From an uncultured Ardenticatenia bacterium (GTDB lineage Bacteria > Chloroflexota > Anaerolineae > 4572-78 > NAK82): a stretch of 64,000 bases of DNA. Shown piece after piece: positions 1 through 64,000 of the stretch. The notes beneath the pieces were generated by a model. It saw only the letters and a program-made list of their open reading frames with translations, did not search any database and was not told the origin of the DNA. Made by a program: the position numbers and the translations under genes. The stretch covers positions 1 to 64,000 of the forward strand of contig CAKZLO010000062.1 of NCBI GenBank assembly GCA_937127125.1, read 5' to 3'. Position 1 is the first letter of the stretch. Every line of letters starts with the position of its first letter.

Positions 1-841
1 CACGGCCACTTCAGCCAGCGGCACGTTGTGCGACTTGGCATACGCCACCAGCGTCTTGTTTTGCGAGAAATGGTTGACCCCGTTGAACAGTAATACAGCC
101 CCACAATGATGTTGAGCATCGTGTGCCGCGCGCACCGGAATGGTTGGTAATGAGCACCACTTCATGTACCGGATCGGGATTATGTACCACCAACACCCCA
201 TGAATCAACTGGGTTGGCAGGAGACGGATTTTGAACCATCCCCAAGCGACATCCACTGTCGCCCGTCATGGCCTCCTACACCTCCATCTCTATTAACCAC
301 CCGCTGTAGTCTCCCACCAGCGCTTGTGACCCACTCTTTGATACTCCCCACCTTCGTTAAGGCCGTGCACGCTTTCGCCGCCCCTCGGTAGGACGCCATC
401 CCCATCCCTAACCGAACCGTCCTCTTCACCGTCTCGGGTGTGTCCAGCGATGCTCTCCCAACTTCAGCCGCTGATCCAGAAAAAAAACCACGGTTACACC
501 CGGGGCAGTGGTAATACGCCCGTCGTAACGCACTCTTCCCCTCTTAAATACCCCCTCTCCCGCAGCGACCGACCTTTATAGACCAGCGCTTGCCCACATC
601 CCTCACTCACAACCCCAGCCACCTCGAACCCATCCCCATGCTGGCAGGCCAACCCGACTAACAAGCTGACCCGCAACACCTGCCACCGCAGAGTCACTTG
701 TTCTGCTATCTCGTCAAAATCGGCTTCAGGATGTGCCTCCTGCCACGTCTGTAGTTCGTCCATCATCTCATCCAGCGCGTCGTGCATCGCCTCGCGCACC
801 TCTTGCCTGCAATTCGCGTTGTGCATCGTCATAACCTCCAC
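1..841 (-). pseudogene. Degraded transposase, ISKra4-like
   Basis: The first about 95 residues, from an ATG near 826-841, have the charged N-terminus typical of ISKra4-type transposases (ALDEMMDELQTWQEAHPEA). The frame then breaks near residue 98. In the next frame the sequence continues with a zinc-ribbon-like ALRRAYYHCPGCNRGFF, reaches a stop, and then runs on in further frames towards base 1. At least two frameshifts or stops interrupt it, so it cannot make an intact protein. GGAGG lies 8 nt before the ATG at 826. No terminal inverted repeats could be recognised, and the other end lies outside the window. Family assignment is from memory of the motif and is moderately sure; that the gene is broken is clear from the reading frames. 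Confidence 0.6.
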
Positions 842-944
842 CGTTCAAATGCCTCCATTGTGGACGAGTCGAGTACTACCCAAAATCCCGAGCAGACCCC
901 AACGTCATGATCTTTGGATTTCACGAGGTTCTCTTCAGCCGTTA

Positions 945-3638
945 TCAGGAGGTGTTTTCCAAATCGACTGTTGCCACAGTTAAGAACGTGCCCTGAGGAT
1001 TGTTTGCGACGTCCAGCAAATCCATCCGTTGCTGTGTCTGAGGTTCGTAAAGTCCAACACGCAAAGGGTAGCTGCCGGCGGGCAGGTCGGCGGGTAGTTC
1101 GATTATGTGACGGTCTGCTACGATCTGGTCCGTGCGCCAAGTTTGGGTTGGACGTGTGCCACACGCTGGAAAGTCGTCAGCTTGGGCTAACGTACGGGCT
1201 GTGACTTCGTCGTCTAGGTGTACAAACACTTTGTAGGGTAGATTGACTACATCCATCGCTTGCCAGTAGAGTGTTAGGAGTAGTACGCCACCTGGCCTAG
1301 CCCATTGCGTATCCAAATCGTAGCCCAGCAATGCCACCTTGTCATGCACTCCCAAGACGCGCGCATCGCCATAGTAATCGGCGATGCGCTGGAGCGCTTC
1401 CGGCGCGGGACGGAAGACAGCTGGCGATGCCAGTGGGGTGGAAATCGTCAGCGCGGGTTCAGTATAGGGTAAGGTATGAAAATCGGCTGGTGTAACGAAG
1501 CTGGTGTAATTTTCTGGCTCCGACCATATGGCTGGTCGAGTCTGTTTTCTCAGTGGCGCGAATTCGTAGACATCTATCTGCAGTCGATCACGATTCCGGA
1601 TCTGCCCAATGTGTGCATAATAATCCAGCTTGAAAGACGGCTGTGCCACACCGTGCTCACGTTCCTTTTGTTCAAATTGAGTTGCAAAGTAATACCGCGG
1701 ATAGCACGGGTTGCGTGGCCAGCCAAGAGTGTACCAGAATAGGTTGGTGCCGTCGTCGTTGCTGTCCCAGTCGCCCTGCAGCGTCCCGTCCAGGAAACGT
1801 TGCTGGATCATCTGCCAACCTAAACGGTGGGGCATACCGTACGGCCGCCGTGATCCGAAGGGAAAGGCAGGATCTTCCCAGAATATTTCATTCTTGTGTG
1901 CTGGATAGGTGAAGACGTATTCCGCCTGTATATCGAGGAAAAGCAGGTACTGATACCAACCGAAGAGTGGCAAGAGGGCTAAAGTGAAAATCAGTAAGCA
2001 AGGTTTCAACCAGTTCAAGAAGCACTTCCCTACGCTTTGCAACCAGATAATCCCTCTCGTTGATCCACCTCCGCTTGCTACCGGCTGATTTGACGTGTCA
2101 ACACAAGGGTGCAATGTCAGGCGGACGCCTTCGAGGACTGCCAGCGCTGACAACACGAGCCATGGCGGATAGATAACCCTTAGGTGTGTGCGAGGTTGAC
2201 TCACCAAGAAAACATAACCAATATATGATACAGTGAACCATATGTATAGCGTACGTGTTTCTGCACCTGCCGTTGTGAAACCAATCAACGCCCCAAGTAT
2301 TGCAAAAGAGAATATCATTAATAAGAGATCGCTCCGCCCCCCTACTACCACACCTAGAGCCACGAGTGCTGCAGAAGCCAGCAATAGCCAATGTGCACGC
2401 TTACGCACTGCTTGGCGCACGCTATTCTGCAAATCTTGTAGCAGCTTTGAACCACCCAGTATAGTGACCAAACCTATGTAATAACCGGAGTTATATAGGA
2501 GGCTGAATCGATACAATGCGTCTAAATTGTTAACTGGCCAGATAGTTCCACCAATGCGCTGAGTCAGGTAAGGTATAGTGTCATTCTTACTGGGATGCAG
2601 CACTAATGGGAGGTAAAAAAAGGCAAGCACAGACAAGAAAATGATGCTCGCAAACCCCATATGCAGGAATTCAGCTTTTGGAAGCCTGAACCTCCACGAA
2701 AGGCGAGACCAAACGAGGTAAGCAATGGCAGGTAGCATCAACAGTGTTTCATAATGTGCCAACATGCCAGTACCCGCCAGCAACCCGGCCACAGTCACGT
2801 TGGCGGCCCGGCCACCTTTATAGAAGCGATATGCGGCCAAGATGGCTAACGTACCGGTGAGGAAAACAACCGCCTGATACTGCACCATGCGCCCAAAGGC
2901 GATGTATAGACCGTTGAGACTCAGAAACGCAGCCGCCAACAAGGCGACATTTCTCCCAAACATACGCCGTATCAACAAGTAGAAAGCGGCGATCCCTGCG
3001 ACGTGCGCCAACGTGGAAGGGAGGCGCACGGTGAAAGGGTCAAAGCGACTCACAAGCTGAGCCAAAACTGCAGGGACAATGATCTCAACTGGACCTTTAG
3101 TATGTTCGAAAATCGTCTCTGAGCGACCACCAATAAGGGCCACAGCGCGCAGCAGGCCATTCATCTCATCGCCCCAATAGTCGGCATAGCTCAAGTTGAA
3201 CACGACAAAGAACGCGGCCAGGATTATACAGGCACCAAAGAAACACAGGTCGCTTATGGCAATGCGAAATCCCTGTTCACACAAGGCTGCGGCGCGGCGC
3301 CATCTAACAGCTGTGAGTGCCAGCGAGATCCCCACTAGCGTTCCAACAATTGCTGCAGGAGGCAAACGTCCAAGTAGATAGAGCAATGCGATTGAGGCCA
3401 ATGTTGTCAACCCATAGCTCAGGCCGACAGCCAGCGCAACTCCTTCTAACAAACTGTCGACATCCAAACGAAGAATGGTTATGAGCAACCAGCCCGGCAC
3501 GAAGCAAGTCAGGAACATGGCGAGGACTAGGCGGATAGCGTAGGGCGTCGGACCTGCTAGTCCCAGAAGCAGAATGAGCAATGGGATCAATCGCATAACA
3601 AAGCGATAGGAGCTGAACTGTAAATGTGTCAATGACAT
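945..3638 (-). CDS. GT39/ArnT-type membrane glycosyltransferase with beta-sandwich tail
   Basis: This is an 897-aa polytopic membrane protein. Residues up to about 550 are strongly hydrophobic with many transmembrane helices. An acidic GDE motif lies in the first large outer loop (YADYWGDEMNG), where GT-C enzymes of the PMT/ArnT family carry their catalytic Asp-Glu. Such enzymes use polyprenyl-phosphate sugars to glycosylate lipids or proteins at the outer membrane face. The last about 130 residues form a soluble domain with the pattern LLGYDL...LTLYWQA...YKVFVHLDD, which also ends the two upstream glycosyltransferases. It is the last of three codirectional genes, 126 nt after its neighbour. 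The ATG at 3638 has only a weak ribosome-binding site; Met15 is an alternative start. Donor and acceptor cannot be inferred. Confidence 0.75.
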   Translation of the reverse strand: MSLTHLQFSSYRFVMRLIPLLILLLGLAGPTPYAIRLVLAMFLTCFVPGWLLITILRLDVDSLLEGVALAVGLSYGLTTLASIALLYLLGRLPPAAIVGTLVGISLALTAVRWRRAAALCEQGFRIAISDLCFFGACIILAAFFVVFNLSYADYWGDEMNGLLRAVALIGGRSETIFEHTKGPVEIIVPAVLAQLVSRFDPFTVRLPSTLAHVAGIAAFYLLIRRMFGRNVALLAAAFLSLNGLYIAFGRMVQYQAVVFLTGTLAILAAYRFYKGGRAANVTVAGLLAGTGMLAHYETLLMLPAIAYLVWSRLSWRFRLPKAEFLHMGFASIIFLSVLAFFYLPLVLHPSKNDTIPYLTQRIGGTIWPVNNLDALYRFSLLYNSGYYIGLVTILGGSKLLQDLQNSVRQAVRKRAHWLLLASAALVALGVVVGGRSDLLLMIFSFAILGALIGFTTAGAETRTLYIWFTVSYIGYVFLVSQPRTHLRVIYPPWLVLSALAVLEGVRLTLHPCVDTSNQPVASGGGSTRGIIWLQSVGKCFLNWLKPCLLIFTLALLPLFGWYQYLLFLDIQAEYVFTYPAHKNEIFWEDPAFPFGSRRPYGMPHRLGWQMIQQRFLDGTLQGDWDSNDDGTNLFWYTLGWPRNPCYPRYYFATQFEQKEREHGVAQPSFKLDYYAHIGQIRNRDRLQIDVYEFAPLRKQTRPAIWSEPENYTSFVTPADFHTLPYTEPALTISTPLASPAVFRPAPEALQRIADYYGDARVLGVHDKVALLGYDLDTQWARPGGVLLLTLYWQAMDVVNLPYKVFVHLDDEVTARTLAQADDFPACGTRPTQTWRTDQIVADRHIIELPADLPAGSYPLRVGLYEPQTQQRMDLLDVANNPQGTFLTVATVDLENTS

Positions 3639-3764
3639 TTCTTACTTGCGCGTTTCGACACCTAACAGTACCGAGATCTGCAACGTGTATGATAATGGCT
3701 CTACACGACTACCTTGGCAGAGTCTCATCCATACGAGAAAGGGGACGCCCATGGTTTTGCGAAC

Positions 3765-6700
3765 TTATCGAACCACATACAGGTCTGTACCCAGCTCGAT
3801 ATAGTCTCCGATTATCTGACCAGTTGAGTCAATCGCTTGCAGCCGCGTTCCATCCTTTGGGAGATACATTCCCACAATGATCCGATAATTCCCTGAAGGT
3901 ATTTCGGAAGGGAGCATAAGCCGATGCTGGTCAAGCACGTACTCACCAACCGCCCATGTAGTTGTGGCCAACTTGTCTTCGCCAGGTTGACCATCATGCT
4001 GGGCATATATACGGTTATCGTTGTCGAGCAGCTGCACAAAGACAACGTAATTGTGATCAATTGTCCCCATTGCTTGCCAGACCAGCGTCACGTCAAGAGG
4101 TTGACCAGGCACAAGACGACCATCCTTAGCTGCACCAGAGAGTTCATAACCTAGCAACCGTATCGCATTACCCAACTGTGCCTGCTGTACGTGAGCAGGT
4201 GGTCGAGCCAAGCTAAAATTGTGTTCGCGCCCTTCCACAGTTATATTGGCGATCACAATGCGACCGATCTCCCGGTCTCCAGTACCCAGCACTTGTATTC
4301 CCAACTCATAGTCACCTGATGGAAGGTTAGATGGTAGCGTCAATTTCCACGGATCGCGCACCACCTCACCTTTCTGCCAAAACAAGGTGGGATAGTGCCC
4401 ATTAACCGGCTTGTCCCTCCACTCGGCATATCGGCCGGGACCTGCTCCTCGCAGTGTTATCCGGAAGGTATAATCTTCCCCGATGTTCTGCAGTGCCCGC
4501 CAATACAGAGTGAGTGCTACTATCTCTGCCGGCCGACGAATCGCTGGGGAGTAATCATAGCCAATCAGTGCCAAGCGATTACCAACTGGCCTGGATACAC
4601 GATGTGCGATGGTAATTTCGCGATCATCGGGATAAGTACTAGGTCTTGAGACATGCAATGTGCTTTCTTCTGGAGGAGGGAACACCTCACCAACGACGGT
4701 GCCGTCGTCCTCGATGATACCCGCACGTAGGAGATATGCGCCCGGCGGAGTACCTGGTGGCACTGCTATTCCACACTCAACCTCGAAAATATCGTCATCG
4801 AGCCAACCCACTCTATGCTCGTAGAGAGGGTCCATTGTGCACAGACCTCGGCCCCACTCTTGACCGAGCTCGTCTACCAACCGTGCATAGAACTGATCAT
4901 CCGGTTGCAATCCATCATTCATCCAGTATAGCCGCACTTGGGCAATTTGCCCTCCTACTATTGTCCCAAGCGGCTGGAAACCGATCAGATTCGCTTTGCC
5001 TGTAAGACGGTTCGATTTACGAAACGGATCGATCGGATATTCGACACTTTCACCCTTGAAAACGTAGGCGTAATCAATACCTGCCAGCTGAACAACGTGT
5101 AGCAATGGCCTGCGAAGAACGTAGCGGATAATGCTCTCCTTTGGCTTTTGGCGCTGTAGTTGGTTGATGTAAAAGATCACATAGTCACTGCTAATAACGT
5201 TCTGTGGATGGACAACGTCCACCACGCGCGCAGTGCGACCATCTGGGTACAAGGTATCTGCAAATAGTACCTCAACGGTGGTACCATACCAAGTGGCCAC
5301 CTGTGGTGACCGCGTATCTCCCCTCCCCTGAATGAAACGGGCGGCCTGATCGAGTCCTTCACCACGTCCTACTAAGACAACTTCCTTTGCTTGTCGAGCT
5401 CCTCCCAGCATTGGATTATAGAACGTTGAATAGTAGGGCGCTGTTGACCAAGCGCAGACCACTTGGCCGCTTACCGGGAGAATCAATGTTATACTAGTTG
5501 CAATCAGGGAGACATTCACAGATTGCCTTTTGAATCGGCATCTGCGCAATACTTGGCTGAGTCTGTACCACCCCCAGCCAGCGAGCACGTCTATGGCTAT
5601 CGCAGCGGGCAACACATAACGTTCCTGTTTTTTCCCTATCAAGGACATGTAAATGACAAATGCCACGATATAGACGAGTAGCCAAGTTGGCCACGAAATC
5701 GTCTCTTGCGTCCGTCGGACGTCAGAGGTCAATATGCGCATCCAGTTGAAAATCAAATGGGATGTTGCTAACGCGAACCCCAACAATGAGAAGGGTGTCA
5801 TGACAAAGGACAAAGCAACAGGGTAGTACAATACACCTGGATCTAATACAGGACGTCCCAGGAAGAAGCTACCGCCTCCGTGTGCTCCTTTTTCTTTCTC
5901 GATGAAATCAATGATTATCCCCAGAGTCTCTTGAGGTGCCGCCCAAAGCGCGGGCCACACCAGCATAATAACCGCCAGAGCGACGATTGCCATCTGTAGC
6001 CAAGGTATGGCAACACGTCTTAAGAAACTTGCGGGGTGTAAGGCTTCCCGCCAACATAAGATCAACAGAGTTAGCCCGAAAAACGCGAGTAAGAAAAGAG
6101 ACGAGATCTTGCTCAAGATCGCCAGTGCCGCACTGGCTGCAGCAAGAACAAAGCTCCATCTACGTTGTTCCTTCAAATATAGTAGCCAAGACAATAATGC
6201 AAGTAGTGAGAAATTGGCAGTTGGCGAGTCGTGATGCAGCACCCGACTGTGAGCAAGGTAGAAAGGCTCCATTGCCATCAATACAGCACCCAAGAGTGCC
6301 GGCCAAAAGCCTATCAGGCGGCGCGTCAGACCGAATGCCAACACTACGGTCAACGCCGAAAACAGTGCCAGAGGCAAACGCAGGCATCCAATCGTTGCCA
6401 GCGTGCCAGTCGTGTTTGACATACGTGCTGCGAATTGCCACAGTGATTCAGTTGACGCTGACGCTGCATCTTGCAGAAAGCGAAACAACAGGCCGACAAC
6501 GCCGGACCACATTGTCGTGACACCTGGATGTCCGGTCTGCGCGGTCTGAGCAAAATCACCGCTCAGCAAGGCCAACATAAACCTTGCGGAACGTTCGTAC
6601 CAAAGGTTTTCGTCCACCATCAGAAAGTAATCAAGATTGGCTATTCGAGGGATAACAGCCAACACAAAAACGATCACCCACCAACACACGATGATCAGAG

Positions 6701-6833
6701 GTTTTTGGAAATTGACCAAGGTACTATAGCGAAGAGAGCTCTTATCGCTGACCACCTCGGGTGTCCGAAGCGACCGGGGTACTGAAAGGTTAAGGGTAGA
6801 TTTACTCGGCAAGAGTGGTGCTAGATACATCAC
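3765..6833 (-). CDS. GT39-type glycosyltransferase with three beta-sandwich repeats
   Basis: The protein is about 1022 aa, far longer than the usual 500-600 aa of this family. The N-terminal half has a VDE motif after the first membrane helix (LDYFLMVDENLWYERS), a TGHPGVTTMW motif shared with the upstream gene, and about ten further hydrophobic segments, as in GT-C dolichyl/undecaprenyl-phosphate-sugar transferases. The C-terminal half appears to hold three consecutive soluble repeats, starting near residues 620, 760 and 880. Each shows GYDY/GYEL, LTLYW or VTLVW, and a Y-x-F/V-x-x-L core. Translation is probably coupled to the upstream gene: the GTG at 6833 (or ATG at 6830) overlaps that gene's stop. 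Substrate unknown. Confidence 0.75.
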   Translation of the reverse strand: MMYLAPLLPSKSTLNLSVPRSLRTPEVVSDKSSLRYSTLVNFQKPLIIVCWWVIVFVLAVIPRIANLDYFLMVDENLWYERSARFMLALLSGDFAQTAQTGHPGVTTMWSGVVGLLFRFLQDAASASTESLWQFAARMSNTTGTLATIGCLRLPLALFSALTVVLAFGLTRRLIGFWPALLGAVLMAMEPFYLAHSRVLHHDSPTANFSLLALLSWLLYLKEQRRWSFVLAAASAALAILSKISSLFLLAFFGLTLLILCWREALHPASFLRRVAIPWLQMAIVALAVIMLVWPALWAAPQETLGIIIDFIEKEKGAHGGGSFFLGRPVLDPGVLYYPVALSFVMTPFSLLGFALATSHLIFNWMRILTSDVRRTQETISWPTWLLVYIVAFVIYMSLIGKKQERYVLPAAIAIDVLAGWGWYRLSQVLRRCRFKRQSVNVSLIATSITLILPVSGQVVCAWSTAPYYSTFYNPMLGGARQAKEVVLVGRGEGLDQAARFIQGRGDTRSPQVATWYGTTVEVLFADTLYPDGRTARVVDVVHPQNVISSDYVIFYINQLQRQKPKESIIRYVLRRPLLHVVQLAGIDYAYVFKGESVEYPIDPFRKSNRLTGKANLIGFQPLGTIVGGQIAQVRLYWMNDGLQPDDQFYARLVDELGQEWGRGLCTMDPLYEHRVGWLDDDIFEVECGIAVPPGTPPGAYLLRAGIIEDDGTVVGEVFPPPEESTLHVSRPSTYPDDREITIAHRVSRPVGNRLALIGYDYSPAIRRPAEIVALTLYWRALQNIGEDYTFRITLRGAGPGRYAEWRDKPVNGHYPTLFWQKGEVVRDPWKLTLPSNLPSGDYELGIQVLGTGDREIGRIVIANITVEGREHNFSLARPPAHVQQAQLGNAIRLLGYELSGAAKDGRLVPGQPLDVTLVWQAMGTIDHNYVVFVQLLDNDNRIYAQHDGQPGEDKLATTTWAVGEYVLDQHRLMLPSEIPSGNYRIIVGMYLPKDGTRLQAIDSTGQIIGDYIELGTDLYVVR

Positions 6834-9091
6834 TCAATCACGTACACTTGATCCTCATTCGTTGGCAGCTCAAAAATCAGCTCCCCCTCTGTCACCGCAG
6901 GCGCTCGCGTGTAAAAACCGATCTGCAATTGGTATTCGCCGAGTGTCACATCCGGCGGCATCCGCAGTTCTCCCTCTTCGACGATGATTTGGCCCTTTCG
7001 CCAACTTGTCGGATCGCCATTTTCGTCCAACAAGGGGTGGCTGAGAGCTTCGACCACGCGATTACCCTTCTCGTCCAGTAGCCTGAAGAAAAACTTTTCC
7101 TCAGGACGTTTGCCCAGATACTCCCAGTAGAGACGAAAACGCAGAGTTCCACCAGCATCTACGGTGGGATGATCCCCATCAGCAACCCCTAGCCAGTCCC
7201 AACCCAGCAATGCTGCGATGCCACGATAGTTGCGTCGATGTTCGTCCACGCGATCTTCCACGTAATGTTGCATTCCTGGTCCTGGGTAAATCAGCACGTA
7301 AGGGATGCCATGCAGTGAAATGCTCGCCTCGGGCTGATAACGTCGCTCAAAATAGCGAAAGAGTTCTTCATCCGGAAAACGTCGTTGCAGCTGATTAATA
7401 TAAAAGAGTACATAGTCCCCACTTAGCGCTTTGCCTTTCTCCTTCGAGTAGCTAATTGCTTCACCTTTAAAGAATGGAGCAAAGGTGGACTGGTACCACG
7501 CAGCCACCCGCAGGTGCTCTGCGTTCGGCTTCTGGTTGAGGTAGGCTGCCGCGAGATCAAGACCCTCGCCCCAGCCAATTGTCACCATATGCTGCGCTGC
7601 GCGGATACCACCCAACAACGGGTTGTAGTAGGTGAAGTAATAAGGATAGTTCGCAGCGACCAAGAAACCCTGTAAGCCCATGATCATCACTGACAATACA
7701 GGAAATACAGTGCGCATACCCCATGGATGCTGTGCCACTTTTCCTTCCAGCCACCACACCAGGCTGACTATGCCCGCGGCAGCGAACGTCGTGAGGATGG
7801 GGTAGATTGGCAGAAGATAACGGTCCTGCTTTTTCTCGCCAAAGGTCATAAATATTGTGTAAAGTATTGTGTAGATCAGTAGTAACCAAAGGACGGGTGC
7901 AACATTCGAATGCATCCCTGCCCTCGTCAGGCCAGCCCTGTGCGACACACTGGGCACACTTCCGCTGGCGAACGCATCATTCGCATCCAGCTCGCTCTCA
8001 ATGACAAATGTTCTACCTGTCAAGCACCTGATACCCATCCATACCAGCGCTAGCAGCCCTACCCAAGCCACCGGTGAGCTGCGTAGCAGCCATGTGAGAG
8101 GATAGAAAAACACCCCTGGGTCGTTCGAGACAATGCCTAAGAAGTAGTTGCCCTTCGCATGACCCTCGCTGGCATATTTCATCCCCACAGAGAGAATGGT
8201 ACGCACGGCATCCACTGGCAGTACCCACATCGCCGGCCAGCAGACAAAAAATGTGCCCATCGCAGCAGCTAACCACAGACCTCCCTCGCCTGCGATGATC
8301 AACAGGCTACGCCAGCTAAGCGACTTGCGGTGTGCATCTCGCTGCAACAGTGACCACATGACCGGAAAGAGGATGAAAGGTATTAGGAACAGGCTGGAAC
8401 TTTTGCTAAGGAATGCCAGTCCACTACATACCCCTGAGACAATCAACCAGCCGCGTGATCTATGCCGTACCCAGTACAATAAGGCGGTCAAGACAGCCAG
8501 GGTCATAAAAGTAGCTGCCAACGCATCGTGGTGGATGACGCGTGACAGAGCGGCATGAAACGGATCGAGTGCTAGCAACAGGCCAGCTAAGAAACCAACG
8601 CGACGATCGCCAAAGAGATATCCAGTCAGCCAAGCTATCGGTATTAGAGCCAAGCTGATCAAGATCGTCGAGGGTAAACGTGCAGGCGCGATCAATCGGG
8701 CATCTAGAGGATTGGTGCGCAAGTCCACAGTGTAGTTCAACAAGCTCTCAGGTGCACCGTCCGCCAGATAACGCACCATAATGCCCAGACTACCCATCCA
8801 CATGGTAGTCACACCGGGATGGCCGGTGCGCAGGGTGCATGCCATCCCCTGCGCTTGCTCGAGGCCGGTATGCAGGCTCTCAGACTCACAGATGAATCCG
8901 GGATCAAGCAACCCAGCGAGAAAATTGCGCGAGCGATCCACCCAGAGAAACTCATCAGGTGTAAGAAACGTGCCCAGGCCTGGTAGGCGCACGGCCAATG
9001 CCACGGCGACCAGTAAGAGCAATAACGACCAATGTCTCCACGTTCCCGCTAAGCGTAATGCCATAGCACGAGCTCGCGATACGATGATCAC
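6830..9091 (-). CDS. GT39-type glycosyltransferase, first gene of the trio
   Basis: This 753-aa membrane protein begins with a transmembrane helix and then FLTPDEFLWVDRSRN, the acidic PDE motif expected in the first outer loop of PMT/ArnT-type transferases. It shares TGHPGVTTMW with the next gene. About ten hydrophobic segments follow, then a single C-terminal soluble domain with FRLYWEYL and FFFRLLDEKG. ORF start is a GTG at 9091; the ATG at 9064 (Met10) is equally plausible because the hydrophobic segment starts just after it. It overlaps the next gene by about 4 nt. A candidate promoter lies at 9145-9173 and the LacI-UROD gene diverges from the same spacer, so shared control is possible. 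Confidence 0.75.
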   Translation of the reverse strand: MIIVSRARAMALRLAGTWRHWSLLLLLVAVALAVRLPGLGTFLTPDEFLWVDRSRNFLAGLLDPGFICESESLHTGLEQAQGMACTLRTGHPGVTTMWMGSLGIMVRYLADGAPESLLNYTVDLRTNPLDARLIAPARLPSTILISLALIPIAWLTGYLFGDRRVGFLAGLLLALDPFHAALSRVIHHDALAATFMTLAVLTALLYWVRHRSRGWLIVSGVCSGLAFLSKSSSLFLIPFILFPVMWSLLQRDAHRKSLSWRSLLIIAGEGGLWLAAAMGTFFVCWPAMWVLPVDAVRTILSVGMKYASEGHAKGNYFLGIVSNDPGVFFYPLTWLLRSSPVAWVGLLALVWMGIRCLTGRTFVIESELDANDAFASGSVPSVSHRAGLTRAGMHSNVAPVLWLLLIYTILYTIFMTFGEKKQDRYLLPIYPILTTFAAAGIVSLVWWLEGKVAQHPWGMRTVFPVLSVMIMGLQGFLVAANYPYYFTYYNPLLGGIRAAQHMVTIGWGEGLDLAAAYLNQKPNAEHLRVAAWYQSTFAPFFKGEAISYSKEKGKALSGDYVLFYINQLQRRFPDEELFRYFERRYQPEASISLHGIPYVLIYPGPGMQHYVEDRVDEHRRNYRGIAALLGWDWLGVADGDHPTVDAGGTLRFRLYWEYLGKRPEEKFFFRLLDEKGNRVVEALSHPLLDENGDPTSWRKGQIIVEEGELRMPPDVTLGEYQLQIGFYTRAPAVTEGELIFELPTNEDQVYVIE

Positions 9092-9144
9092 CCTTCGCGG
9101 AGCAAACTCAGCACGTGAACTTCAGGCTGTCGCTCCAAGCCCTG

Positions 9145-9173
9145 ATAATAAAACAAAGGCGCGCGTAGGGCAA
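9145..9173 (-). promoter_or_regulatory. Candidate promoter of the glycosyltransferase operon
   Basis: On the minus strand TTGCCC (9168-9173) is followed after 17 bp by TATTAT (9145-9150), about 55-80 nt before the two possible starts of the first glycosyltransferase. The -10 box is good and the -35 box is weak. Confidence 0.35.
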
Positions 9174-9244
9174 TCACTGGATGGGCCGAGGGCTAAAAGG
9201 GAAGAGGGACACCTGTCAATTGTGAGCTTTAGGCGATCGGGTTT

Positions 9245-9273
9245 TTGACATACAGCAGATCGTGTGTTATCAT
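9245..9273 (+). promoter_or_regulatory. Sigma70-type promoter of the LacI-UROD gene
   Basis: TTGACA (9245-9250), a 17-bp spacer and TATCAT (9268-9273) lie on the plus strand. The predicted transcription start, near 9280, falls inside the perfect inverted repeat at 9278-9307. The result is a leader of about 120 nt before the GTG at 9400. Confidence 0.7.
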
Positions 9274-9277
9274 CTAA

Positions 9278-9307
9278 ATGAAAACGATAGCATGATATCG
9301 TTTTCAT
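9278..9307. promoter_or_regulatory. Perfect 12-bp inverted repeat, probable LacI-family operator
   Basis: Arms ATGAAAACGATA and TATCGTTTTCAT are exact reverse complements around the 6-bp spacer GCATGA. The half sites contain TGAAAACG, which resembles half sites of LacI-family operators. The element covers the predicted start point of the LacI-UROD promoter, a classic autorepression position. It also lies in the shared spacer with the glycosyltransferase operon. Confidence 0.65.
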
Positions 9308-9399
9308 CCCCATTTATTTATGTGAGGGATATAGGTGTCTCCCATAAGCGCTCTTGACAATCCCTCCTTATAGTCAGGTACGACGGCAGAGGAGGAAGC

Positions 9400-11631
9400 G
9401 TGCCTACTATCACAGATGTAGCTCGCCGTGCAGGTGTCTCGCCGGTCACTGTATCACGCGTACTGAATGGCACCGCACGCGTTAATCCAGCCACGCGCGA
9501 TGCAGTAGAGCGTGCTATCGCTGAAATGGGCTATGTGCCTAATGTTGTGGCGCGCAATTTGCGCTCGCGACGTACCGGTATAGTTGGATTGGTGCTACCC
9601 GATATAAGTCATCCTCTATGGGCGGCTGTTGCGCGTGGTGTGGAAGACGCAGTCCGCAGCCATGGTTATGCAGTTTTTCTAGGGAACACTGACGAAGACC
9701 CATCTAGGCAAGAGCAATATCTCCAAGCAATGCTGAGCCAGCGCGTTGAAGGAATAATTATCGCACCCTGCGAGGTGGACGTACACATTCTGATGCCGTT
9801 CTCCGAGCAGGGTATTCCGGTAGTAGCGGTGGATCGAACCATCCCTGGATGGGACATGGACACGGTCACTACGGATATGGCAGCGGGGGCACGCGCGCTG
9901 GTGCGTCATCTCTTGGCAGTGGGCCGTAGACGCATTGCGATGCTCTCTGGCCCTGTCGGTATTTCGTCTGCTAATGACTGTGTCGCTGGCTACTGCCTGG
10001 CACTCGAGGAAGCAGGTATCCCTATTGATCCACGTTTAGTACGACGTGGTGAGCTCCGTGTGATCCCCGGAGCGCATATGACAGCTCAACTGCTGGATGA
10101 AGACCTTCATGTGGATGCCATTGTGGCAGCCAACAGTGCTTTAGCGCGTGGTGCGCTGGAGGCGTTGCAGCAGCGTGCTTTACGAGTGCCCGATGATGTG
10201 GCTTTAGTTTGTTTTGACGATTCTGGATCACTGCCAACCTCTTTCCCTTTCATGACAATCGTGGCCCAGCCTGGCTATGAGTTGGGTAGCAATGCAGCTC
10301 AACTACTTTTCAGCCGTGTTAAAGGGAGGCAGCCTCTGCCTCCGCGTTGCATTGTATTGCCAACACGTTTGATCGTGCGCTACTCGTGCGGATACCACCT
10401 TAAGCAACGTGGCGAGCAAGTTCACTTGTCTCCGTCTACTCTGCATGCGTCGAACATTCAGGGTGCGCTGGTCAAACCTTTGAGTGATGCAGAGCGGCGT
10501 GCAGGGTATACTTGTCTCGGCTTGGCCGACATGCAGCTTCTACGGCAAACTCTTCGTCTCTCTGAGCATAACCGGCCCGATTCTACACGTCTATTGCGTG
10601 TCCTACAGCATCAAGATGCGGATCGAGTGCCTCATCTGCACCTTTGGGTAACAAGCCGCTCTGTATATGAATACGTGCTGGGTCGTGCACTACGCAACCC
10701 GGTGCAGAGCCAAATACCTGATCAGCCACCTGCAACACCTGAGGAGCAAGTGGAGTTCGCTGTGCGGCTGGGTATGGATGCGGTGGCCTGCGATTTCATT
10801 TGGCAACCGAACAACATCTTTGCAAGTTCCTCAAGTGGGTCGACGTGCTATGTAGGTGGCTCGGTGCGCCACTGGGGTGATCTTGACAAACTGGAATCTC
10901 CCCCTGTGCTGGCTGACCAGATAGACATGCTGGAGCGTTATTTGCGGGCCGCGCACGGAACAGGAGTTGGTATCATAGCCAGTTTTTCTTCCTTCTTTGA
11001 TTGTGCAATGCGTGCTGTGGGTGTGATAGAGGCACTCTATTTGTTTTATGACGACCGCCCTTTTCTGGAGGCACTAATGGATATCCTGCTCGAACATCAA
11101 GAGCGGGTAATGCGTGCCGTATGTGATCGCTTTGCCGGGGATCTGGCATTCATAGTGGTTAGGGATGAGATCGCCCATAACGTTGGTTTAATGATCCGCC
11201 CCGACATGTTTGAGGAGATTTTTGTGCCCCGTATGCGGCGGCTGATTGCACCTGCGAAGGAACATGGTAAGCTAGTTGGTCTGTATACGCGCGGACGCCT
11301 AGAGAAGGTTCTGCCAATCCTGGAACGCATCGGTTTTGATATTGTGTTGCCAATGGAGCCAGAGTGCAACGATCTGGTGCGTCTGAAGCGGCAATGGAGG
11401 GGTAAGATAGCTTTCGTGGGAGGCATTCCTCTCCCACTTTTGGCATATGGTAGCTGGGAGAAGATCGAGGAAACGGTCCGAGAGGCGTGTACCCAGCTCG
11501 CACCTGGCGGTGGCTACGTATTGGGCGCCAGCGGCCCCATCACAGAAGGAGTACCGCCTCAGAATGTGTGGGTGATGGCACAGGCAGTGCATCGATACGG
11601 AAGATATGTACGGACGGGCGAAGAAGCCTGA
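9400..11631 (+). CDS. LacI-family regulator fused to a UROD/methyltransferase-like domain
   Basis: This is one uninterrupted 743-aa frame with two modules. Residues 1-55 are a LacI helix-turn-helix and hinge (ITDVARRAGVSPVTVSRVLN; YVPNVVARNLRS). Residues 60-340 are the periplasmic-binding-like sensor domain typical of the family (GIVGLVLPDISHPLW). From about residue 400 to the end it matches the uroporphyrinogen-decarboxylase superfamily that includes corrinoid-dependent methyltransferases (GFDIVLPMEPE, APGGGYVLG, VPPQNVWVM, HRYGRY). The His/Cys positions expected of zinc-dependent members read YTRG near residue 629 and ASGP near the end, so zinc ligands look absent. GTG start with AGAGGAGGAAG upstream. 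A corrinoid protein follows. A sensory or effector-binding role for the UROD part is inference. Confidence 0.85.
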   Translation: MPTITDVARRAGVSPVTVSRVLNGTARVNPATRDAVERAIAEMGYVPNVVARNLRSRRTGIVGLVLPDISHPLWAAVARGVEDAVRSHGYAVFLGNTDEDPSRQEQYLQAMLSQRVEGIIIAPCEVDVHILMPFSEQGIPVVAVDRTIPGWDMDTVTTDMAAGARALVRHLLAVGRRRIAMLSGPVGISSANDCVAGYCLALEEAGIPIDPRLVRRGELRVIPGAHMTAQLLDEDLHVDAIVAANSALARGALEALQQRALRVPDDVALVCFDDSGSLPTSFPFMTIVAQPGYELGSNAAQLLFSRVKGRQPLPPRCIVLPTRLIVRYSCGYHLKQRGEQVHLSPSTLHASNIQGALVKPLSDAERRAGYTCLGLADMQLLRQTLRLSEHNRPDSTRLLRVLQHQDADRVPHLHLWVTSRSVYEYVLGRALRNPVQSQIPDQPPATPEEQVEFAVRLGMDAVACDFIWQPNNIFASSSSGSTCYVGGSVRHWGDLDKLESPPVLADQIDMLERYLRAAHGTGVGIIASFSSFFDCAMRAVGVIEALYLFYDDRPFLEALMDILLEHQERVMRAVCDRFAGDLAFIVVRDEIAHNVGLMIRPDMFEEIFVPRMRRLIAPAKEHGKLVGLYTRGRLEKVLPILERIGFDIVLPMEPECNDLVRLKRQWRGKIAFVGGIPLPLLAYGSWEKIEETVREACTQLAPGGGYVLGASGPITEGVPPQNVWVMAQAVHRYGRYVRTGEEA

Positions 11632-11754
11632 CAGAGCAATATTTCTTTCGTTGAACTGATTTTTGGATCGACAGGGGAGCATATAAGCAGTGTCCGCCTC
11701 CTTGTAGGCTTGACCTAATAAACAAAATCTTTGACAAGAAAAGGAGAAAGCAAT

Positions 11755-12390
11755 ATGAGTCTCGAAGGTATTTACGACGCAGTGTTGAACGGTGATGCCA
11801 AGAAAGCTGCTGCCGAGACGGAAGCTGCACTCAAAGCTGGTGTCAAAGCAGAGGACATTCTGCACAAGGCCTGCATCCCGGCTATGGCAGAGGTGGGTCG
11901 CCTCTTTGAGGAAGGTGAGAAGTTCGTACCGGAGATGCTTATCTCCGCGCGTGCTATGCAGGCGGCTATGAACATCCTGCGCCCTGAGCTCGTGAAGGCC
12001 GATGTCAAGACACTGGGCAAGGTGGTTATCGGCACAGTGCAAGGTGACTTGCATGACATCGGTAAGAACTTGGTCAAGATGATGCTGGAAGGCGCTGGCT
12101 TTGAGGTGTACGACTTGGGGGTGGACGTGAGTGCTCAGAAATTCGTGGAAACTGCCCGTGAGAAGAACGCTGACATCATTGGGCTTTCAGCGCTGCTGAC
12201 CACTACTATGCCAGGCATGAAGACAACCATTGAGACACTCAAGGAAACAGGATTGCATGGCAAGGTCAAGGTGATGATCGGCGGCGCTCCCATCACCCAG
12301 GATTACGCTGACGAGATTGGCGCCGACGGATATGCGCCGGATGCCAGCAGTGCTGTGCGCAAGGCAAAGCAGCTTTTGGGAGTGGCGTGA
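11755..12390 (+). CDS. Corrinoid (B12-binding) methyltransferase protein, MtbC/MtaC type
   Basis: The 211-aa protein has the two-part build of small corrinoid proteins of methyltransferase systems. An N-terminal helical cap (residues 1-85; PAMAEVGRLFEEGEKFVPEM) is followed by a Rossmann-like cobalamin domain with the DxHxxG motif DLHDIGKNLV, whose His is the lower axial cobalt ligand. Later come GLSALLTTTM and IGGAPITQDYADEIGADGY, also typical. In known systems it carries the methyl group between a substrate-specific MT1 and a UROD-type MT2. Here no MT1 (MttB, MtaB or MtbB type) is visible; only the LacI-UROD fusion lies 123 nt upstream. The ATG at 11755 is chosen over the track's TTG at 11731 because AAGGAG lies 8 nt before it. 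Confidence 0.92.
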   Translation: MSLEGIYDAVLNGDAKKAAAETEAALKAGVKAEDILHKACIPAMAEVGRLFEEGEKFVPEMLISARAMQAAMNILRPELVKADVKTLGKVVIGTVQGDLHDIGKNLVKMMLEGAGFEVYDLGVDVSAQKFVETAREKNADIIGLSALLTTTMPGMKTTIETLKETGLHGKVKVMIGGAPITQDYADEIGADGYAPDASSAVRKAKQLLGVA

Positions 12391-12477
12391 CGTTCTCGCC
12401 TCCGATTTTTCGCGTTCTATCCAGCTTCTGGCATTCAGTTGCTGTAACCTAGCTGGCAGAAAGCGAAGCCTATAGCA

Positions 12478-12515
12478 AACCCTTTCCCCTCTCCGGAGTC
12501 AGAGGGGGAAGGGTT
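12478..12515. terminator. GC-rich hairpin after the corrinoid gene
   Basis: AACCCTTTCCCCTCT pairs with AGAGGGGGAAGGGTT (14 of 15 positions) around an 8-nt loop, about 90 nt after the corrinoid gene stop. No T-run follows, so it may be an intergenic repeat of the CCCTCTCC type or a factor-dependent end rather than a classic terminator. Confidence 0.4.
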
Positions 12516-13146
12516 CGTCGGCAAACTGGTCCCAGAATGGGATATTGAGAAACAGGGCTGGGAAAATCGATCCAAGTTCTTGGGTGTATTGCCTAGCCGA
12601 TTACATGTGCCTTTGAAGTGGATCCCCACTGTCGCTGGTACCACTTGTAGCCGACTTCGATTTCGCTTCGGTCAGCAGGCTGATTTATCTCCAAGTTCTG
12701 GCCCACAGAGTTACATCTCCCTCAAAGAAAGAATGCTCCAATGAGCCATCACACTATCCTCTTCGAATCCAAGAGCGGCAACTGTTCTCCTTGTCCTCGC
12801 AGCTATAATTGGCCCCGGGGATCTTCGCTGGCTGAGATTTGCGTTGGACTGTTATTGAATAACTAGGTGGATTGCTCGTCGCTCGGCATTGTCACTCATC
12901 GTTATCGCTTGCCTTTCGTCCAGCTGGCTCACTCGATCCAGCCACTTCGCCTGACAGCACACCACTGACACATAGCCAGGGGATCATTCCTCCAAGGGGG
13001 TTCCGCGCGGTAGAACGCGATTTCTTGCATATGCAAAATTAGAGGAGTAAAATCCGCGCGCCACGGCAGTCGCATTGCCTGACAACCAATTACCGCGAAT
13101 CGAAATTCCCTTCTAGGTCGCGGATTGTGATTAAGCAGTGCGACGC

Positions 13147-13169
13147 GATCCTCACTATAGTGGGGGATC
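13147..13169. promoter_or_regulatory. Near-palindrome upstream of the DsbA-like gene
   Basis: GATCC-T-CACTATAGTG-GG-GGATC contains a perfect 10-bp centre flanked by matching GATCC/GGATC arms, 65 nt before the GTG start at 13234. It could be an operator or a leader hairpin. No convincing -35/-10 pair was found around it. Confidence 0.3.
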
Positions 13170-13233
13170 TCTCGTGACCTTGAAATGGCGTTAACCGAAA
13201 AACAACCTTTCCAAACCAGAGGAGAGGGCAAAA

Positions 13234-13947
13234 GTGAGCGGTAGGGGCAAGTCACCTTCTCAGGTGCACCATCAGCCAGTGAGAGAGAGACAAGGTGTCA
13301 CAAAGGCGCAGATAATCCTTGTGGCAGGCACAACAGTAGTGGCTGCTTTTCTGTTAATAGTGCTAAATAGCACTCAGTTGCGACAGGCAGGTGGGGGTGC
13401 ATTCTCCTACCCAATAGGGATCACACAGAGCGGCCATCCGTACAAGGGCCCGCCAGAGGCGCCTCTTAAGATGGAATTGTACTCTGATTTTCTGTGTGGA
13501 CATTGCGCCGAATTTGCCAGCGTATTGGAAGCGATCAGTACGGACTACATCCAGAAAGGTAAGCTGCAGCTCATCTTTCACAATTTTGCTTTCCTCACCC
13601 CGGAGTCAGTACAGGCTGCCCAGGCATCATTGTGCGCACTGGATCAAGGCCCAGCATACTTTTGGCGGTATCACGATCTTCTGTACACCAGTCGAGCGGG
13701 AGGTATGGCAGCCTACAGCAACGTCCGACTGAAGGCGTATGCCCAAGAGTTGGGTATGGATACGGAGGCTTTCAATCGTTGTCTCGATACGCACGCCAAA
13801 GCCGGTCAAGTGCAGGCAGATCTTTACGCAGGAATACAGGCGGGTGTTGAAGGTACACCCACTTGGTTTCTGAACGGCCAAAAACACGTGGGTTTTATGT
13901 CGGAAGACAAACTACGTAATCTGCTCGATAGTATGCTTTCTCAGTAG
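13234..13947 (+). CDS. Membrane-anchored DsbA-like thiol oxidoreductase
   Basis: The 237-aa protein has a short polar N-terminus, one membrane helix (about residues 24-44) and an extracytoplasmic thioredoxin-like domain. The CxxC active site is C88-G-H-C91 in DFLCGHCAEF, and the cis-Pro loop is GTPTWFLNG. CGHC matches DsbA/BdbD-type disulfide formers rather than reducing thioredoxins (CGPC). The VKOR gene 12 nt downstream is the expected partner that reoxidises DsbA with quinone. The GTG start has GAGGAGAGG upstream. Two further cysteines (near residues 131 and 190) could form a structural or regulatory pair. Role: making disulfide bonds in exported proteins. Confidence 0.88.
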   Translation: MSGRGKSPSQVHHQPVRERQGVTKAQIILVAGTTVVAAFLLIVLNSTQLRQAGGGAFSYPIGITQSGHPYKGPPEAPLKMELYSDFLCGHCAEFASVLEAISTDYIQKGKLQLIFHNFAFLTPESVQAAQASLCALDQGPAYFWRYHDLLYTSRAGGMAAYSNVRLKAYAQELGMDTEAFNRCLDTHAKAGQVQADLYAGIQAGVEGTPTWFLNGQKHVGFMSEDKLRNLLDSMLSQ

Positions 13948-13959
13948 TGAGTCGCACGT

Positions 13960-14433
13960 ATGAACACTTATAGCAGAACCAGTTCCGTTGTCCCTGCTTC
14001 ACCTGTGGTTGCGTGGCGTTGGTGGCTGATGATAGCACTCTCTCTGGCAGGCATCGGAGTGGCAGGCTATCTTAGCTACACGCACCTGTTCGAGTTACCG
14101 GTGATATGTGGCGCCTCGCAGGGATGTGATTTAGTCGCCCAGAGTGTCTATGCAAAAATGTTTGGAATCCCAGTTGCTGTTTTTGGATTGTTGGCCTATA
14201 TTGCCCTGCTGGTGCTGTTGGTGGCGCGGCGACGGGTAAGTGAAAACCTGGAAGCCTATGTCACGCTAGGTGTATTCGGAATATCACTTTTGGGTGTGCT
14301 GTTTTCTGCTTATCTGACTTACCTTGAGATATTCGTCATACTGGCTGTGTGTATGTGGTGTGTAGCCTCGGCGATTATTATGAGCGTCTTGTTTGTCCTG
14401 AGCATCTTGGAAATGAAATCGGTCACCCTATAA
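13960..14433 (+). CDS. VKOR family quinone-linked disulfide reoxidase
   Basis: The 157-aa protein has four to five membrane helices. The VKOR signature is complete: a loop cysteine pair in ICGASQGCDLVAQSVYAKMFG with the conserved Ser/Tyr region, GIPVAVFGLLAY, and a CxxC active site CMWC near residue 131 at the start of the last helix. Bacterial VKOR replaces DsbB: it takes electrons from a DsbA-like protein and passes them to quinone. It lacks the C-terminal thioredoxin domain found fused in some bacteria, consistent with the separate DsbA-like gene upstream forming a two-gene unit. Confidence 0.9.
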   Translation: MNTYSRTSSVVPASPVVAWRWWLMIALSLAGIGVAGYLSYTHLFELPVICGASQGCDLVAQSVYAKMFGIPVAVFGLLAYIALLVLLVARRRVSENLEAYVTLGVFGISLLGVLFSAYLTYLEIFVILAVCMWCVASAIIMSVLFVLSILEMKSVTL

Positions 14434-14506
14434 AGGGTGAGGTGTGTTCTTTCGCCAGTTGGGCGCCGAGACGGTGCCGAATGCCATTCTTACTGGAGGA
14501 AAAGTT

Positions 14507-14755
14507 ATGACTAAGATCATCTGTCGTGCAAGTGATTGCGTCCATTGGGACGAGGGCGTATGCTCTTCCGAGCAAATCACGTACGACCCTGACCGTGGAT
14601 GCCTCACCTACGAAGGCATTGAAGATGCAATGCTGGAAGACGACGAGGAGTGGGGAGAAGAGGAAGAAGAAATTCTCGATGAAGAACCGCTGGAATGGGA
14701 TGAGGAAGAAGAGGAAGAGCTCCTCGACGAGGACGAAGAAGACGACTGGGTCTGA
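14507..14755 (+). CDS. Small Cys-motif protein with acidic tail (DUF1540-like)
   Basis: This is an 82-aa protein starting at the ATG 14507, which has GGAGGA 7 nt upstream; the track's longer frame from 14444 has no such site. The N-terminal 35 residues hold four cysteines with DUF1540-like spacing (ICRASDCVHW, VCSSEQITY, GCLTYE), suggesting a small metal or disulfide knot. The last about 40 residues are almost all Glu and Asp with a few Leu and Trp. It follows the DsbA and VKOR genes by 73 nt and precedes a terminator hairpin, so it is probably cotranscribed. Function unknown; metal or cation binding is only a guess. Confidence 0.7.
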   Translation: MTKIICRASDCVHWDEGVCSSEQITYDPDRGCLTYEGIEDAMLEDDEEWGEEEEEILDEEPLEWDEEEEEELLDEDEEDDWV

Positions 14756-14822
14756 CTTGGAGGTGCAGTTTCGCGGAGACCGGACTCACTCGGTCACAGG
14801 CATAAAACAAAGAATTTCGAGC

Positions 14823-14861
14823 ACAAGCCAGCGCGGTTTCGTTACCTTGCTGGCTTGTTTT
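14823..14861 (+). terminator. Rho-independent-type terminator after the DsbA/VKOR unit
   Basis: ACAAGCCAGC pairs perfectly with GCTGGCTTGT across a 16-nt loop, and the 3' arm runs into TTTTG. It lies 68 nt after the small acidic protein gene and before the start at 14898. Confidence 0.65.
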
Positions 14862-14897
14862 GTAATGGCATGCAAAGCAATCTCTGAGGCCTGGTAG

Positions 14898-16886
14898 ATG
14901 AGTGCGAATACGGCTGACTGGTTACTGGTGCATGGTACTGTAATCACTATGGATGCAACCCGACGCATCATCGCAGACGGTGCTGTGGCGGTGCGTGGTG
15001 ACAGTATTGTGGCAGTTGATACGGCTGCGAAGCTTACGGAGGAGATCGCGGCGGTAAATTCAGTAGACTGCACAGGGTGTGCTATTATCCCGGGACTCGT
15101 CAATGCGCATACCCATGCGCCTATGACGTTGTTGCGCAGTCTTGCTGACGACTTGCGGTTGGATGTATGGCTGTATGGCTATATGATACCCGTGGAGCGC
15201 GAGTTTGTCGGTGCAGATTTCTGTCGCGTGGGCACACTGTTGGCATGTGCCGAAATGATCCGCTCGGGAGTTAGCACCTTTGCCGACATGTATTACTACG
15301 AGGAAGAGGTAGCCTACGCCGTTGCTGAAGCTGGTATGCGCGCGATATGCGCTGAGACGATTCTCAAATTCCCTTCGCCAGATGCAACCAGCTATGAGGA
15401 GAGCTTGGAATATGCACGTGGCTTCATTGAGCGTTGGCGTGGGCACCCGCTCGTGATACCAGGGGTTGCTCCCCACGCTGCATATACTGTCACACCTGAA
15501 CTGCTGCGCGCGTCTGCCCGACTGGCTATCCAATATGACGTACCGTTACAGATCCATGTTGCCGAAACCAGTCAAGAGGTGGAAGACAGCCGCGCACGCT
15601 ATAATGTACCTATCGTTCCATGGCTTGAACGATATGGAGTGCTAGACACAAAGATGATCGCCATCCATTGTGTCCACTTGGAAGAGGGAGAGCTGCGAAC
15701 TTTGCAAAAGTATGGTGCAGGCTTGGTGCATTGTCCGAGCAGCAATCTGAAGCTGGCGAGCGGTGTCGCCAATGTCTATAAAATGATTAATCTAGGCTTG
15801 CCTGTGGGCGTCGGCACGGATGGGCCAGCATCGAACAACGATCTTGATATAGTAGAGGAGACTCGCTTGGCTGCTCTGTTGGCGAAGGGCTGCTTTGGCG
15901 ATCCGGTTGCTCTACCGGCGGCCTCTGCCTTCGCTATGGCCACCATCGAGGGAGCAAGAGCATTGCACTTAGCGCAAGCGATTGGCTCGCTCGAGGAAGG
16001 TAAACGAGCGGATATCGCTGTCGTGACGCTGGATCGCACGCACCAACTTCCTTCCTTCCACCACAACCCGGAGACTGTCTATTCGCGGCTGGTTTATGCC
16101 ACAAAGAGCACCGATGTACGTGACTTGATGGTCAATGGACGGTGGCTAATGCGCGAACGTCACCTGTTAACCGTGGATGAGGAGGTGCTGCACAAGGAAG
16201 CGCAGCGTTTTGCGCAGCGCATCGACTCCTTCCTGATTGCGCGTGAGGAGAATCTGCTCTCCAAGCTATTGGCGGTGGGTGGAGGGATTATGGCGCAGGA
16301 GATATATGAAGTGCAGGTCAAGGTGCGCCTTGATGACGTGCACTCGATGCGAGCCCGTATTGAGGGCATGAACTTAGGGATCAACCGTCCGTCAACGCGC
16401 AACCAGTTTGATACATATATGTTGTTCCGAGAGCGCGAACAGGGTCGTCTGCGTTATCGTGAGGATGAGATTCTGAATGCCGATGGAACGGTGCAAAGCG
16501 CCGAATACACCCTCACTTTGGTACTACCTATGTATGAGAAGGAGTACGATCATTCAGTAGTATTGACGCGCTCACGTTACACAGCGCCGGCTAATCGCAG
16601 CTTGCGCTTTTATCGGGAGTACTTCAAGCCGTATGAAGAGCGGCAGGTAGTGAAACATCGTTATCGCTTCCACATCACATACCGAGACACCGATTTTGCT
16701 GTAAACCTGGATGAGCTCATAACATCGAAAGGCAAGGGTCACTTCCTAGAGCTCAAGAGTCGCACGTGGTCGGCCCGTGATGCTGAACACAAAGCCAGAT
16801 TGATAGGGGAGCTGTTAGAGCTGATGGAAGTTGCATCTCACGACTTGGTCAAGGTCGAATATGTTGACCTAGTATGTGAGATATGA
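14898..16886 (+). CDS. SAH deaminase-like amidohydrolase fused to a CYTH domain
   Basis: A 662-aa frame with two modules. Residues 1-460 form a metal-dependent amidohydrolase of the 5-methylthioadenosine/S-adenosylhomocysteine deaminase group: NAHTHAP, PHAAYT, IHVAET, AIHCVHL, GTDGPASNND and the C-terminal beta strands (GKRADIAVV). It would deaminate SAH or MTA to the inosine form in methyl-cycle salvage. Residues 465-662 form a CYTH-like triphosphate-tunnel domain (YEVQVKVRL, a variant of ExExK; later basic and acidic strand motifs; HFLELKSRTW). An ATG at 16290 with GGAGG 6-7 nt upstream lies exactly at the boundary, so the CYTH part may also be made alone. The deaminase part is very sure, the CYTH call fairly sure. 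Confidence 0.85.
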   Translation: MSANTADWLLVHGTVITMDATRRIIADGAVAVRGDSIVAVDTAAKLTEEIAAVNSVDCTGCAIIPGLVNAHTHAPMTLLRSLADDLRLDVWLYGYMIPVEREFVGADFCRVGTLLACAEMIRSGVSTFADMYYYEEEVAYAVAEAGMRAICAETILKFPSPDATSYEESLEYARGFIERWRGHPLVIPGVAPHAAYTVTPELLRASARLAIQYDVPLQIHVAETSQEVEDSRARYNVPIVPWLERYGVLDTKMIAIHCVHLEEGELRTLQKYGAGLVHCPSSNLKLASGVANVYKMINLGLPVGVGTDGPASNNDLDIVEETRLAALLAKGCFGDPVALPAASAFAMATIEGARALHLAQAIGSLEEGKRADIAVVTLDRTHQLPSFHHNPETVYSRLVYATKSTDVRDLMVNGRWLMRERHLLTVDEEVLHKEAQRFAQRIDSFLIAREENLLSKLLAVGGGIMAQEIYEVQVKVRLDDVHSMRARIEGMNLGINRPSTRNQFDTYMLFREREQGRLRYREDEILNADGTVQSAEYTLTLVLPMYEKEYDHSVVLTRSRYTAPANRSLRFYREYFKPYEERQVVKHRYRFHITYRDTDFAVNLDELITSKGKGHFLELKSRTWSARDAEHKARLIGELLELMEVASHDLVKVEYVDLVCEI

Positions 16887-16913
16887 GACAGCATAACTGA
16901 GATACTCTTGACT

Positions 16914-17741
16914 ATGGAACGCGAGCGCCTGTACCGCACTGAGGCTCTTATCCTCCATCGCAGCGATTTTGGCGAGGCGGATCGCCTGTTGCACGTACTC
17001 ACTCCACATCTGGGACGTTTGCGCCTGCTGGCGAAAGGAGTGCGCAAGCTGAGCAGCCGCAAAGCTGGCCACGTGGAGCTATTTTCCCATGTCAACCTGT
17101 TGGTAGCTCGTGGATCGACGTTTGATATTGTGTCTCAGGCAGAGTTGTTGGAACCATTTCGCACGCTGCATGACAATCTCGAACGTGCTAGCATGACCTA
17201 TTATGTTGGTGAGCTGATCGTTCGTTTGACAGAGGAGCAGGATGAGAATGCTCCTCTGTTCTATCTGACGCTGGCCACGTTCGACCGGCTGTGTACCGCG
17301 CGCGATCCGCTTCTTGCTTTGCGTTACTTTGAGCTGCATGCCTTAGAACTGGCAGGCTACCGTCCCCAGCTCCATTTCTGCGTTGTCTGTCAACGGCGCA
17401 TCGAGCCGGTGGCCAACTTCTTCAGTGCGTCTATGGGTGGGGTGCTTTGCTCACATCATAAGGGGCAAGTAGAACAAGCAATGCCACTGACGTTGCATGC
17501 GCTTAAGGTGTTGCGTCATATGCAGACGCAACCGTGGGAACAGGTAGCTGTCTTGCGATTGAACTCGAATCTCCATATGGAGATCGAGACACTAGTGCAA
17601 GGCTTTATCGTCCACGTTTTAGAGCGACAGCCCAAATCGGTGGAGTTTATCCACCGCCTGCGCCGCGAGCTAAGAGAGAATTCGCTCAAGGAGCAGCTAC
17701 ATAAGACGCGTAACACAACCCAAGAAGGTGTGTCCTTATGA
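16914..17741 (+). CDS. recO: RecO DNA repair protein
   Basis: The 275-aa protein matches RecO. The N-terminal OB-fold has the typical [21 protein letters not shown] and [13 protein letters not shown] helical domain follows, then a zinc-binding element (FCVVCQRR ... [10 protein letters not shown]). RecO loads RecA on gaps and anneals ssDNA with RecR. The ATG at 16914 is preferred to the track's TTG at 16908. The stop overlaps the glyQS start by 4 nt (ATGA), so the two are translationally coupled. Confidence 0.93.
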
Positions 17742-20700
17742 CGAAACCACTTAACTTTCAACAAATTATTATGAGGTTACAACAGTACTGGGCTGATCAT
17801 GGTTGCCTTCTTTGGTTCCCTTACAGCGAGAAAGTGGGTGCCGGCACGGCGAATACGGCAACCACGCTCCGTGCACTTGGCCCCGAGCCCTGGAATGTAG
17901 CCTACGTTGAACCATCCTTCCGTCCGGATGATGGTCGTTACGCTGAGAATCCCAACCGGATGCAGATGCATACCCAGTTTCAGGTTATCCTCAAACCTGA
18001 CCCTGGTAATCCTCAGGAGCTCTACTTGGACAGTCTATATGCACTGGGCATTAAGCCTGAGGAGCATGACATTCGCTTTGTGGAGGATAATTGGGAGAGT
18101 CCTGCGTTGGGCGCTTGGGGATTGGGCTGGGAAGTCTGGCTGGACGGTATGGAAATCACCCAGTATACCTATTTCCAACAGTTCGGTGGATTTGATGCCG
18201 ACCCTGTGGCCGTGGAACTGACATATGGACTGGAACGCATTGCTCTTTACTTGCAGGGAGTAAGTTCGGTCTGGGAGATAGACTGGGATGGTGAGCATAC
18301 CTATGGCGACATCCTGCGCCGTCAGGAGGTTGAGTACTGCACTTACAACTTCGAAGTCGCTGACGTGGCGCGCATGGTGCAGAGCTACAACCTATTTGAG
18401 CAGGAGGCCAAGGAATGCTTAGCACGCGGGCTGGTTGTCCCTGCGCACGATTATGTGTTACGTTGTTCGCACACCTTCAACGTATTGGACGCGCGTGGCG
18501 CCATTGGGGTCACAGAACGTGCCCGCTACTTTGCCCGCATGCGCGAGCTATCAAGGCAAGTCGCTGCTGCTTTCATCCGACAGAGGGAAGAGGCCAACTA
18601 TCCTTTCTTCAAACGACCTGTGCGCACCGAGGAGATAGCTAGCCTGCCACCTCTTCCGCAGTTCAGCCATCCTGTCCCTTTTCTGCTCGAGATAGGCACG
18701 GAAGAGTTGCCACCACAAGATGTGACCACCGCGATCACTCAGCTGCGTGACGCGGTGCCAGAGCTGTTAAAGCAGCTGCGATTAGAACATGGAACTGTGC
18801 GCGTCATGGGCACGCCACGTCGATTGGTAGTACTAGTTGACAGGTTAGCGGTGCGTCAGCGCGATGAAGAACAGCTGGTAAAGGGGCCACCAGCTCATGT
18901 CGCTTATGACTCGGAGGGACAACCTACGCGTGCTGCAGAGGGGTTTGCTCGCAGCCAACATGTCTCGGTCGCCGACCTACAGGTGCGCGAAGCGGAGGGT
19001 GGTCGCTATGTCTTTGCTGTGAGACGGATCCCGGGGCGTCCTGTTGCCGAGGTATTGAGTGTTGCATTGCCAGATCTTATTGCTAGCATCAAGTTCGAGA
19101 AGAACATGCGTTGGTTGCCATCGCCTCGCGCTGGGGGTGAAAGTCCCAGTGTCAGCTTCAGTCGGCCCATCCGCTGGCTGGTGTGTCTATTGGGAGAAGA
19201 GGTGCTTCCATTCCGTTATGCTGGTGTTATGAGCGGACGCATCAGCCGTGGAGCACGCTCTGCTGGCTCTCCGCCGATTGAGATTCAAAGCGCAGAAACC
19301 TATGTGACGGCCATGATAACACACAGTATTCAGGTGGACGAAGAAGAGCGAAGAGCCTCTATTCATCTTCAGGCAAAACGGCTGGCAGCTGAGGTAGGTG
19401 GCCAGGTGCTGGATGATTCTGCATTGCTTGATGAGGTGACCAACTTGGTGGAGCAGCCTACTGCCTTGCGCGGTTCCTTCGATCCACGTTATCTGGCGTT
19501 GCCAGAACCAGTATTGATAACTGTGATGAAGAAGCATCAGCGTTATTTCCCAGTGATAGATCAGAAGGGGCACCTAATGCCCTGTTTCATCGCGGTGCGC
19601 AATGGGGATACTCAAAATCTGGACGTTGTGCGGCAGGGCTACGAGAATGTATTGCGTGCCCGCTATGACGATGCCGAGTTCTTTTTCAAAGCGGACAGCG
19701 CTCAACCGTTGGAAAGTTTCTTGCCTCGTCTCGACACCTTGTTGTTCCAGGAACAGCTTGGGTCAATGCTGGATAAGACAAAGCGCATTGAGCAACTGGC
19801 GCCGATAATCGGCGAGCAACTGGACCTATCCCAAGAGGAAATGGGGACACTGCGCCGGGCCGCCCGTCTCTGTAAGGCAGACTTGGCCACCCAAATGGTG
19901 ATCGAGCTGACCAGCTTGCAAGGCATTATGGGGCGCGAGTATGCCCTCCACTCCGGTGAGGACGAAGCCGTCGCCACGGCGATCTTCGAGCATTATCTAC
20001 CACGTTTCGCTGGTGACGCATTGCCACGCACGCGGCCTGGCGTGGTGCTGGGCATGGCCAATCGGTTGGACAGCCTGGCTGGTCTCTTCATCGTAGGCCT
20101 CGCTCCCAGTGGCTCTGCCGACCCATACGGACTGCGTCGTGATGCTCTAGGCCTGGTAACTGTGCTGTTAGAGCATGGCATTGACTTTTCTGTCAGCTAT
20201 GGACTGCAAGTTGCCACTCAGTTCCTACCCGACGTTTCCGCAAAGCTAACTGCCGGCGACGGAGGTCGCTCAAACGATCGAGAAGCCGCTCTGGCTGCCT
20301 GTGCGGAATTTATACGGCGACGCCTGGAAACGATCCTGCGCGAGAGAGGACTGCGTTACGACGTGGTTCAGGCTGCACTGGCGGAGCAGGGAGACAACCC
20401 CGTGCGCTGTCTGGCAGCTGCTCAAGCACTGCAACGCTGGGTGGAACGTCCTGACTGGGAGCGCACGCTGGTAGCGTATGCACGTTGTAAACGTATCGTA
20501 CGTCCTCTGCTGGATGAAGTGCGTACATATCGCCTTGATCCAGAGACACTTGACCCGGACAGCCGAGCTCTATGGCAAAGGGTGCGCGACACAACCGCTT
20601 CACTTGAAAGCTCCCGAAATGTTGACACCGTACTGAGCGCGCTCGCACAGCTGACCGATGACATTAACCTTTTCTTCGAGCGGGTGCTAGTAATGGCAGA

Positions 20701-20797
20701 GGACGAGGCAATGCGTCGCAATCGCCTGGCGCTGGTCTATTCCATTGCAGCACTGCCCGACGGATTGGTGGATCTCAGTCAGCTGATGGGCTTCTAA
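17738..20797 (+). CDS. glyQS: Glycyl-tRNA synthetase, alpha and beta subunits in one chain
   Basis: In this 1019-aa protein, residues 1-290 are a complete alpha subunit ([64 protein letters not shown]). Residues 305-1019 are the beta subunit, starting at [14 protein letters not shown] and ending with a DALR-like anticodon region ([19 protein letters not shown]). Most bacteria encode these as separate glyQ and glyS genes; single-chain forms are known in some phyla. The alpha motif usually read PSRRPTDGRYGENPN is here [15 protein letters not shown], a mild divergence. The ATGA overlap with recO indicates coupling. Confidence 0.95.
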
Positions 20798-20837
20798 GCG
20801 TGTGCCAACCTGTCCGTGCGTCAAGCAAGGAGCAGGT

Positions 20838-21173
20838 TTACTCTTCGCTTTGTTCTCTGCTAATCTTGATGATGGAGTCCTTGGGCAATGCCAGCCCAGC
20901 TGCCACCTCTACTGCCTTCAGAATGCCTGCCGGCACGGGGCAGGCAGAGTGCGTCAGATACTTGGCTGCCATCTGATGGGTGAGCGGACCCTCGCCGCGA
21001 AATGTTATCTCGCGAAACGCGTCCACCTCGGTCAGCTCTTGGGCCAGCCGTTGACAGGCCTTACAATCACTGATGATCTTCAGGTGGAAACATTGGTGAT
21101 CCCTTTCATCCCTTCTCGCCTCCACTGTTGTCACAAAACCACACACGCCGGAATGTATCTCTGCCTTCACCAT
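20838..21173 (-). CDS. Conserved small Cys protein (DUF6951-like)
   Basis: The 111-aa protein starts MVKAEIHSGVCGFVTTVEA and ends with CPVPAGILKAVEVAAGLALP, a pattern I recall from a small conserved family of anaerobes and Chloroflexota (DUF6951). Cysteines lie in SGVCGF, SDCKACQRL and SACPVPAG, enough for a metal or Fe-S site, but the role is not known. GAAGGGG lies about 10 nt before the ATG. It is convergent with glyQS. Confidence 0.7.
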   Translation of the reverse strand: MVKAEIHSGVCGFVTTVEARRDERDHQCFHLKIISDCKACQRLAQELTEVDAFREITFRGEGPLTHQMAAKYLTHSACPVPAGILKAVEVAAGLALPKDSIIKISREQSEE

Positions 21174-21389
21174 ACTAGACTAACCCCTTCGTGAAACCTA
21201 GAGAAAACGATGTCACAATTCCCCTTGTCATATGGCATACACGAGCGATTCACCTATTCCGGTTGAAAAAAGAGGGGACGCAATAGTCCGTGATGCACAA
21301 AGGTTTTCAGTGGACCATTGCGTCTCCCTTAGAGTAGAATCTTTGACGTGTCTCTTAGCGTCCTGGGTTCATCTAAGTGAGAGATGGCC

Positions 21390-21842
21390 TCACGCTGCCC
21401 TTCTTCTCACTCGCACAATGGGCGATCTAACCGGGCGGATACCGTAGTAGACTTGGTGTCCTGCAAGGGTACGCAGAATTGTGGACGCCGGACGATATCC
21501 CAATTGCTCATACAGTTCTATTGGTGTGAGCGGCTTGTTATCGTTGGCCACGAAGATCAGAAACACGGCATAGGTAAGTGGTGTCTGCGCGGTGATGTAA
21601 TCAGGATGCTGGCTACAGCAACTTCGAATGGTTTCCCACAGAGAGGACAAGCGCCTGACCTCTCCTGTATAAGGATCAACCCAGTCTATGATCTCTGGCT
21701 CATCACTTCCACTGCACTTCTGTTTGCACTCTGGGCACAGACGTGAAGCTAAGTAGATATCCAGATCTCTACCTTGTTCCTGCCACCAGTCAAAGTCTAT
21801 ATGGAATTTGGTCTCAAGAGTTGGTTTGATATATTCACCCAT
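21390..21842 (-). CDS. Unrecognised protein with a CxxC pair
   Basis: This 150-aa protein was not assigned to a family. It has a zinc-ribbon-like element (LCPECKQKCSG) near residues 35-45, a second CC pair, and a C-terminal helical part that may be a small winged helix (TPIELYEQLGYRPASTILRTLAG), where an LYEQLG-type helix suggests nucleic-acid binding. It follows the 527-aa gene by 47 nt on the same strand and they are probably cotranscribed. Confidence 0.55.
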   Translation of the reverse strand: MGEYIKPTLETKFHIDFDWWQEQGRDLDIYLASRLCPECKQKCSGSDEPEIIDWVDPYTGEVRRLSSLWETIRSCCSQHPDYITAQTPLTYAVFLIFVANDNKPLTPIELYEQLGYRPASTILRTLAGHQVYYGIRPVRSPIVRVRRRAA

Positions 21843-21889
21843 CTGTTGCTAGCCTTGACAGACAAAGTTGAAGGTCTCGCTTTAAGGGA

Positions 21890-23473
21890 TCATGCTTTGC
21901 TGGCGTCGTAAGTCCAATATCCGTGACCCATTGGCACGAAGCATGCATTGCGCACAAGTTCTTGGAAGATGGGGCCGGGTGGGCATCGCCGCACCACGTT
22001 CACAGCACTGTACAACGTTTTAGCGTGTACGGTGCCTTGGGGATTGATCTTGATCAGCTCTAAGGCTATCTGCCGCAACAGTTGCACCAATGGTTTGTTG
22101 CTATGCGGGTCCTCCCACAGTGCGTCTACTGCAGCTGGATTGTCTTCACCGACGATCATCAGCTCGTCATACTGGCATGTGATCTGCAGGCGCATGTTTT
22201 GGAAGGTCAGCCGTCCTCCCTGCACCGTTACACCGCGCACCCATTCGCGTTTGGGTCGCACGGGACGATAACTGATTTCGACCGAAAGGGGTGAATCAGT
22301 GCGATGCAAGGTAATGTAGGCACCAGTCACCAGCTGATGTCGGGCGTACCAATCTGCCAAGCCCCACACATAGTTATAATTGCCAACCACCCAACCGGGT
22401 ATGCGCTCGCCACTTTGTCTGTCAACAAATGTGATGCGCACGTACTGGTCGTCAGGTTGGGGAAAGAAAGGGGCTGTCCGTGCAGTAATCGGCAGTGTGC
22501 CAGCACGACGATGTGGCCAGCTAAGCACTAAAGTAACCTCATCACCGGTGCTTGGCGGCACAGGCAGCAAACTGTAGTCGGTTGCTTCATCATCAATTTC
22601 AACTAGCAGATGACGCAAGTCATCATCCAGCTGGTCAAGTTCAAAGGACAGATCAGGAAGCTGTAAATGACGTGGCACTTGCCCAACCGTTGCTGGTTGC
22701 ATCCGACGTAGATACCACAGCACCTGCCCGCGCGGACCCACATTCACGAAGCGCTCGTCGGCCGCCAATGCATAATTAAGCGAAAACTCCTGTGTCGCAG
22801 GAGAAGTGGTCGAGGGCAGTTCCAAGTCCTTTAGCAGGCTGGCTGCAGGTAGTGGGCGATTGTCGTAGTCAATGGCAGCTTCTGCGATGTTTAGATGCCC
22901 AGCGCTGATAGGCGCTAGCAGACCTTTCAACAACCAGCTGTCGCGGAAATGAACGAAATCGGGGCTGCTTTGCAACGCATCAAGCAGCTTGGGCAAGATC
23001 CAGTTGCGATAGCGCGCATAGAGGTCGGCTGCAGATGCCCTCTCCTCAACATCTGCCACACCGCGTCCGTCACCGATGTTCAGTGGGTGTGGGTGTGGGA
23101 ACTCGGAGGCAAACTCACGCACCCCGTACGGTGCGCCAAAGTCCACCTGTACCACCGAGAAACTACCATAACGAGGGTGGTAGCCGGTACGCTGCCCTAC
23201 TACGGTGCCACCAGCATAGTTATATCGAGGAAAGACAAGCCGATCCCCCATGCCATAGCGACCCTGAGGCTGGTAAACCATCCCCCCTTCCATCTCCATC
23301 TGCATCGCCAATTCTTCTTGCTCCAGGCGATGCTGAATCAGAGCAAGCGCCAGTTGTTCCGTAGTATGTGGCTGAGCGCTATCTAACAGCACTTTGAAGA
23401 GGTATTCAAGGTCGTCAGGCTGTATAGTAAGATCCTGCCAGTATTTGGGTGATTGCGTTTCGCGCTGTGCCAA
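21890..23473 (-). CDS. Unrecognised 527-aa protein with SH3-like segment and terminal winged-helix-like end
   Basis: No family was recognised with certainty. The N-terminus is helical (TTEQLALALIQHRLEQEE). Residues about 70-115 look like a small beta-barrel with YGMGDRLVFPRYNYAGGTVVG, a GDR-x-V-x-F pattern reminiscent of SH3/KOW-like folds. The centre is mixed beta. The last about 70 residues (NPQGTVHAKTLYSAVNVVRRCP ... GHGYWTYD) resemble a HARE-type winged helix that ends in a beta hairpin. No signal peptide or membrane helix, so it is cytoplasmic. The context with a CxxC partner suggests a nucleic-acid-related role; this is inference. Confidence 0.6.
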   Translation of the reverse strand: MAQRETQSPKYWQDLTIQPDDLEYLFKVLLDSAQPHTTEQLALALIQHRLEQEELAMQMEMEGGMVYQPQGRYGMGDRLVFPRYNYAGGTVVGQRTGYHPRYGSFSVVQVDFGAPYGVREFASEFPHPHPLNIGDGRGVADVEERASAADLYARYRNWILPKLLDALQSSPDFVHFRDSWLLKGLLAPISAGHLNIAEAAIDYDNRPLPAASLLKDLELPSTTSPATQEFSLNYALAADERFVNVGPRGQVLWYLRRMQPATVGQVPRHLQLPDLSFELDQLDDDLRHLLVEIDDEATDYSLLPVPPSTGDEVTLVLSWPHRRAGTLPITARTAPFFPQPDDQYVRITFVDRQSGERIPGWVVGNYNYVWGLADWYARHQLVTGAYITLHRTDSPLSVEISYRPVRPKREWVRGVTVQGGRLTFQNMRLQITCQYDELMIVGEDNPAAVDALWEDPHSNKPLVQLLRQIALELIKINPQGTVHAKTLYSAVNVVRRCPPGPIFQELVRNACFVPMGHGYWTYDASKA

Positions 23474-23732
23474 CGATAACTTACTCCTGATCTCACCAGA
23501 CTGCTAGATCTATTGGAACCAAGCCAAGTTAACTATTTTAGTAGTTCAAGGTGATTTTGGCAAATTAGGGACCCGCGGTGTTGGAAAACTTCCTGGCTGG
23601 CCGGCCTGCCTCGGCATGTCCTCTCGCAAAAAACTTGCGGTACCGCGCTCTCTTTCCACACTCGTGGCGGCCCCAATGGAGAATCTCTTATCCGCTAAGG
23701 ACCTCCAATCTTCCAGGGTTTCAATCATAAGA

Positions 23733-26700
23733 CTACGGGGTGACGGACGGGGCAAGTTCCTGCGGCAGTGGGCTGGCAGTCGGCCATGGAACTGGCGGCT
23801 CCTCCGAGGTTGGCATCGGGGCCACTTCGCCAGATCCCGGCGCGGGGGTAATCGATGCGTCCGATAACGGCGGGACCGGCAGCTCATCACTATCTGGCAG
23901 GGGCATCATGTTGCCATCGGTCTGTGGTGTCGTCGTGTCGAGTTCAAGTGGAGGAGTTGGTAATTCGGGTACAGGTCCGAGCTCAAATGGGGGCACTTCA
24001 GAGGGCATCACAGGAGGAAAGAGATCAAGAGGCCACGGCATAGGTGTTGGCGTCTCGCCCCAAGGAAGAAATGGAGTCGCTTCCGGTAACGGGTTGTTGA
24101 TCACAACGACAGAACGTCCCTCGTACTGTCCCCCAAAGCGATCAAAAACCACTACACGTAGCGTGTAGGGACCGTTGGGAAGTTGGCGTGTATCCCACAC
24201 AGCCAGCGTTCCCCCTTCGATTGATTCCGTCCGTGGCGTCGTAAGCGGGATAAAGGTTTCGGGTGACCATCCTATGCCATATTCCACCACGTAGTACGAG
24301 AAGCTGGCTGCCAGTGCTACGCCTTGAATCGTTACAACGCCATCGACCTGCTGACCATCGCCAGGCCAGCTAATTGAGGCAACTGCAGACCTACCCGATG
24401 GCGCACAAGGTGGCGGTGGCTGCTCGATACCGTGTTCGATGGCCCACGCTCGTCCCTCGGGCGGATAGACCTGATAGTAGCGTTCCTCTATTTCTTCACC
24501 GACTGAACGATCGTCGGTCACGACACAGTTGGCACGCCTGTCAACGCGCAACCGTTGATGGATATCGTGTTCAGGTCCTAAGGGCAGTTGATCGTGGGCA
24601 AACAGCTCGACACGACGCTGTGGGCAGGCTGGGCTGGGGATCGTGCCCGAATCAGCGCAAATCTCCACCTCCACCACGCCCGGCGGACGGGGAAAATCTC
24701 GCACCGGTGTGCCTTCCACAGTACGCTCTATGATGGCGTGCCAGATGGGAGCTGCTCCTGCCAGCCCGCTGAGACCACGCGTTGGACGGTTGTCAGCATT
24801 GCCTACCCATACACCTACGACGATTTCAGGTGTGTACCCGATGGTCCAACTGTCGCGGTAGTCATTTGTGGTACCAGTCTTGGCAGCTGCTGGACGTGAT
24901 AGGCGCAACGGGCTGTTAGACCCGAACACGGGCGTGCGTGCCTCATTATCAGCCAAGATGTGTGTAATAAGGTAAGCATGTTCAGAGCGGAGTACCTGTT
25001 CCCCCTGTGAAGGCCTATACTCTTCGACCAGACGCCCCAATCCATCGGTCACACGTAGGATGGCGACGGGAGGCATCCGTCGTCCGCCGTTGGCTATGGC
25101 TTGGTAGGCGCTGGCCAACTCCAACAAGCTCACCTCACCGCCTCCCAACGTCAGACTCAAACCATAGTCGTTTCGCGTTAGGCTCGTGATACCCAGCCGC
25201 TTGGCCATCTCCTGCAGCGTCGGCACCCCGACGAACTCTAATGCCTTGATGGCGGGTATGTTTAGCGAGTTAGCCAACGCCGCGCGCACCAAGACAGGTC
25301 CACGAAACTTGCCATCGTAATTCGTTGGGCGATACATTCCCCCTCTTCCGTCTGGGTACTCTGTCGGTATATCCATGATCAATGTGGCTGGCGTCCAGCC
25401 GCGCTCGAATGCAGCTAAATAGGTGAGCGGCTTGATCGCCGAGCCAGGCTGACGAGGTCGCAGCGCCATATTGACCTGACCAGAGATGTGCTCGTCATTA
25501 AAATCCCGGCTGCCCACCAGCGCTAAAATTTCCCCTGTTCTGACGTCTAATACCACGGCGGCACCGTTGGAGGCTTCTCTGTCCTGTAGGGCAGCTACCT
25601 GGCGTGCTATCTCCTCTTCGGCAATCACTTGAATGCGTGGATCAAGTGTGGTTACTACTTTCAAACCAGGTTCATGATACAGTGCATCAGGTCCATAACG
25701 CGATTCTAGCAGCTGGCGTACATACATAATGAAATGGGGAGCGTCGAACTTCACTGGAGGCGGGGAGTATTCCAAGTATTGCTGATAGGCAGCTAAGGCC
25801 TGAGCTGGCGTTACATAACCTGCTTCGACCATCAGGCCCAGCACGATCTGCTGGCGTTTCTTAGCACGTTCCGGATAAGCGATTGGATCATACGTGGCCG
25901 GCGCCTGAGGAAGACCCGCTAGCAGTGCTGCCTCTGCCAAGGTCAGCTCTGCGGCAGATTTGCGGAAATAGGTTTGACTGGCTGCTTCAATACCATAAGC
26001 CAGATTCCCGTAATAGACTTGGTTCAGGTAGATCTCCAAGATCTTATTCTTAGGATAGCGACGCGCCACCTCGATGGCCAAAACCGCTTCACGCAATTTG
26101 CGCCCGAGAGTCTTCTGAGCACGTTCTTCCGGGTTGAGAAGCACATTGCGCACTAGTTGCTGCGTGATGGTACTTCCGCCGGATACGATCTCTCGCTCAC
26201 TCAGGGCGTAATATACCGCGCGCACTATAGCAATCGGGTCCACACCCACATTGGCATAGAAGAAGCGATCCTCTGTAGCGATAGTAGCTGCTATGGCATA
26301 ACGAGAGACACGATTCAGCGGTATCCATGTGCGCCGCCCGCCCTGTGGATCTATCAGCTCCCACATCAGATTGCCATTGCGGTCATAGATTTGGGTGCTC
26401 GCAAAGCGAAAACCGCGCCGTTCCAGTTCTTCAGGCAGAGGGAGCTGAGCTGCTATATAGTAATATCCTGCTGACCCAATCAAGGTGAGAAATACGCACA
26501 GGAAACCCCATCCCAGCATGACAAATCCGAACAGTCGCCAGAACCGTTGTGCGGCTCCGGATGTGGACGAAAGACGCGCATTTGACAACAGGTCACTTGG
26601 CGAGTCCGAAGAAACAACGAGCTTGGTACGGTCCGGTGAGGATGGTGACACTCGGTCCGGGCGTTGCGGCACATATGGACGGGTGGATCCCTCAGAAGTC

Positions 26701-26771
26701 GTCCGAGGGCCAGATGAAGGAGGAGTCGGACTACGTACTGGCTGCCGGGGTTGCGTCGGATGATCGCTCAT
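23733..26771 (-). CDS. Class A penicillin-binding protein (GT51 + transpeptidase) with Pro-rich tail
   Basis: The protein is 1012 aa from the ATG at 26771. A Pro/Ser/Thr-rich cytoplasmic segment and one membrane helix (about 75-100) precede a GT51 glycosyltransferase (ATEDRFFY with catalytic Glu; GGSTITQQLVRN; KILEIYLNQVYYGN). The transpeptidase has SAIK (catalytic Ser and Lys), SLN and KTGT. A beta domain follows (WPGDGQQVDGVVTIQG), as in the PBP1C-like or Big_PBP group. The last about 120 residues are a Pro/Thr/Glu tail. It builds and crosslinks peptidoglycan. The track's start at 26879 is rejected because a terminator lies inside that extension; the ATG has no clear ribosome-binding site. 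Confidence 0.92.
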   Translation of the reverse strand: MSDHPTQPRQPVRSPTPPSSGPRTTSEGSTRPYVPQRPDRVSPSSPDRTKLVVSSDSPSDLLSNARLSSTSGAAQRFWRLFGFVMLGWGFLCVFLTLIGSAGYYYIAAQLPLPEELERRGFRFASTQIYDRNGNLMWELIDPQGGRRTWIPLNRVSRYAIAATIATEDRFFYANVGVDPIAIVRAVYYALSEREIVSGGSTITQQLVRNVLLNPEERAQKTLGRKLREAVLAIEVARRYPKNKILEIYLNQVYYGNLAYGIEAASQTYFRKSAAELTLAEAALLAGLPQAPATYDPIAYPERAKKRQQIVLGLMVEAGYVTPAQALAAYQQYLEYSPPPVKFDAPHFIMYVRQLLESRYGPDALYHEPGLKVVTTLDPRIQVIAEEEIARQVAALQDREASNGAAVVLDVRTGEILALVGSRDFNDEHISGQVNMALRPRQPGSAIKPLTYLAAFERGWTPATLIMDIPTEYPDGRGGMYRPTNYDGKFRGPVLVRAALANSLNIPAIKALEFVGVPTLQEMAKRLGITSLTRNDYGLSLTLGGGEVSLLELASAYQAIANGGRRMPPVAILRVTDGLGRLVEEYRPSQGEQVLRSEHAYLITHILADNEARTPVFGSNSPLRLSRPAAAKTGTTNDYRDSWTIGYTPEIVVGVWVGNADNRPTRGLSGLAGAAPIWHAIIERTVEGTPVRDFPRPPGVVEVEICADSGTIPSPACPQRRVELFAHDQLPLGPEHDIHQRLRVDRRANCVVTDDRSVGEEIEERYYQVYPPEGRAWAIEHGIEQPPPPCAPSGRSAVASISWPGDGQQVDGVVTIQGVALAASFSYYVVEYGIGWSPETFIPLTTPRTESIEGGTLAVWDTRQLPNGPYTLRVVVFDRFGGQYEGRSVVVINNPLPEATPFLPWGETPTPMPWPLDLFPPVMPSEVPPFELGPVPELPTPPLELDTTTPQTDGNMMPLPDSDELPVPPLSDASITPAPGSGEVAPMPTSEEPPVPWPTASPLPQELAPSVTP

Positions 26772-26783
26772 TGTACAGGCAAC

Positions 26784-26804
26784 AAAAAAGGACGCTAACG
26801 TCCT
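26784..26804 (-). terminator. Rho-independent terminator after infA
   Basis: On the minus strand AGGACG-TTAG-CGTCCT is followed by TTTTT. It lies between infA and the penicillin-binding protein gene, 90 nt after the infA stop and only 13 nt before the PBP start. Confidence 0.8.
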
Positions 26805-26894
26805 CTGAGCAAAATAGAGTTTACTGATGAGGAGCTGAAAGGCCAAGGAGAAGGCCAACCACTCCTTGGATGATGCCAAGGAAAATTGCTTGTA

Positions 26895-27146
26895 TCAGAA
26901 CTCTAAGTCCTCCTCAGCCGGAGACCTCTTGTAGCGGTAGATGATGCGGCCACGCTCCAGATCATAGGGTGACACTTCAACGCGCACCCGGTCACCCAAC
27001 AAGACGCGAATATAGTACTTTCGCATCTTGCCTGAGAGGTAGGCTAGCATCTCGTGTCCATTATCGAGCTGCACACGGAACGTCGTGTTAGGCAGGCTCT
27101 CCACGACAGTACCTTCGAGAATCAGTTTGTCCTTGCTGTCAGCCAT
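26895..27146 (-). CDS. infA: Translation initiation factor IF-1
   Basis: The 83-aa protein is an S1/OB-fold matching IF-1: [46 protein letters not shown], then the typical [15 protein letters not shown]. It binds the 30S A site with IF-2 and IF-3. It has a good AAGGAG site before the ATG and its own promoter and terminator. It is not in a ribosomal-protein cluster here, as is common for stand-alone infA copies. Confidence 0.95.
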
Positions 27147-27448
27147 TGCACTCCTTTCTGTTTATTTCAAACATAAAACATCTCATAAGTATTGCCGAAA
27201 AAGTTTAATACACTGTAACATTGCTTCATTATTCTGTCAATTTTCGCAATGAGGTTGGGCCAGCGGGTGCTTCGTTGGCCTGAGCAAGCTGGCGAGGAAA
27301 TGCTATTGAAAGGAAAGTGTATCATAGTCCAGGCTGAGGGAACCGGGAGGAGCCCCCCATTTCGCCAATACCTGTGCTTGATACTGACTGTCGAGAGCTG
27401 CCAGAAGAACAGAGGTACCCTATCTATGACAAAGCTATTCCGCGCTAG
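27147..27448. other. Spacer upstream of infA
   Basis: It holds the infA promoter (27212-27240). The listed plus-strand ORF 27249-27452 has no motif or ribosome-binding site, and I do not consider it a gene. Confidence 0.5.
27212..27240 (-). promoter_or_regulatory. Sigma70-type promoter of infA
   Basis: On the minus strand TTGACA (27235-27240), a 17-bp AT-rich spacer and TACAGT (27212-27217) precede infA with a leader of about 60 nt. Confidence 0.75.
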
Positions 27449-28114
27449 CTAGCTGTCTGGGGCAGCCTCGCAAAGCATCGCCAGCAGGAGGTCAGGTAGC
27501 TGGGCTGGATCAGTTACCAGTGCGTCTGCCGTTGCCAGCTCCTCTGCTGACCCATAACCGTATAGAACCCCGACCGCACGCAAACCGTGCGCATGGGCTG
27601 CTTCAATATCCACTGCGCGGTCACCCACCACCACCGCCGGGCGAGGTGCCAAATGTTGCAACACCTCACCAATCATCAGACGTTTATTGTCCGTAGGAGA
27701 TTGGCGACACCTGATCAAATCAAAGAAATCCGCGATTGCATGGCTATTCAATACCTCAGTGGCATAGCGCGAAGATGCATAGGTACAGAGGGCCATAGCG
27801 CCGACAACAGAACGCAATTGGGTCAAAACCTGACGCACACCATCATAGAGATGGCCAGATCGAGAGAGCAACCTATGCTCTCGCTGGAGCACTGCTTCCA
27901 GTATCTCATCCGCCAAGTGGGTTGGACAGAGGGAACGTACCCACTGATGAAATTCATCTTCCAGGGGACCAATATATTGGACGATCTCTTGCTCGGTCGG
28001 GGGTTGCAACCCGTATTCGGCAAAAACCTGTTGCATTGCTGGAACAGTAGCACGATCCGAGCAAAAAAGGGTGCCATCGAGATCAAAGATAATCAGTCCG
28101 CGATGATTCTCCAT
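27449..28114 (-). CDS. HAD-family phosphatase, phosphoglycolate-phosphatase-like
   Basis: In this 221-aa protein, motif I is FDLDGTL (nucleophile Asp and acid/base Asp) near residue 10, followed by a helical cap (about 18-85), CTYASS as motif II, NKRLM supplying the Lys, and VVGDRAVDIEAA as motif IV. This is the Gph/PpaX type of small-molecule phosphatase. The true substrate cannot be read from sequence. It follows the CbiX-like gene by 18 nt, so they are cotranscribed. Confidence 0.85.
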   Translation of the reverse strand: MENHRGLIIFDLDGTLFCSDRATVPAMQQVFAEYGLQPPTEQEIVQYIGPLEDEFHQWVRSLCPTHLADEILEAVLQREHRLLSRSGHLYDGVRQVLTQLRSVVGAMALCTYASSRYATEVLNSHAIADFFDLIRCRQSPTDNKRLMIGEVLQHLAPRPAVVVGDRAVDIEAAHAHGLRAVGVLYGYGSAEELATADALVTDPAQLPDLLLAMLCEAAPDS

Positions 28115-28132
28115 AGGGTGCTCACGAGGTGT

Positions 28133-28645
28133 TCACACAGTGAAACGGGCGATTTGGGCGGCCAAGAAAGCAGCAATCGCTTCGTCGGAAAATGGCCAAG
28201 CATACGTGAATGTGACGTCGGGATGACGCTCTCGGGCTTGTTCGATAGCGGCAGGGATCTCTTTTTCCGCATGTTCGCCGCCACGCGTCAACATGGGGGT
28301 GAGCACCACAATGTGTTGCGCGCCTCGCTGAACAGCAATGTCTAACCCTTCCTCTAAGGAAGGGGCACAGAATTCATTGAAGGCGACTATCACTTCTTTA
28401 CCGGTCAGACCTCTGAGCCGAGTGGCGATCTCTTGTGACGCGGTGTAGAAGGGATCATTGGCAGGGGTACGCGGCCACGTGCGCACTCGCCGATCCAGCT
28501 CTCTGAGATGCTGTTCGAGCAATGGCCGATCTTCCGGCAGAGCACGCCTAATCTGAGCCCGCAAAGAAAAGAGCTCCTCCAGCTCTTGGCGGGGAAAATC
28601 ACTAGGCAGTGCACCATGCGTGGCGAGCACAATGACAGTCTTCAT
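28133..28645 (-). CDS. cbiX: CbiX/SirB-type sirohydrochlorin chelatase-like protein
   Basis: The 170-aa protein begins TVIVLATHGALPSD, and the metal-binding half ends with LTPMLTRGGEHAEKEIP. Both carry the His residues that CbiX/SirB chelatases use to insert Co2+ or Fe2+ into sirohydrochlorin. The role fits with the corrinoid protein elsewhere in the window. Between the halves lies an insert (residues 20-60) rich in Glu/Arg that is not usual, so it may be a divergent paralogue. Confidence 0.75.
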   Translation of the reverse strand: MKTVIVLATHGALPSDFPRQELEELFSLRAQIRRALPEDRPLLEQHLRELDRRVRTWPRTPANDPFYTASQEIATRLRGLTGKEVIVAFNEFCAPSLEEGLDIAVQRGAQHIVVLTPMLTRGGEHAEKEIPAAIEQARERHPDVTFTYAWPFSDEAIAAFLAAQIARFTV

Positions 28646-28832
28646 AGCGCGAGCTTCACTATGCCTTTCTTCTCTGAAGAATTAGTGTTGCTACGTAGGC
28701 ACAATATGTTACCACGTCCCAGCAATGAATCCATAATCTTTGCCCGCGAGACACATAGTAAGACTTTTTTGTTACCACGCGCCAAACTTTTAGTGCCCAG
28801 GGCAACTATCGAATTAGCCAGTAATGATTGCC

Positions 28833-28872
28833 AAAAACGAGATAGCGCCCAACAACCACATGGGCGCTATCT
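28833..28872 (-). terminator. Rho-independent terminator of the sulfur operon
   Basis: On the minus strand AGATAGCGCCCA pairs perfectly with TGGGCGCTATCT across a 9-nt loop and is followed by CGTTTTTGG. It lies 10 nt after the DsrE-like gene stop. Confidence 0.85.
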
Positions 28873-28881
28873 TTGCGCTTC

Positions 28882-29352
28882 TCAGATGAAGATAATTTGG
28901 GCGCCTTCGCTAATCTCCATAAACTCCATAGCGCCCAGGACACGTTCCACGCCTGGGAACAAGTCCTCCTTGGTTAGCTTCATCATGTCCATAGACATCT
29001 TGCAGCCGTATAGATGACCTCCAGCATCCACTATCATCTGCAGAAACTCGCGCACAGGCGGGAAGTCCAGCTTTGCAATTTCCTTCTTCATCATAGAAGT
29101 TGCCATAGCGGTCATTCCGGGCAAGATGCTGAGCAAGTTGGGCATTCCCATACTCGGGTTACCGAGGGGGGTTATCTTCAAGTTGTCCATTTTGCGGTCC
29201 ACAATCATGTCGAGGCCCCAGAAGGTGAAAAACATGTGCACCTCAATGCCTGACATAAGCGCTGCATTCGCCAGCACCATGCCCGGGTAGGCCATATCAA
29301 GGCTGCCTTTAGAACAGATAATCGCCAGCTTACGCTGCTTTTCTTCGCTCAT
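28882..29352 (-). CDS. DsrE/DsrF-like sulfur carrier protein
   Basis: The 156-aa protein starts at the ATG 29352, which has AAGGAGAGG upstream; the track's longer frame has no such site. It has the DsrE fold order with KLAIICSKGSLDMAYPGMVLANAALMSG at the start, EVHMFFTFWGL, a Met-rich flexible loop, and a conserved Cys in HLYGCKMSMDMM at the site of the active-site Cys of DsrE3/peroxiredoxin-like sulfurtransferases. It probably receives and passes persulfide sulfur. It is the last gene of the operon, 39 nt after the TusE/DsrC-like gene. Confidence 0.85.
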   Translation of the reverse strand: MSEEKQRKLAIICSKGSLDMAYPGMVLANAALMSGIEVHMFFTFWGLDMIVDRKMDNLKITPLGNPSMGMPNLLSILPGMTAMATSMMKKEIAKLDFPPVREFLQMIVDAGGHLYGCKMSMDMMKLTKEDLFPGVERVLGAMEFMEISEGAQIIFI

Positions 29353-29391
29353 CCCATCCTCTCCTTGCTGTAATGTACTCTCTCTTGCCAA

Positions 29392-29709
29392 TCAGATACA
29401 ACCGGTTGGCTTGCCCAAGCCGGCAATGCGTGCCACCTTCTTAGCTGGCCCTTTTGGGAACAAAGTGTAAAGCGTCTTGGTGTCCACTCCGCTCTCCTTG
29501 GTGATGCGGCGCAATGTGGGCGGTTCCCCTCGCGCCTTGAAGTCAGCGCGACAAAACTCGATCACTTTCCAGTGCAAATCGGTCAGTTGCTCAATACCCT
29601 CTTCGCGGGCAATCTCCTCAGCTATCTCCTTGCTCCACTCATCTGGATTGCACAGAAACCCCTCTGCATCTACTTCTACAACTTTTCCTGCGATTTCACG
29701 GCTTGGCAT
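29392..29709 (-). CDS. TusE/DsrC-family protein with a single C-terminal cysteine
   Basis: The 105-aa protein ends GLGKPTGCI, the C-terminal arm of DsrC/TusE with its penultimate Cys. DsrC proteins of sulfite reduction have a second Cys ten residues before it (about Cx10C). Here that position reads A in KKVARIAG, so only one active Cys remains, as in TusE and related carriers. DLHWKVIEFCR and RRITKESGV are also typical. It has a strong AGGAGGG site. The neighbours (SQR-like, DUF1641, DsrE-like) suggest sulfur-atom trafficking from sulfide oxidation rather than dissimilatory sulfite reduction. Confidence 0.88.
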   Translation of the reverse strand: MPSREIAGKVVEVDAEGFLCNPDEWSKEIAEEIAREEGIEQLTDLHWKVIEFCRADFKARGEPPTLRRITKESGVDTKTLYTLFPKGPAKKVARIAGLGKPTGCI

Positions 29710-29805
29710 ATTTCCCTCCTAATACTTTTTACTTTATAAGGTGTCCTTATGGTTCAAATCCAGTACAGGTAATCAGTGTAACATACAATGCTTCTTTCGT
29801 CTCTA

Positions 29806-30489
29806 CTATTGTTCACCCAACACGTTGAGCACACGTAGAGTGCGTGCCAGCCCACGACGGGTGGCTGGATTGTTCAGTTGACGGATCAGACTGAACCAAG
29901 AGGCATCCGCTGTCCCATCCTCCTGCACAGCGTGAAGTGTGCGCTGTAGCAATTCTTGTGTCTCAGGTCGGGCCAGATCCTTAAGTGTCGTCACTAAAGG
30001 ACCAACGTTATGGGGTAGCTGCTCCAGCTCCTCCTGGCTGAACGAGCTTACTACTCCCTCGAATGAGTCGAACACAGCACGCAGGAAGGCAAAATATCCC
30101 TTGCGTTCCATTTCATCGAGGCGGTTGATGAGAGTGATGACCACGTCACGTGTGAGCGGGCTGAAGTCCTGCCAGAAGTCCATTACACTTTCTATCTGCT
30201 CCAGCATCTGCCCCAACATACAGGTGTCACGCAACAGTCTCTTGATCAACAGAAGGACATTTTCGATGCGGGCACACTGTTCCACCTCTTCGAGCTGCTC
30301 GGATAGAAGCTGAAAAGCTTCCTTGGAAATGGGTGTAAGATCAGCGATCAGATCATCCCATTGCTGCTGTCGTTGCCTCTGACGCAAGGCTTCCTCAGTA
30401 AGGAATTCCACCTGAGCTGTCAGGCGATCAAGTTTTTGGGACAGCTCAGCAAGCGATGTCTCCGCGAGCGCTGTAGTTTCTTCTGCCAT
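29806..30489 (-). CDS. DUF1641 family protein
   Basis: The 227-aa helical protein has an N-terminal coiled-coil stretch (LSQKLDRLTAQVEFLTEEALRQRQRQ) and a middle with the DUF1641-like VITLINRLDEMERKGYFAFLRAV. DUF1641 proteins commonly sit next to SQR-type oxidoreductases; the link is guilt by association. It is 10 nt after the SQR-like gene with GGAGAGG before the ATG. No membrane helix. Confidence 0.8.
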   Translation of the reverse strand: MAEETTALAETSLAELSQKLDRLTAQVEFLTEEALRQRQRQQQWDDLIADLTPISKEAFQLLSEQLEEVEQCARIENVLLLIKRLLRDTCMLGQMLEQIESVMDFWQDFSPLTRDVVITLINRLDEMERKGYFAFLRAVFDSFEGVVSSFSQEELEQLPHNVGPLVTTLKDLARPETQELLQRTLHAVQEDGTADASWFSLIRQLNNPATRRGLARTLRVLNVLGEQ

Positions 30490-30499
30490 AGCGCCTCTC

Positions 30500-31732
30500 C
30501 TACGCCCACTTGCCAGCCATTGACATATGGGTGGTGATGGGTAACTCCTTACCCTTAAGCAGCAAGTTCCAGTAGATCCAACGGAACATCATTTTGCCCC
30601 AGTGGTTGATGGCTGACTCCTGCAACAGGGAGAAGGGACCCAATCCAGGCAAGGGATAACGGCCTGGCAGTGGTTCAACATCATAGTTGAAGTCGATCAG
30701 GAAACCTTTGCCAAAACCCGATTCGATGTAGCAATTGGCGTGTCCATCGAAACTTGCCGTCATCTCCAAACCATCGATGTAGCGCAAGAAATTCTCGGTG
30801 AAGACCTCGGCTTGGAAATGAGCCACCGAGCCCGCTTTGGAGGTGGGAACATCTGCTGCATCACCCAACGCGAAAATGTTGGGGTATTGGATCGAGAGAA
30901 GAGTATGCTTGTCCACCGGTACATGATTAGTGTCATTCCCCAGACCAGAACGCGCGATCACATCATCTCCCATATGGATTGCTACAGAGACCAGCAGGTC
31001 ATACTCGACCTCTTGACCGTCATAAGAGACAATCTTATGTGCCTCGGCATCCACGGACTCCACAGCGAACTCAGGCACTACGTGGATATTTTTTTCTGCC
31101 AGCAGGTTACCCAGCAGCTGCGAAGCGCGCGGTTTGGTAAACGCGCCCGGCAGCGGTGTGACAAGCGTGAGTTCCACTCGGGAGCGCTTGCCCAGCTCGT
31201 GAAAGTACCAGTCGGCCAGGAAAAGGAACTCCAATGGAGCCACCGGACATTTAATGGGAAGCTCCGAGATATTGAGCACCAGACGCCCACCTTCCCAGCT
31301 ACGCAGATACTTCGCCAGCGCCACAGCACCTTCAAGGGTGTAGAACTCGTGAATGGACTTGTGCCATTCGGGCCCCAGCAATCCAGGGACTTCTTCGTAA
31401 CGCGGTTGTGAGCCCGTGGCGATCACCAAGAAGTCATAGGGTAAGTACCGTCCGTCTTTCTCCAGGCGCACGCGATTCTGGTCTGGTTCAATTGCCTCGA
31501 TGCGCGACAGAATCATCTTAACGCCTGGCGGAATGTAGTCGCGACGCGGTTTGAGCACGTCGTTCCTTGTATAGATACCAAACGGGATAAACAAGTAACC
31601 CGGTTGGTAATGGTGTACTTCGCTCTGATCTACAATGGTGATGTCCCACTCTTCTGGATCAAGAGCACGTCTTAGTTTGTTAACCACAATGGTGCCGGCG
31701 GTGCCGGCGCCGAGTACCAAAAGTCGCTTCAT
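30500..31732 (-). CDS. Sulfide:quinone oxidoreductase-like flavoprotein
   Basis: The 410-aa protein has an N-terminal FAD dinucleotide fold (VLGAGTAGTIVVNKL), DFLVIATGSQPRY and FALGDAADVPTSKAGSVAHFQ. Cysteines occur in LPIKCPVAPLEF (near residue 160) and ANCYIESGFGKG, positions used for the redox pair and flavin link in SQR. C-terminal amphipathic segments (HWGKMMFRWIYWNLLLKG) fit monotopic membrane attachment. It would oxidise sulfide and reduce quinone, with sulfane sulfur passed to the TusE- and DsrE-like carriers. The related NADH dehydrogenase-like flavoproteins are the alternative. Confidence 0.85.
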   Translation of the reverse strand: MKRLLVLGAGTAGTIVVNKLRRALDPEEWDITIVDQSEVHHYQPGYLFIPFGIYTRNDVLKPRRDYIPPGVKMILSRIEAIEPDQNRVRLEKDGRYLPYDFLVIATGSQPRYEEVPGLLGPEWHKSIHEFYTLEGAVALAKYLRSWEGGRLVLNISELPIKCPVAPLEFLFLADWYFHELGKRSRVELTLVTPLPGAFTKPRASQLLGNLLAEKNIHVVPEFAVESVDAEAHKIVSYDGQEVEYDLLVSVAIHMGDDVIARSGLGNDTNHVPVDKHTLLSIQYPNIFALGDAADVPTSKAGSVAHFQAEVFTENFLRYIDGLEMTASFDGHANCYIESGFGKGFLIDFNYDVEPLPGRYPLPGLGPFSLLQESAINHWGKMMFRWIYWNLLLKGKELPITTHMSMAGKWA

Positions 31733-31891
31733 TGTTCTTCCCTCCCTAGATTGTTAAGAAGAAGTCCTATCCGGTGATGGAGCATGCCTTCCTATCCCGT
31801 CCTAGCCAATCCCCCTTGTCTATCGGGACAAGATATCAGTCCTTTACGGCGAAATACATGCATCGACATGCTCACAGTCTGACTCTCCTAA

Positions 31892-32674
31892 TCAACGGGT
31901 CAGCTCAGCAATTGCTGCCAGCTTTGCCATTAGCGCACGCCTTTCGTTGGCGATGTGGGCAATCACGTCAGCGATGCGTTGTACCAGGTCAGTCAGGCGT
32001 GCACGCTGCGCAGCGTCCGCATAGTACACCTCATGGATGTGGGCAGCTAGCAATTCGGCGTCCACGCCGTGGCGTGCAGCAATTGCCTGTATTTCCTCGG
32101 GGGACGGAGGCCAGTCATCTGGCGCAATGCCTCCCATAATAACCATCCCCTTCAGCTCGTTGCCAACACGTACCAGGCCGCGCACGCACAACAATCCAAG
32201 TGAGCTTGGCAGCATGCGCGCTTCCACCTCTGGCGTTGCGCCCAGCGTGTGCCAGCTAGCAATACATGAACGGAGCGCGTGTGGCACTTGGCTGACAACA
32301 CAAAAAAGTCCACAAGGCCGGCTCACTTCTGTCACAGGGTTGCCCTCCAGATCTGTGACAACCACCATCACCCCGGAGAGCTCAGCGAAGATGTCCTGGA
32401 TCAGCTGAACACATTGAAGGGGAAGTAAAGCGGCAAGCTCTCCTTGCAATGTGGCAACATCCGCAGGCGGAGGCGCTGTGACCTGCGAGCTATAGACTTG
32501 GGTCACAGTGCGCGACCTCAGCCAGTGCTCCACTTGGTCGCTAGGGAAGCGCCACTGCTTTCCCACCTTGATAGCAGGGAGCTGGCCCGCCTCGGCCATG
32601 CGATAGATCGTCGAGCGGTCCACTTGCAACAATGCTTGCATATCGCGGGCGGTCAACATTTCAGGCATTCGCAC
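31892..32674 (-). CDS. HTH regulator with a PocR sensor domain
   Basis: In this 260-aa protein, residues 1-55 are an excisionase/MerR-like HTH_17 (MLTARDMQALLQVDRSTIYRM ... RFPSDQVEHWLRSR). Residues 85-220 match the PocR ligand-binding domain, with the Cys pattern FC...SC...LC and ELKGMVIMGG. Some PocR domains bind small hydrocarbon-derived ligands; the cysteines could also bind metal. The C-terminus is a coiled coil. It is on the same strand and 159 nt upstream of the SQR operon, so it is a candidate regulator. The first codon may be GTG 32674 or ATG 32668. Its promoter contains four GCAT repeats. Confidence 0.8.
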   Translation of the reverse strand: MRMPEMLTARDMQALLQVDRSTIYRMAEAGQLPAIKVGKQWRFPSDQVEHWLRSRTVTQVYSSQVTAPPPADVATLQGELAALLPLQCVQLIQDIFAELSGVMVVVTDLEGNPVTEVSRPCGLFCVVSQVPHALRSCIASWHTLGATPEVEARMLPSSLGLLCVRGLVRVGNELKGMVIMGGIAPDDWPPSPEEIQAIAARHGVDAELLAAHIHEVYYADAAQRARLTDLVQRIADVIAHIANERRALMAKLAAIAELTR

Positions 32675-32973
32675 ATCGCCCTTGCGCTTTGTGTGCAGAA
32701 TATGGATGTTTTTGCATCATAAGCATCAAATGCATAATACACACATAATGCATCATTTGTCAAGTGCAAGAGATTGAACTTCTGGATCAGTTCGATTATG
32801 GAGCCAACAAGCGTGGAAGATCACAAGTGTGTGGGTTTGGGCTACTTTAGCCACCGGGATAAGAAAGGCACAATGATGTTGACGCGGTTGCGTTCGCAGA
32901 GATAATCATTTTTAGCGCGATTGAGACTCGCTTGTTTCTTACGCGACATTACTAGAGGACGAAGAACGCAGAG
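32675..32973. other. Divergent spacer
   Basis: It holds the promoter and repeats at 32714-32763 for the minus-strand regulator. The rest, leading to the plus-strand NTPase gene, is AT-rich with no promoter that I can call with confidence. Confidence 0.5.
32714..32763 (-). promoter_or_regulatory. Promoter with four GCAT(C/A)A repeats
   Basis: On the minus strand TTGACA (32758-32763), an 18-bp spacer and TATTAT (32734-32739) form a good sigma70-type promoter. Copies of GCATCAT, GCATCAA, GCATAAT and GCATCAT start at 32714, 32723, 32732 and 32750, overlapping the -10 box and spacer. The first three are spaced 9 bp apart and the fourth is 18 bp further. This is a likely autoregulatory operator of the PocR regulator. 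Confidence 0.6.
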
Positions 32974-33489
32974 GTGATTGTTCTTCTCACTGGCGACCGA
33001 GGCAGTGGTAAGACAACAGCATGTCAACGTCTGGCGAACCGGGCGCGTGAGACAGGCTGGGATGTTGCTGGTGTTCTCTCACCAGCTGTATTCACAGGTG
33101 GAGTAAAAGTAGCGATTGACGCGGTTGACTTGCGTAACGGGGAACGACGCCGTCTGGCCACCGCACGCACTGCCGTTACGCTGTCCGGGGGACTACACAC
33201 CCTAGCTTGGTCCTTCGACGCGGCAACCATCACGTGGGGCAATGAGGTACTGACCCGTGCTGTGCCTTGTGACCTGCTTATTGTGGACGAACTTGGGCCG
33301 TTGGAGCTGGAACAAGGTCAAGGCTGGACAGCAGGCATCATCGCGGTGAATACCAAAAGCTACCGTCAGGCATGGGTGGTAGTGCGTCGGGAGCTATTGG
33401 CAGTGGCGTTGCAACTGTGGCCAGCAGCGCGTGTGGTGGAAGTGACAGATACACAAGGGTGGGATTGGTCCTCCTTATTGGATGGCTGA
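32974..33489 (+). CDS. Small P-loop NTPase (THEP1/DUF2478-like)
   Basis: The 171-aa protein has Walker A TGDRGSGKTTACQRLA at residues 5-20, a Walker B-like DLLIVDELGPLEL, and GVLSPAVFTGG with a basic stretch (LRNGERRRLATA), as in the THEP1/nucleoside-triphosphatase and DUF2478 families. Biological role uncertain. The GTG start at 32974 has GAGG just before it. It runs divergent from the PocR regulator and convergent with the Kelch regulator. Confidence 0.8.
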   Translation: MIVLLTGDRGSGKTTACQRLANRARETGWDVAGVLSPAVFTGGVKVAIDAVDLRNGERRRLATARTAVTLSGGLHTLAWSFDAATITWGNEVLTRAVPCDLLIVDELGPLELEQGQGWTAGIIAVNTKSYRQAWVVVRRELLAVALQLWPAARVVEVTDTQGWDWSSLLDG

Positions 33490-33517
33490 TTGGCTTCCAT
33501 TTACATCTCTGTCAAGG

Positions 33518-34855
33518 TCATTCTTGGATGACAGGAAGGATGATGCGGAATAGAGCTCGATAGGAGTGATTGGTACGCAAGTAGTTGCCATTCCAACCGC
33601 CTACGGCATATACCTCGGCATCCAAAGCAGCTACACCCAGGTTGCGCCACTGTCCCAGGATGGGCGTTTCGAAGACACTCCACATGTTTGTTTCAGGATT
33701 GTATTTCTCGTTGGTTACGATAGAGTTGATCCATCCACCGCCAATAACGTATAGCTCTGCGCCAACGACCGCTCCCCCGGCGCCCGCTCGTCCCACCGTC
33801 ATAGGCGCTCGTGACGACCAGCTGTCCCGCTCCGCGTCATACGCCAAAGTCTCGGAAATCTCACGCATCCCATCGTAGCCGCCAGCCACGTAGATAGTTT
33901 CTCCAATTGTACCTGCTACTGCAAAGCCACACGGGTAGGGAAGTTCAGCGCGCAATGTCCATTTGTCCTGAGATGGGTTGTACTCTTGAACATATGGGAC
34001 AAACTCGGCGCCGTTCCAACCGCCGAAGACGTAGAGGCGTTTATTCAATGTAGCGAGTGCGTAGCCGCACACGGCTATCGGCATAGGTGCTGCCTGGCTC
34101 CAGATATCCTTATCCGGGTCATATACCTCTAATGCCTCGATGGCAGTATCCGAGCTCCTGCACCCCCCGGGAACGTAGATGAGATCGTCGATCGCTGCAG
34201 CCGCGATGTTGGAAGCCGGGGTGGGTTTGCTGCTGCGAGCTGTCCAAGTATCTGCATAGGGTAGATATGCATCCACTTGTCCCGTGACGCCTTCCTCACG
34301 ATCTCCGCCGATAGCGTACAAAGCGCCCCGGTAGGCGGCTAGTGCCAATCGCGTGCGCGCAACGGGCAAGTCAGCATGCTCAGTCCATCGATGGGTAGGT
34401 ATGGCTGCCAAAGATGCACTCTCGCCCGGCCGGTCCGAGATTGGATTGGTAATGTTGGCCGTGGATCTACTCGGTTCGATTGCTGGCAACACGACCAGAA
34501 CAGCCACTAGCAGCACTGCCCCCAATGCGAACAGGCGTTGCCACAGTGTCACCGGTCCCGCGACGGAGGAGAGCAGGACCATCTGTTCAGGAGGAATTTC
34601 GTGGTGAGTGGCCAGTCCCTGTTCCGGTGCAACACCTGCGCTGGGCACAGCAGCCAATCCCATCCGAATGGCCACCAAGGTCGCCTCGGTGCGCGATTGT
34701 ACGCCTAGTTTCTCGAAGATGCTACGCATGTGCGCCTTGACCGTGTTGATGCTGATGACCAGCTCGCGCGCAATTTCTTGGTTGCTCAGCCCTGTCGCAA
34801 CCAAGGCCAGCACTTCGCGTTCCCGTTCACTCAGGGGGAGTTGTTCCTCGTCCAT
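33518..34855 (-). CDS. Membrane-anchored LuxR-type regulator with a Kelch propeller
   Basis: The 445-aa protein, from the ATG at 34855, has a LuxR helix-turn-helix at residues 10-65 (LSEREREVLALVATGLSNQEIARE, INTVKAHMRSIFEKLGV). One membrane helix follows near residue 115 (LFALGAVLLVAVLVVLPAI). The outer part has six Kelch-like repeats, each with a YAIGG, VPGG or VFGG motif and a downstream W. DNA binding is therefore inside and the propeller outside, with no receiver domain. GAGAG precedes the ATG, and the promoter at 34878-34907 places the track's ATG (34882) inside the -10 box. Target genes are unknown; the sortase gene is divergent. Confidence 0.85.
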   Translation of the reverse strand: MDEEQLPLSEREREVLALVATGLSNQEIARELVISINTVKAHMRSIFEKLGVQSRTEATLVAIRMGLAAVPSAGVAPEQGLATHHEIPPEQMVLLSSVAGPVTLWQRLFALGAVLLVAVLVVLPAIEPSRSTANITNPISDRPGESASLAAIPTHRWTEHADLPVARTRLALAAYRGALYAIGGDREEGVTGQVDAYLPYADTWTARSSKPTPASNIAAAAIDDLIYVPGGCRSSDTAIEALEVYDPDKDIWSQAAPMPIAVCGYALATLNKRLYVFGGWNGAEFVPYVQEYNPSQDKWTLRAELPYPCGFAVAGTIGETIYVAGGYDGMREISETLAYDAERDSWSSRAPMTVGRAGAGGAVVGAELYVIGGGWINSIVTNEKYNPETNMWSVFETPILGQWRNLGVAALDAEVYAVGGWNGNYLRTNHSYRALFRIILPVIQE

Positions 34856-34877
34856 CCGCTCTCTCAAATTGTAATGC

Positions 34878-34907
34878 ATCATAGTCAGAGCAGGTAGACC
34901 TCGTCAA
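34878..34907 (-). promoter_or_regulatory. Promoter of the LuxR-Kelch gene
   Basis: TTGACG (34902-34907), an 18-bp spacer and TATGAT (34878-34883) lie on the minus strand, just upstream of the ATG at 34855. The rest of the spacer up to the sortase promoter (34908-35110) shows nothing clear. Confidence 0.55.
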
Positions 34908-35110
34908 GTCCGATCTGGTAGGATTGGGTAGTAACAGTGGAAGCAGCACAGCACACGATCGTGACTATGAACGATAAGCCTGCATAGACGCTGGCTCCAT
35001 TGACAATGCTGGATGCATCTCAGCGCGTTAAGCTGCCTATTCTTGCTCGAACAGCCAGAGGTCGTGCCAAGTGGAAAGTGGAGCGCATGTGACGAGTATA
35101 AGTCATGGCT

Positions 35111-35139
35111 TTGACAAATACCCTCAAAGGCAATATACA
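35111..35139 (+). promoter_or_regulatory. Promoter of the sortase gene
   Basis: TTGACA (35111-35116), a 17-bp spacer and TATACA (35134-35139) lie on the plus strand, about 40 nt before the ATG at 35179. This supports the shorter start for the sortase gene. Confidence 0.7.
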
Positions 35140-35178
35140 TTAGGCGAACGAGGGATACACTGGAAGGGAACACTTTTG

Positions 35179-36135
35179 ATGCGCCGAAGACTGCCAGCAC
35201 GCTATCAGCAGATCACGCGATTTGAACATCTCATTGTGATTTTAAGCAGCTTCACCTGGACAGGCGTTGTTCTGCTGATTTTGGTCGTGGTGTGGGGATT
35301 TCAGGATGTACAAGCTCGGTGGGCACTGCTGGAGCGCAGAAATAGGGCCCCAACGGTCGAACTATCGCCTGTGGTTTGGCGATCCTACATTGATGTACCC
35401 ATGGCACAAGTGTTGCCGGAGACGCCTCTAGAAGGAACACCGACTCAGACCGCGACCCCTATACCCACTATGCCTACATCGCGTCCTCCCTCCACGTCAT
35501 CTTTGTCTCAGCCCTGGCGCACCCCATTATCCACGCCAGCGCCTTCACCCACATTGGCTGTCACCTTATTGGTTCACAAGACTGCCACTCCCAACCGTAG
35601 TCCCACCCCGACTGCCTCCCGTATGCCACAGCCTCCCGTCGTGACACCAACTTATGGGACTCCCCCGGCTCCCGTCGCGCGCGAGGGAGCGCCGGACCGT
35701 TTGGTCATCCCATCGCTCGGCATTGACACACCTGTGGTTCCAGTCACGTGGGTGGTAGTTCAAGAAGGAAGTCAAACATACAATGTGTGGCAGGTAGCCG
35801 ATTATGCTGCAGGCTGGCACGTCACCAGCGCCTTGCCCGGTCAGCCGGGTAACACAGTGATCGCCGGTCATCACAACATCAAAGGAGAAGTGTTCCGCTA
35901 CCTGGCCGATATTGAGGAAGGCGCCGAGATCGATGTCTACGCGGGTGACGCGGTCTACCGTTACTATGTGGAACAGAAGATAATCGTAAAGGAAAAAGGT
36001 GAACCTTTTGAGGTGCGCCAGCAAAATGCGCGCTGGATAGGCCCGACGGATGATGTCAGACTAACTCTGATCACCTGTTGGCCCTACACGAACAACACAC
36101 ATCGCGTGATTGTGGTGGCAAAGCCGCGCCCCTGA
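35179..36135 (+). CDS. Sortase with Pro/Thr-rich linker
   Basis: In this 318-aa protein, an N-terminal membrane helix (LIVILSSFTWTGVVLLILVVVWG) is followed by a Pro/Thr/Ser linker of about 100 residues and a sortase domain. The catalytic set is visible: AGHHN (His), LITCWP (Cys) and THRVIVVA (Arg). Other matches are RLVIPSLGIDTPVV and YYVEQK. Sortases join secreted proteins carrying an LPxTG-like signal to the cell surface. No such substrate is seen nearby, and the class (D or E) is not decided. Start at 35179 with GGAAGGG upstream. Confidence 0.9.
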   Translation: MRRRLPARYQQITRFEHLIVILSSFTWTGVVLLILVVVWGFQDVQARWALLERRNRAPTVELSPVVWRSYIDVPMAQVLPETPLEGTPTQTATPIPTMPTSRPPSTSSLSQPWRTPLSTPAPSPTLAVTLLVHKTATPNRSPTPTASRMPQPPVVTPTYGTPPAPVAREGAPDRLVIPSLGIDTPVVPVTWVVVQEGSQTYNVWQVADYAAGWHVTSALPGQPGNTVIAGHHNIKGEVFRYLADIEEGAEIDVYAGDAVYRYYVEQKIIVKEKGEPFEVRQQNARWIGPTDDVRLTLITCWPYTNNTHRVIVVAKPRP

Positions 36136-36163
36136 ACCCGTGTCCAGGGCTGCGGAGACTTTC

Positions 36164-37240
36164 TCAACCGTTGCCCAACAACCCTAGCTGTGAGTGGTCG
36201 CCTAAGGTGAACTTGTACGCGCGCGGTCGAATGGGGGACCTTTGGATGATTACGTGGCGACCGATCAGACTGTCCTCAATGCGCTGATCCAGATCGCGTA
36301 TTTGACTGTGCTCTAACACGATAGAACGACTCACCTCGGCATTCTCAATGATCACATGATGATAAATGGAGGTGAAGGGGCCGATATAGGCATTGATGAT
36401 ACGGCTGTGTTCCCCGATAATGGCAGGTCCGCGAATGACGCTGTTGATCACCTCGGCCCCTTTCTCGATGGTCACGCGGCTGTCCACCTGAGAGGCACGA
36501 TCAACATAACCCTCAATGCACGGTGTGAGCTCCTCGAGCACCAAGCTGTTTGCCTCCAACATGTCGCCCGGACGGCCCGTATCAATCCACCATCCACGGT
36601 GGATATAGGGATGCACGGTGTAGTTGTGCTCGACGAGCCACTGGATGGCATCCGTGATCTCCAACTCCCCACGCCATGATGGCGTAATGTTTTCCACTGC
36701 CTCAAAGATGTGGTGGTTAAACATATAGATACCCACCAAGGCAAGATCACTGGGAGGATCTTTGGGCTTCTCGATCAGTCGCACAATACGCCCTTGTTCG
36801 TCCAGCTCGGCTACACCGTACTGTTCGGGCACGTCCACATGGGTGAGTACAATCTGACTGTCATAATTGCTTTCTGCAAACTCGGCGATGAGTGGACTGA
36901 TACCTCCTTGGATGACATTGTCTCCCAGGAACATGACAAACCGCTCATCTCCCAAGAAATCACGTGAGATTTTCACGGCATGCGCAAGGCCCAGTGGAGC
37001 TTCTTGGCGGATGTAAGTGATGTGAACACCCCATCGATCTCCGCGTCCGACTGCCCGTCGAATCTCTTCCTCTGTGTCCCCTACCACAATGCCGATCTCT
37101 GTGATGCCGGCGTCGCGGATCGATTCGATGACACGGAACAGAATGGGTTTGTTCGCTACAGGGATCAGCTGCTTGGCACTAGTATAGGTTAATGGATACA
37201 GGCGTGTCCCCTTGCCTCCGCTTAGAACGAGCCCTTTCAC
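36164..37240 (-). CDS. Glucose-1-phosphate thymidylyltransferase-like nucleotidyltransferase
   Basis: In this 358-aa protein, the N-terminal nucleotidyltransferase has GLVLSGGKGTRLYPLTYTSAKQLIPVANKP and GDNVIQGG, as in RmlA/RfbA. A left-handed beta helix (EKGAEVINSVIRGPAIIGEHSRIINAYIGPF) forms the C-terminal half, giving the long type also found in StrD-like enzymes. It makes dTDP-glucose or a similar NDP-sugar for the exopolysaccharide genes upstream on the same strand. It is the last gene of that operon, 14 nt after the kinase gene. Confidence 0.88.
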   Translation of the reverse strand: MKGLVLSGGKGTRLYPLTYTSAKQLIPVANKPILFRVIESIRDAGITEIGIVVGDTEEEIRRAVGRGDRWGVHITYIRQEAPLGLAHAVKISRDFLGDERFVMFLGDNVIQGGISPLIAEFAESNYDSQIVLTHVDVPEQYGVAELDEQGRIVRLIEKPKDPPSDLALVGIYMFNHHIFEAVENITPSWRGELEITDAIQWLVEHNYTVHPYIHRGWWIDTGRPGDMLEANSLVLEELTPCIEGYVDRASQVDSRVTIEKGAEVINSVIRGPAIIGEHSRIINAYIGPFTSIYHHVIIENAEVSRSIVLEHSQIRDLDQRIEDSLIGRHVIIQRSPIRPRAYKFTLGDHSQLGLLGNG

Positions 37241-37254
37241 CTTTGTGTTCTCCT

Positions 37255-37920
37255 TCAGCGATAATTGGGATAGTAGCCTCCAAAGCTGCGATCGAAAGGA
37301 GCATTCAGCAATACCGAGCCCACTAGCCAGGCATTCACCTTGTCCAGGCGATCCTTTGCGGCGCGCACATGGTCACGCCGAGTGCTCCCAGCCTCCACGA
37401 CTAATAACACGCCATCCACCTTGCTTGCCAACAATGAAGCGTCTGTCACCACGATCAAAGGGGGAGCATCGAAGAGGACCATGTCCGCCTGTTCGCGCAA
37501 CTGAGCAATAATTTCTTCCATACGACGCGTTGCCAGTAGCTGGCTAGGAATGGAAGGCAGTGGTCCGCTGGTCAGAACCTTTAGAGTGGTATTGGGAATC
37601 GCTTGAAGCGGAAGGTCAGATGCTGCCACATTACCACGGAACAGATCGGTTAGGCCTCGCTCATTCGGCAAGCCGAAGATGGTGTGCAAGCTAGGGCGAC
37701 GCAGGTCTGCGTCCACAGCGATGACAGAGCGCTCCCCGTCTGCCAAAGCTACCGCCAAGTTGGCGAGCGCCAAGCTCTTGTTCTCCTTGGGACTGGGCGA
37801 CGTCACCAACAACGTACGCAGCACGCGGTCAACCGCGGCAAATTCGAGGTTGACACACAGGGCACGATATGCTTCCGCTGCTGGTGACGTGGGAGAAGTC
37901 AACGTAATGATTTGATCCAT
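37255..37920 (-). CDS. CpsD/BY-kinase-like tyrosine kinase, Walker A variant
   Basis: This 221-aa MinD-like ATPase of the bacterial tyrosine kinase family has Walker A' VIAVDADLRRPSL, Walker B MVLFDAPPL, and a C-terminal Tyr cluster (FGGYYPNYR) typical of autophosphorylation tails. The first P-loop reads SPKENKSLALANLA instead of the usual PGEGKS, with both Gly missing, so ATP binding may be weakened. Such kinases act with a CpsC/Wzz-type partner to control exopolysaccharide chain length; two such partners are directly upstream. The start is taken at the ATG 37920. Confidence 0.82.
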   Translation of the reverse strand: MDQIITLTSPTSPAAEAYRALCVNLEFAAVDRVLRTLLVTSPSPKENKSLALANLAVALADGERSVIAVDADLRRPSLHTIFGLPNERGLTDLFRGNVAASDLPLQAIPNTTLKVLTSGPLPSIPSQLLATRRMEEIIAQLREQADMVLFDAPPLIVVTDASLLASKVDGVLLVVEAGSTRRDHVRAAKDRLDKVNAWLVGSVLLNAPFDRSFGGYYPNYR

Positions 37921-37962
37921 TGCTTCCAGATATCCTCCCAAACCGCTGATAATTGCACAGCG

Positions 37963-38691
37963 TTATGCACCGCGCTTGGCGGCTGCCAGTCTACGTTCCG
38001 TTGCTCGACTGCCGCTTTCAGGAACAACAGGCGGGATGACGCCCAGCACGGTTACCTGAACAGCGCGTTCGAGATCTTCGTCGGTGCGGATGACATCTTG
38101 TTCCAACCATTCTAGGAAGAACACCACCAGCAGACCGATCAAAAATCCAACCAGTCCACCAGCCAGCGTGTTGATCCTGGTGTTAGGGGAATACTGCTGA
38201 TAGCCCAGATTCCACACCGAGTCTAATATGCTCACCTCGATCCGGTCGCGTTTGTCCTGTCGTTGATTCCACGCGTCACGATCTTCTACGAATACCTCGG
38301 CCATAGTTTGGGCAATAGTCATTGCGACCTGAGGGTCGGGATCGCGCGCTTCAATTTGTAGGGTGAAGGTATCGGCTGCTGGGCTGACAAACAGTTTGCT
38401 CAACAGAGTGGTTGTATCCATATCCAGCTGGGCACGGTCAATCACTTCTTGGGCCATCTTGTGTGTACGAATGTTCTCGGCATAGTTGCGTAGCAGATCT
38501 TTGGTGGTGTTGCTAAGCCCCCAATCTGCGCGCGCCGGATTGACGCTCAACTTGACACTGGCACTGTAGATAGGTATCTGCATTCTGCTGACGGCGAAAG
38601 CGGTAACAGCTGCCACGACCGCGACCAGAACGGCAATCCATCCTCGTTTTGATAGAATGCGCAAGTAATCCGTAATCTCCATCCTGTTCAC
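37963..38691 (-). CDS. Wzz/CpsC-type chain-length protein (first copy)
   Basis: The 242-aa protein has an N-terminal membrane helix (WIAVLVAVVAAVTAFAVSR), an extracytoplasmic domain with YSASVKLSVNP and IEARDPDPQVAMTIAQTMAEVF, and a second helix near residue 180 (LAGGLVGFLIGLLVVFFLEWL). The cytoplasmic end has DEDLERAVQVTVLGVIPPV, where the BY-kinase docks. It regulates polysaccharide length and export. It is one of two in the operon. Confidence 0.85.
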   Translation of the reverse strand: MNRMEITDYLRILSKRGWIAVLVAVVAAVTAFAVSRMQIPIYSASVKLSVNPARADWGLSNTTKDLLRNYAENIRTHKMAQEVIDRAQLDMDTTTLLSKLFVSPAADTFTLQIEARDPDPQVAMTIAQTMAEVFVEDRDAWNQRQDKRDRIEVSILDSVWNLGYQQYSPNTRINTLAGGLVGFLIGLLVVFFLEWLEQDVIRTDEDLERAVQVTVLGVIPPVVPESGSRATERRLAAAKRGA

Positions 38692-38712
38692 CCCTCCCGA
38701 TTCAGAACAGCA

Positions 38713-39399
38713 TTACCGCCACCTACCGGGCACTTCGGCCAGCACAGTGATCCCCATCGCTTCCAGTTCCGACTTGTTTCTCACACTGTCGTCCAGATAG
38801 TCCAACAGAAAGCACAGTGCCACGCCCGCCAACACAGCTAGAAGCAAGCGCACCGGCAGGTCAAGGCGCTGGGTAAGGCTGGGAGGCAATGGGGCGACGC
38901 GCGGTCCATCAAAGAGGCGGACAATGGGCTGCAAGGAGCCAAGGCGACCAAAGTAGGCAGGGGCTTCTTGTTGCAACACCTCGACGGTTGTCCGGACGAT
39001 CGCGCCTGCCTGATCAGGATCGCCCCATGTTACTTGGATCTCAACCACACGATGAATCTGTTGGGAAGAGGTGGAGCTCTGGAGGATGCCTGGCGGCACC
39101 TGGATGCCCTGCGCAGCCAGCCGATCACTAACCATACGAGCCACAGAATCCCCTGTCACAAAAGCACTGAAGTCGTCCACCAGATATTCGGTTGCTTGGG
39201 GTGCGGTGAGTCGAGGGTCAAACCCCATACCTTCGACTTGCTGCAAAGGTGGCACATCCACCAACAACCGAGCTGAGGCCACAAATTGGGGCATCACAGG
39301 CTGGCGCAGCGCCAGGCTGAGAAGCAACACAATTGCCAGTAATCCCAGTGGCAGCCAAAAACGTCTGCGGATAATGGACACGTATTGTCGAAGTTCCAT
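38713..39399 (-). CDS. Wzz/CpsC-type chain-length protein (second copy)
   Basis: The 228-aa protein has helices near residues 12-30 and 183-200 (LLLAVLAGVALCFLLDYLDD) bracketing an outer domain with QFVASARLLVDVPP. The cytoplasmic end is DSVRNKSELEAMGITVLAEVPG. It is diverged from the neighbouring copy but of the same build, so the pair may work as a heteromer. It is 45 nt downstream of the GT4 gene. Confidence 0.82.
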   Translation of the reverse strand: MELRQYVSIIRRRFWLPLGLLAIVLLLSLALRQPVMPQFVASARLLVDVPPLQQVEGMGFDPRLTAPQATEYLVDDFSAFVTGDSVARMVSDRLAAQGIQVPPGILQSSTSSQQIHRVVEIQVTWGDPDQAGAIVRTTVEVLQQEAPAYFGRLGSLQPIVRLFDGPRVAPLPPSLTQRLDLPVRLLLAVLAGVALCFLLDYLDDSVRNKSELEAMGITVLAEVPGRWR

Positions 39400-39444
39400 A
39401 GATCCTATATGGGAAGTGTAGATAATTTCCTGCTTCCCGTCAAA

Positions 39445-40572
39445 CTATGCGCGGAACTGTTCCCAACAGGTCGTAACAAACTCGGTAAACTCTTGTTTGA
39501 AGCGCTCCACGCTGAAGCGCTGCGCGTGATGGTGAATGCGCATCCGATCAAATCGCATCTCTTCCAGACGGTGCACTGCTTCGATCAGGGACTCGACCGT
39601 TTGCTCTGGAAACAGCACGCCCGTCTCACCGTCAATCACAGTGTCGAGGGCGCCGCCGCCAGCGTAGGCGATCACAGGCCGCCCTGCTGCCTGCGCCTCC
39701 ACAGGGGCAATACCAAAGTCCTCGCAACCCGGAAAAACAAAGGCCTTGCAATGTGCCAGCAAATGTGCGACTTCGCTGCTGGGCAGGCGACCAGTAAACT
39801 GCACCGTAGGACCAGCAAGGCGCTGTAACGCAGCGCGGTCACGACCATCTCCGACCACAATAAGTGGACGCCGCATCTGAGTGAAGGCACATACTGCCAA
39901 ATCAATGCGTTTGTAAGGGATGAGACGCGAGACCACCAAGTAATAATCACCGGGCGGAGCATCGGAAGGGTGATAACGTTCAGTGTGCACAGGTGGGTAG
40001 ATCACAGTTGACTCGCGCGAATAATATTGGGCAATCCTGTGCTGGACCTCTCGAGAAATAGCCACAAAGTAGTCCACCTGGTCTGCGGCACGTCGATCCC
40101 AATTGCGCAGCCATCGGATCAACAGTCGCAACGCGACACGCGCAGCAGTGCCGATCTCCTCGCGCTTCACATAAGCTTCATAGTCCCACACGTAACGGGT
40201 AGGCGTCAGGCAGTAGTCAATGTGGAGCTGATCACGCGTAGTCCGCACTCCGTGGCAAAACCCACTCTTGTTGGAAATCACCAGATCATACCCGCGCACG
40301 TCCATGCTGTGCACAGCGAACGGATAGAACGGGAGGTACATCTGGTGATGACGGTAGATCCCGGGTGCCCGATCCAACCACGTGGAGCGAATATCCCACG
40401 ATTGGTAGTGTTTGGGCATTCCCGCGCGCCAGTAAATTGTAGTGAAGATGGGAGCTCTCGGGAACAGCTCGACGAGTGTTTCCAAGACTGACTCTGCGCC
40501 CCCCAGCTGATTGAGCCAGTCATGGACGATGGCAACCTTTGCTTGCGAGAGCTCACGGGTTATACGGGCCAC
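39445..40572 (-). CDS. GT4-family glycosyltransferase
   Basis: The 375-aa soluble GT-B enzyme has VAIVHDWLNQLGGAESVLE at the N-terminus, the donor-binding half with VVSRLIPYKRIDLAVCAF, and a C-terminal GCEDFGIAPVEAQAAGRPVIAYAGGGALDTV with the EX7E-like motif of retaining GT4 enzymes. It transfers a sugar from a nucleotide donor to a lipid-linked or polysaccharide acceptor. It overlaps the upstream gene by 20 nt, so they are cotranslated. Confidence 0.88.
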   Translation of the reverse strand: MARITRELSQAKVAIVHDWLNQLGGAESVLETLVELFPRAPIFTTIYWRAGMPKHYQSWDIRSTWLDRAPGIYRHHQMYLPFYPFAVHSMDVRGYDLVISNKSGFCHGVRTTRDQLHIDYCLTPTRYVWDYEAYVKREEIGTAARVALRLLIRWLRNWDRRAADQVDYFVAISREVQHRIAQYYSRESTVIYPPVHTERYHPSDAPPGDYYLVVSRLIPYKRIDLAVCAFTQMRRPLIVVGDGRDRAALQRLAGPTVQFTGRLPSSEVAHLLAHCKAFVFPGCEDFGIAPVEAQAAGRPVIAYAGGGALDTVIDGETGVLFPEQTVESLIEAVHRLEEMRFDRMRIHHHAQRFSVERFKQEFTEFVTTCWEQFRA

Positions 40573-41509
40573 CGACAGCAGTCGGTCCTAGCACGGTAAA
40601 CTCACCGCTGGCTAGCAGCTTAGAGCTGACGTATAGTTCGAGACGATAGGTGCCAGCACCCACCGGTTTGACAAATATGTAGGAACGATCTTGAGAGCCC
40701 CACTCCCACGTTCCCTCCTCACGGGCGAATTCCAGCCCATTGTAGTACCAAACCTGCGTCCAAGGCACTCCTTCGCGCATACCGCTAAATGGAAAGACAG
40801 CGTAAATGCGCTTCATTGTACTGGAAAAGACCTGAGTCGGATTCACGGGCATCCGGCGGCCATCAATCTCAACGGCAAACGTGATGGGTCCCATGGTAGC
40901 ATTAGGCGGCGGTGGCACAGGTGAACGTTCAGGGATTGGTGAGGGTGTGGCACTAGGCGTTGGAACAGGACTGGCCCGCGAAGTCGGTGTAGGAGTGGGC
41001 CTCTGGAGCATCACAGTCGGCGATGGCGTTAGAGTCGGGGTGGGCGAGATTGTGGCAGTGGGATCCGGCTGCGTAGGTGTGGCAGCAGGTGTAATTACAG
41101 TACTAGGGGCGGCCAGAGTAAATGTCGGGATGATAGTACCTGTCGTCTGCTCGTTTTCCGCTTGACGGGAGGAGGGTACTGTCTGTATTACATCCGTCTG
41201 CGCAGCGGGCAGTTTGGCTGTGAGCATCTCCGCCAACCGGGTCGCCTCTTCTGAGAGATTGATTCGCAGGTCTAGCAGGATAGGCTGGGCATATCCAAAG
41301 AAGCCTGATGCGGCACCAATGGCAATCAGCGCCGCGATTGCCGCTCCGAAGCGAGCACGCCGCGCGCGTGCCCAACCTTCCTCGCGCACAATCGGGAAAA
41401 TGCTGGAGCGCGCTTCACTGATAGAGCGTGACGCCACACCAAGAAGGAGAAACATTAACAGGAGAAACCCGATCGCAGCTACCACAAGCAGTAGGGATAC
41501 TGGGGACAT
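40553..41509 (-). CDS. Membrane-anchored protein with Pro/Thr-rich linker and beta domain
   Basis: This 318-aa protein was not recognised. It has two N-terminal hydrophobic segments (residues 3-25 and 58-75), a linker of about 90 residues of TPTPT-like repeats, and a C-terminal soluble domain (GPITFAVEIDGRRMPVNPTQVFSSTMKRIYAVFPF, VWYYNGLEFAREEGTWEWG). The latter looks like a beta-sandwich that ends in FTVLGP. It heads the exopolysaccharide operon, with a strong promoter upstream. A cell-surface role in polysaccharide handling is inference from context. Confidence 0.65.
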   Translation of the reverse strand: MSPVSLLLVVAAIGFLLLMFLLLGVASRSISEARSSIFPIVREEGWARARRARFGAAIAALIAIGAASGFFGYAQPILLDLRINLSEEATRLAEMLTAKLPAAQTDVIQTVPSSRQAENEQTTGTIIPTFTLAAPSTVITPAATPTQPDPTATISPTPTLTPSPTVMLQRPTPTPTSRASPVPTPSATPSPIPERSPVPPPPNATMGPITFAVEIDGRRMPVNPTQVFSSTMKRIYAVFPFSGMREGVPWTQVWYYNGLEFAREEGTWEWGSQDRSYIFVKPVGAGTYRLELYVSSKLLASGEFTVLGPTAVGGPYNP

Positions 41510-41631
41510 TCCCGATCACCCTTCGGTCGTTATCGCCTCGTCGCCTTTAACAGCACGCTCTGCAAGTGCTCCAGGTTCTGGGCGGGAGAACAAGCAACGC
41601 ATTATCATAGGCAAAGAACCATCCAATTAAC

Positions 41632-41660
41632 AGTATAAACATTGTTGTATGTCCTGTCAA
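41632..41660 (-). promoter_or_regulatory. Promoter of the exopolysaccharide operon
   Basis: TTGACA (41655-41660), a 17-bp spacer and TATACT (41632-41637) lie on the minus strand, about 120 nt upstream of the first gene. Confidence 0.75.
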
Positions 41661-41671
41661 ACGCGGTTCAC

Positions 41672-41699
41672 TTGACATTCCTTCAGAGGGTGATATAAT
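41672..41699 (+). promoter_or_regulatory. Promoter of the liv operon
   Basis: TTGACA (41672-41677), a 16-bp spacer and TATAAT (41694-41699) lie on the plus strand, a consensus match. The next gene starts 325 nt downstream, leaving a long leader. Confidence 0.8.
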
Positions 41700-41727
41700 T
41701 TTCCTTTAATTAGTGTAATAATGAAGC

Positions 41728-41748
41728 ACGACAGTGCCTTCCTGTCGT
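41728..41748 (+). other. Leader hairpin close to the liv promoter
   Basis: ACGACAG and CTGTCGT form a perfect 7-bp stem with a 7-nt loop, about 25 nt after the predicted start of transcription. A short T-rich stretch follows at some distance. It may be part of an attenuator or a 5' stabiliser. Confidence 0.4.
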
Positions 41749-41855
41749 ATGTGCGTTTCTTTTAGAATTGTCCACCTCTGGTTCTTATTGGGTATCAACT
41801 TACTTTAGAGATTTTTGATGATGGCGCAAATGCATTGCATTGGGGATAACCTCCA

Positions 41856-41907
41856 CCGGATCTACACAATTGTTCCGGTTCTCAGCAGAACGATCCGGTC
41901 TAACCGG
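41856..41907 (+). promoter_or_regulatory. Structured liv leader with two alternative pairings
   Basis: CCGGATC (41856-41862) pairs with GATCCGG (41892-41898), enclosing GTTCT-CAGC-AGAAC (41878-41891). Alternatively CCGGTT (41875-41880) pairs with AACCGG (41902-41907). The two arrangements use overlapping bases and exclude each other, as in attenuators or riboswitches. No known riboswitch class was recognised. Confidence 0.35.
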
Positions 41908-42024
41908 CGCGTCAATTTATGTAGGTGAAAGGGGGGATGGCTATCGATTAAGAATGTGCCTGTTGCGCTGTCTCACTGATAGAGGTTATTCTGTACTGAG
42001 TACACTCGCAAGGAGGAGGTCACC

Positions 42025-43470
42025 ATGAAGAAGTGGTTCGTTGTCGTGTTGATCGTAACATTGGCTTTGATGCTTCTGCCATGGGGGGTGTTGGCTGCAC
42101 CGCCGGGGCAGGAGGGTAAGATCTACACTCTCGGGCCGCGGGAGACGTTGTCCTTGATCGCTGCACGCGAGTATGGCAATGTCTTGGCATACCCGGCCAT
42201 CGTCTACTACAACAATCTTGCTGCGCAGACCAATCCACAGCTTACCAAGATTACGGATCCCAACGCTGTCAAGCCGGGCGACGTGATTCTGCTCCCGACC
42301 GCAGATCAGGTGAAAGCATATCTAGCCGGTGAACGCGTCGGCCCTGCCAAGGGTGATGCACCACCTGATGATCTTTGGGGTGTGGTCACCATCGGTCCAG
42401 GCGAACCAGTCCGAATTGGTTTTGCTGCGGCGCTGAGCGGTGCCGGTGTGGATGTGCTGGGCCTGGATGAGAAGCGTGGTGCGGAACTGGCCGTGGCCGA
42501 CCGTCCCACTTTGGCTGGGCATCCGGTGGAGCTGGTTGTAGAAGATGACTTGTGCTCTGGCGAAGGTGGCACCGCAGTGGCCAACAAGTTCGTAGCTGAC
42601 CCGACTATCGTCGCTGTCGTGGGCAACATGTGCTCCAGCTCCTCCATTCCCGCGTCGGACATCTATGAGAAGGCGGGTTATACGATGGTTTCGCCCAGCT
42701 CGACCGCTGTGGCGTTTACGGCACGTGGTTTGCGCTCGGCCAACCGGGTGTGCTGGAGCGACGCTATCCAGGGGCCTGCAGCTGCCAAATTCGTTTATGA
42801 GAAGCTGGGGATCCGAAAGGTTGCTACCATCCATGATGGCAGTCCCTACGGCGAGGGCTTAGTGAATGCCTTCGCGGAAGGATTTAAGGCACTAGGCGGT
42901 GAGGTGGTGGCTCAGGAGGCAGTCTCCGTGGGCGACACCGATATGCGTCCCGTGTTGACCAAGATCAGTGTGACTGGTCCCGAGCTGATCTACTTCGGTG
43001 GCTTTGTGGCGGAAGGTGCCTTCCTGGCTAGCCAGCGCGTTGATGTCGGTATAGAGAAGGTTATCTTCATGGGCGCCGATGGCATCAAGGCAGATGACTT
43101 CATAAAGGCAGCCGGTGCTGCAGCCGAAGGTGCGTACGCGAGTGCAGCGGACTTGGCTACTGCCGGACCGGGTGTCAATGCCTTCTTGGCAAAGTACGAA
43201 GCTACCTATGGTGAGAAGCCACCAGCGCCGTTCCACCTACACGCATACGACGCGGTCAATGTGATCATGGATGCTATCTATGCATCGGCAGTGCAAGGAC
43301 CGGACGGCACACTTTGGATCGGTCGTGAGGCGCTCAACCGTGCTATCCGTGCCACCTCAGGTTATCAGGGGCTGTCGGGAGTGATCACCTGCCAGCCCAA
43401 CGGCGACTGTGGCACCGGAACAGTGGCTATGTCTAAGGTGGTGAATGGCCAGTGGGTGCCTGCGGAGTAG
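42025..43470 (+). CDS. livJ: Branched-chain amino acid-type binding protein with LysM domain
   Basis: The 481-aa protein has an N-terminal signal peptide ending near VLAAPPG with no lipobox Cys. Residues 30-95 are a LysM-like module (IYTLGPRETLSLIAAREYGN, YPAIVYYNN, KPGDVILLP). From residue 125 a LivJ-type type I periplasmic fold starts (PVRIGFAAALSGAGVDVLG, AVVGNMCSSSSIP, MVSPSSTAVAFT, YIHDGSPYG-like segment). The LysM domain may bind peptidoglycan and replace the lipid anchor seen in other Gram-positive-type binding proteins. AGGAGGAGG lies before the ATG. It is followed by two hairpins and the permease genes. Exact ligand unknown. Confidence 0.85.
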   Translation: MKKWFVVVLIVTLALMLLPWGVLAAPPGQEGKIYTLGPRETLSLIAAREYGNVLAYPAIVYYNNLAAQTNPQLTKITDPNAVKPGDVILLPTADQVKAYLAGERVGPAKGDAPPDDLWGVVTIGPGEPVRIGFAAALSGAGVDVLGLDEKRGAELAVADRPTLAGHPVELVVEDDLCSGEGGTAVANKFVADPTIVAVVGNMCSSSSIPASDIYEKAGYTMVSPSSTAVAFTARGLRSANRVCWSDAIQGPAAAKFVYEKLGIRKVATIHDGSPYGEGLVNAFAEGFKALGGEVVAQEAVSVGDTDMRPVLTKISVTGPELIYFGGFVAEGAFLASQRVDVGIEKVIFMGADGIKADDFIKAAGAAAEGAYASAADLATAGPGVNAFLAKYEATYGEKPPAPFHLHAYDAVNVIMDAIYASAVQGPDGTLWIGREALNRAIRATSGYQGLSGVITCQPNGDCGTGTVAMSKVVNGQWVPAE

Positions 43471-43494
43471 AGCAATGAGGCTACCCTCTTGGGG

Positions 43495-43602
43495 AATATA
43501 GCGGCAGAGTCAAAACTAGCGGCTCTCGCGCTATATTTGGTATCTAGGTGAGGAAAGCTTTTGTTTGGAAGATAGGGGCGACTCTTCGTGGTTGCCCCTA
43601 TC
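43495..43602 (+). other. Two stable hairpins between livJ and livH
   Basis: AATATAGCG (43495-43503) pairs with CGCTATATT (43529-43537). GATAGGGGCGAC (43571-43582) pairs with GTTGCCCCTATC (43591-43602), 12 bp including one G-T pair. Neither has a strong T-run, so partial termination or protection of the livJ mRNA end is more likely than a full stop. Confidence 0.55.
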
Positions 43603-43660
43603 AAGACGTAGAAGATCTTATCATAGAGCTCGGTTTCTGAGGGTCTGGAGTGCATCTAGT

Positions 43661-44743
43661 ATGGCGGTAGTATCTCGCGAAGCACAAGTAAGTCGTGCGC
43701 CGATAGTTAGAGTCTCGGTCAACCGCATCTTGCTTTGGGTAGTTGGGCTGGGTGTGGCCGCGTTGGTGGTGTGGCGTATTGCCGGCACCGCAGCGCGAGG
43801 ATTATACGGGCCCGACATATGGATTATGCAGACCCTGAACGGGTTGGTGCAGGGCTCTATGTATGCCTTGGTAGCTCTGGGATATACAATGGTCTATGGT
43901 ATCCTGCTGATGATCAATTTCGCCCATGGGGAGATTTTTATGATCGGGGCTATGGCAGGATACTTTGTCTTGAACGGCTTCCATCAGTCTGGCTTACTAG
44001 CCAGTGATCCTGTACTCGCCTTGCTTCTCACTTTTGTGGTGGGTATGGGGGTGCCCCCTATTGTGGGTGTCTTGTTGGAGCGTATCGCCTACCGTCCATT
44101 GCGCCGAGCACCACGTCTGGTGCCTTTGATCTGTGCTATTGGTGCCTCTTTCTTCTTGCAACAGGCAGTGCGGCTCCTGTTTGGAATTCGCACCAAGGTC
44201 TATCCAACTGTCGCTGTGCTTTCTGGGTCGTGGACGGTCAACGTGGGGGGACGTGACCTGCGTATTCAACATATGAGCGCCCTTATTATCGTGATCACTA
44301 TTATCCTGATGGTTGCACTATACCTGCTGGTGCGCAAGACGAAGATCGGTAAGGCGATGCGCGCCGTGGCTGAGGACAAAGAAGCGGCCGCCCTGATGGG
44401 TATAGATGTGGACTGGGTTATTATGATTACCTTCGCTATTGGATCAGCGCTGGCCGGTGCCGCAGGTGTGATGTGGGGATTGTGGTATAAGCAGGTGATT
44501 CATACGGTGGGCTTCATTCCAGGTATTAAAGCTTTCACATCAGCTGTGTTGGGTGGTATCGGCAACATCCCAGGAGCTATGATGGGAGGGCTCTTCCTCG
44601 GCTTTGTAGAGGCGATTGCTCCTACAGCACTGGATATCAGCACCCAGCTTAAAGATGTCATCTCGTTTGGTTTGCTGGTTATCGTGTTGATCTTCCGACC
44701 CTCCGGCATCTTGGGTGAGGTGTTGTCCGGCAAGAAAGCGTAA
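43661..44743 (+). CDS. livH: Branched-chain amino acid ABC permease, LivH type
   Basis: The 360-aa polytopic protein has the LivH signatures NGLVQGSMYALVALGYTMVYG, INFAHGEIFMIGA, GKAMRAVAEDKEAAALMGID and GVMWGLWYKQ. It forms the membrane channel with LivM. ATG 43661 is chosen, with GGAG 10 nt upstream, rather than the track's earlier start. An extra hydrophobic segment (residues 21-40) precedes the usual first helix. Confidence 0.9.
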   Translation: MAVVSREAQVSRAPIVRVSVNRILLWVVGLGVAALVVWRIAGTAARGLYGPDIWIMQTLNGLVQGSMYALVALGYTMVYGILLMINFAHGEIFMIGAMAGYFVLNGFHQSGLLASDPVLALLLTFVVGMGVPPIVGVLLERIAYRPLRRAPRLVPLICAIGASFFLQQAVRLLFGIRTKVYPTVAVLSGSWTVNVGGRDLRIQHMSALIIVITIILMVALYLLVRKTKIGKAMRAVAEDKEAAALMGIDVDWVIMITFAIGSALAGAAGVMWGLWYKQVIHTVGFIPGIKAFTSAVLGGIGNIPGAMMGGLFLGFVEAIAPTALDISTQLKDVISFGLLVIVLIFRPSGILGEVLSGKKA

Positions 44744-44748
44744 GAGGT

Positions 44749-46422
44749 GTGTTTGTGAAATTGTTGTCCGTTGTTCGTGCTGGGATACGCAATGGTCTAA
44801 TTGTGGGCGCTGTTGCCGTTTTTATCGTCCTGATTGGCATGGTACAGACCTTTGCCAAACGCTATCTGGTTAGTGATCTCACGCTCTCGACTGTGATCTT
44901 GGTAGCTTTTGGGCTGGCAGCTGGTGCCCTGGCTGCACAACAGGTATCCAGAAACACTACCCAGCTGGGAAGCAAAGTGCTGGCAGCAGCAGTATCAGGG
45001 TTGATCACTGGTGTCATGTTGGCTCTTCTGCTGCTCGTGGTAAGCCAGGTGCCATTGCGGGATGTGCTGGTCAATGCCACGCCTGAGATGGTAGCAGCAC
45101 TGTCCTTTGGTCTGCCGTTGTCTGGAGCTGCCTTGCTGCTGATCGGCCTGTCGGTAGTGATGGCAGTCCTAGCAGTGCTTTACGGACTGTTGCCGTCGCG
45201 GGTGCGGCGTGCCCTCCTAGAGGGTATTATGGCGGTGACCTTGATCGGGATATTCTGGGAGGCGATTGTCGGCCTGGATGTCTCTCGCCTCGTGATGAAA
45301 TTCCTGGGTGTAAAAGCTGGCAAGGTGCTGCCACTGCCAGCCGGGCTTGGCTTGCTGATCTTGGTCAGCCTGGTGACATATGTGTGGAGAGCACATCCCC
45401 AATCGAACGTGACGGTCCGACGGACAGGTGAAGGTCTGAGGCGTTACGTCTCGCTCGTATTGATCGCCGGAGCACTTATAGCACTCCCCTTTGCTGTGGG
45501 GTTGTTCTGGTCTCAGACGCTGACTACCATAGGGTTGTTTACGTTAATGGGTCTGGGCCTGAACATTGTGGTTGGCATGGCTGGGCTGCTGGACTTAGGC
45601 TATGTCGCTTTCTATGCCATCGGTGCTTACGCGATGGCGCTTTTCAGCTCGCCAGCCTCCTCACTTCATATAGGACTGCCTTTCTGGGTTGCGTTGCCAA
45701 TTGCGTTGTTATTCGCAGCAATTTCGGGAATCCTGCTTGGCATCCCTGTATTACGCCTGCGGGGAGACTATCTAGCCATCGTCACGTTGGGTTTTGGTGA
45801 GATCATTCGCATCTTGGCGCTTTCAGATGTGCTAAAGCCTTACATCGGTGGACCGCAAGGGATTATGGAGACCCCGTCGCCCTTCTTCTTCGGGATCCAA
45901 ATGAACGATCCGCGCTATCTTTACTACCTTATCCTTGCCGCATGCCTGGTGGTGGTCTTTCTGTCGTTGCGCCTCAACGACTCGCGCATAGGGCGGGCAT
46001 GGATCGCAGTACGTGAGGACGAGGATGTAGCACAAGCTATGGGGATCAACTTGGTAGCGGCCAAACTGATGGCTTTTGCGATCGGCGCCTCGTTCGCTGG
46101 GGTCGGGGGTGCCATTTTTGCGGCGCGTCAAGGTGCCATCTTCCCTATGGACTTCACCCTTTTTGTTTCAATTAACGTGTTGTGTCTCATCATTATTGGG
46201 GGAATTGGAAGTATTCCTGGCGTGATCACGGGTGCCTTCTTCCTGATTGGCCTGCCCGAAGTGTTGCGGGAAGTAGATGAATATCGCATCCTGGCCTATG
46301 GCGCCGGGCTGGTGATTATGATGCTCGTACGACCGGAGGGGTTGATCCCCTCGGCCCGTCGTCGTCTTGAGCTTCACGAAGCTGAGGACCAAGGAGAATT
46401 AGCTGCTTATACAGTCAGTTGA
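44749..46422 (+). CDS. livM: Branched-chain amino acid ABC permease, LivM type, long form
   Basis: At 557 aa it is about 200 longer than typical LivM. The core, from about residue 255, has LMGLGLNIVVGMAGLLDLGYVAFYAIGAYA, LRGDYLAIVTLGFGEI and GRAWIAVREDEDVAQAMGIN, with GIGSIPGVITGAFFLIGLPE. The N-terminal extension adds about five membrane helices of unknown role. GTG start at 44749 or 44755, a few nt after livH. Confidence 0.9.
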   Translation: MFVKLLSVVRAGIRNGLIVGAVAVFIVLIGMVQTFAKRYLVSDLTLSTVILVAFGLAAGALAAQQVSRNTTQLGSKVLAAAVSGLITGVMLALLLLVVSQVPLRDVLVNATPEMVAALSFGLPLSGAALLLIGLSVVMAVLAVLYGLLPSRVRRALLEGIMAVTLIGIFWEAIVGLDVSRLVMKFLGVKAGKVLPLPAGLGLLILVSLVTYVWRAHPQSNVTVRRTGEGLRRYVSLVLIAGALIALPFAVGLFWSQTLTTIGLFTLMGLGLNIVVGMAGLLDLGYVAFYAIGAYAMALFSSPASSLHIGLPFWVALPIALLFAAISGILLGIPVLRLRGDYLAIVTLGFGEIIRILALSDVLKPYIGGPQGIMETPSPFFFGIQMNDPRYLYYLILAACLVVVFLSLRLNDSRIGRAWIAVREDEDVAQAMGINLVAAKLMAFAIGASFAGVGGAIFAARQGAIFPMDFTLFVSINVLCLIIIGGIGSIPGVITGAFFLIGLPEVLREVDEYRILAYGAGLVIMMLVRPEGLIPSARRRLELHEAEDQGELAAYTVS

Positions 46423-46441
46423 TAATGGCGCAGGGGGTGCT

Positions 46442-47224
46442 ATGGCACTTCTGGAGGCAAAAGGGGTTACCAAACGTTTCGGTGGTCTGGTAGCGGTCAA
46501 CAAGGTCGACTTTGTGCTGGAAAAGGGGGCGATCGCCAGCATCATCGGGCCCAATGGCGCTGGAAAGACCACTCTTTTCAATTGTATCACTGGCTTCTAC
46601 AAGCCAGAAGAAGGGCAAATTGTGTTCGATGGCAACGATCTGGTGGGACTGCGTCCCGACCACATCACAGCGCGAGGCATTGCACGCACATATCAGAACA
46701 TTCGTCTTTTCAAGGAGATGACCGCGCTGGAAAACATTTTGGTGGGTATGCACACTCGTCTGAGAGCAGGGCTGTTTGGCGCCATTGTGCGCGACCCTGC
46801 CACGGTGCGCGAGGAAAGTCGGGCCGTCGAACGTGGCAAGGAATTGCTTCGGTTTGTCGGATTGCGAGGCAAGGGGGATGTCTTGGCTAAGAACCTGCCA
46901 TATGGTGACCAGCGTCGGCTGGAGGTCGCGCGGGCATTGGCAAGTGACCCGCAGCTGTTGCTCCTGGACGAGCCGACAGCGGGTATGAACCCTGCCGAGA
47001 CGGAACAGATGATGGCGTTTATCAGGAAATTGCGTGACGAACTCGGACTGACTGTGCTGTTGATCGAGCACGATATGCGTGTTGTAATGGGTATCTCGGA
47101 TCGTGTTACCGTGTTGGATTACGGCGAGAAGATCGCGGAGGGTACCCCAGCGGAAATCCAGCGTCATCCCGCCGTGATCGAGGCATACTTGGGCCGTGGG
47201 GGAGATGGCTATGGCCCTGCTTGA
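46442..47224 (+). CDS. livG: ABC ATPase, LivG type
   Basis: The 260-aa ATPase has Walker A GPNGAGKTTLFN, a Q-loop at TYQNIRLF, and the signature region NLPYGDQRRLEVARAL (YGDQRR, the variant common in LivG). Walker B is LLLLDEPTAGMNP. LIEHDMRVVMGI supplies the switch His. It powers amino acid import with LivF. Confidence 0.93.
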   Translation: MALLEAKGVTKRFGGLVAVNKVDFVLEKGAIASIIGPNGAGKTTLFNCITGFYKPEEGQIVFDGNDLVGLRPDHITARGIARTYQNIRLFKEMTALENILVGMHTRLRAGLFGAIVRDPATVREESRAVERGKELLRFVGLRGKGDVLAKNLPYGDQRRLEVARALASDPQLLLLDEPTAGMNPAETEQMMAFIRKLRDELGLTVLLIEHDMRVVMGISDRVTVLDYGEKIAEGTPAEIQRHPAVIEAYLGRGGDGYGPA

Positions 47225-47933
47225 AGTTGAGAATATCCATACCTACTATGGCAGCATCCATGCACTGAAAGGTATTTCCATCACAGTCGACAAGGGCGAA
47301 ATCGTCACCTTAGTAGGTGCGAACGGGGCTGGCAAGAGCACAACGCTGAACACGATTTGTGGTGTTCTCAAACCACGTCATGGTGAGATCAGGTTGAATG
47401 GGGAGCTGCTGAATGCGCTTAAGCCGCACGAGATCGTGGCAAAAGGGATCTCCCAGGCGCCGGAAGGACGACGGATCTTCTCGCGGTTGACCGTGATGGA
47501 AAATCTGGAAATGGGCGCTTACGCGCGTTCGGATCGCAGGGAGATTGCTAAAGACCTGGAACGTGTCTTTGCGATATTCCCTCGCCTGAAAGAACGAGCA
47601 CGTCAGGTGGGTGGCACCTTGTCAGGTGGTGAGCAACAGATGCTTGCCATTGCTCGTGCGTTGATGGCACGTCCACGTGTGTTGCTCTTGGATGAACCTT
47701 CTATGGGGTTGGCACCAATCTTAGTACAAGAGATTTTCTCCGTTATTCGTGAGATCAACCAGCAGGGCACAACCATCCTGCTGGTTGAACAGAATGTCAA
47801 TATGGCACTCCAGATCGCACAACGTGGTTATGTGTTGGAGACAGGACGTGTAGCTTTGCAAGGTTCTGCAAAGGAACTGCGCGAGAATCCGCGCGTAAGA
47901 GCAGTCTATCTCGGTGAAACGCTCCATGCGTGA
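47211..47933 (+). CDS. livF: ABC ATPase, LivF type
   Basis: The 240-aa ATPase has Walker A GANGAGKSTTLN, signature LSGGEQQMLAIARAL, Walker B VLLLDEPSMGLAP, and LLVEQNVNMALQIA, typical of LivF, where the switch residue is Gln/Asn. The ATG at 47211 has GGGGGAG 6 nt upstream; the start lies inside livG, a 14-nt overlap. It ends the canonical liv set. Confidence 0.93.
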   Translation: MALLEVENIHTYYGSIHALKGISITVDKGEIVTLVGANGAGKSTTLNTICGVLKPRHGEIRLNGELLNALKPHEIVAKGISQAPEGRRIFSRLTVMENLEMGAYARSDRREIAKDLERVFAIFPRLKERARQVGGTLSGGEQQMLAIARALMARPRVLLLDEPSMGLAPILVQEIFSVIREINQQGTTILLVEQNVNMALQIAQRGYVLETGRVALQGSAKELRENPRVRAVYLGETLHA

Positions 47934-48063
47934 GTGACGGCAGTGCGATGTTGGATCAGGGAAAGGAGGTGGTAGACTGCGCCTGAACAGGATGCGAGGG
48001 AGCGCAATGTGTGCGCGGGAAGCTCAATTCCCTGATATCCAAGTTGTTTCCAAGGAGGAGATC

Positions 48064-50790
48064 ATGAAGAAGGCCAATGTCTTGATACTTCTAGCATTAC
48101 TGCTAGCAGTCAGTTTGGTAGCAGTGCAGTGTCGGCAACCGGAGTCATTTACAGTGACCCCTGTTGCGCCAAAGGCCACTCCGACTGAAGCCCCCACTGA
48201 GGCACCCAAGGCGACCGAAGCGGCGACTGAAGCGCCCAAGCCAACCGAGGCGGCAACTGAGGCTCCCACGCCAACCGAGGCACCTGTAGCTCTGGATGGT
48301 GCCACACTTCTGCAAGAGCGTTGCACCAAATGCCACGACCTGAAGCGCGTCGAAGCTGCAAAGAAGACGGCAGATCAATGGAAGACCACCGTCGAACGAA
48401 TGGTCTCCAAAGGAGCACAGCTGACAGCTGAGGAGCAAAAGGTGCTCATCGAGTACCTGGCAGCGACCTACAAGGCTGCTGCAACCGAAGCACCCGCTGC
48501 CACAGAGGCGCCAGCTAAGGTCACCAAGATCAAAGTGGGCACCAATGCTGAGTATCCCCCCTTTGAGTTCGTAGATGAAAGTGGCAAGATCGTGGGCTTC
48601 GACCCGGACCTGATGGCAGCCATCGCCAAGGCAGGCGGGTTCGAGGTAGAGTGGGTCAACACACGCTGGGATGGCATATTTGTGGCACTGGCCAGTGGCG
48701 AGTTTGATGCAGTTATGTCAGCGGCTACTATCACCGATGAGCGCAAGAAGACAGTGGACTTCAGTGACCCGTACTTCAACGCTGGGCAGGTGCTTTCGGT
48801 AAAGATTGGTAGCCCCTATAAGAGTCCGGCTGATCTCGCAGGCAAGAAGATTGGCGTGCAGCTGGGCACCACCGGCGATATCTGGGCCACGGAAAACACC
48901 AAGGCAGAAGTCGTGCGCTACGATGAAGTCACGCTGGCTTTCCAGGCACTCGCCAACGGCGATGTGGATGGCGTGATCGCCGACGGTCCCACCTCGCTGG
49001 ACATCATCAAAGCAAACCCGGAGATGAAGATCCAGGTGGTGGGCGAGCCTTTCACCGAAGAATACTACGGAATCGCAGTCAACAAGAAGAAGCCGGAAGT
49101 CCTGGCGGCTATCAACGCCGGTCTGAAGGCGGTGAAAGAGTCAGGCGAATACGACAAGATCTACCAGAAGTGGTTCGGCGAGGAGGCAGCTAAGCCAGCA
49201 GCTGCTCAGGCGCCCCAAGCTACCGAGGCTGCTAAAGCTGCTGAGGAAGACCCTTGCGCTTACGGTGGTGAGTTCAAGTCCATCGAGGCAGTAGACGATC
49301 TGACCGTTAAGTTCACGCTGTGTTATCCAGACGTTGCCTTCCTTGCTAAGGTTGCTTTCAGTGCCTTCAGCATCCATCCCTCCGAGCAGATGGAAGCGGA
49401 GAAAGGTGGTGGCAAACTGCTGGAGAAGCCAATCGGCACCGGACCCTATCAGATCGTTGAGTGGAAACGAGGTGAGAACATCACCTTCAAGCGCTTCGAG
49501 GACTACTGGGGAGAGAAGGCCAAGACACCTAATCTGATCTTCCGATGGAGTACCGAGTCGGCGCAGCGCACGCTGGAGCTCCAGGCTGGCACGGTGGATG
49601 GGATTGACAATCCGGGGCCGGAGGACTTCAAGACCATTCAGGCTGATCCTAACTTGAAGCTCTACCCGCGCGAAGGTTTCAACATCTTCTACATCGGTTT
49701 CAACACCGCCTATCCACCCTTCGACAACGAAAAGGTGCGTCAAGCCATTGCTATGGGCATCGACCGCAAGCGCATCGTGGAAAACTTCTATCCACCAGTT
49801 GGCTCCGAGGTAGCGGACTATTTCATGCCGTGTTCCATGCCTGGCGGCTGCGAAGGACCGAAGTGGTATGAGTTCAACCCTACCGAGGCGAAGAAACTAT
49901 TGGCTGAAGCCGGCTACCCCAACGGTTTTGAGACCGAGATTGCATTGCGCGATGTGGTGCGTTCCTACTTGCCCGAACCCAAGATCGTCGCCCAGGACAT
50001 CCAAGCTCAGCTGAAGGAGAACCTGAACATTACTGCCACGATTGTAGTGATGGAGTCGGGTGCCTTCCTGGATGCTGCGGACAGTGGCACGCTCAAAGGT
50101 CTGCACCTGCTCGGCTGGAACGGCGACTATCCTGACCCCACCAACTTCTTAGATTACCACTTTGGTGCCGGCGCATCCAAGCAGTTTGGGCCTGGCTTCC
50201 CGGATATCCATGAAGTCTTGAAGAAAGCTTCCCAGCTGAGCGACATCGACGCGCGCATCAAGCTGTACGCCAAGGCAAATGAGCTGTTGCGGCTCCATGT
50301 GCCGATGATCCCGGTGGCGCATGGTGGCTCCGCAACGGCGTTCAAGGCCTCGGTCAAGGGTGCCCACGCCAGCCCGTTAGGCAATGAATACTTTGCTGTG
50401 ATGGAGATCCCGGGCAAGGACACTCTGGTGTGGATGCAGAACGCCGAGCCGATCAGCCTCTACTGCAACGATGAGACCGATGGCGAATCCTTGCGTGCGT
50501 GTGAGCAAGTGCTCGAGTCGCTGATGTCCTATGAAGTAGGTGGTATGGCAGTTAAGCCCGGCTTGGCCGAGTCGTATGAGGCGAACAAGGACTTGACCGA
50601 GTGGACGTTCAAGCTGCGCAAAGGGGTAAAGTTCCACGACGGTACCACCCTGGATGCCAAGGATGTGGTCACCTCGTTCACGGCTTGGTGGGATGCGGCC
50701 AGCCCGCTGCACACTGGCAATACAGGTGCTTTCACGTACTTCTCGTCGCTCTTTGGGGCATTCAAGAACGCGCCTCCAGCGACTGAATAG
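48064..50790 (+). CDS. Lipoprotein fusing cytochrome-like, SBP_bac_3 and permuted SBP_bac_5 domains
   Basis: The 908-aa protein starts at ATG 48064 with AGGAG upstream. A signal peptide ends in the lipobox VAVQC. A TEAP repeat linker precedes a c-type-heme-like segment with C87-T-K-C90-H91 and VERMVSKGA with a possible Met ligand. Residues about 154-375 are a full polar-amino-acid SBP_bac_3 domain (GTNAEYPPFEFVDESGKIVG ... WFGEEA). Residues about 400-783 match the second part of an oligopeptide SBP_bac_5 (SIEAVDDLTVKFTL, IGTGPYQIVEWKRG, AGYPNGFETEI). The usual first part lies at the end, about 785-908 (ETDGESLRACEQVLESL, FKLRKGVKFHDGT). This is a circularly permuted domain order. The operon that follows holds matching Dpp- and Gln-type permeases. 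Confidence 0.85.
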   Translation: MKKANVLILLALLLAVSLVAVQCRQPESFTVTPVAPKATPTEAPTEAPKATEAATEAPKPTEAATEAPTPTEAPVALDGATLLQERCTKCHDLKRVEAAKKTADQWKTTVERMVSKGAQLTAEEQKVLIEYLAATYKAAATEAPAATEAPAKVTKIKVGTNAEYPPFEFVDESGKIVGFDPDLMAAIAKAGGFEVEWVNTRWDGIFVALASGEFDAVMSAATITDERKKTVDFSDPYFNAGQVLSVKIGSPYKSPADLAGKKIGVQLGTTGDIWATENTKAEVVRYDEVTLAFQALANGDVDGVIADGPTSLDIIKANPEMKIQVVGEPFTEEYYGIAVNKKKPEVLAAINAGLKAVKESGEYDKIYQKWFGEEAAKPAAAQAPQATEAAKAAEEDPCAYGGEFKSIEAVDDLTVKFTLCYPDVAFLAKVAFSAFSIHPSEQMEAEKGGGKLLEKPIGTGPYQIVEWKRGENITFKRFEDYWGEKAKTPNLIFRWSTESAQRTLELQAGTVDGIDNPGPEDFKTIQADPNLKLYPREGFNIFYIGFNTAYPPFDNEKVRQAIAMGIDRKRIVENFYPPVGSEVADYFMPCSMPGGCEGPKWYEFNPTEAKKLLAEAGYPNGFETEIALRDVVRSYLPEPKIVAQDIQAQLKENLNITATIVVMESGAFLDAADSGTLKGLHLLGWNGDYPDPTNFLDYHFGAGASKQFGPGFPDIHEVLKKASQLSDIDARIKLYAKANELLRLHVPMIPVAHGGSATAFKASVKGAHASPLGNEYFAVMEIPGKDTLVWMQNAEPISLYCNDETDGESLRACEQVLESLMSYEVGGMAVKPGLAESYEANKDLTEWTFKLRKGVKFHDGTTLDAKDVVTSFTAWWDAASPLHTGNTGAFTYFSSLFGAFKNAPPATE
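48160..48300 (+). repeat. Low-complexity TEAP/PTEA coding repeat
   Basis: Repeated codons for Thr-Glu-Ala-Pro units (about ten copies) form a flexible spacer between the lipidated Cys and the heme-like segment. A shorter stretch of the same kind recurs near 48480-48520 and 49190-49240, at the other two domain joints. Confidence 0.75.
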
Positions 50791-50806
50791 TAGCCGCTCA
50801 GCCCAG

Positions 50807-50943
50807 TTCACTCCTGCCGGGTTCGGTTTATCCGGCAGGAGTGAAAATTGCGTGCAATCTTCTACCGTGGTGGGAGATTGCACTTTGATGCTCTTGCTCC
50901 CCTTCTTGATGTGTTAGGAGACGTGGAAGGGGAGCAAGGTTTT
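50807..50943 (+). other. Two hairpins between the fusion SBP gene and dppB
   Basis: TTCACTCCTGCCGG (50807-50820) pairs perfectly with CCGGCAGGAGTGAA (50832-50845). CTTGCTCCCCTTC (50893-50905) pairs perfectly with GAAGGGGAGCAAG (50926-50938), followed by GTTTTG. The second is close to a terminator, so permease genes are probably expressed less than the binding protein. Confidence 0.65.
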
Positions 50944-50988
50944 GTAACAGTTGATCCGAGGGTAGTGAACGGAGGCTGTTGATCGCCT

Positions 50989-52062
50989 GTGATTCGATAT
51001 ATCATAAGCCGCTTGTTAATGGCGGTACCAGTGGTCCTTGGTATTCTGTTTGTCACATTCGCGTTGGCGCGCTTGATCCCGGGTGATCCGTGCCGTGCTA
51101 TTCTGGGTGAGAAGGCAACTGATGTAGTGTGCGCCGAGTTCATCCGGGAAAAAGGCTTGGATCGGCCTATCCCAGTGCAGTTTGCCCTCTATCTGGGAGA
51201 GATCGCCCGGGGTGACTTTGGCACATCCTTCCGTACCAAGCAAGCAGTCACCGAAATGATTGTGGAGCGTCTGCCGCAAACCATTGAGCTCACCATCGCG
51301 GCGATGATCTTCGCTAGCTTGTTTGGCGTTCTCCTCGGCATGATCGCCGCGTATTGGGCCAACAGCAAAGTGGACGTGGCGGTCATGATTGGCGCTAACA
51401 TTGGAGTCTCGATGCCTGTGTTTTGGCTAGGGCTCATGCTGGCTTATGTCTTTGCCTTGTTGCTTAAGGACACACCTTTTTGGTTGCCCCCCTCGGGGCG
51501 TCTCACTTCAGGAGTGACTGTTGAAAATCTGACCGTCCTGTGGGGCCTCGCACCTGGGCATACCCTTTACGGCCTTGTGGCGTTTATTTCCAACCTTGTT
51601 ATCTTGAATGCGTTAATCACAGGGAACTGGGTTGCGTTGGGCGACGCGATTAAACACCTTATCCTCCCAGCTGTCGCTTTGGGCACCATTCCAATGTCCA
51701 TCATCGCCCGCATGACGCGTTCCAGCCTGCTAGAAGTCTTAGGATTGGACTACATTCGCACTGCACGCGCCAAGGGTTTGCGAGAGTTTCTGGTAATCTT
51801 TCGCCATGCTATGGCAAATGCGATGTTGCCGGTTGTCACTGTCATTGGTCTATCGTTGGGCTCATTACTCAGTGGAGCGGTACTGACTGAGACGATATTT
51901 GGGCTCTCGGGAGTGGGGCGTATTATGTATGACTCGATCACGGCACGCGACTACGGCGTCGTGCAAGCATTTGTGGTAGTGATTGCGCTGATTTACTTGT
52001 TGGCCAATCTCGCGGTGGACTTGTCATACGCCCTGCTCGATCCGCGCATCCGCTTGAGCTAG
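50989..52062 (+). CDS. dppB: Peptide ABC permease, DppB/OppB type
   Basis: The 357-aa protein has an N-terminal ISRLLMAVPVVLGILFVTFALARLIPGDPC, DFGTSFRTKQAVTEMIVERLPQTIEL and the EAA loop ARAKGLREFLVIFRHAMANAMLPVVTVIG, as in DppB/OppB. It forms the channel with the next gene. GTG start with GGAGG 13 nt upstream. An inserted hydrophilic segment (DTPFWLPPSGRLTSGVTVENL) lies mid-protein, where other DppB also vary. Confidence 0.93.
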   Translation: MIRYIISRLLMAVPVVLGILFVTFALARLIPGDPCRAILGEKATDVVCAEFIREKGLDRPIPVQFALYLGEIARGDFGTSFRTKQAVTEMIVERLPQTIELTIAAMIFASLFGVLLGMIAAYWANSKVDVAVMIGANIGVSMPVFWLGLMLAYVFALLLKDTPFWLPPSGRLTSGVTVENLTVLWGLAPGHTLYGLVAFISNLVILNALITGNWVALGDAIKHLILPAVALGTIPMSIIARMTRSSLLEVLGLDYIRTARAKGLREFLVIFRHAMANAMLPVVTVIGLSLGSLLSGAVLTETIFGLSGVGRIMYDSITARDYGVVQAFVVVIALIYLLANLAVDLSYALLDPRIRLS

Positions 52063-52077
52063 TTTGGGATCATAGAA

Positions 52078-53016
52078 ATGGCACCTTCCGGATTGTTGAT
52101 CAGAAAGATGGATGAGATGTTGCCGCGCGGGTCGAGCCTGTGGGCAGATACTTTACGTAACCTCGTACACCGGCGTTCCGCCATCGCGGGTGCTACGATG
52201 TTGTTTTTCCTGATTATGACGGCCACCCTCGCCCCATTGATTGCGACACATGATCCGGAGATGGTTCTGCTCGGCGTCGAGAATGTGAAGCGTCGTGCTG
52301 CGCCTTGCATCCATTTGTTGGGTTGCCCGCCTGATCAACCACAGCATCTGATGGGCGTGGATGGAAACGTGCGTGACTTCTTCAGTCGCATGGTGTATGG
52401 CTCCCGCCTCTCGCTGCAAATCGGCTTTTCTACTGTGTCATTCGCTATCGTGGTAGGAGGCCTGCTGATCGGCGCTGTATCTGGCTACGTGGGCGGATGG
52501 GTGGATAATCTGCTTATGCGTCTTATGGACGTCATTCTGGCATTTCCCTATCTGCTGTTGGCGATTGCGATCGTCACTGTGTTGGGGCCTGGTTTGATCA
52601 ACGCCTTATTAGCAATTGGTATCGTCTCGATCCCGATCTATGCGCGCGTCATGCGCTCCAGTGTCCTTTCCATTAAGGAGATGGATTTTGTGCTGGCGGA
52701 TCGAGCGATTGGGGTGCCGCCAGCGCGTATCCTCTTCCGACGCATTATGCCCAATGCTTTGACTCCGCTGATTGTGCAAGGCACACTGGGTATTGCTACA
52801 GCGATCTTAGATGCAGCTGCTCTCTCTTTCCTGGGACTGGGAGCGCAGCCGCCAACGCCGGAGTGGGGGCTGATGCTAAGTGAGGAGCGCAACCAGCTGT
52901 TCAGTGCACCACACCTGGTGTTTTTCCCTGGCTTTGCTATTATGCTCACTGTGCTGTCTTTCAACCTGCTGGGTGATGGTCTCCGCGATGCACTCGATCC
53001 ACGCTTGCGTCACTAA
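52078..53016 (+). CDS. dppC: Peptide ABC permease, DppC/OppC type
   Basis: The 312-aa protein has a first helix, an outer segment ending in HLMGVDGNVRDFFSRMVYGSRLSLQIGF, then the EAA loop region DRAIGVPPARILFRRIMPNALTPLIV and FLGLGAQPPTPEWGLML, typical of DppC. No DppD or DppF ATPase gene follows. The next genes are an amino acid-type permease and its ATPase. Confidence 0.93.
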   Translation: MAPSGLLIRKMDEMLPRGSSLWADTLRNLVHRRSAIAGATMLFFLIMTATLAPLIATHDPEMVLLGVENVKRRAAPCIHLLGCPPDQPQHLMGVDGNVRDFFSRMVYGSRLSLQIGFSTVSFAIVVGGLLIGAVSGYVGGWVDNLLMRLMDVILAFPYLLLAIAIVTVLGPGLINALLAIGIVSIPIYARVMRSSVLSIKEMDFVLADRAIGVPPARILFRRIMPNALTPLIVQGTLGIATAILDAAALSFLGLGAQPPTPEWGLMLSEERNQLFSAPHLVFFPGFAIMLTVLSFNLLGDGLRDALDPRLRH

Positions 53017-53140
53017 GAGAGGTGAGTATGAAAATTGGGTCAGGTGTTGAGGTCTTCTGGACATCAGCACACTCTGTGGGTAGAAAGTGCGGGTGGTGCA
53101 CTTCCTTTGGAAAAGTTGGAGGGGAGAGGTAGTTCTGCCA

Positions 53141-54469
53141 ATGCAATCTGGGGATACCGAATCACTTTACAAAGCGCTGCAACCTGATCTAGGAGCACGC
53201 CGGCGTGGTCGCATAGGATTGGCAATTCCTTGGGAGAACATCCCATGGTGGGGCATCATTATCATCATCGTAGGTGTGATTGCAGGCTTCTCGGCTCTGA
53301 CGAATACACGTTATATTGACGCGCTCTATTTCATTTTTGACTTGCCGTGGAACAAGGCTGTAGTGGGGCGCGGCACGGTGGGTGAGGACGGTCGCTGGGC
53401 GGTTACTATACAACCAGGCCTGGCACCAGGCCGTTATACGTTTTACGCCGAGTTCAACGATCAGGAAGGACGCTTTGTAGGACGCAGTGAAGCATACCGT
53501 ATTATGGTGCCGGAAGGTGCAGCCGTCGAGGATCTGCCGCCGATCACCTCGCCTCCGTCAGATGTGCTCGAAGTGGACACTTCCACACCCACTCTGGCGG
53601 GTAGCGCGACAGCCGGCTATGAGGTAGTCCTGTATGATGATTTCAGCGACAACCCTTGGCGTATGCTCGTGCGCATTGCTAACGCTAACGGGGTGCTGCT
53701 GACTATCCGCACGACGCTGCTGGCCTATGGGGGAGCGCTGGTGCTGGGTCTGATTTTCGGTGTAATGCGCGTCTCAAACCGCTCACCTAATCTAACCTAT
53801 CGAGCTGGAAGGCGGTTGGCGATTGGCCTGGTGTTGGCGTTGGTGGCGTTGGCGCTTGTGCCCGCATGGCGTACGCTGCCGTTAGCGGGTGTGTTGGTGT
53901 TGGGAGGGCCCATTCTGTTGTTTCTACTGCCAGCGTTGCCTTATACCATTTCGACACTCTACGTCGAGGTGGTTCGTGGCGTGCCCATGTTAGTGATCAT
54001 CTTGTACATGGGTTTTGCGGTGACGCCGGCTTTGCGCGAGAGCTCCAATAATGTCCTAGATCTGCGCGGTTGGCCCTCGGCGCTGATCGGTTTGGCATTC
54101 GGTTATGGGGCCTATCTGGCTGAGGTTTTCCGGGCCGGGATTCAATCCATACCACGTGGGCAGATGGAAGCAGCGCGCTCATTGGGAATGAGCTACATGC
54201 AGGCGATGCGGTACATTATCTTGCCCCAAGCAATTCGCGTGGTGCTCCCGCCATTAGGCAACGATTTCATCTCAATGCTCAAAGATTCGTCGCTGATCTC
54301 CGTGATCGCATTGCCTGAGGTGTTACAACAGGGCCGGTTGTGGATCTCCCGCAACTTTCGTGCTTTCGAAGGTTTCAACTCAGTAGTGTTGGTGTACTTG
54401 GTGATGACCTTGCTTCTATCGCTGATGGTGCGTGCAGTGGAGCGCAAGACAACCTTGCCGGGCAGGTAA
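53141..54469 (+). CDS. Polar amino acid ABC permease with an outer beta domain
   Basis: The 442-aa protein's C-terminal half is a HisM/GlnP-type permease (LYVEVVRGVPMLVIILYMGF, GAYLAEVFRAGIQSIPRGQMEAARSLGMSY, LPPLGNDFISMLKDSSLISVI). The N-terminal half has one helix (WWGIIIIIVGVIAGFSAL), then an outer beta domain of about 90 residues (VVGRGTVGEDGRWAVTIQPGLAPGRYTFYAEF), which normal permeases of this type lack. The ATG at 53141 with GGAGAGG upstream is preferred to the track's start at 53087. It probably pairs with itself as a homodimer. Confidence 0.88.
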   Translation: MQSGDTESLYKALQPDLGARRRGRIGLAIPWENIPWWGIIIIIVGVIAGFSALTNTRYIDALYFIFDLPWNKAVVGRGTVGEDGRWAVTIQPGLAPGRYTFYAEFNDQEGRFVGRSEAYRIMVPEGAAVEDLPPITSPPSDVLEVDTSTPTLAGSATAGYEVVLYDDFSDNPWRMLVRIANANGVLLTIRTTLLAYGGALVLGLIFGVMRVSNRSPNLTYRAGRRLAIGLVLALVALALVPAWRTLPLAGVLVLGGPILLFLLPALPYTISTLYVEVVRGVPMLVIILYMGFAVTPALRESSNNVLDLRGWPSALIGLAFGYGAYLAEVFRAGIQSIPRGQMEAARSLGMSYMQAMRYIILPQAIRVVLPPLGNDFISMLKDSSLISVIALPEVLQQGRLWISRNFRAFEGFNSVVLVYLVMTLLLSLMVRAVERKTTLPGR

Positions 54470-54526
54470 GCACTCGGATGGCTGGTGTATGAGAACGGAG
54501 TAGGAGAGGAGACAAAGGGCAGAGCG

Positions 54527-55267
54527 ATGGGATCTCAGGAACCTATCATCATTCTTGAGAATGTGCACAAGCGTTTTGGCAATGTCCATGCATTGCGCGG
54601 CGTGAGCTTGCAAGTACAGCTGGGTGAGGTGGTGGTCGTGATCGGGCCGAGTGGTTCAGGCAAGTCAACCATGTTGCGCTGCATCAACCATTTAGAGACC
54701 ATCGACAGCGGGCGGATCATCGTGGATGGTATCTCGCTTGACAGAGCGCAAAACATCAATAAAGTGCGGGCAGAGGTAGGGATGGTTTTCCAGCTCTTCA
54801 ACTTGTTCCCCCATTTGACAGCTCTTGAGAACATCACTTTAGCCCAGCGAGTGGTGCGTAAGCGCAGCGAGGAACAGGCAGTGGCGATTGCGCGCGAGTT
54901 GCTTGAAAAAGTGGGGATTCCTGACAAAGCGAACAGCTATCCTCACCAGCTCTCAGGTGGTCAGCAACAACGGGTGGCAATCGCGCGTGCGTTGGCGATG
55001 CAACCCAAGATTATGCTATTCGATGAACCGACCTCTGCCCTCGACCCCGAGATGATTAAAGAGGTGCTGGACGTGATGCTCGATCTAGCCCGCGAGGGGA
55101 TGACCATGGTGGTAGTGTCTCATGAGATGGGCTTTGCTAGAGCAGCTGCAACTCGTATGATTTTCATGGATGAGGGCCAGATCATTGAACAAGGAACACC
55201 TGATGAGATATACTATAGCCCTAAGCACGAACGGACTAAGCTCTTTCTGAGCAAGGTGTTGCACTAG
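54527..55267 (+). CDS. glnQ: Polar amino acid ABC ATPase, GlnQ type
   Basis: The 246-aa ATPase has Walker [16 protein letters not shown], the GlnQ-type loop [16 protein letters not shown], signature [17 protein letters not shown], Walker [16 protein letters not shown] and switch [10 protein letters not shown]. It is the only ATPase of the fusion-SBP/dppBC/permease group. Start ATG 54527 is taken (AGGGC upstream); the track's GTG at 54485 adds 14 residues. Confidence 0.92.
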
Positions 55268-55283
55268 CAACAAGAAGAAGGCA

Positions 55284-56099
55284 ATGGCACTTGTCTACTG
55301 CGTCGCCAACCAGAAGGGGGGCGTCGGCAAGACCACGACGGTCGTTAACCTCGGGGATTATTTGACCATACGCGGGTATAACGTATTGATCGTGGATATG
55401 GACCCGCAGGCAAATGCGACCTCCAGCCTGGGTTTGCGCTGTGAGGAGAATAAGTCATCAGCCCATCTCTGTCATACCATCTATGAGGTGCTCATCGCTG
55501 AGCGGCCCATTGGGAAAGCGATTCGGACAACGCGGCGACCACGACTGCATGTTGTGCCGTCTGCCTCGGCGCTGGCTGGAGCTGAGGTCGAGCTGGTAGG
55601 ACTACTAGGCCGCGAGATGCGCCTGCGCCGGGCACTAGCTTCTGTTCTGCAGTACTACGATTACGTCCTGATCGACACACCTCCCAGCTTGGGCCTGTTG
55701 ACCATCAATGCTCTGACGGCAAGCGACGATGGCGTGATCATCCCTGTACAATGTGAGTATCTCGCTTTAGAGGGATTAAGCCGGCTGCTGCAAACGATCA
55801 ACTTGGTGCGTCAGCACCTCAATCCACGTCTCAAAGTTTCCGGTGTGGTGCTGACCATGTACGATGGACGCACGCGATTGTCTCAGGAAGTGGTTCAGGA
55901 AGTGAGGAAGTTCTTCCAGTCGCATGAAGTGTTTCAAACCATTGTGCCCCGCAATGTGCGCCTAAGCGAGGCGCCTAGCTTCGGCGAGACGATTTTTACC
56001 TATTCGCCTGAGTCGGCTGGTGCGATGGCGTATGCAGCGCTGGCCGAGGAGTTTCTGGCACGTGGAAAACACCTGGTTCGTGAGCGAGGAACACTATGA
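55284..56099 (+). CDS. parA: ParA/Soj chromosome partition ATPase
   Basis: The 271-aa protein has a deviant Walker A NQKGGVGKTTTVVNLGDYL, then VLIVDMDPQANATSSLG, a Walker B-like VLIDTPPSLGLLTINAL and PRNVRLSEAPSFGETIFTY, diagnostic of Soj/ParA. It segregates the origin together with ParB. It starts 16 nt after glnQ and overlaps parB by 4 nt (ATGA). Confidence 0.95.
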   Translation: MALVYCVANQKGGVGKTTTVVNLGDYLTIRGYNVLIVDMDPQANATSSLGLRCEENKSSAHLCHTIYEVLIAERPIGKAIRTTRRPRLHVVPSASALAGAEVELVGLLGREMRLRRALASVLQYYDYVLIDTPPSLGLLTINALTASDDGVIIPVQCEYLALEGLSRLLQTINLVRQHLNPRLKVSGVVLTMYDGRTRLSQEVVQEVRKFFQSHEVFQTIVPRNVRLSEAPSFGETIFTYSPESAGAMAYAALAEEFLARGKHLVRERGTL

Positions 56100-56965
56100 G
56101 TAAACCGCGCAGGGTACTAGGACGCGGCCTGGATGCCCTGATCCCAACAGCTGATCTCGAGACGCCTAGAGCACAGGTGGCAGGCGTAGTCGAGATACCC
56201 CTGGCACAGCTCAGGCCTAATCCACTACAACCGCGCCAACATCTCAGCTCAGAGGCGCTGGAGGAACTTGCTGCCTCCATCCGCGCCCACGGGGTAATTC
56301 AACCCCTAGTGATAACAAAGGTGGATGAGGGATACCAGATCATTACAGGTGAACGACGTTGGCGTGCGGCACAGCTGGCCGGGTTGGAAAGTGTGCCCGC
56401 CATTGTCAAAGAGACCACACCGCGTGAGATGCTCGAGATCGCGCTGGTGGAGAACATTCAGCGGGCCGACCTAAACCCGTTGGAAGAGGCTAATGCCTAT
56501 CGACAGTTAATGGATGAATTTGGTCTGACGCAAGAGGAAGTGGCAGAGCAAGTGGGTAAGAGTCGTGTGGCAGTAGCCAACACGGTACGCCTACTCAAGC
56601 TGCCGGAGGAAGTAAAGCGTGCATTAGCAGCTGGCGAGATCAGTGAAGGGCACGCGCGTGCTCTGCTAGCATTGCCTACAGCAGAGCAGCAGGTGCAAGT
56701 GTTGGTCGCTATTCAGCGTGGCGGCTTGACCGTGCGTCAGACCGAGGCATTAGTGCGTGCGCTACTGACTGCGCCAACCGAGGACTTTCCTTCTTCTGCA
56801 GAGCCTCGGCTGTCCCCCCAGGATCGCTGGGTGATTGAACGCTTTGAAAGTCGCCTGGGTACGCGGGTGGAGCTGCTGCGCCACAAGAAAGGAGGACGCC
56901 TTGTGATCCATTTCTACTCTGATGAAGAGTTGCAGGCGATCTACAAGGCAATCTTGGGCGAGTAA
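56096..56965 (+). CDS. parB: ParB/Spo0J partition protein
   Basis: The 289-aa protein has an N-terminal RGLDALIP element that stimulates ParA, then IPLAQLRPNPLQPRQ, the CTP-binding motif ITGERRWRAAQLAGL, and ENIQRADLNPLEEANAY. The HTH is TQEEVAEQVGKSRVAVANTVRLLKLP. The C-terminal dimer region ends KGGRLVIHFYSDEELQAI. It binds parS; no full parS palindrome was seen in the window. Confidence 0.95.
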   Translation: MSKPRRVLGRGLDALIPTADLETPRAQVAGVVEIPLAQLRPNPLQPRQHLSSEALEELAASIRAHGVIQPLVITKVDEGYQIITGERRWRAAQLAGLESVPAIVKETTPREMLEIALVENIQRADLNPLEEANAYRQLMDEFGLTQEEVAEQVGKSRVAVANTVRLLKLPEEVKRALAAGEISEGHARALLALPTAEQQVQVLVAIQRGGLTVRQTEALVRALLTAPTEDFPSSAEPRLSPQDRWVIERFESRLGTRVELLRHKKGGRLVIHFYSDEELQAIYKAILGE

Positions 56966-57010
56966 GATTGTTCTTCTGTTCAGCTTCTCCGGCGGTTTCA
57001 GACCAGAGAC

Positions 57011-57039
57011 TTGCATAACGAGCAAAATGGGATTACAAT
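57011..57039 (+). promoter_or_regulatory. Promoter of tRNA-Val
   Basis: TTGCAT (57011-57016), a 17-bp spacer and TACAAT (57034-57039) lie 25 nt before the tRNA gene. Confidence 0.65.
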
Positions 57040-57064
57040 GATATTGCCTTTAAGTGACCGAAGA

Positions 57065-57138
57065 GGGCGCGTAGCTCAGCCGGTCAGAGCGCACGGTTCA
57101 CATCCGTGAGGTCAGAGGTTCGAACCCTCTCGCGCCCA
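57065..57138 (+). tRNA. tRNA-Val (anticodon CAC)
   Basis: The 74-nt gene folds into a standard cloverleaf. The acceptor stem is GGGCGCG/CGCGCCC, the D arm GCTC...GAGC, and the anticodon stem CACGG/CCGTG with loop TTCACAT (CAC, read as Val GUG codons). The variable loop is 5 nt and the T arm is AGAGG-TTCGAAC-CCTCT. The discriminator base is A; CCA is not encoded. Confidence 0.95.
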
Positions 57139-57254
57139 TTGCATAGGGTTATGCGCCTTAATCCTCCCTAATGTAGGGTGTGGAGAAACGTTTTGTTGTT
57201 CCTGTGGTTTTCCCACGAGCACTACTCCCTTAAAAGGCGAACCCAGACGATGAC

Positions 57255-57947
57255 TCAACCGAGTCGATAGCCACTTTGCTCCTTGCCAATCTCGCTCATC
57301 TGACCGGTTACCGTAAAGATAGTACGCTCGCAAATGTTCGTAACCCGATCCGCTGTGCGTTCCAAGTTGTGAGCGACCCAAAGTAGGTGGTTGGCTTGGT
57401 CAATGTTTCTCGGGTTGGCCATAATAAGGGTGATTAGCTCCCGATAGACCTGATTATACAGATTGTCCACCTCGTCGTCTTCCGCCGGTATCGCACTTGC
57501 TGCTTCAATGTCACGACGTATAAAGGCATCCAGTGCACGATGTAACATCTCGCGCGCTTTGGCCGCCATACGTGGTATGTCTATCAAGGGCTTGATAAGT
57601 GGCTCTTCGCCTAGCATCAAGCTAATGTTGGCGATACCCTTGGCGTAGTCCCCCATCCGTTCCAGCTCAGCTGCGATTTCCAGCGTCGAGGCCAGCACCC
57701 GCAGGTCGCCAGCAATCGGTTGCTGAGTAGCAATGAGGGTCAGTACTTCGGCTTCAATCTGGAAGCGCTTTTCGTTGATGAGGCGGTCGTTGGCGATCAG
57801 CTGGCGGGATTGTTCTAGGTCACGCTTCTTCAGCGCGTCCACCGCATCCGCGATCGCTTGCTCCACCATACTGCCCAGGATGAGCAGCTCATCCTGGAGG
57901 CGCTGCATTTCCCGTTCAAAGGTTTGTCTGAGCATCATTGGCCTCAT
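57255..57947 (-). CDS. phoU: PhoU phosphate regulator
   Basis: The 230-aa protein has two three-helix bundle repeats with the PhoU metal motifs (ERMGDYAKGIANI and NLERTADRVTNICERTI). It links the Pst transporter to the PhoR kinase and represses the Pho regulon when phosphate is plentiful. ATG 57947 is taken; two ATGs follow within 12 nt, so the exact start is uncertain. It is the last gene of the pst operon. Confidence 0.93.
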   Translation of the reverse strand: MRPMMLRQTFEREMQRLQDELLILGSMVEQAIADAVDALKKRDLEQSRQLIANDRLINEKRFQIEAEVLTLIATQQPIAGDLRVLASTLEIAAELERMGDYAKGIANISLMLGEEPLIKPLIDIPRMAAKAREMLHRALDAFIRRDIEAASAIPAEDDEVDNLYNQVYRELITLIMANPRNIDQANHLLWVAHNLERTADRVTNICERTIFTVTGQMSEIGKEQSGYRLG

Positions 57948-58076
57948 TCCATTTTTTTCAGATTCCCCGGCCGACTGTATGTTTGTCTCGAAGAGACATC
58001 GCACAGGGGTATTTTACTACAACCGGGTTATACAAGATAGCTCTTTTTTACTGTGTTTGAGCGTCTATGGGGCCAG

Positions 58077-58919
58077 TTATCCAAAACGTCCGGTAATGTA
58101 ATCCTCAGTAGCTTTCTCACGCGGATTGGTAAATATCTGCGCGGTTGCCCCGAACTCAACCAGATAGCCGGCACGATCCTCGTCCATCATAAGAAAGGCG
58201 GTGTAATCGGAAATACGTGCTGCCTGCTGCATATTATGGGTAACTACCACAATTGTGTAGTTCTCTGCCAATTGGCGCATCAGCTCCTCGATCTTGAGGG
58301 TCGAGATGGGATCAAGCGCTGAGGCAGGTTCATCCATCAGGATGATCTCCGGCTTGATGGCAATTGCCCGCGCGATGCACAGCCGCTGCTGTTGTCCACC
58401 AGAGAGGGAGAGACCGCTTTGATGGAGCTTATCTTTCACCTCTTCCCATAGAGCAGCCTGACGCAGCGTTTGTTCCACCAACTCATCCATGTTGCCGCGA
58501 TATCCGTTGATGCGTGCTCCCCAAGCTATATTTTCGTAGATACTTTTGGGGAAAGGGTTAGGTTTCTGAAATACCATCCCGATGCGTCTTCTGACCTCAA
58601 CGGCATCCACCCCAGGTGTATAGATGTTGTATCCGCCAAATATGACTTCTCCTTCGACACGAACGCCAGGTATGAGATCGTTCATGCGGTTAAATGTGCG
58701 CAATAGGGTGCTCTTGCCGCAACCGGACGGACCAATGAACGCGGTAATCCTGCGCTTGGGAAGTTTTAGACTGATGTCTCTGATGGCACGGAAGTTACCA
58801 TAATACACGTTCAGATTACGCGTCTCCAGTGCGCAGGTGTCTTCCGAAATGGTCGATATGTCATGAGGGACAGGATGATTCAACGTTAAGGAGGGCGTTT
58901 CAAGCTTCAAGCGAATCAT
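58077..58919 (-). CDS. pstB: Phosphate ABC ATPase PstB
   Basis: The 280-aa ATPase has Walker [20 protein letters not shown], typical of PstB, then [21 protein letters not shown], signature [16 protein letters not shown], Walker [14 protein letters not shown] and [15 protein letters not shown]. It overlaps pstA by 4 nt and has GTAGGAGG before the ATG. The N-terminal 30 residues are extra and not needed for function. Confidence 0.96.
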
Positions 58920-60205
58920 ATCAACCTCCTACTGTAGCGATTTCGCATCATAATGGCAGTTGCATTGAGGGTTAGCAGCAAAGCTAGCAACACCAGAATA
59001 GCTGCCGCGGCAAGATTACGAAATTCTTGTTGAGGGCGTGCTGTCCATTGATAGATCTGTACCGGCAGTGTGGTGAACTTGGAGAAAGGACCATTAGGAT
59101 CATACACAATGAAGGTTGAGGCACCCACCACCACTAAGGGTGCTGTCTCTCCCATAGCGCGCGAGATGGACAGGATGGTACCAGTGAGGATGCCCGGCAA
59201 CGCATTGGGGAGCACGTGATGCCAGACCACTTGCCATTTTGTCGCACCCAGTGCATAGCCGGCCTCACGCAAAGAACCAGGCACTGCACGAATTGCTTCT
59301 TGTGCGTTCACAATCAATAGTGGCAACACAAGCAATGCCAATGTTAAACCAGCCGACATAATGGTACGCCCATTTGCAGTTGTGGGATCCACGAGCCCTC
59401 CGATGAAGGCACCACTTGTCAATGGCTCCAAAGCGCGCACGAAGATCGCTAATCCTAACATACCATAGATGATTGAGGGTACGCCGGCCAGGTTGTTGAT
59501 GTTGATTTGGATAAGGCGAGTCAGCGGATTGAGAGGTGCATATTCCTCAAGGTAGATTGCTGCACCAACACCCAGCGGGAAGGCGACCAGAATCGTGATG
59601 ATAATTGTCCACAAGGAACCCAAAATGGCTGTGCGGACACCGGCCACTTCGGGCGCGCTAGATTGAGGTCGACTGAGGAAATTAGGATTTAGCCAGCTTC
59701 GGAACTCGAGATGTGCCGAGGGGTATCGTTGTGCCGCCTCGCTCTCTATGCTGCGGCGCCTCAATAGGGAGTCGGTCAGCGACCAGCTTTGTACGATTTT
59801 CGGCTGTACGACGCGTTCCAATACCAGGCCCAGCAGTTCCTCGCGCTCGCGCTGTTCAAGTGGTTGTTCCGCTTTCAGACGTCGCAAGACCCCTTTCGAC
59901 ACATACTTCTCTAGGATAGCTACGAGCTGTTCCGTCGAGAGATTCTCAAGGGACACTCCATTCTGCGCCAATGCGCGCGGAGATATCTTGGTTTCAACTG
60001 CCACCAGCCCGAATGATTGATCCAGGATGTTGTAGATGAGCGCGCTTAGTGCAACAATGCCTATGATCAAGGAGGCGAGGAAAAGTGCACGCCAGAGACG
60101 ACCTATGAGATGCCGTACTCTCAGGCTATGCTTTACTTGGGCATCTTCGCCAAACAAAGTTGTTTCCGTTCGGTCAGCAGCATAGGGTTCTGATCCACCT
60201 CTCAT
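58916..60205 (-). CDS. pstA: Phosphate ABC permease PstA, long form
   Basis: The 429-aa protein has an inserted region of about 130 residues (residues 65-190) rich in charged residues between the first helix and the permease domain; the usual length is about 290. This looks like the DUF3333-type extension known in some PstA. The permease core has [39 protein letters not shown] and [22 protein letters not shown]. It overlaps pstC and pstB by 4 nt each. Confidence 0.93.
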
Positions 60206-61152
60206 TCGTACACCTCCCGGAAACGATGCATTATGGCGCGACTGATCAAATTGAGTATCAAGGTCATCAGAAACAAAACTAGTCCGATGGCAAAAAGGCT
60301 GTCATAGTCGATCGAGTCATAACTTAGATCGCCACCGCTGATGCGCACGATGTGGCCAGTCATCGTTTCAGCAGCTCTGAAAGGGTTGAAAGTGAAAGCA
60401 GGACCAGCCCCTGCTGCGATGGCGACGATCATTGTCTCGCCCACTGCCCGCGATATGGCCAGAATGAATGCCGCGGTGATGCCTGATAAGGCTGCAGGGA
60501 CGACCACTTGTACCGCTGTCTCCAGACGAGTAGCACCCAGAGCATAGGCTGCCTCCCGCAACGAGCGCGGTACAGCGCTCAGCGCGTCCTCGCTCATCGA
60601 GCTCACCAGCGGGAGGATCAAGATCCCCATCACTAAGCCAGCTGAAGCAGTATTGTAGATCTCCACGATGTCTCGACCAAAGATGTAGCGGAGCAAAGGG
60701 GTCATAAAGGTGAGCGCAAAATATCCATATACCACGGTCGGGATGCCCGCCAGAATCTCGAGAATGGGTTTGAGCACATTGCGCACCCCACTTGAAGCAT
60801 ATTCACTCAGGTAAATTGCCGACGCTAGCCCCAATGGTAGTGCGACCATCATAGCAAATGTGGTGGTCATCATAGTGGCATTCACTAAGGGCCAGATACC
60901 AAACTCTCCTACTGCTGGTATCCAGCTGGTAGTAGTGAGGAATTCTAGAAGATCCACTTCGGGTGACCTGAAGAACAACCACGATTCAGTTCCCAGTACG
61001 TATACGATGCCAATCGTGGTTAGAATGGAGACTGCACCACAGGCAAAGAGAAATGTCTGGATGAGGACCTCAAGTGGGCGACGTTTCTTACGCAATTCAG
61101 GTGGCGCAGTAGTGCGGCGCACTAGAGCCCTGGCAGAAGTAGCAGTTGCCAA
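60202..61152 (-). CDS. pstC: Phosphate ABC permease PstC
   Basis: The 316-aa protein has [39 protein letters not shown] and [22 protein letters not shown], the PstC signatures. The start is a TTG at 61152 with GGGGGGAT upstream. It pairs with PstA in the membrane. It lies 104 nt after pstS, and a strong hairpin lies in the gap. Confidence 0.94.
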
Positions 61153-61195
61153 TGGAAATCCCCCCTCTCTGTTTTTACGTATTCTGAGATAGGTA

Positions 61196-61220
61196 GGGGA
61201 GGGGTGGCCGTCCCCTCCCC
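61196..61220 (-). other. GC-rich hairpin between pstS and pstC
   Basis: GGGGAGGGG pairs perfectly with CCCCTCCCC across a 7-nt loop. On the coding (minus) strand the run of A lies before the stem, not after, so it is not a classic terminator in that direction. It probably stabilises the pstS mRNA end or limits pstC expression. Confidence 0.6.
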
Positions 61221-61256
61221 TTTTTTCGATCGATATCCGCTCTCAGTGAGTTTACC

Positions 61257-62465
61257 TCACTGACCCATTGCATCGAGCCATGCAAGTCTAGATTGGTTGA
61301 GCGTCTCAGCTCCTAGCGGGAAGTAACCGACACTCTTGATCTCCTCATTGACATAGGTGAGGTAGAAGTTTATGAAAGCTGCTACCTGTGGCTTTTCGGT
61401 CATAATCCTGCCGGTTGAGTACAGGAAGAGCGGACGTGCTAACGGATACTCGCCAGCCTCCACGGTTACTTCATCTGGCGCGATGCCATTGATGGAGAGC
61501 ACGTTTAGCTTGTCAGTGTTTTCCTGATAGTAGGCGTATCCGAAGTAGCCGATGGCATATTTGCTGCCCATAACGCCCTGCACAAGCACATTATCGTCCT
61601 CGCTAAGCTGCAGGTTAGCTGCTTTTAGGATACGCTCTTTGCCTGCATCCTTGCCATATGTGGCATTCATCACGTACTCTACGAAGAAGTCGAATGTGCC
61701 GCTATCAGTGCCTGGGCTGAACCGCTTAATATCCTCGTTGGGCCAGCTCGGGTCGACTTCCGACCATTTTTGTACCTCGTCCGAGAAGATCTTGGCGAGC
61801 TGCTCCAGCGTGAGGTTGGTCAGGAAATCATTCTCTTTGCTCACAACTACAGCCAAACCATCAGTACCAACACGGAACTCAACTGGCTCGCGACCTATAG
61901 CGCGGCAGCTCTCCACCTCGCTATGTTTGATCGGGCGGCTAGCGTTTGCGATATCGGTTTCGCCGGACTTGCAGAAGCGCTCGAAGCCAGCACCACTGCC
62001 GATGCTGTCAATCGTGATGCTACCTTGATATCCTTCATCCTTAAAACGCTCGGCCATACGCTCGGACAGTGGAAAGACTGTGGAGCTACCCGCACTAATA
62101 ATATCGCCTGTGACAGTCAACGGGTCAACCTCAGGCAAAGTCACACCCTTTGCCATAAGCTCGGCATATCGTTTGGCTTTTTCGGCTGGAGGGAGGTAGA
62201 TGACCCAACCCGGTTCCAGGCTGTTAGCATCGCTGATGGGGCTGATGTTCTTGTCCAGCCGTGCCATACGGTTGTTATAGTAAACGATCGCGGTGTACAA
62301 CATTTTGTCGCCATACTGCTTCTCAGCGATCATCGCCAGGGTGTCCCCCGCCTGCACGGTGTACTGGGTACCCTCTTCTTGGAATGGAGGAGCAGCAATG
62401 CCCGCGGTCGGCAACAATGCCAAGAGCGTTATGACTGTGACAGCAAGAACGAACAGTTTACTCAT
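61257..62465 (-). CDS. pstS: Phosphate-binding protein PstS with an N-terminal LysM domain
   Basis: The 402-aa protein has a signal peptide ending near GIAAPPF. Residues 32-95 are a LysM-like module (QYTVQAGDTLAMIAEKQYGD, YTAIVYYNN, EPGWVIYLPP). The PstS-type domain follows from residue 115 (GDIISAGSSTVFPLSERMAERF, GSGAGFERFCKSGETDIANAS, SPGTDSGTFDFFVEYV). No lipobox is present, so attachment would be through peptidoglycan binding. The LysM part is close in sequence to that in LivJ. GGAGAG lies before the ATG, and a Pho box is upstream. Confidence 0.92.
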   Translation of the reverse strand: MSKLFVLAVTVITLLALLPTAGIAAPPFQEEGTQYTVQAGDTLAMIAEKQYGDKMLYTAIVYYNNRMARLDKNISPISDANSLEPGWVIYLPPAEKAKRYAELMAKGVTLPEVDPLTVTGDIISAGSSTVFPLSERMAERFKDEGYQGSITIDSIGSGAGFERFCKSGETDIANASRPIKHSEVESCRAIGREPVEFRVGTDGLAVVVSKENDFLTNLTLEQLAKIFSDEVQKWSEVDPSWPNEDIKRFSPGTDSGTFDFFVEYVMNATYGKDAGKERILKAANLQLSEDDNVLVQGVMGSKYAIGYFGYAYYQENTDKLNVLSINGIAPDEVTVEAGEYPLARPLFLYSTGRIMTEKPQVAAFINFYLTYVNEEIKSVGYFPLGAETLNQSRLAWLDAMGQ

Positions 62466-62574
62466 CTCGTTATCTCTCCTCTAGCTCTTCTAGATATTGG
62501 TTTGGTATTGCCGTTGCCACAGCAATCCACTCACTACTTTACTATGTTGCGTTTAATAACCCTTCAATTAAATG

Positions 62575-62613
62575 TTAAGCAAATGTTAATAGTATGTTAA
62601 TGGTAGGTTAGTT
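62575..62613 (-). promoter_or_regulatory. Pho box (PhoP binding site) upstream of pstS
   Basis: On the minus (coding) strand TTAACA occurs three times, plus a weaker fourth repeat (CTAACC). Starts on the plus strand are 62575, 62586, 62597 and 62608, exactly 11 bp apart. This is the TT(A/C)ACA layout of the Bacillus subtilis PhoP box. A TATTAA-like -10 lies about 14 bp downstream towards pstS. Confidence 0.85.
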
Positions 62614-62707
62614 CACCGAGGGATGAAGCGGGACACAGCAAACACTGGTAGATTGAGTATAGAATCTCATAGGCTCAGGCAAAGCCATTTTGGGCAGACA
62701 GGGCGAG

Positions 62708-64000
62708 CTAGGCAATATTCTCGGCAGGGAGAAGAGTGAAGAAAAAGGTGCTACCACTTCCTTCAACGGACTCGGCCCAAATGCGTCCGCCATGCGACTG
62801 AACAATGTGACGTGCGATCGCTAGGCCCAAACCAGTGCCTCCGCCACTCCGTGCGCGGTCAGCCTTGTAAAAGCGCTCGAAGATACGGGGCAGGTCCTCA
62901 TTGGAGATGCCCACCCCAGTATCTTGCACTGCCAAGAGCACTTCGTTGTCGTGCCATTCTGCCCACAGGGTTATCTTCCCACCCTTCGGGGTAAACTTGA
63001 TTGCATTGTGCACCAAGTTGCCTACCACCTGTCGTGCCCGCTCCGCATCAGCCAACACTGCCGGCAGGTCATCCGGCAGATGCACGGTCAATTCCAAGCC
63101 AGCTCGTTCGGCCTGTGCACGCAATCTCTCAACTGCTGGCAAGACAATATCGGCTAACTTGGTAGGAGCAAGCCGTATGGGCACTCGGCCGGATTCGGTG
63201 CGGGACAGCTCCAGCAGCTCTTCTACAATTTGTGTCATCGTGTCCACTTCGGCCTCTATGCGGTCCAGAAATCGTCTTGCTGCTGGAGGATCATCCAAAG
63301 CACCATCTCGCAGGGTATCCACGAGAGCCTTGAGGGAGGCCAACGGCGTGCGCAGCTCATGCGATACATTGCTGATGAAATCACGTCGCACAGTCTGCAG
63401 GTGGCGCAGATGGGTCACATCTTGCAAGACAACCAAACAATGTATCCTTTCCTTTCGTTGTAGGGGTATGAGAGAAGCGCGCAGCGCGATGCCCCTTTGG
63501 TCAATCTCTACACCAAGTGTACTTTCCGTAGCGCGTCCGCGACAACTGCGCTCATGCTCAATCAGTGTGTGATCACGTACCACTTGAGCGAAAGTCTTGC
63601 CGAGGGCATCCGTGATTTCTGTGTCGAACATATGTGCAGCAGCCCGATTGAGGAACTCTATGCATCCTTCTTCGTTCACGAGGATTACACCCTCTGAAAT
63701 ATGCTCTAACACAGCAGCTCGATCGACACACTGTTGTGCCGCGACTTGCAACTGGTGCTGCAGATGTTCCGCCGCTTTGTTGAAAGCATCCACATATTGT
63801 TCCACACCACTGTGTCTTTCCGGCAGCAGTCGTGCCTCCCCATCTCCTCCAGCTAGGCGCTGCATCACACGTGCCACGCGCTGCATCAGATACACATGTT
63901 GGCGGGAGATCAATATCGCCATAGTAACTATGCAAAGGACCTGGATCAGGGTGACCAGCGCGACCGCAAGACGCAAATGAGAGGGTGCCACCGCTGCAAT
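62708..64000 (-). CDS. phoR: PhoR-type sensor histidine kinase (5' end beyond the window)
   Basis: The visible 430 residues, open to the window edge, have a membrane helix (LAVALVTLIQVLCIVTMAILI) and a HAMP-like linker. A PAS domain follows (LEHISEGVILVNEEGCIEFLN), then HisKA with the phosphoacceptor His in FISNVSHELRTPLASLKALVDTL. The ATPase has NLVHNAIKFTPKGG, DTGVGISNEDLPRIFERFYK and GGGTGLGLAIARHIV. This is PhoR-like domain order beside the pst operon and Pho box. No stop lies upstream of the GTG at 63991, so the gene probably begins outside. Confidence 0.85.
   Translation of the reverse strand: MAAVAPSHLRLAVALVTLIQVLCIVTMAILISRQHVYLMQRVARVMQRLAGGDGEARLLPERHSGVEQYVDAFNKAAEHLQHQLQVAAQQCVDRAAVLEHISEGVILVNEEGCIEFLNRAAAHMFDTEITDALGKTFAQVVRDHTLIEHERSCRGRATESTLGVEIDQRGIALRASLIPLQRKERIHCLVVLQDVTHLRHLQTVRRDFISNVSHELRTPLASLKALVDTLRDGALDDPPAARRFLDRIEAEVDTMTQIVEELLELSRTESGRVPIRLAPTKLADIVLPAVERLRAQAERAGLELTVHLPDDLPAVLADAERARQVVGNLVHNAIKFTPKGGKITLWAEWHDNEVLLAVQDTGVGISNEDLPRIFERFYKADRARSGGGTGLGLAIARHIVQSHGGRIWAESVEGSGSTFFFTLLPAENIA

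Follow-up and report, generated by a model that had tools for sequence, protein, structure and literature searches.

In Allochromatium vinosum, sulfur is passed from DsrEFH to the penultimate cysteine of DsrC only, the other arm cysteine being dispensable, and the transfer is one-way in vitro, with reverse transfer not seen (PMC3397948). Organisms that lack DsrAB have almost always lost the second cysteine of the DsrC arm (PMC3397948), and single-cysteine members of the family found without DsrAB are usually taken as TusE (PMC8190135). In the E. coli TusE, a threonine occupies the position of the upstream arm cysteine, giving the single-cysteine arm GPAKQATKIAGLPKPVKCI. Finding only one cysteine in the DsrC of a dsrAB-free genome therefore follows the published rule and is no surprise. 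The new part of the locus described here is the coupling of such a protein to a flavoprotein of the sulfide quinone reductase (SQR) type.

The locus lies on the minus strand of the window, by which we mean the whole 64,000-nucleotide stretch analyzed. A first-pass annotation made from the sequence alone had proposed a contiguous set of SQR-, DUF1641-, TusE/DsrC- and DsrE-like genes ending in a clear terminator, and we found all four in place: an SQR-type flavoprotein of 410 amino acids with the redox cysteines Cys162 and Cys334 (30500..31732), a DUF1641-related all-helical protein of 227 amino acids (29806..30489), a DsrC/TusE-family sulfur carrier of 105 amino acids with Cys104 and Ala93 (29392..29709), and a DsrE2-like sulfurtransferase with Cys130 and Cys26 (28882..29352). 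The coordinates of the last gene are for an ATG start at 29352, which is more likely than the TTG at 29391; its residue numbers are counted from the TTG. The terminator also held up, as an intrinsic hairpin with a T-rich tail at 28832..28873 on the same strand (12-bp stem, then TCGTTTTT; folding energy −25.3 kcal/mol, z = −4.12, with 1 of 200 shuffles equally stable). A generic scan had passed over it, its loop exceeding 8. Past the terminator, the minus strand carries genes for a CbiX-type chelatase-like protein (28133-28645) and a HAD hydrolase (27449-28114), which adjoin the operon in its two nearest relatives and in no others. On the other side, a regulator gene combining HTH_17 and PocR sensory domains (31892..32674, minus strand; PF10114 74.3 bits, PF12728 57.4 bits) lies 159 bases upstream of the SQR gene in the same direction, and the operon probably takes it in. 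Ahead of the regulator gene, at 32734..32763 on the minus strand, the putative promoter-like site TTGACA-18-TATTAT matches 11 of 12 consensus positions, but shuffled sequence yields about as many sites of this kind as the region does and the support for a promoter is thus weak.

The carrier belongs to the DsrC/TusE family (PF04358 121.4 bits; TIGR03342 92.7 bits against a cut-off of 53.5), and its arm ends in KKVARIAGLGKPTGCI, where the penultimate cysteine is present and the upstream one is alanine. This replacement, already noticed at first reading, is borne out by the arms of the relatives: Cys104 is found in 96 of 96 aligned sequences and Ala93 in at least 98%. A two-cysteine DsrC hidden by a frameshift was considered and rejected, the arm being intact in all operon relatives. 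With Ala93 and a host without NIR_SIR, the protein differs from a bona fide two-cysteine DsrC that partners DsrAB; it also falls below the equivalog cut-off of the NF008562 TusE model (70.4 of 191 bits), and the host has no match for the TusA and TusBCD that accompany the E. coli-type TusE. In a tree built on few columns (105), the operon DsrC proteins form one group apart from both the dsrAB-linked DsrC and the E. coli TusE (bootstrap 92).

The flavoprotein matches NF049943 over its full length (residues 2-408) with 635.6 bits against a curated cut-off of 525, and its best PDB match is human SQOR (1.6e-47). In the alignment to the human SQOR chain, Cys162 and Cys334 each fall on a cysteine, and both are kept in 77 of 77 aligned sequences. 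These data support assignment to the SQR family, and sulfide-dependent quinone reduction is predicted for the protein. An NADH dehydrogenase, the identity named in the first-pass annotation as counting against its proposal, is disfavored: NDH-2 structures match the N-terminal part only, and weakly, whereas SQOR matches the full length with both redox cysteines. The name of the NF049943 model, "type III sulfide quinone reductase, selenoprotein subtype", suggested a selenoprotein, which we rejected since no in-frame stop occurs in this SQR or in its relatives above the cut-off. The DsrE2-like protein matches PF13686 (123.5 bits) and scores 124.1 bits with the NF047629 DsrE2 equivalog model, short of the cut-off of 210; its Cys130 is present in 91 of 91 sequences and Cys26 in 85 of 91. 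The DUF1641-like protein alone is below the threshold of PF07849 (13.1 of 21 bits, E = 0.093), and we use the label because its orthologues match that family (45 of 45 aligned at E ≤ 0.1, the best 5.9e-12). It has no cysteine conserved among the aligned relatives, and its AlphaFold model is all-helical with low confidence (pTM 0.27) and of a quality too low to base a fold search on.

The gene set is real and widely conserved. A scan of the DsrC protein against 84,980 species genomes (GTDB) gave 80 loci, nearly all in Chloroflexota and a few in Bacteroidota/Ignavibacteria, and the operon is present in named cultured Anaerolineaceae. SQR lies a short way upstream of DsrC in all 70 loci with enough flanking sequence, and DsrE2 directly downstream in 76 of 78, the remaining two overlapping the end of DsrC by a few bases. 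DUF1641 stands between SQR and DsrC in 50 loci, while 19 of the 70, a subgroup of relatives, leave too little space for it. Of the 63 loci in which the gene position ahead of SQR is visible, 37 have a PocR regulator there and 18 an ArsR-family one instead (e.g., L074:3430-3792). One of the ArsR proteins is similar to BigR, a sulfur sensor, though it scores below the cut-off (48 of 155 bits). Besides the regulators, a search among the relatives for further conserved neighbors found none, and no acceptor gene is kept alongside. As the 80 loci were chosen by similarity, a survey of 301 Chloroflexota genomes is the less biased test; there, the SQR subfamily (>525 bits) and the operon DsrC type occurred in exactly the same 16 genomes (Fisher's P = 7e-27, relatedness not corrected for). 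The parts are of known kinds, and for their combination we found no earlier description in a search limited to open-licence papers.

The host genome, 95% complete, was searched family by family. It gave no match to the NIR_SIR sulfite reductase or TusA, and TusBCD was not found; its sole DsrE-family gene besides that of the operon appears by eye to have a YedF-type-like domain. None of the operon carriers tested has dsrA above the cut-off, and TusA is missing in 19 of 26. The absence of sulfite reductase proposed for the gene set thus holds, and a full dsrAB pathway with another DsrC, which the first-pass annotation had raised as the contrary case, did not emerge. Elsewhere in Chloroflexota, all five genomes that encode a two-cysteine DsrC have dsrA above the cut-off, on the contig that carries dsrC; a sixth genome with dsrA has a differently built one-cysteine DsrC on another contig. 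The pairing of two cysteines with dsrA and of one with its absence fits the rule linking the second cysteine to DsrAB (PMC3397948). An Hdr-like system elsewhere, also suggested as a destination for the sulfur, gained no support in the form of sHdr from the Hdr-type genes examined. The CCG-domain genes detected in the host belong to clusters that are hydrogenase-linked or encode other oxidoreductases: on contig C34 (28000-42000), HdrB accompanies HdrA, MvhD/FlpD, MvhG and MvhA, and on contig C44 (46000-62000), HdrA-, MvhD-, MvhG- and MvhA-like genes accompany an HdrD-like fusion and apparently EtfAB. Both clusters are unlinked to the SQR–DsrC operon.

We propose, with a probability of roughly 60%, that the operon serves sulfide oxidation and a sulfane-sulfur relay feeding a carrier chain and not a sulfite reductase. 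SQR would oxidize sulfide at its FAD and the Cys162/Cys334 pair, becoming persulfidated and passing the electrons to quinone. The sulfane sulfur would move from SQR to Cys130 of the DsrE2-like protein and on to Cys104, the only cysteine on the swinging arm of DsrC/TusE. The DsrC/TusE persulfide would then serve an acceptor encoded away from the operon, such as a thiolation enzyme like MnmA, low-molecular-weight thiols or a redox enzyme. The DUF1641 protein may be an accessory, perhaps an SQR adaptor. The reaction, its direction and its end points are predicted from gene content and conserved residues. The relay is supported by the identity of SQR, the synteny, the co-occurrence in 16 of 301 genomes, the separate DsrC group, the A. 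vinosum precedent and the menaquinone late-step genes of the host, and it is weakened by the lack of an adjoining acceptor gene, by MqnA/D and MenD not being found, and by the precedent having DsrEFH as the donor. The first-pass suggestion that sulfide oxidation feeds a carrier chain accords with the conserved cysteines of SQR, the invariant ones of the carriers and the absence of NIR_SIR and dsrA; its suggestion of tRNA thiolation survives as something the chain may serve, although a standard Tus relay would lack TusA and TusBCD in the host.

The late steps of menaquinone synthesis are represented in the host by a cluster of an MqnP-like UbiA, a TIGR03701 menaquinone decarboxylase and MenG (contig C34, 148500-167500), and the idea that the carriers have no quinone was not upheld for this genome. 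Searches of the host and of several carriers, complete single-contig genomes among them, gave neither MqnA/D (PF02621) nor MenD above the cut-off. Weak PF02621 matches in two Leptolinea genomes were not counted because, by eye, the genes look to be of the ABC-transporter type, and UbiA was useless as a presence test because every genome has members. As the early route was not found in the host and several carriers, quinone is named here as the predicted electron acceptor.

Detoxification or persulfide homeostasis, with SQR clearing sulfide and the carriers merely holding or dispersing the sulfane sulfur without a biosynthetic or energy end point, seems to us possible but rather doubtful. It would account for the lack of a conserved downstream enzyme and for the regulator upstream in 55 of the 63 visible loci (37 PocR, 18 ArsR), and the BigR-like ArsR protein, though below the cut-off, points the same way; the strictly kept carrier pair of Cys130 and Cys104 suggests directed transfer instead of dumping. 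Similarly tentative is a bolder form of the relay, in which SQR, the DsrE2-like protein and the single-cysteine DsrC would make up a distinct route, free of DsrAB, sHdr and TusA, to a new enzyme, possibly Hdr-Mvh, in Chloroflexota and a few Bacteroidota/Ignavibacteria.

Flow in the opposite sense, with the flavoprotein or a distant Hdr-Mvh reducing DsrC-borne sulfane sulfur in H2-linked sulfur or polysulfide reduction, is improbable. Hydrogenase-linked HdrA/HdrB-type clusters are indeed present in the host, and several of the named carrier genera are anaerobic fermenters. Hdr-type use of DsrC, however, is generally held to require a disulfide between both arm cysteines, which a one-cysteine protein cannot form. 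A sulfate reducer's DsrC has been reported to interact with the FlxABCD–HdrABC complex (PMC10504309), and this lends the idea some weight; the Hdr clusters here are unlinked to the operon, the oxidative direction is the normal one for SQR, and DsrEFH-to-DsrC transfer runs one way in vitro. That the protein is simply TusE for tRNA 2-thiouridine synthesis, merely coregulated with SQR, is just as unlikely: the E. coli-like single-cysteine arm and the usual assignment of such proteins speak for it, but the TusA and TusBCD gaps in the host, the TusA gaps among the carriers, the low NF008562 score and an occurrence only alongside the operon SQR, in 16 of 301 genomes and thus not as a housekeeping gene of the phylum, speak against it.

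The sulfane-sulfur relay would connect sulfide oxidation with a one-cysteine DsrC/TusE, a kind of protein commonly annotated as acting in tRNA thiolation, and would caution against using dsrC alone as a mark of Chloroflexota sulfate reducers or Dsr-type sulfur oxidizers. The system is compact and occurs in Anaerolineaceae that are named and in culture, so that what becomes of the sulfane sulfur from SQR can be tested in it. Among described systems, the E. coli Tus relay (TusA–TusBCD–TusE–MnmA) shares the single penultimate arm cysteine and a DsrE-superfamily donor ahead of DsrC/TusE, whereas here TusA and TusBCD are absent, a DsrE2-like donor and SQR stand in the operon, and the DsrC group is separate in the tree. 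The A. vinosum DsrEFH–DsrC–rDsrAB oxidation pathway has the same step from a DsrE-superfamily protein to the DsrC penultimate cysteine; the operon differs in having no DsrAB, one DsrE2-like protein in place of DsrEFH, and alanine for the second arm cysteine. The sHdr–LbpA pathway with its TusA/DsrE carriers is alike in using DsrE-superfamily sulfane sulfur carriers without DsrAB, but here TusA is absent, the HdrA/HdrB genes identified are hydrogenase-linked, and the operon has nothing sHdr-like. Finally, the flavoprotein resembles human SQOR and NF049943 in its full-length match, both redox cysteines and the C-terminal region; it has cysteine and no in-frame stop, in contrast to the selenoprotein of the model's name, and, set against the SQR family, it shares its operon with sulfur carriers.
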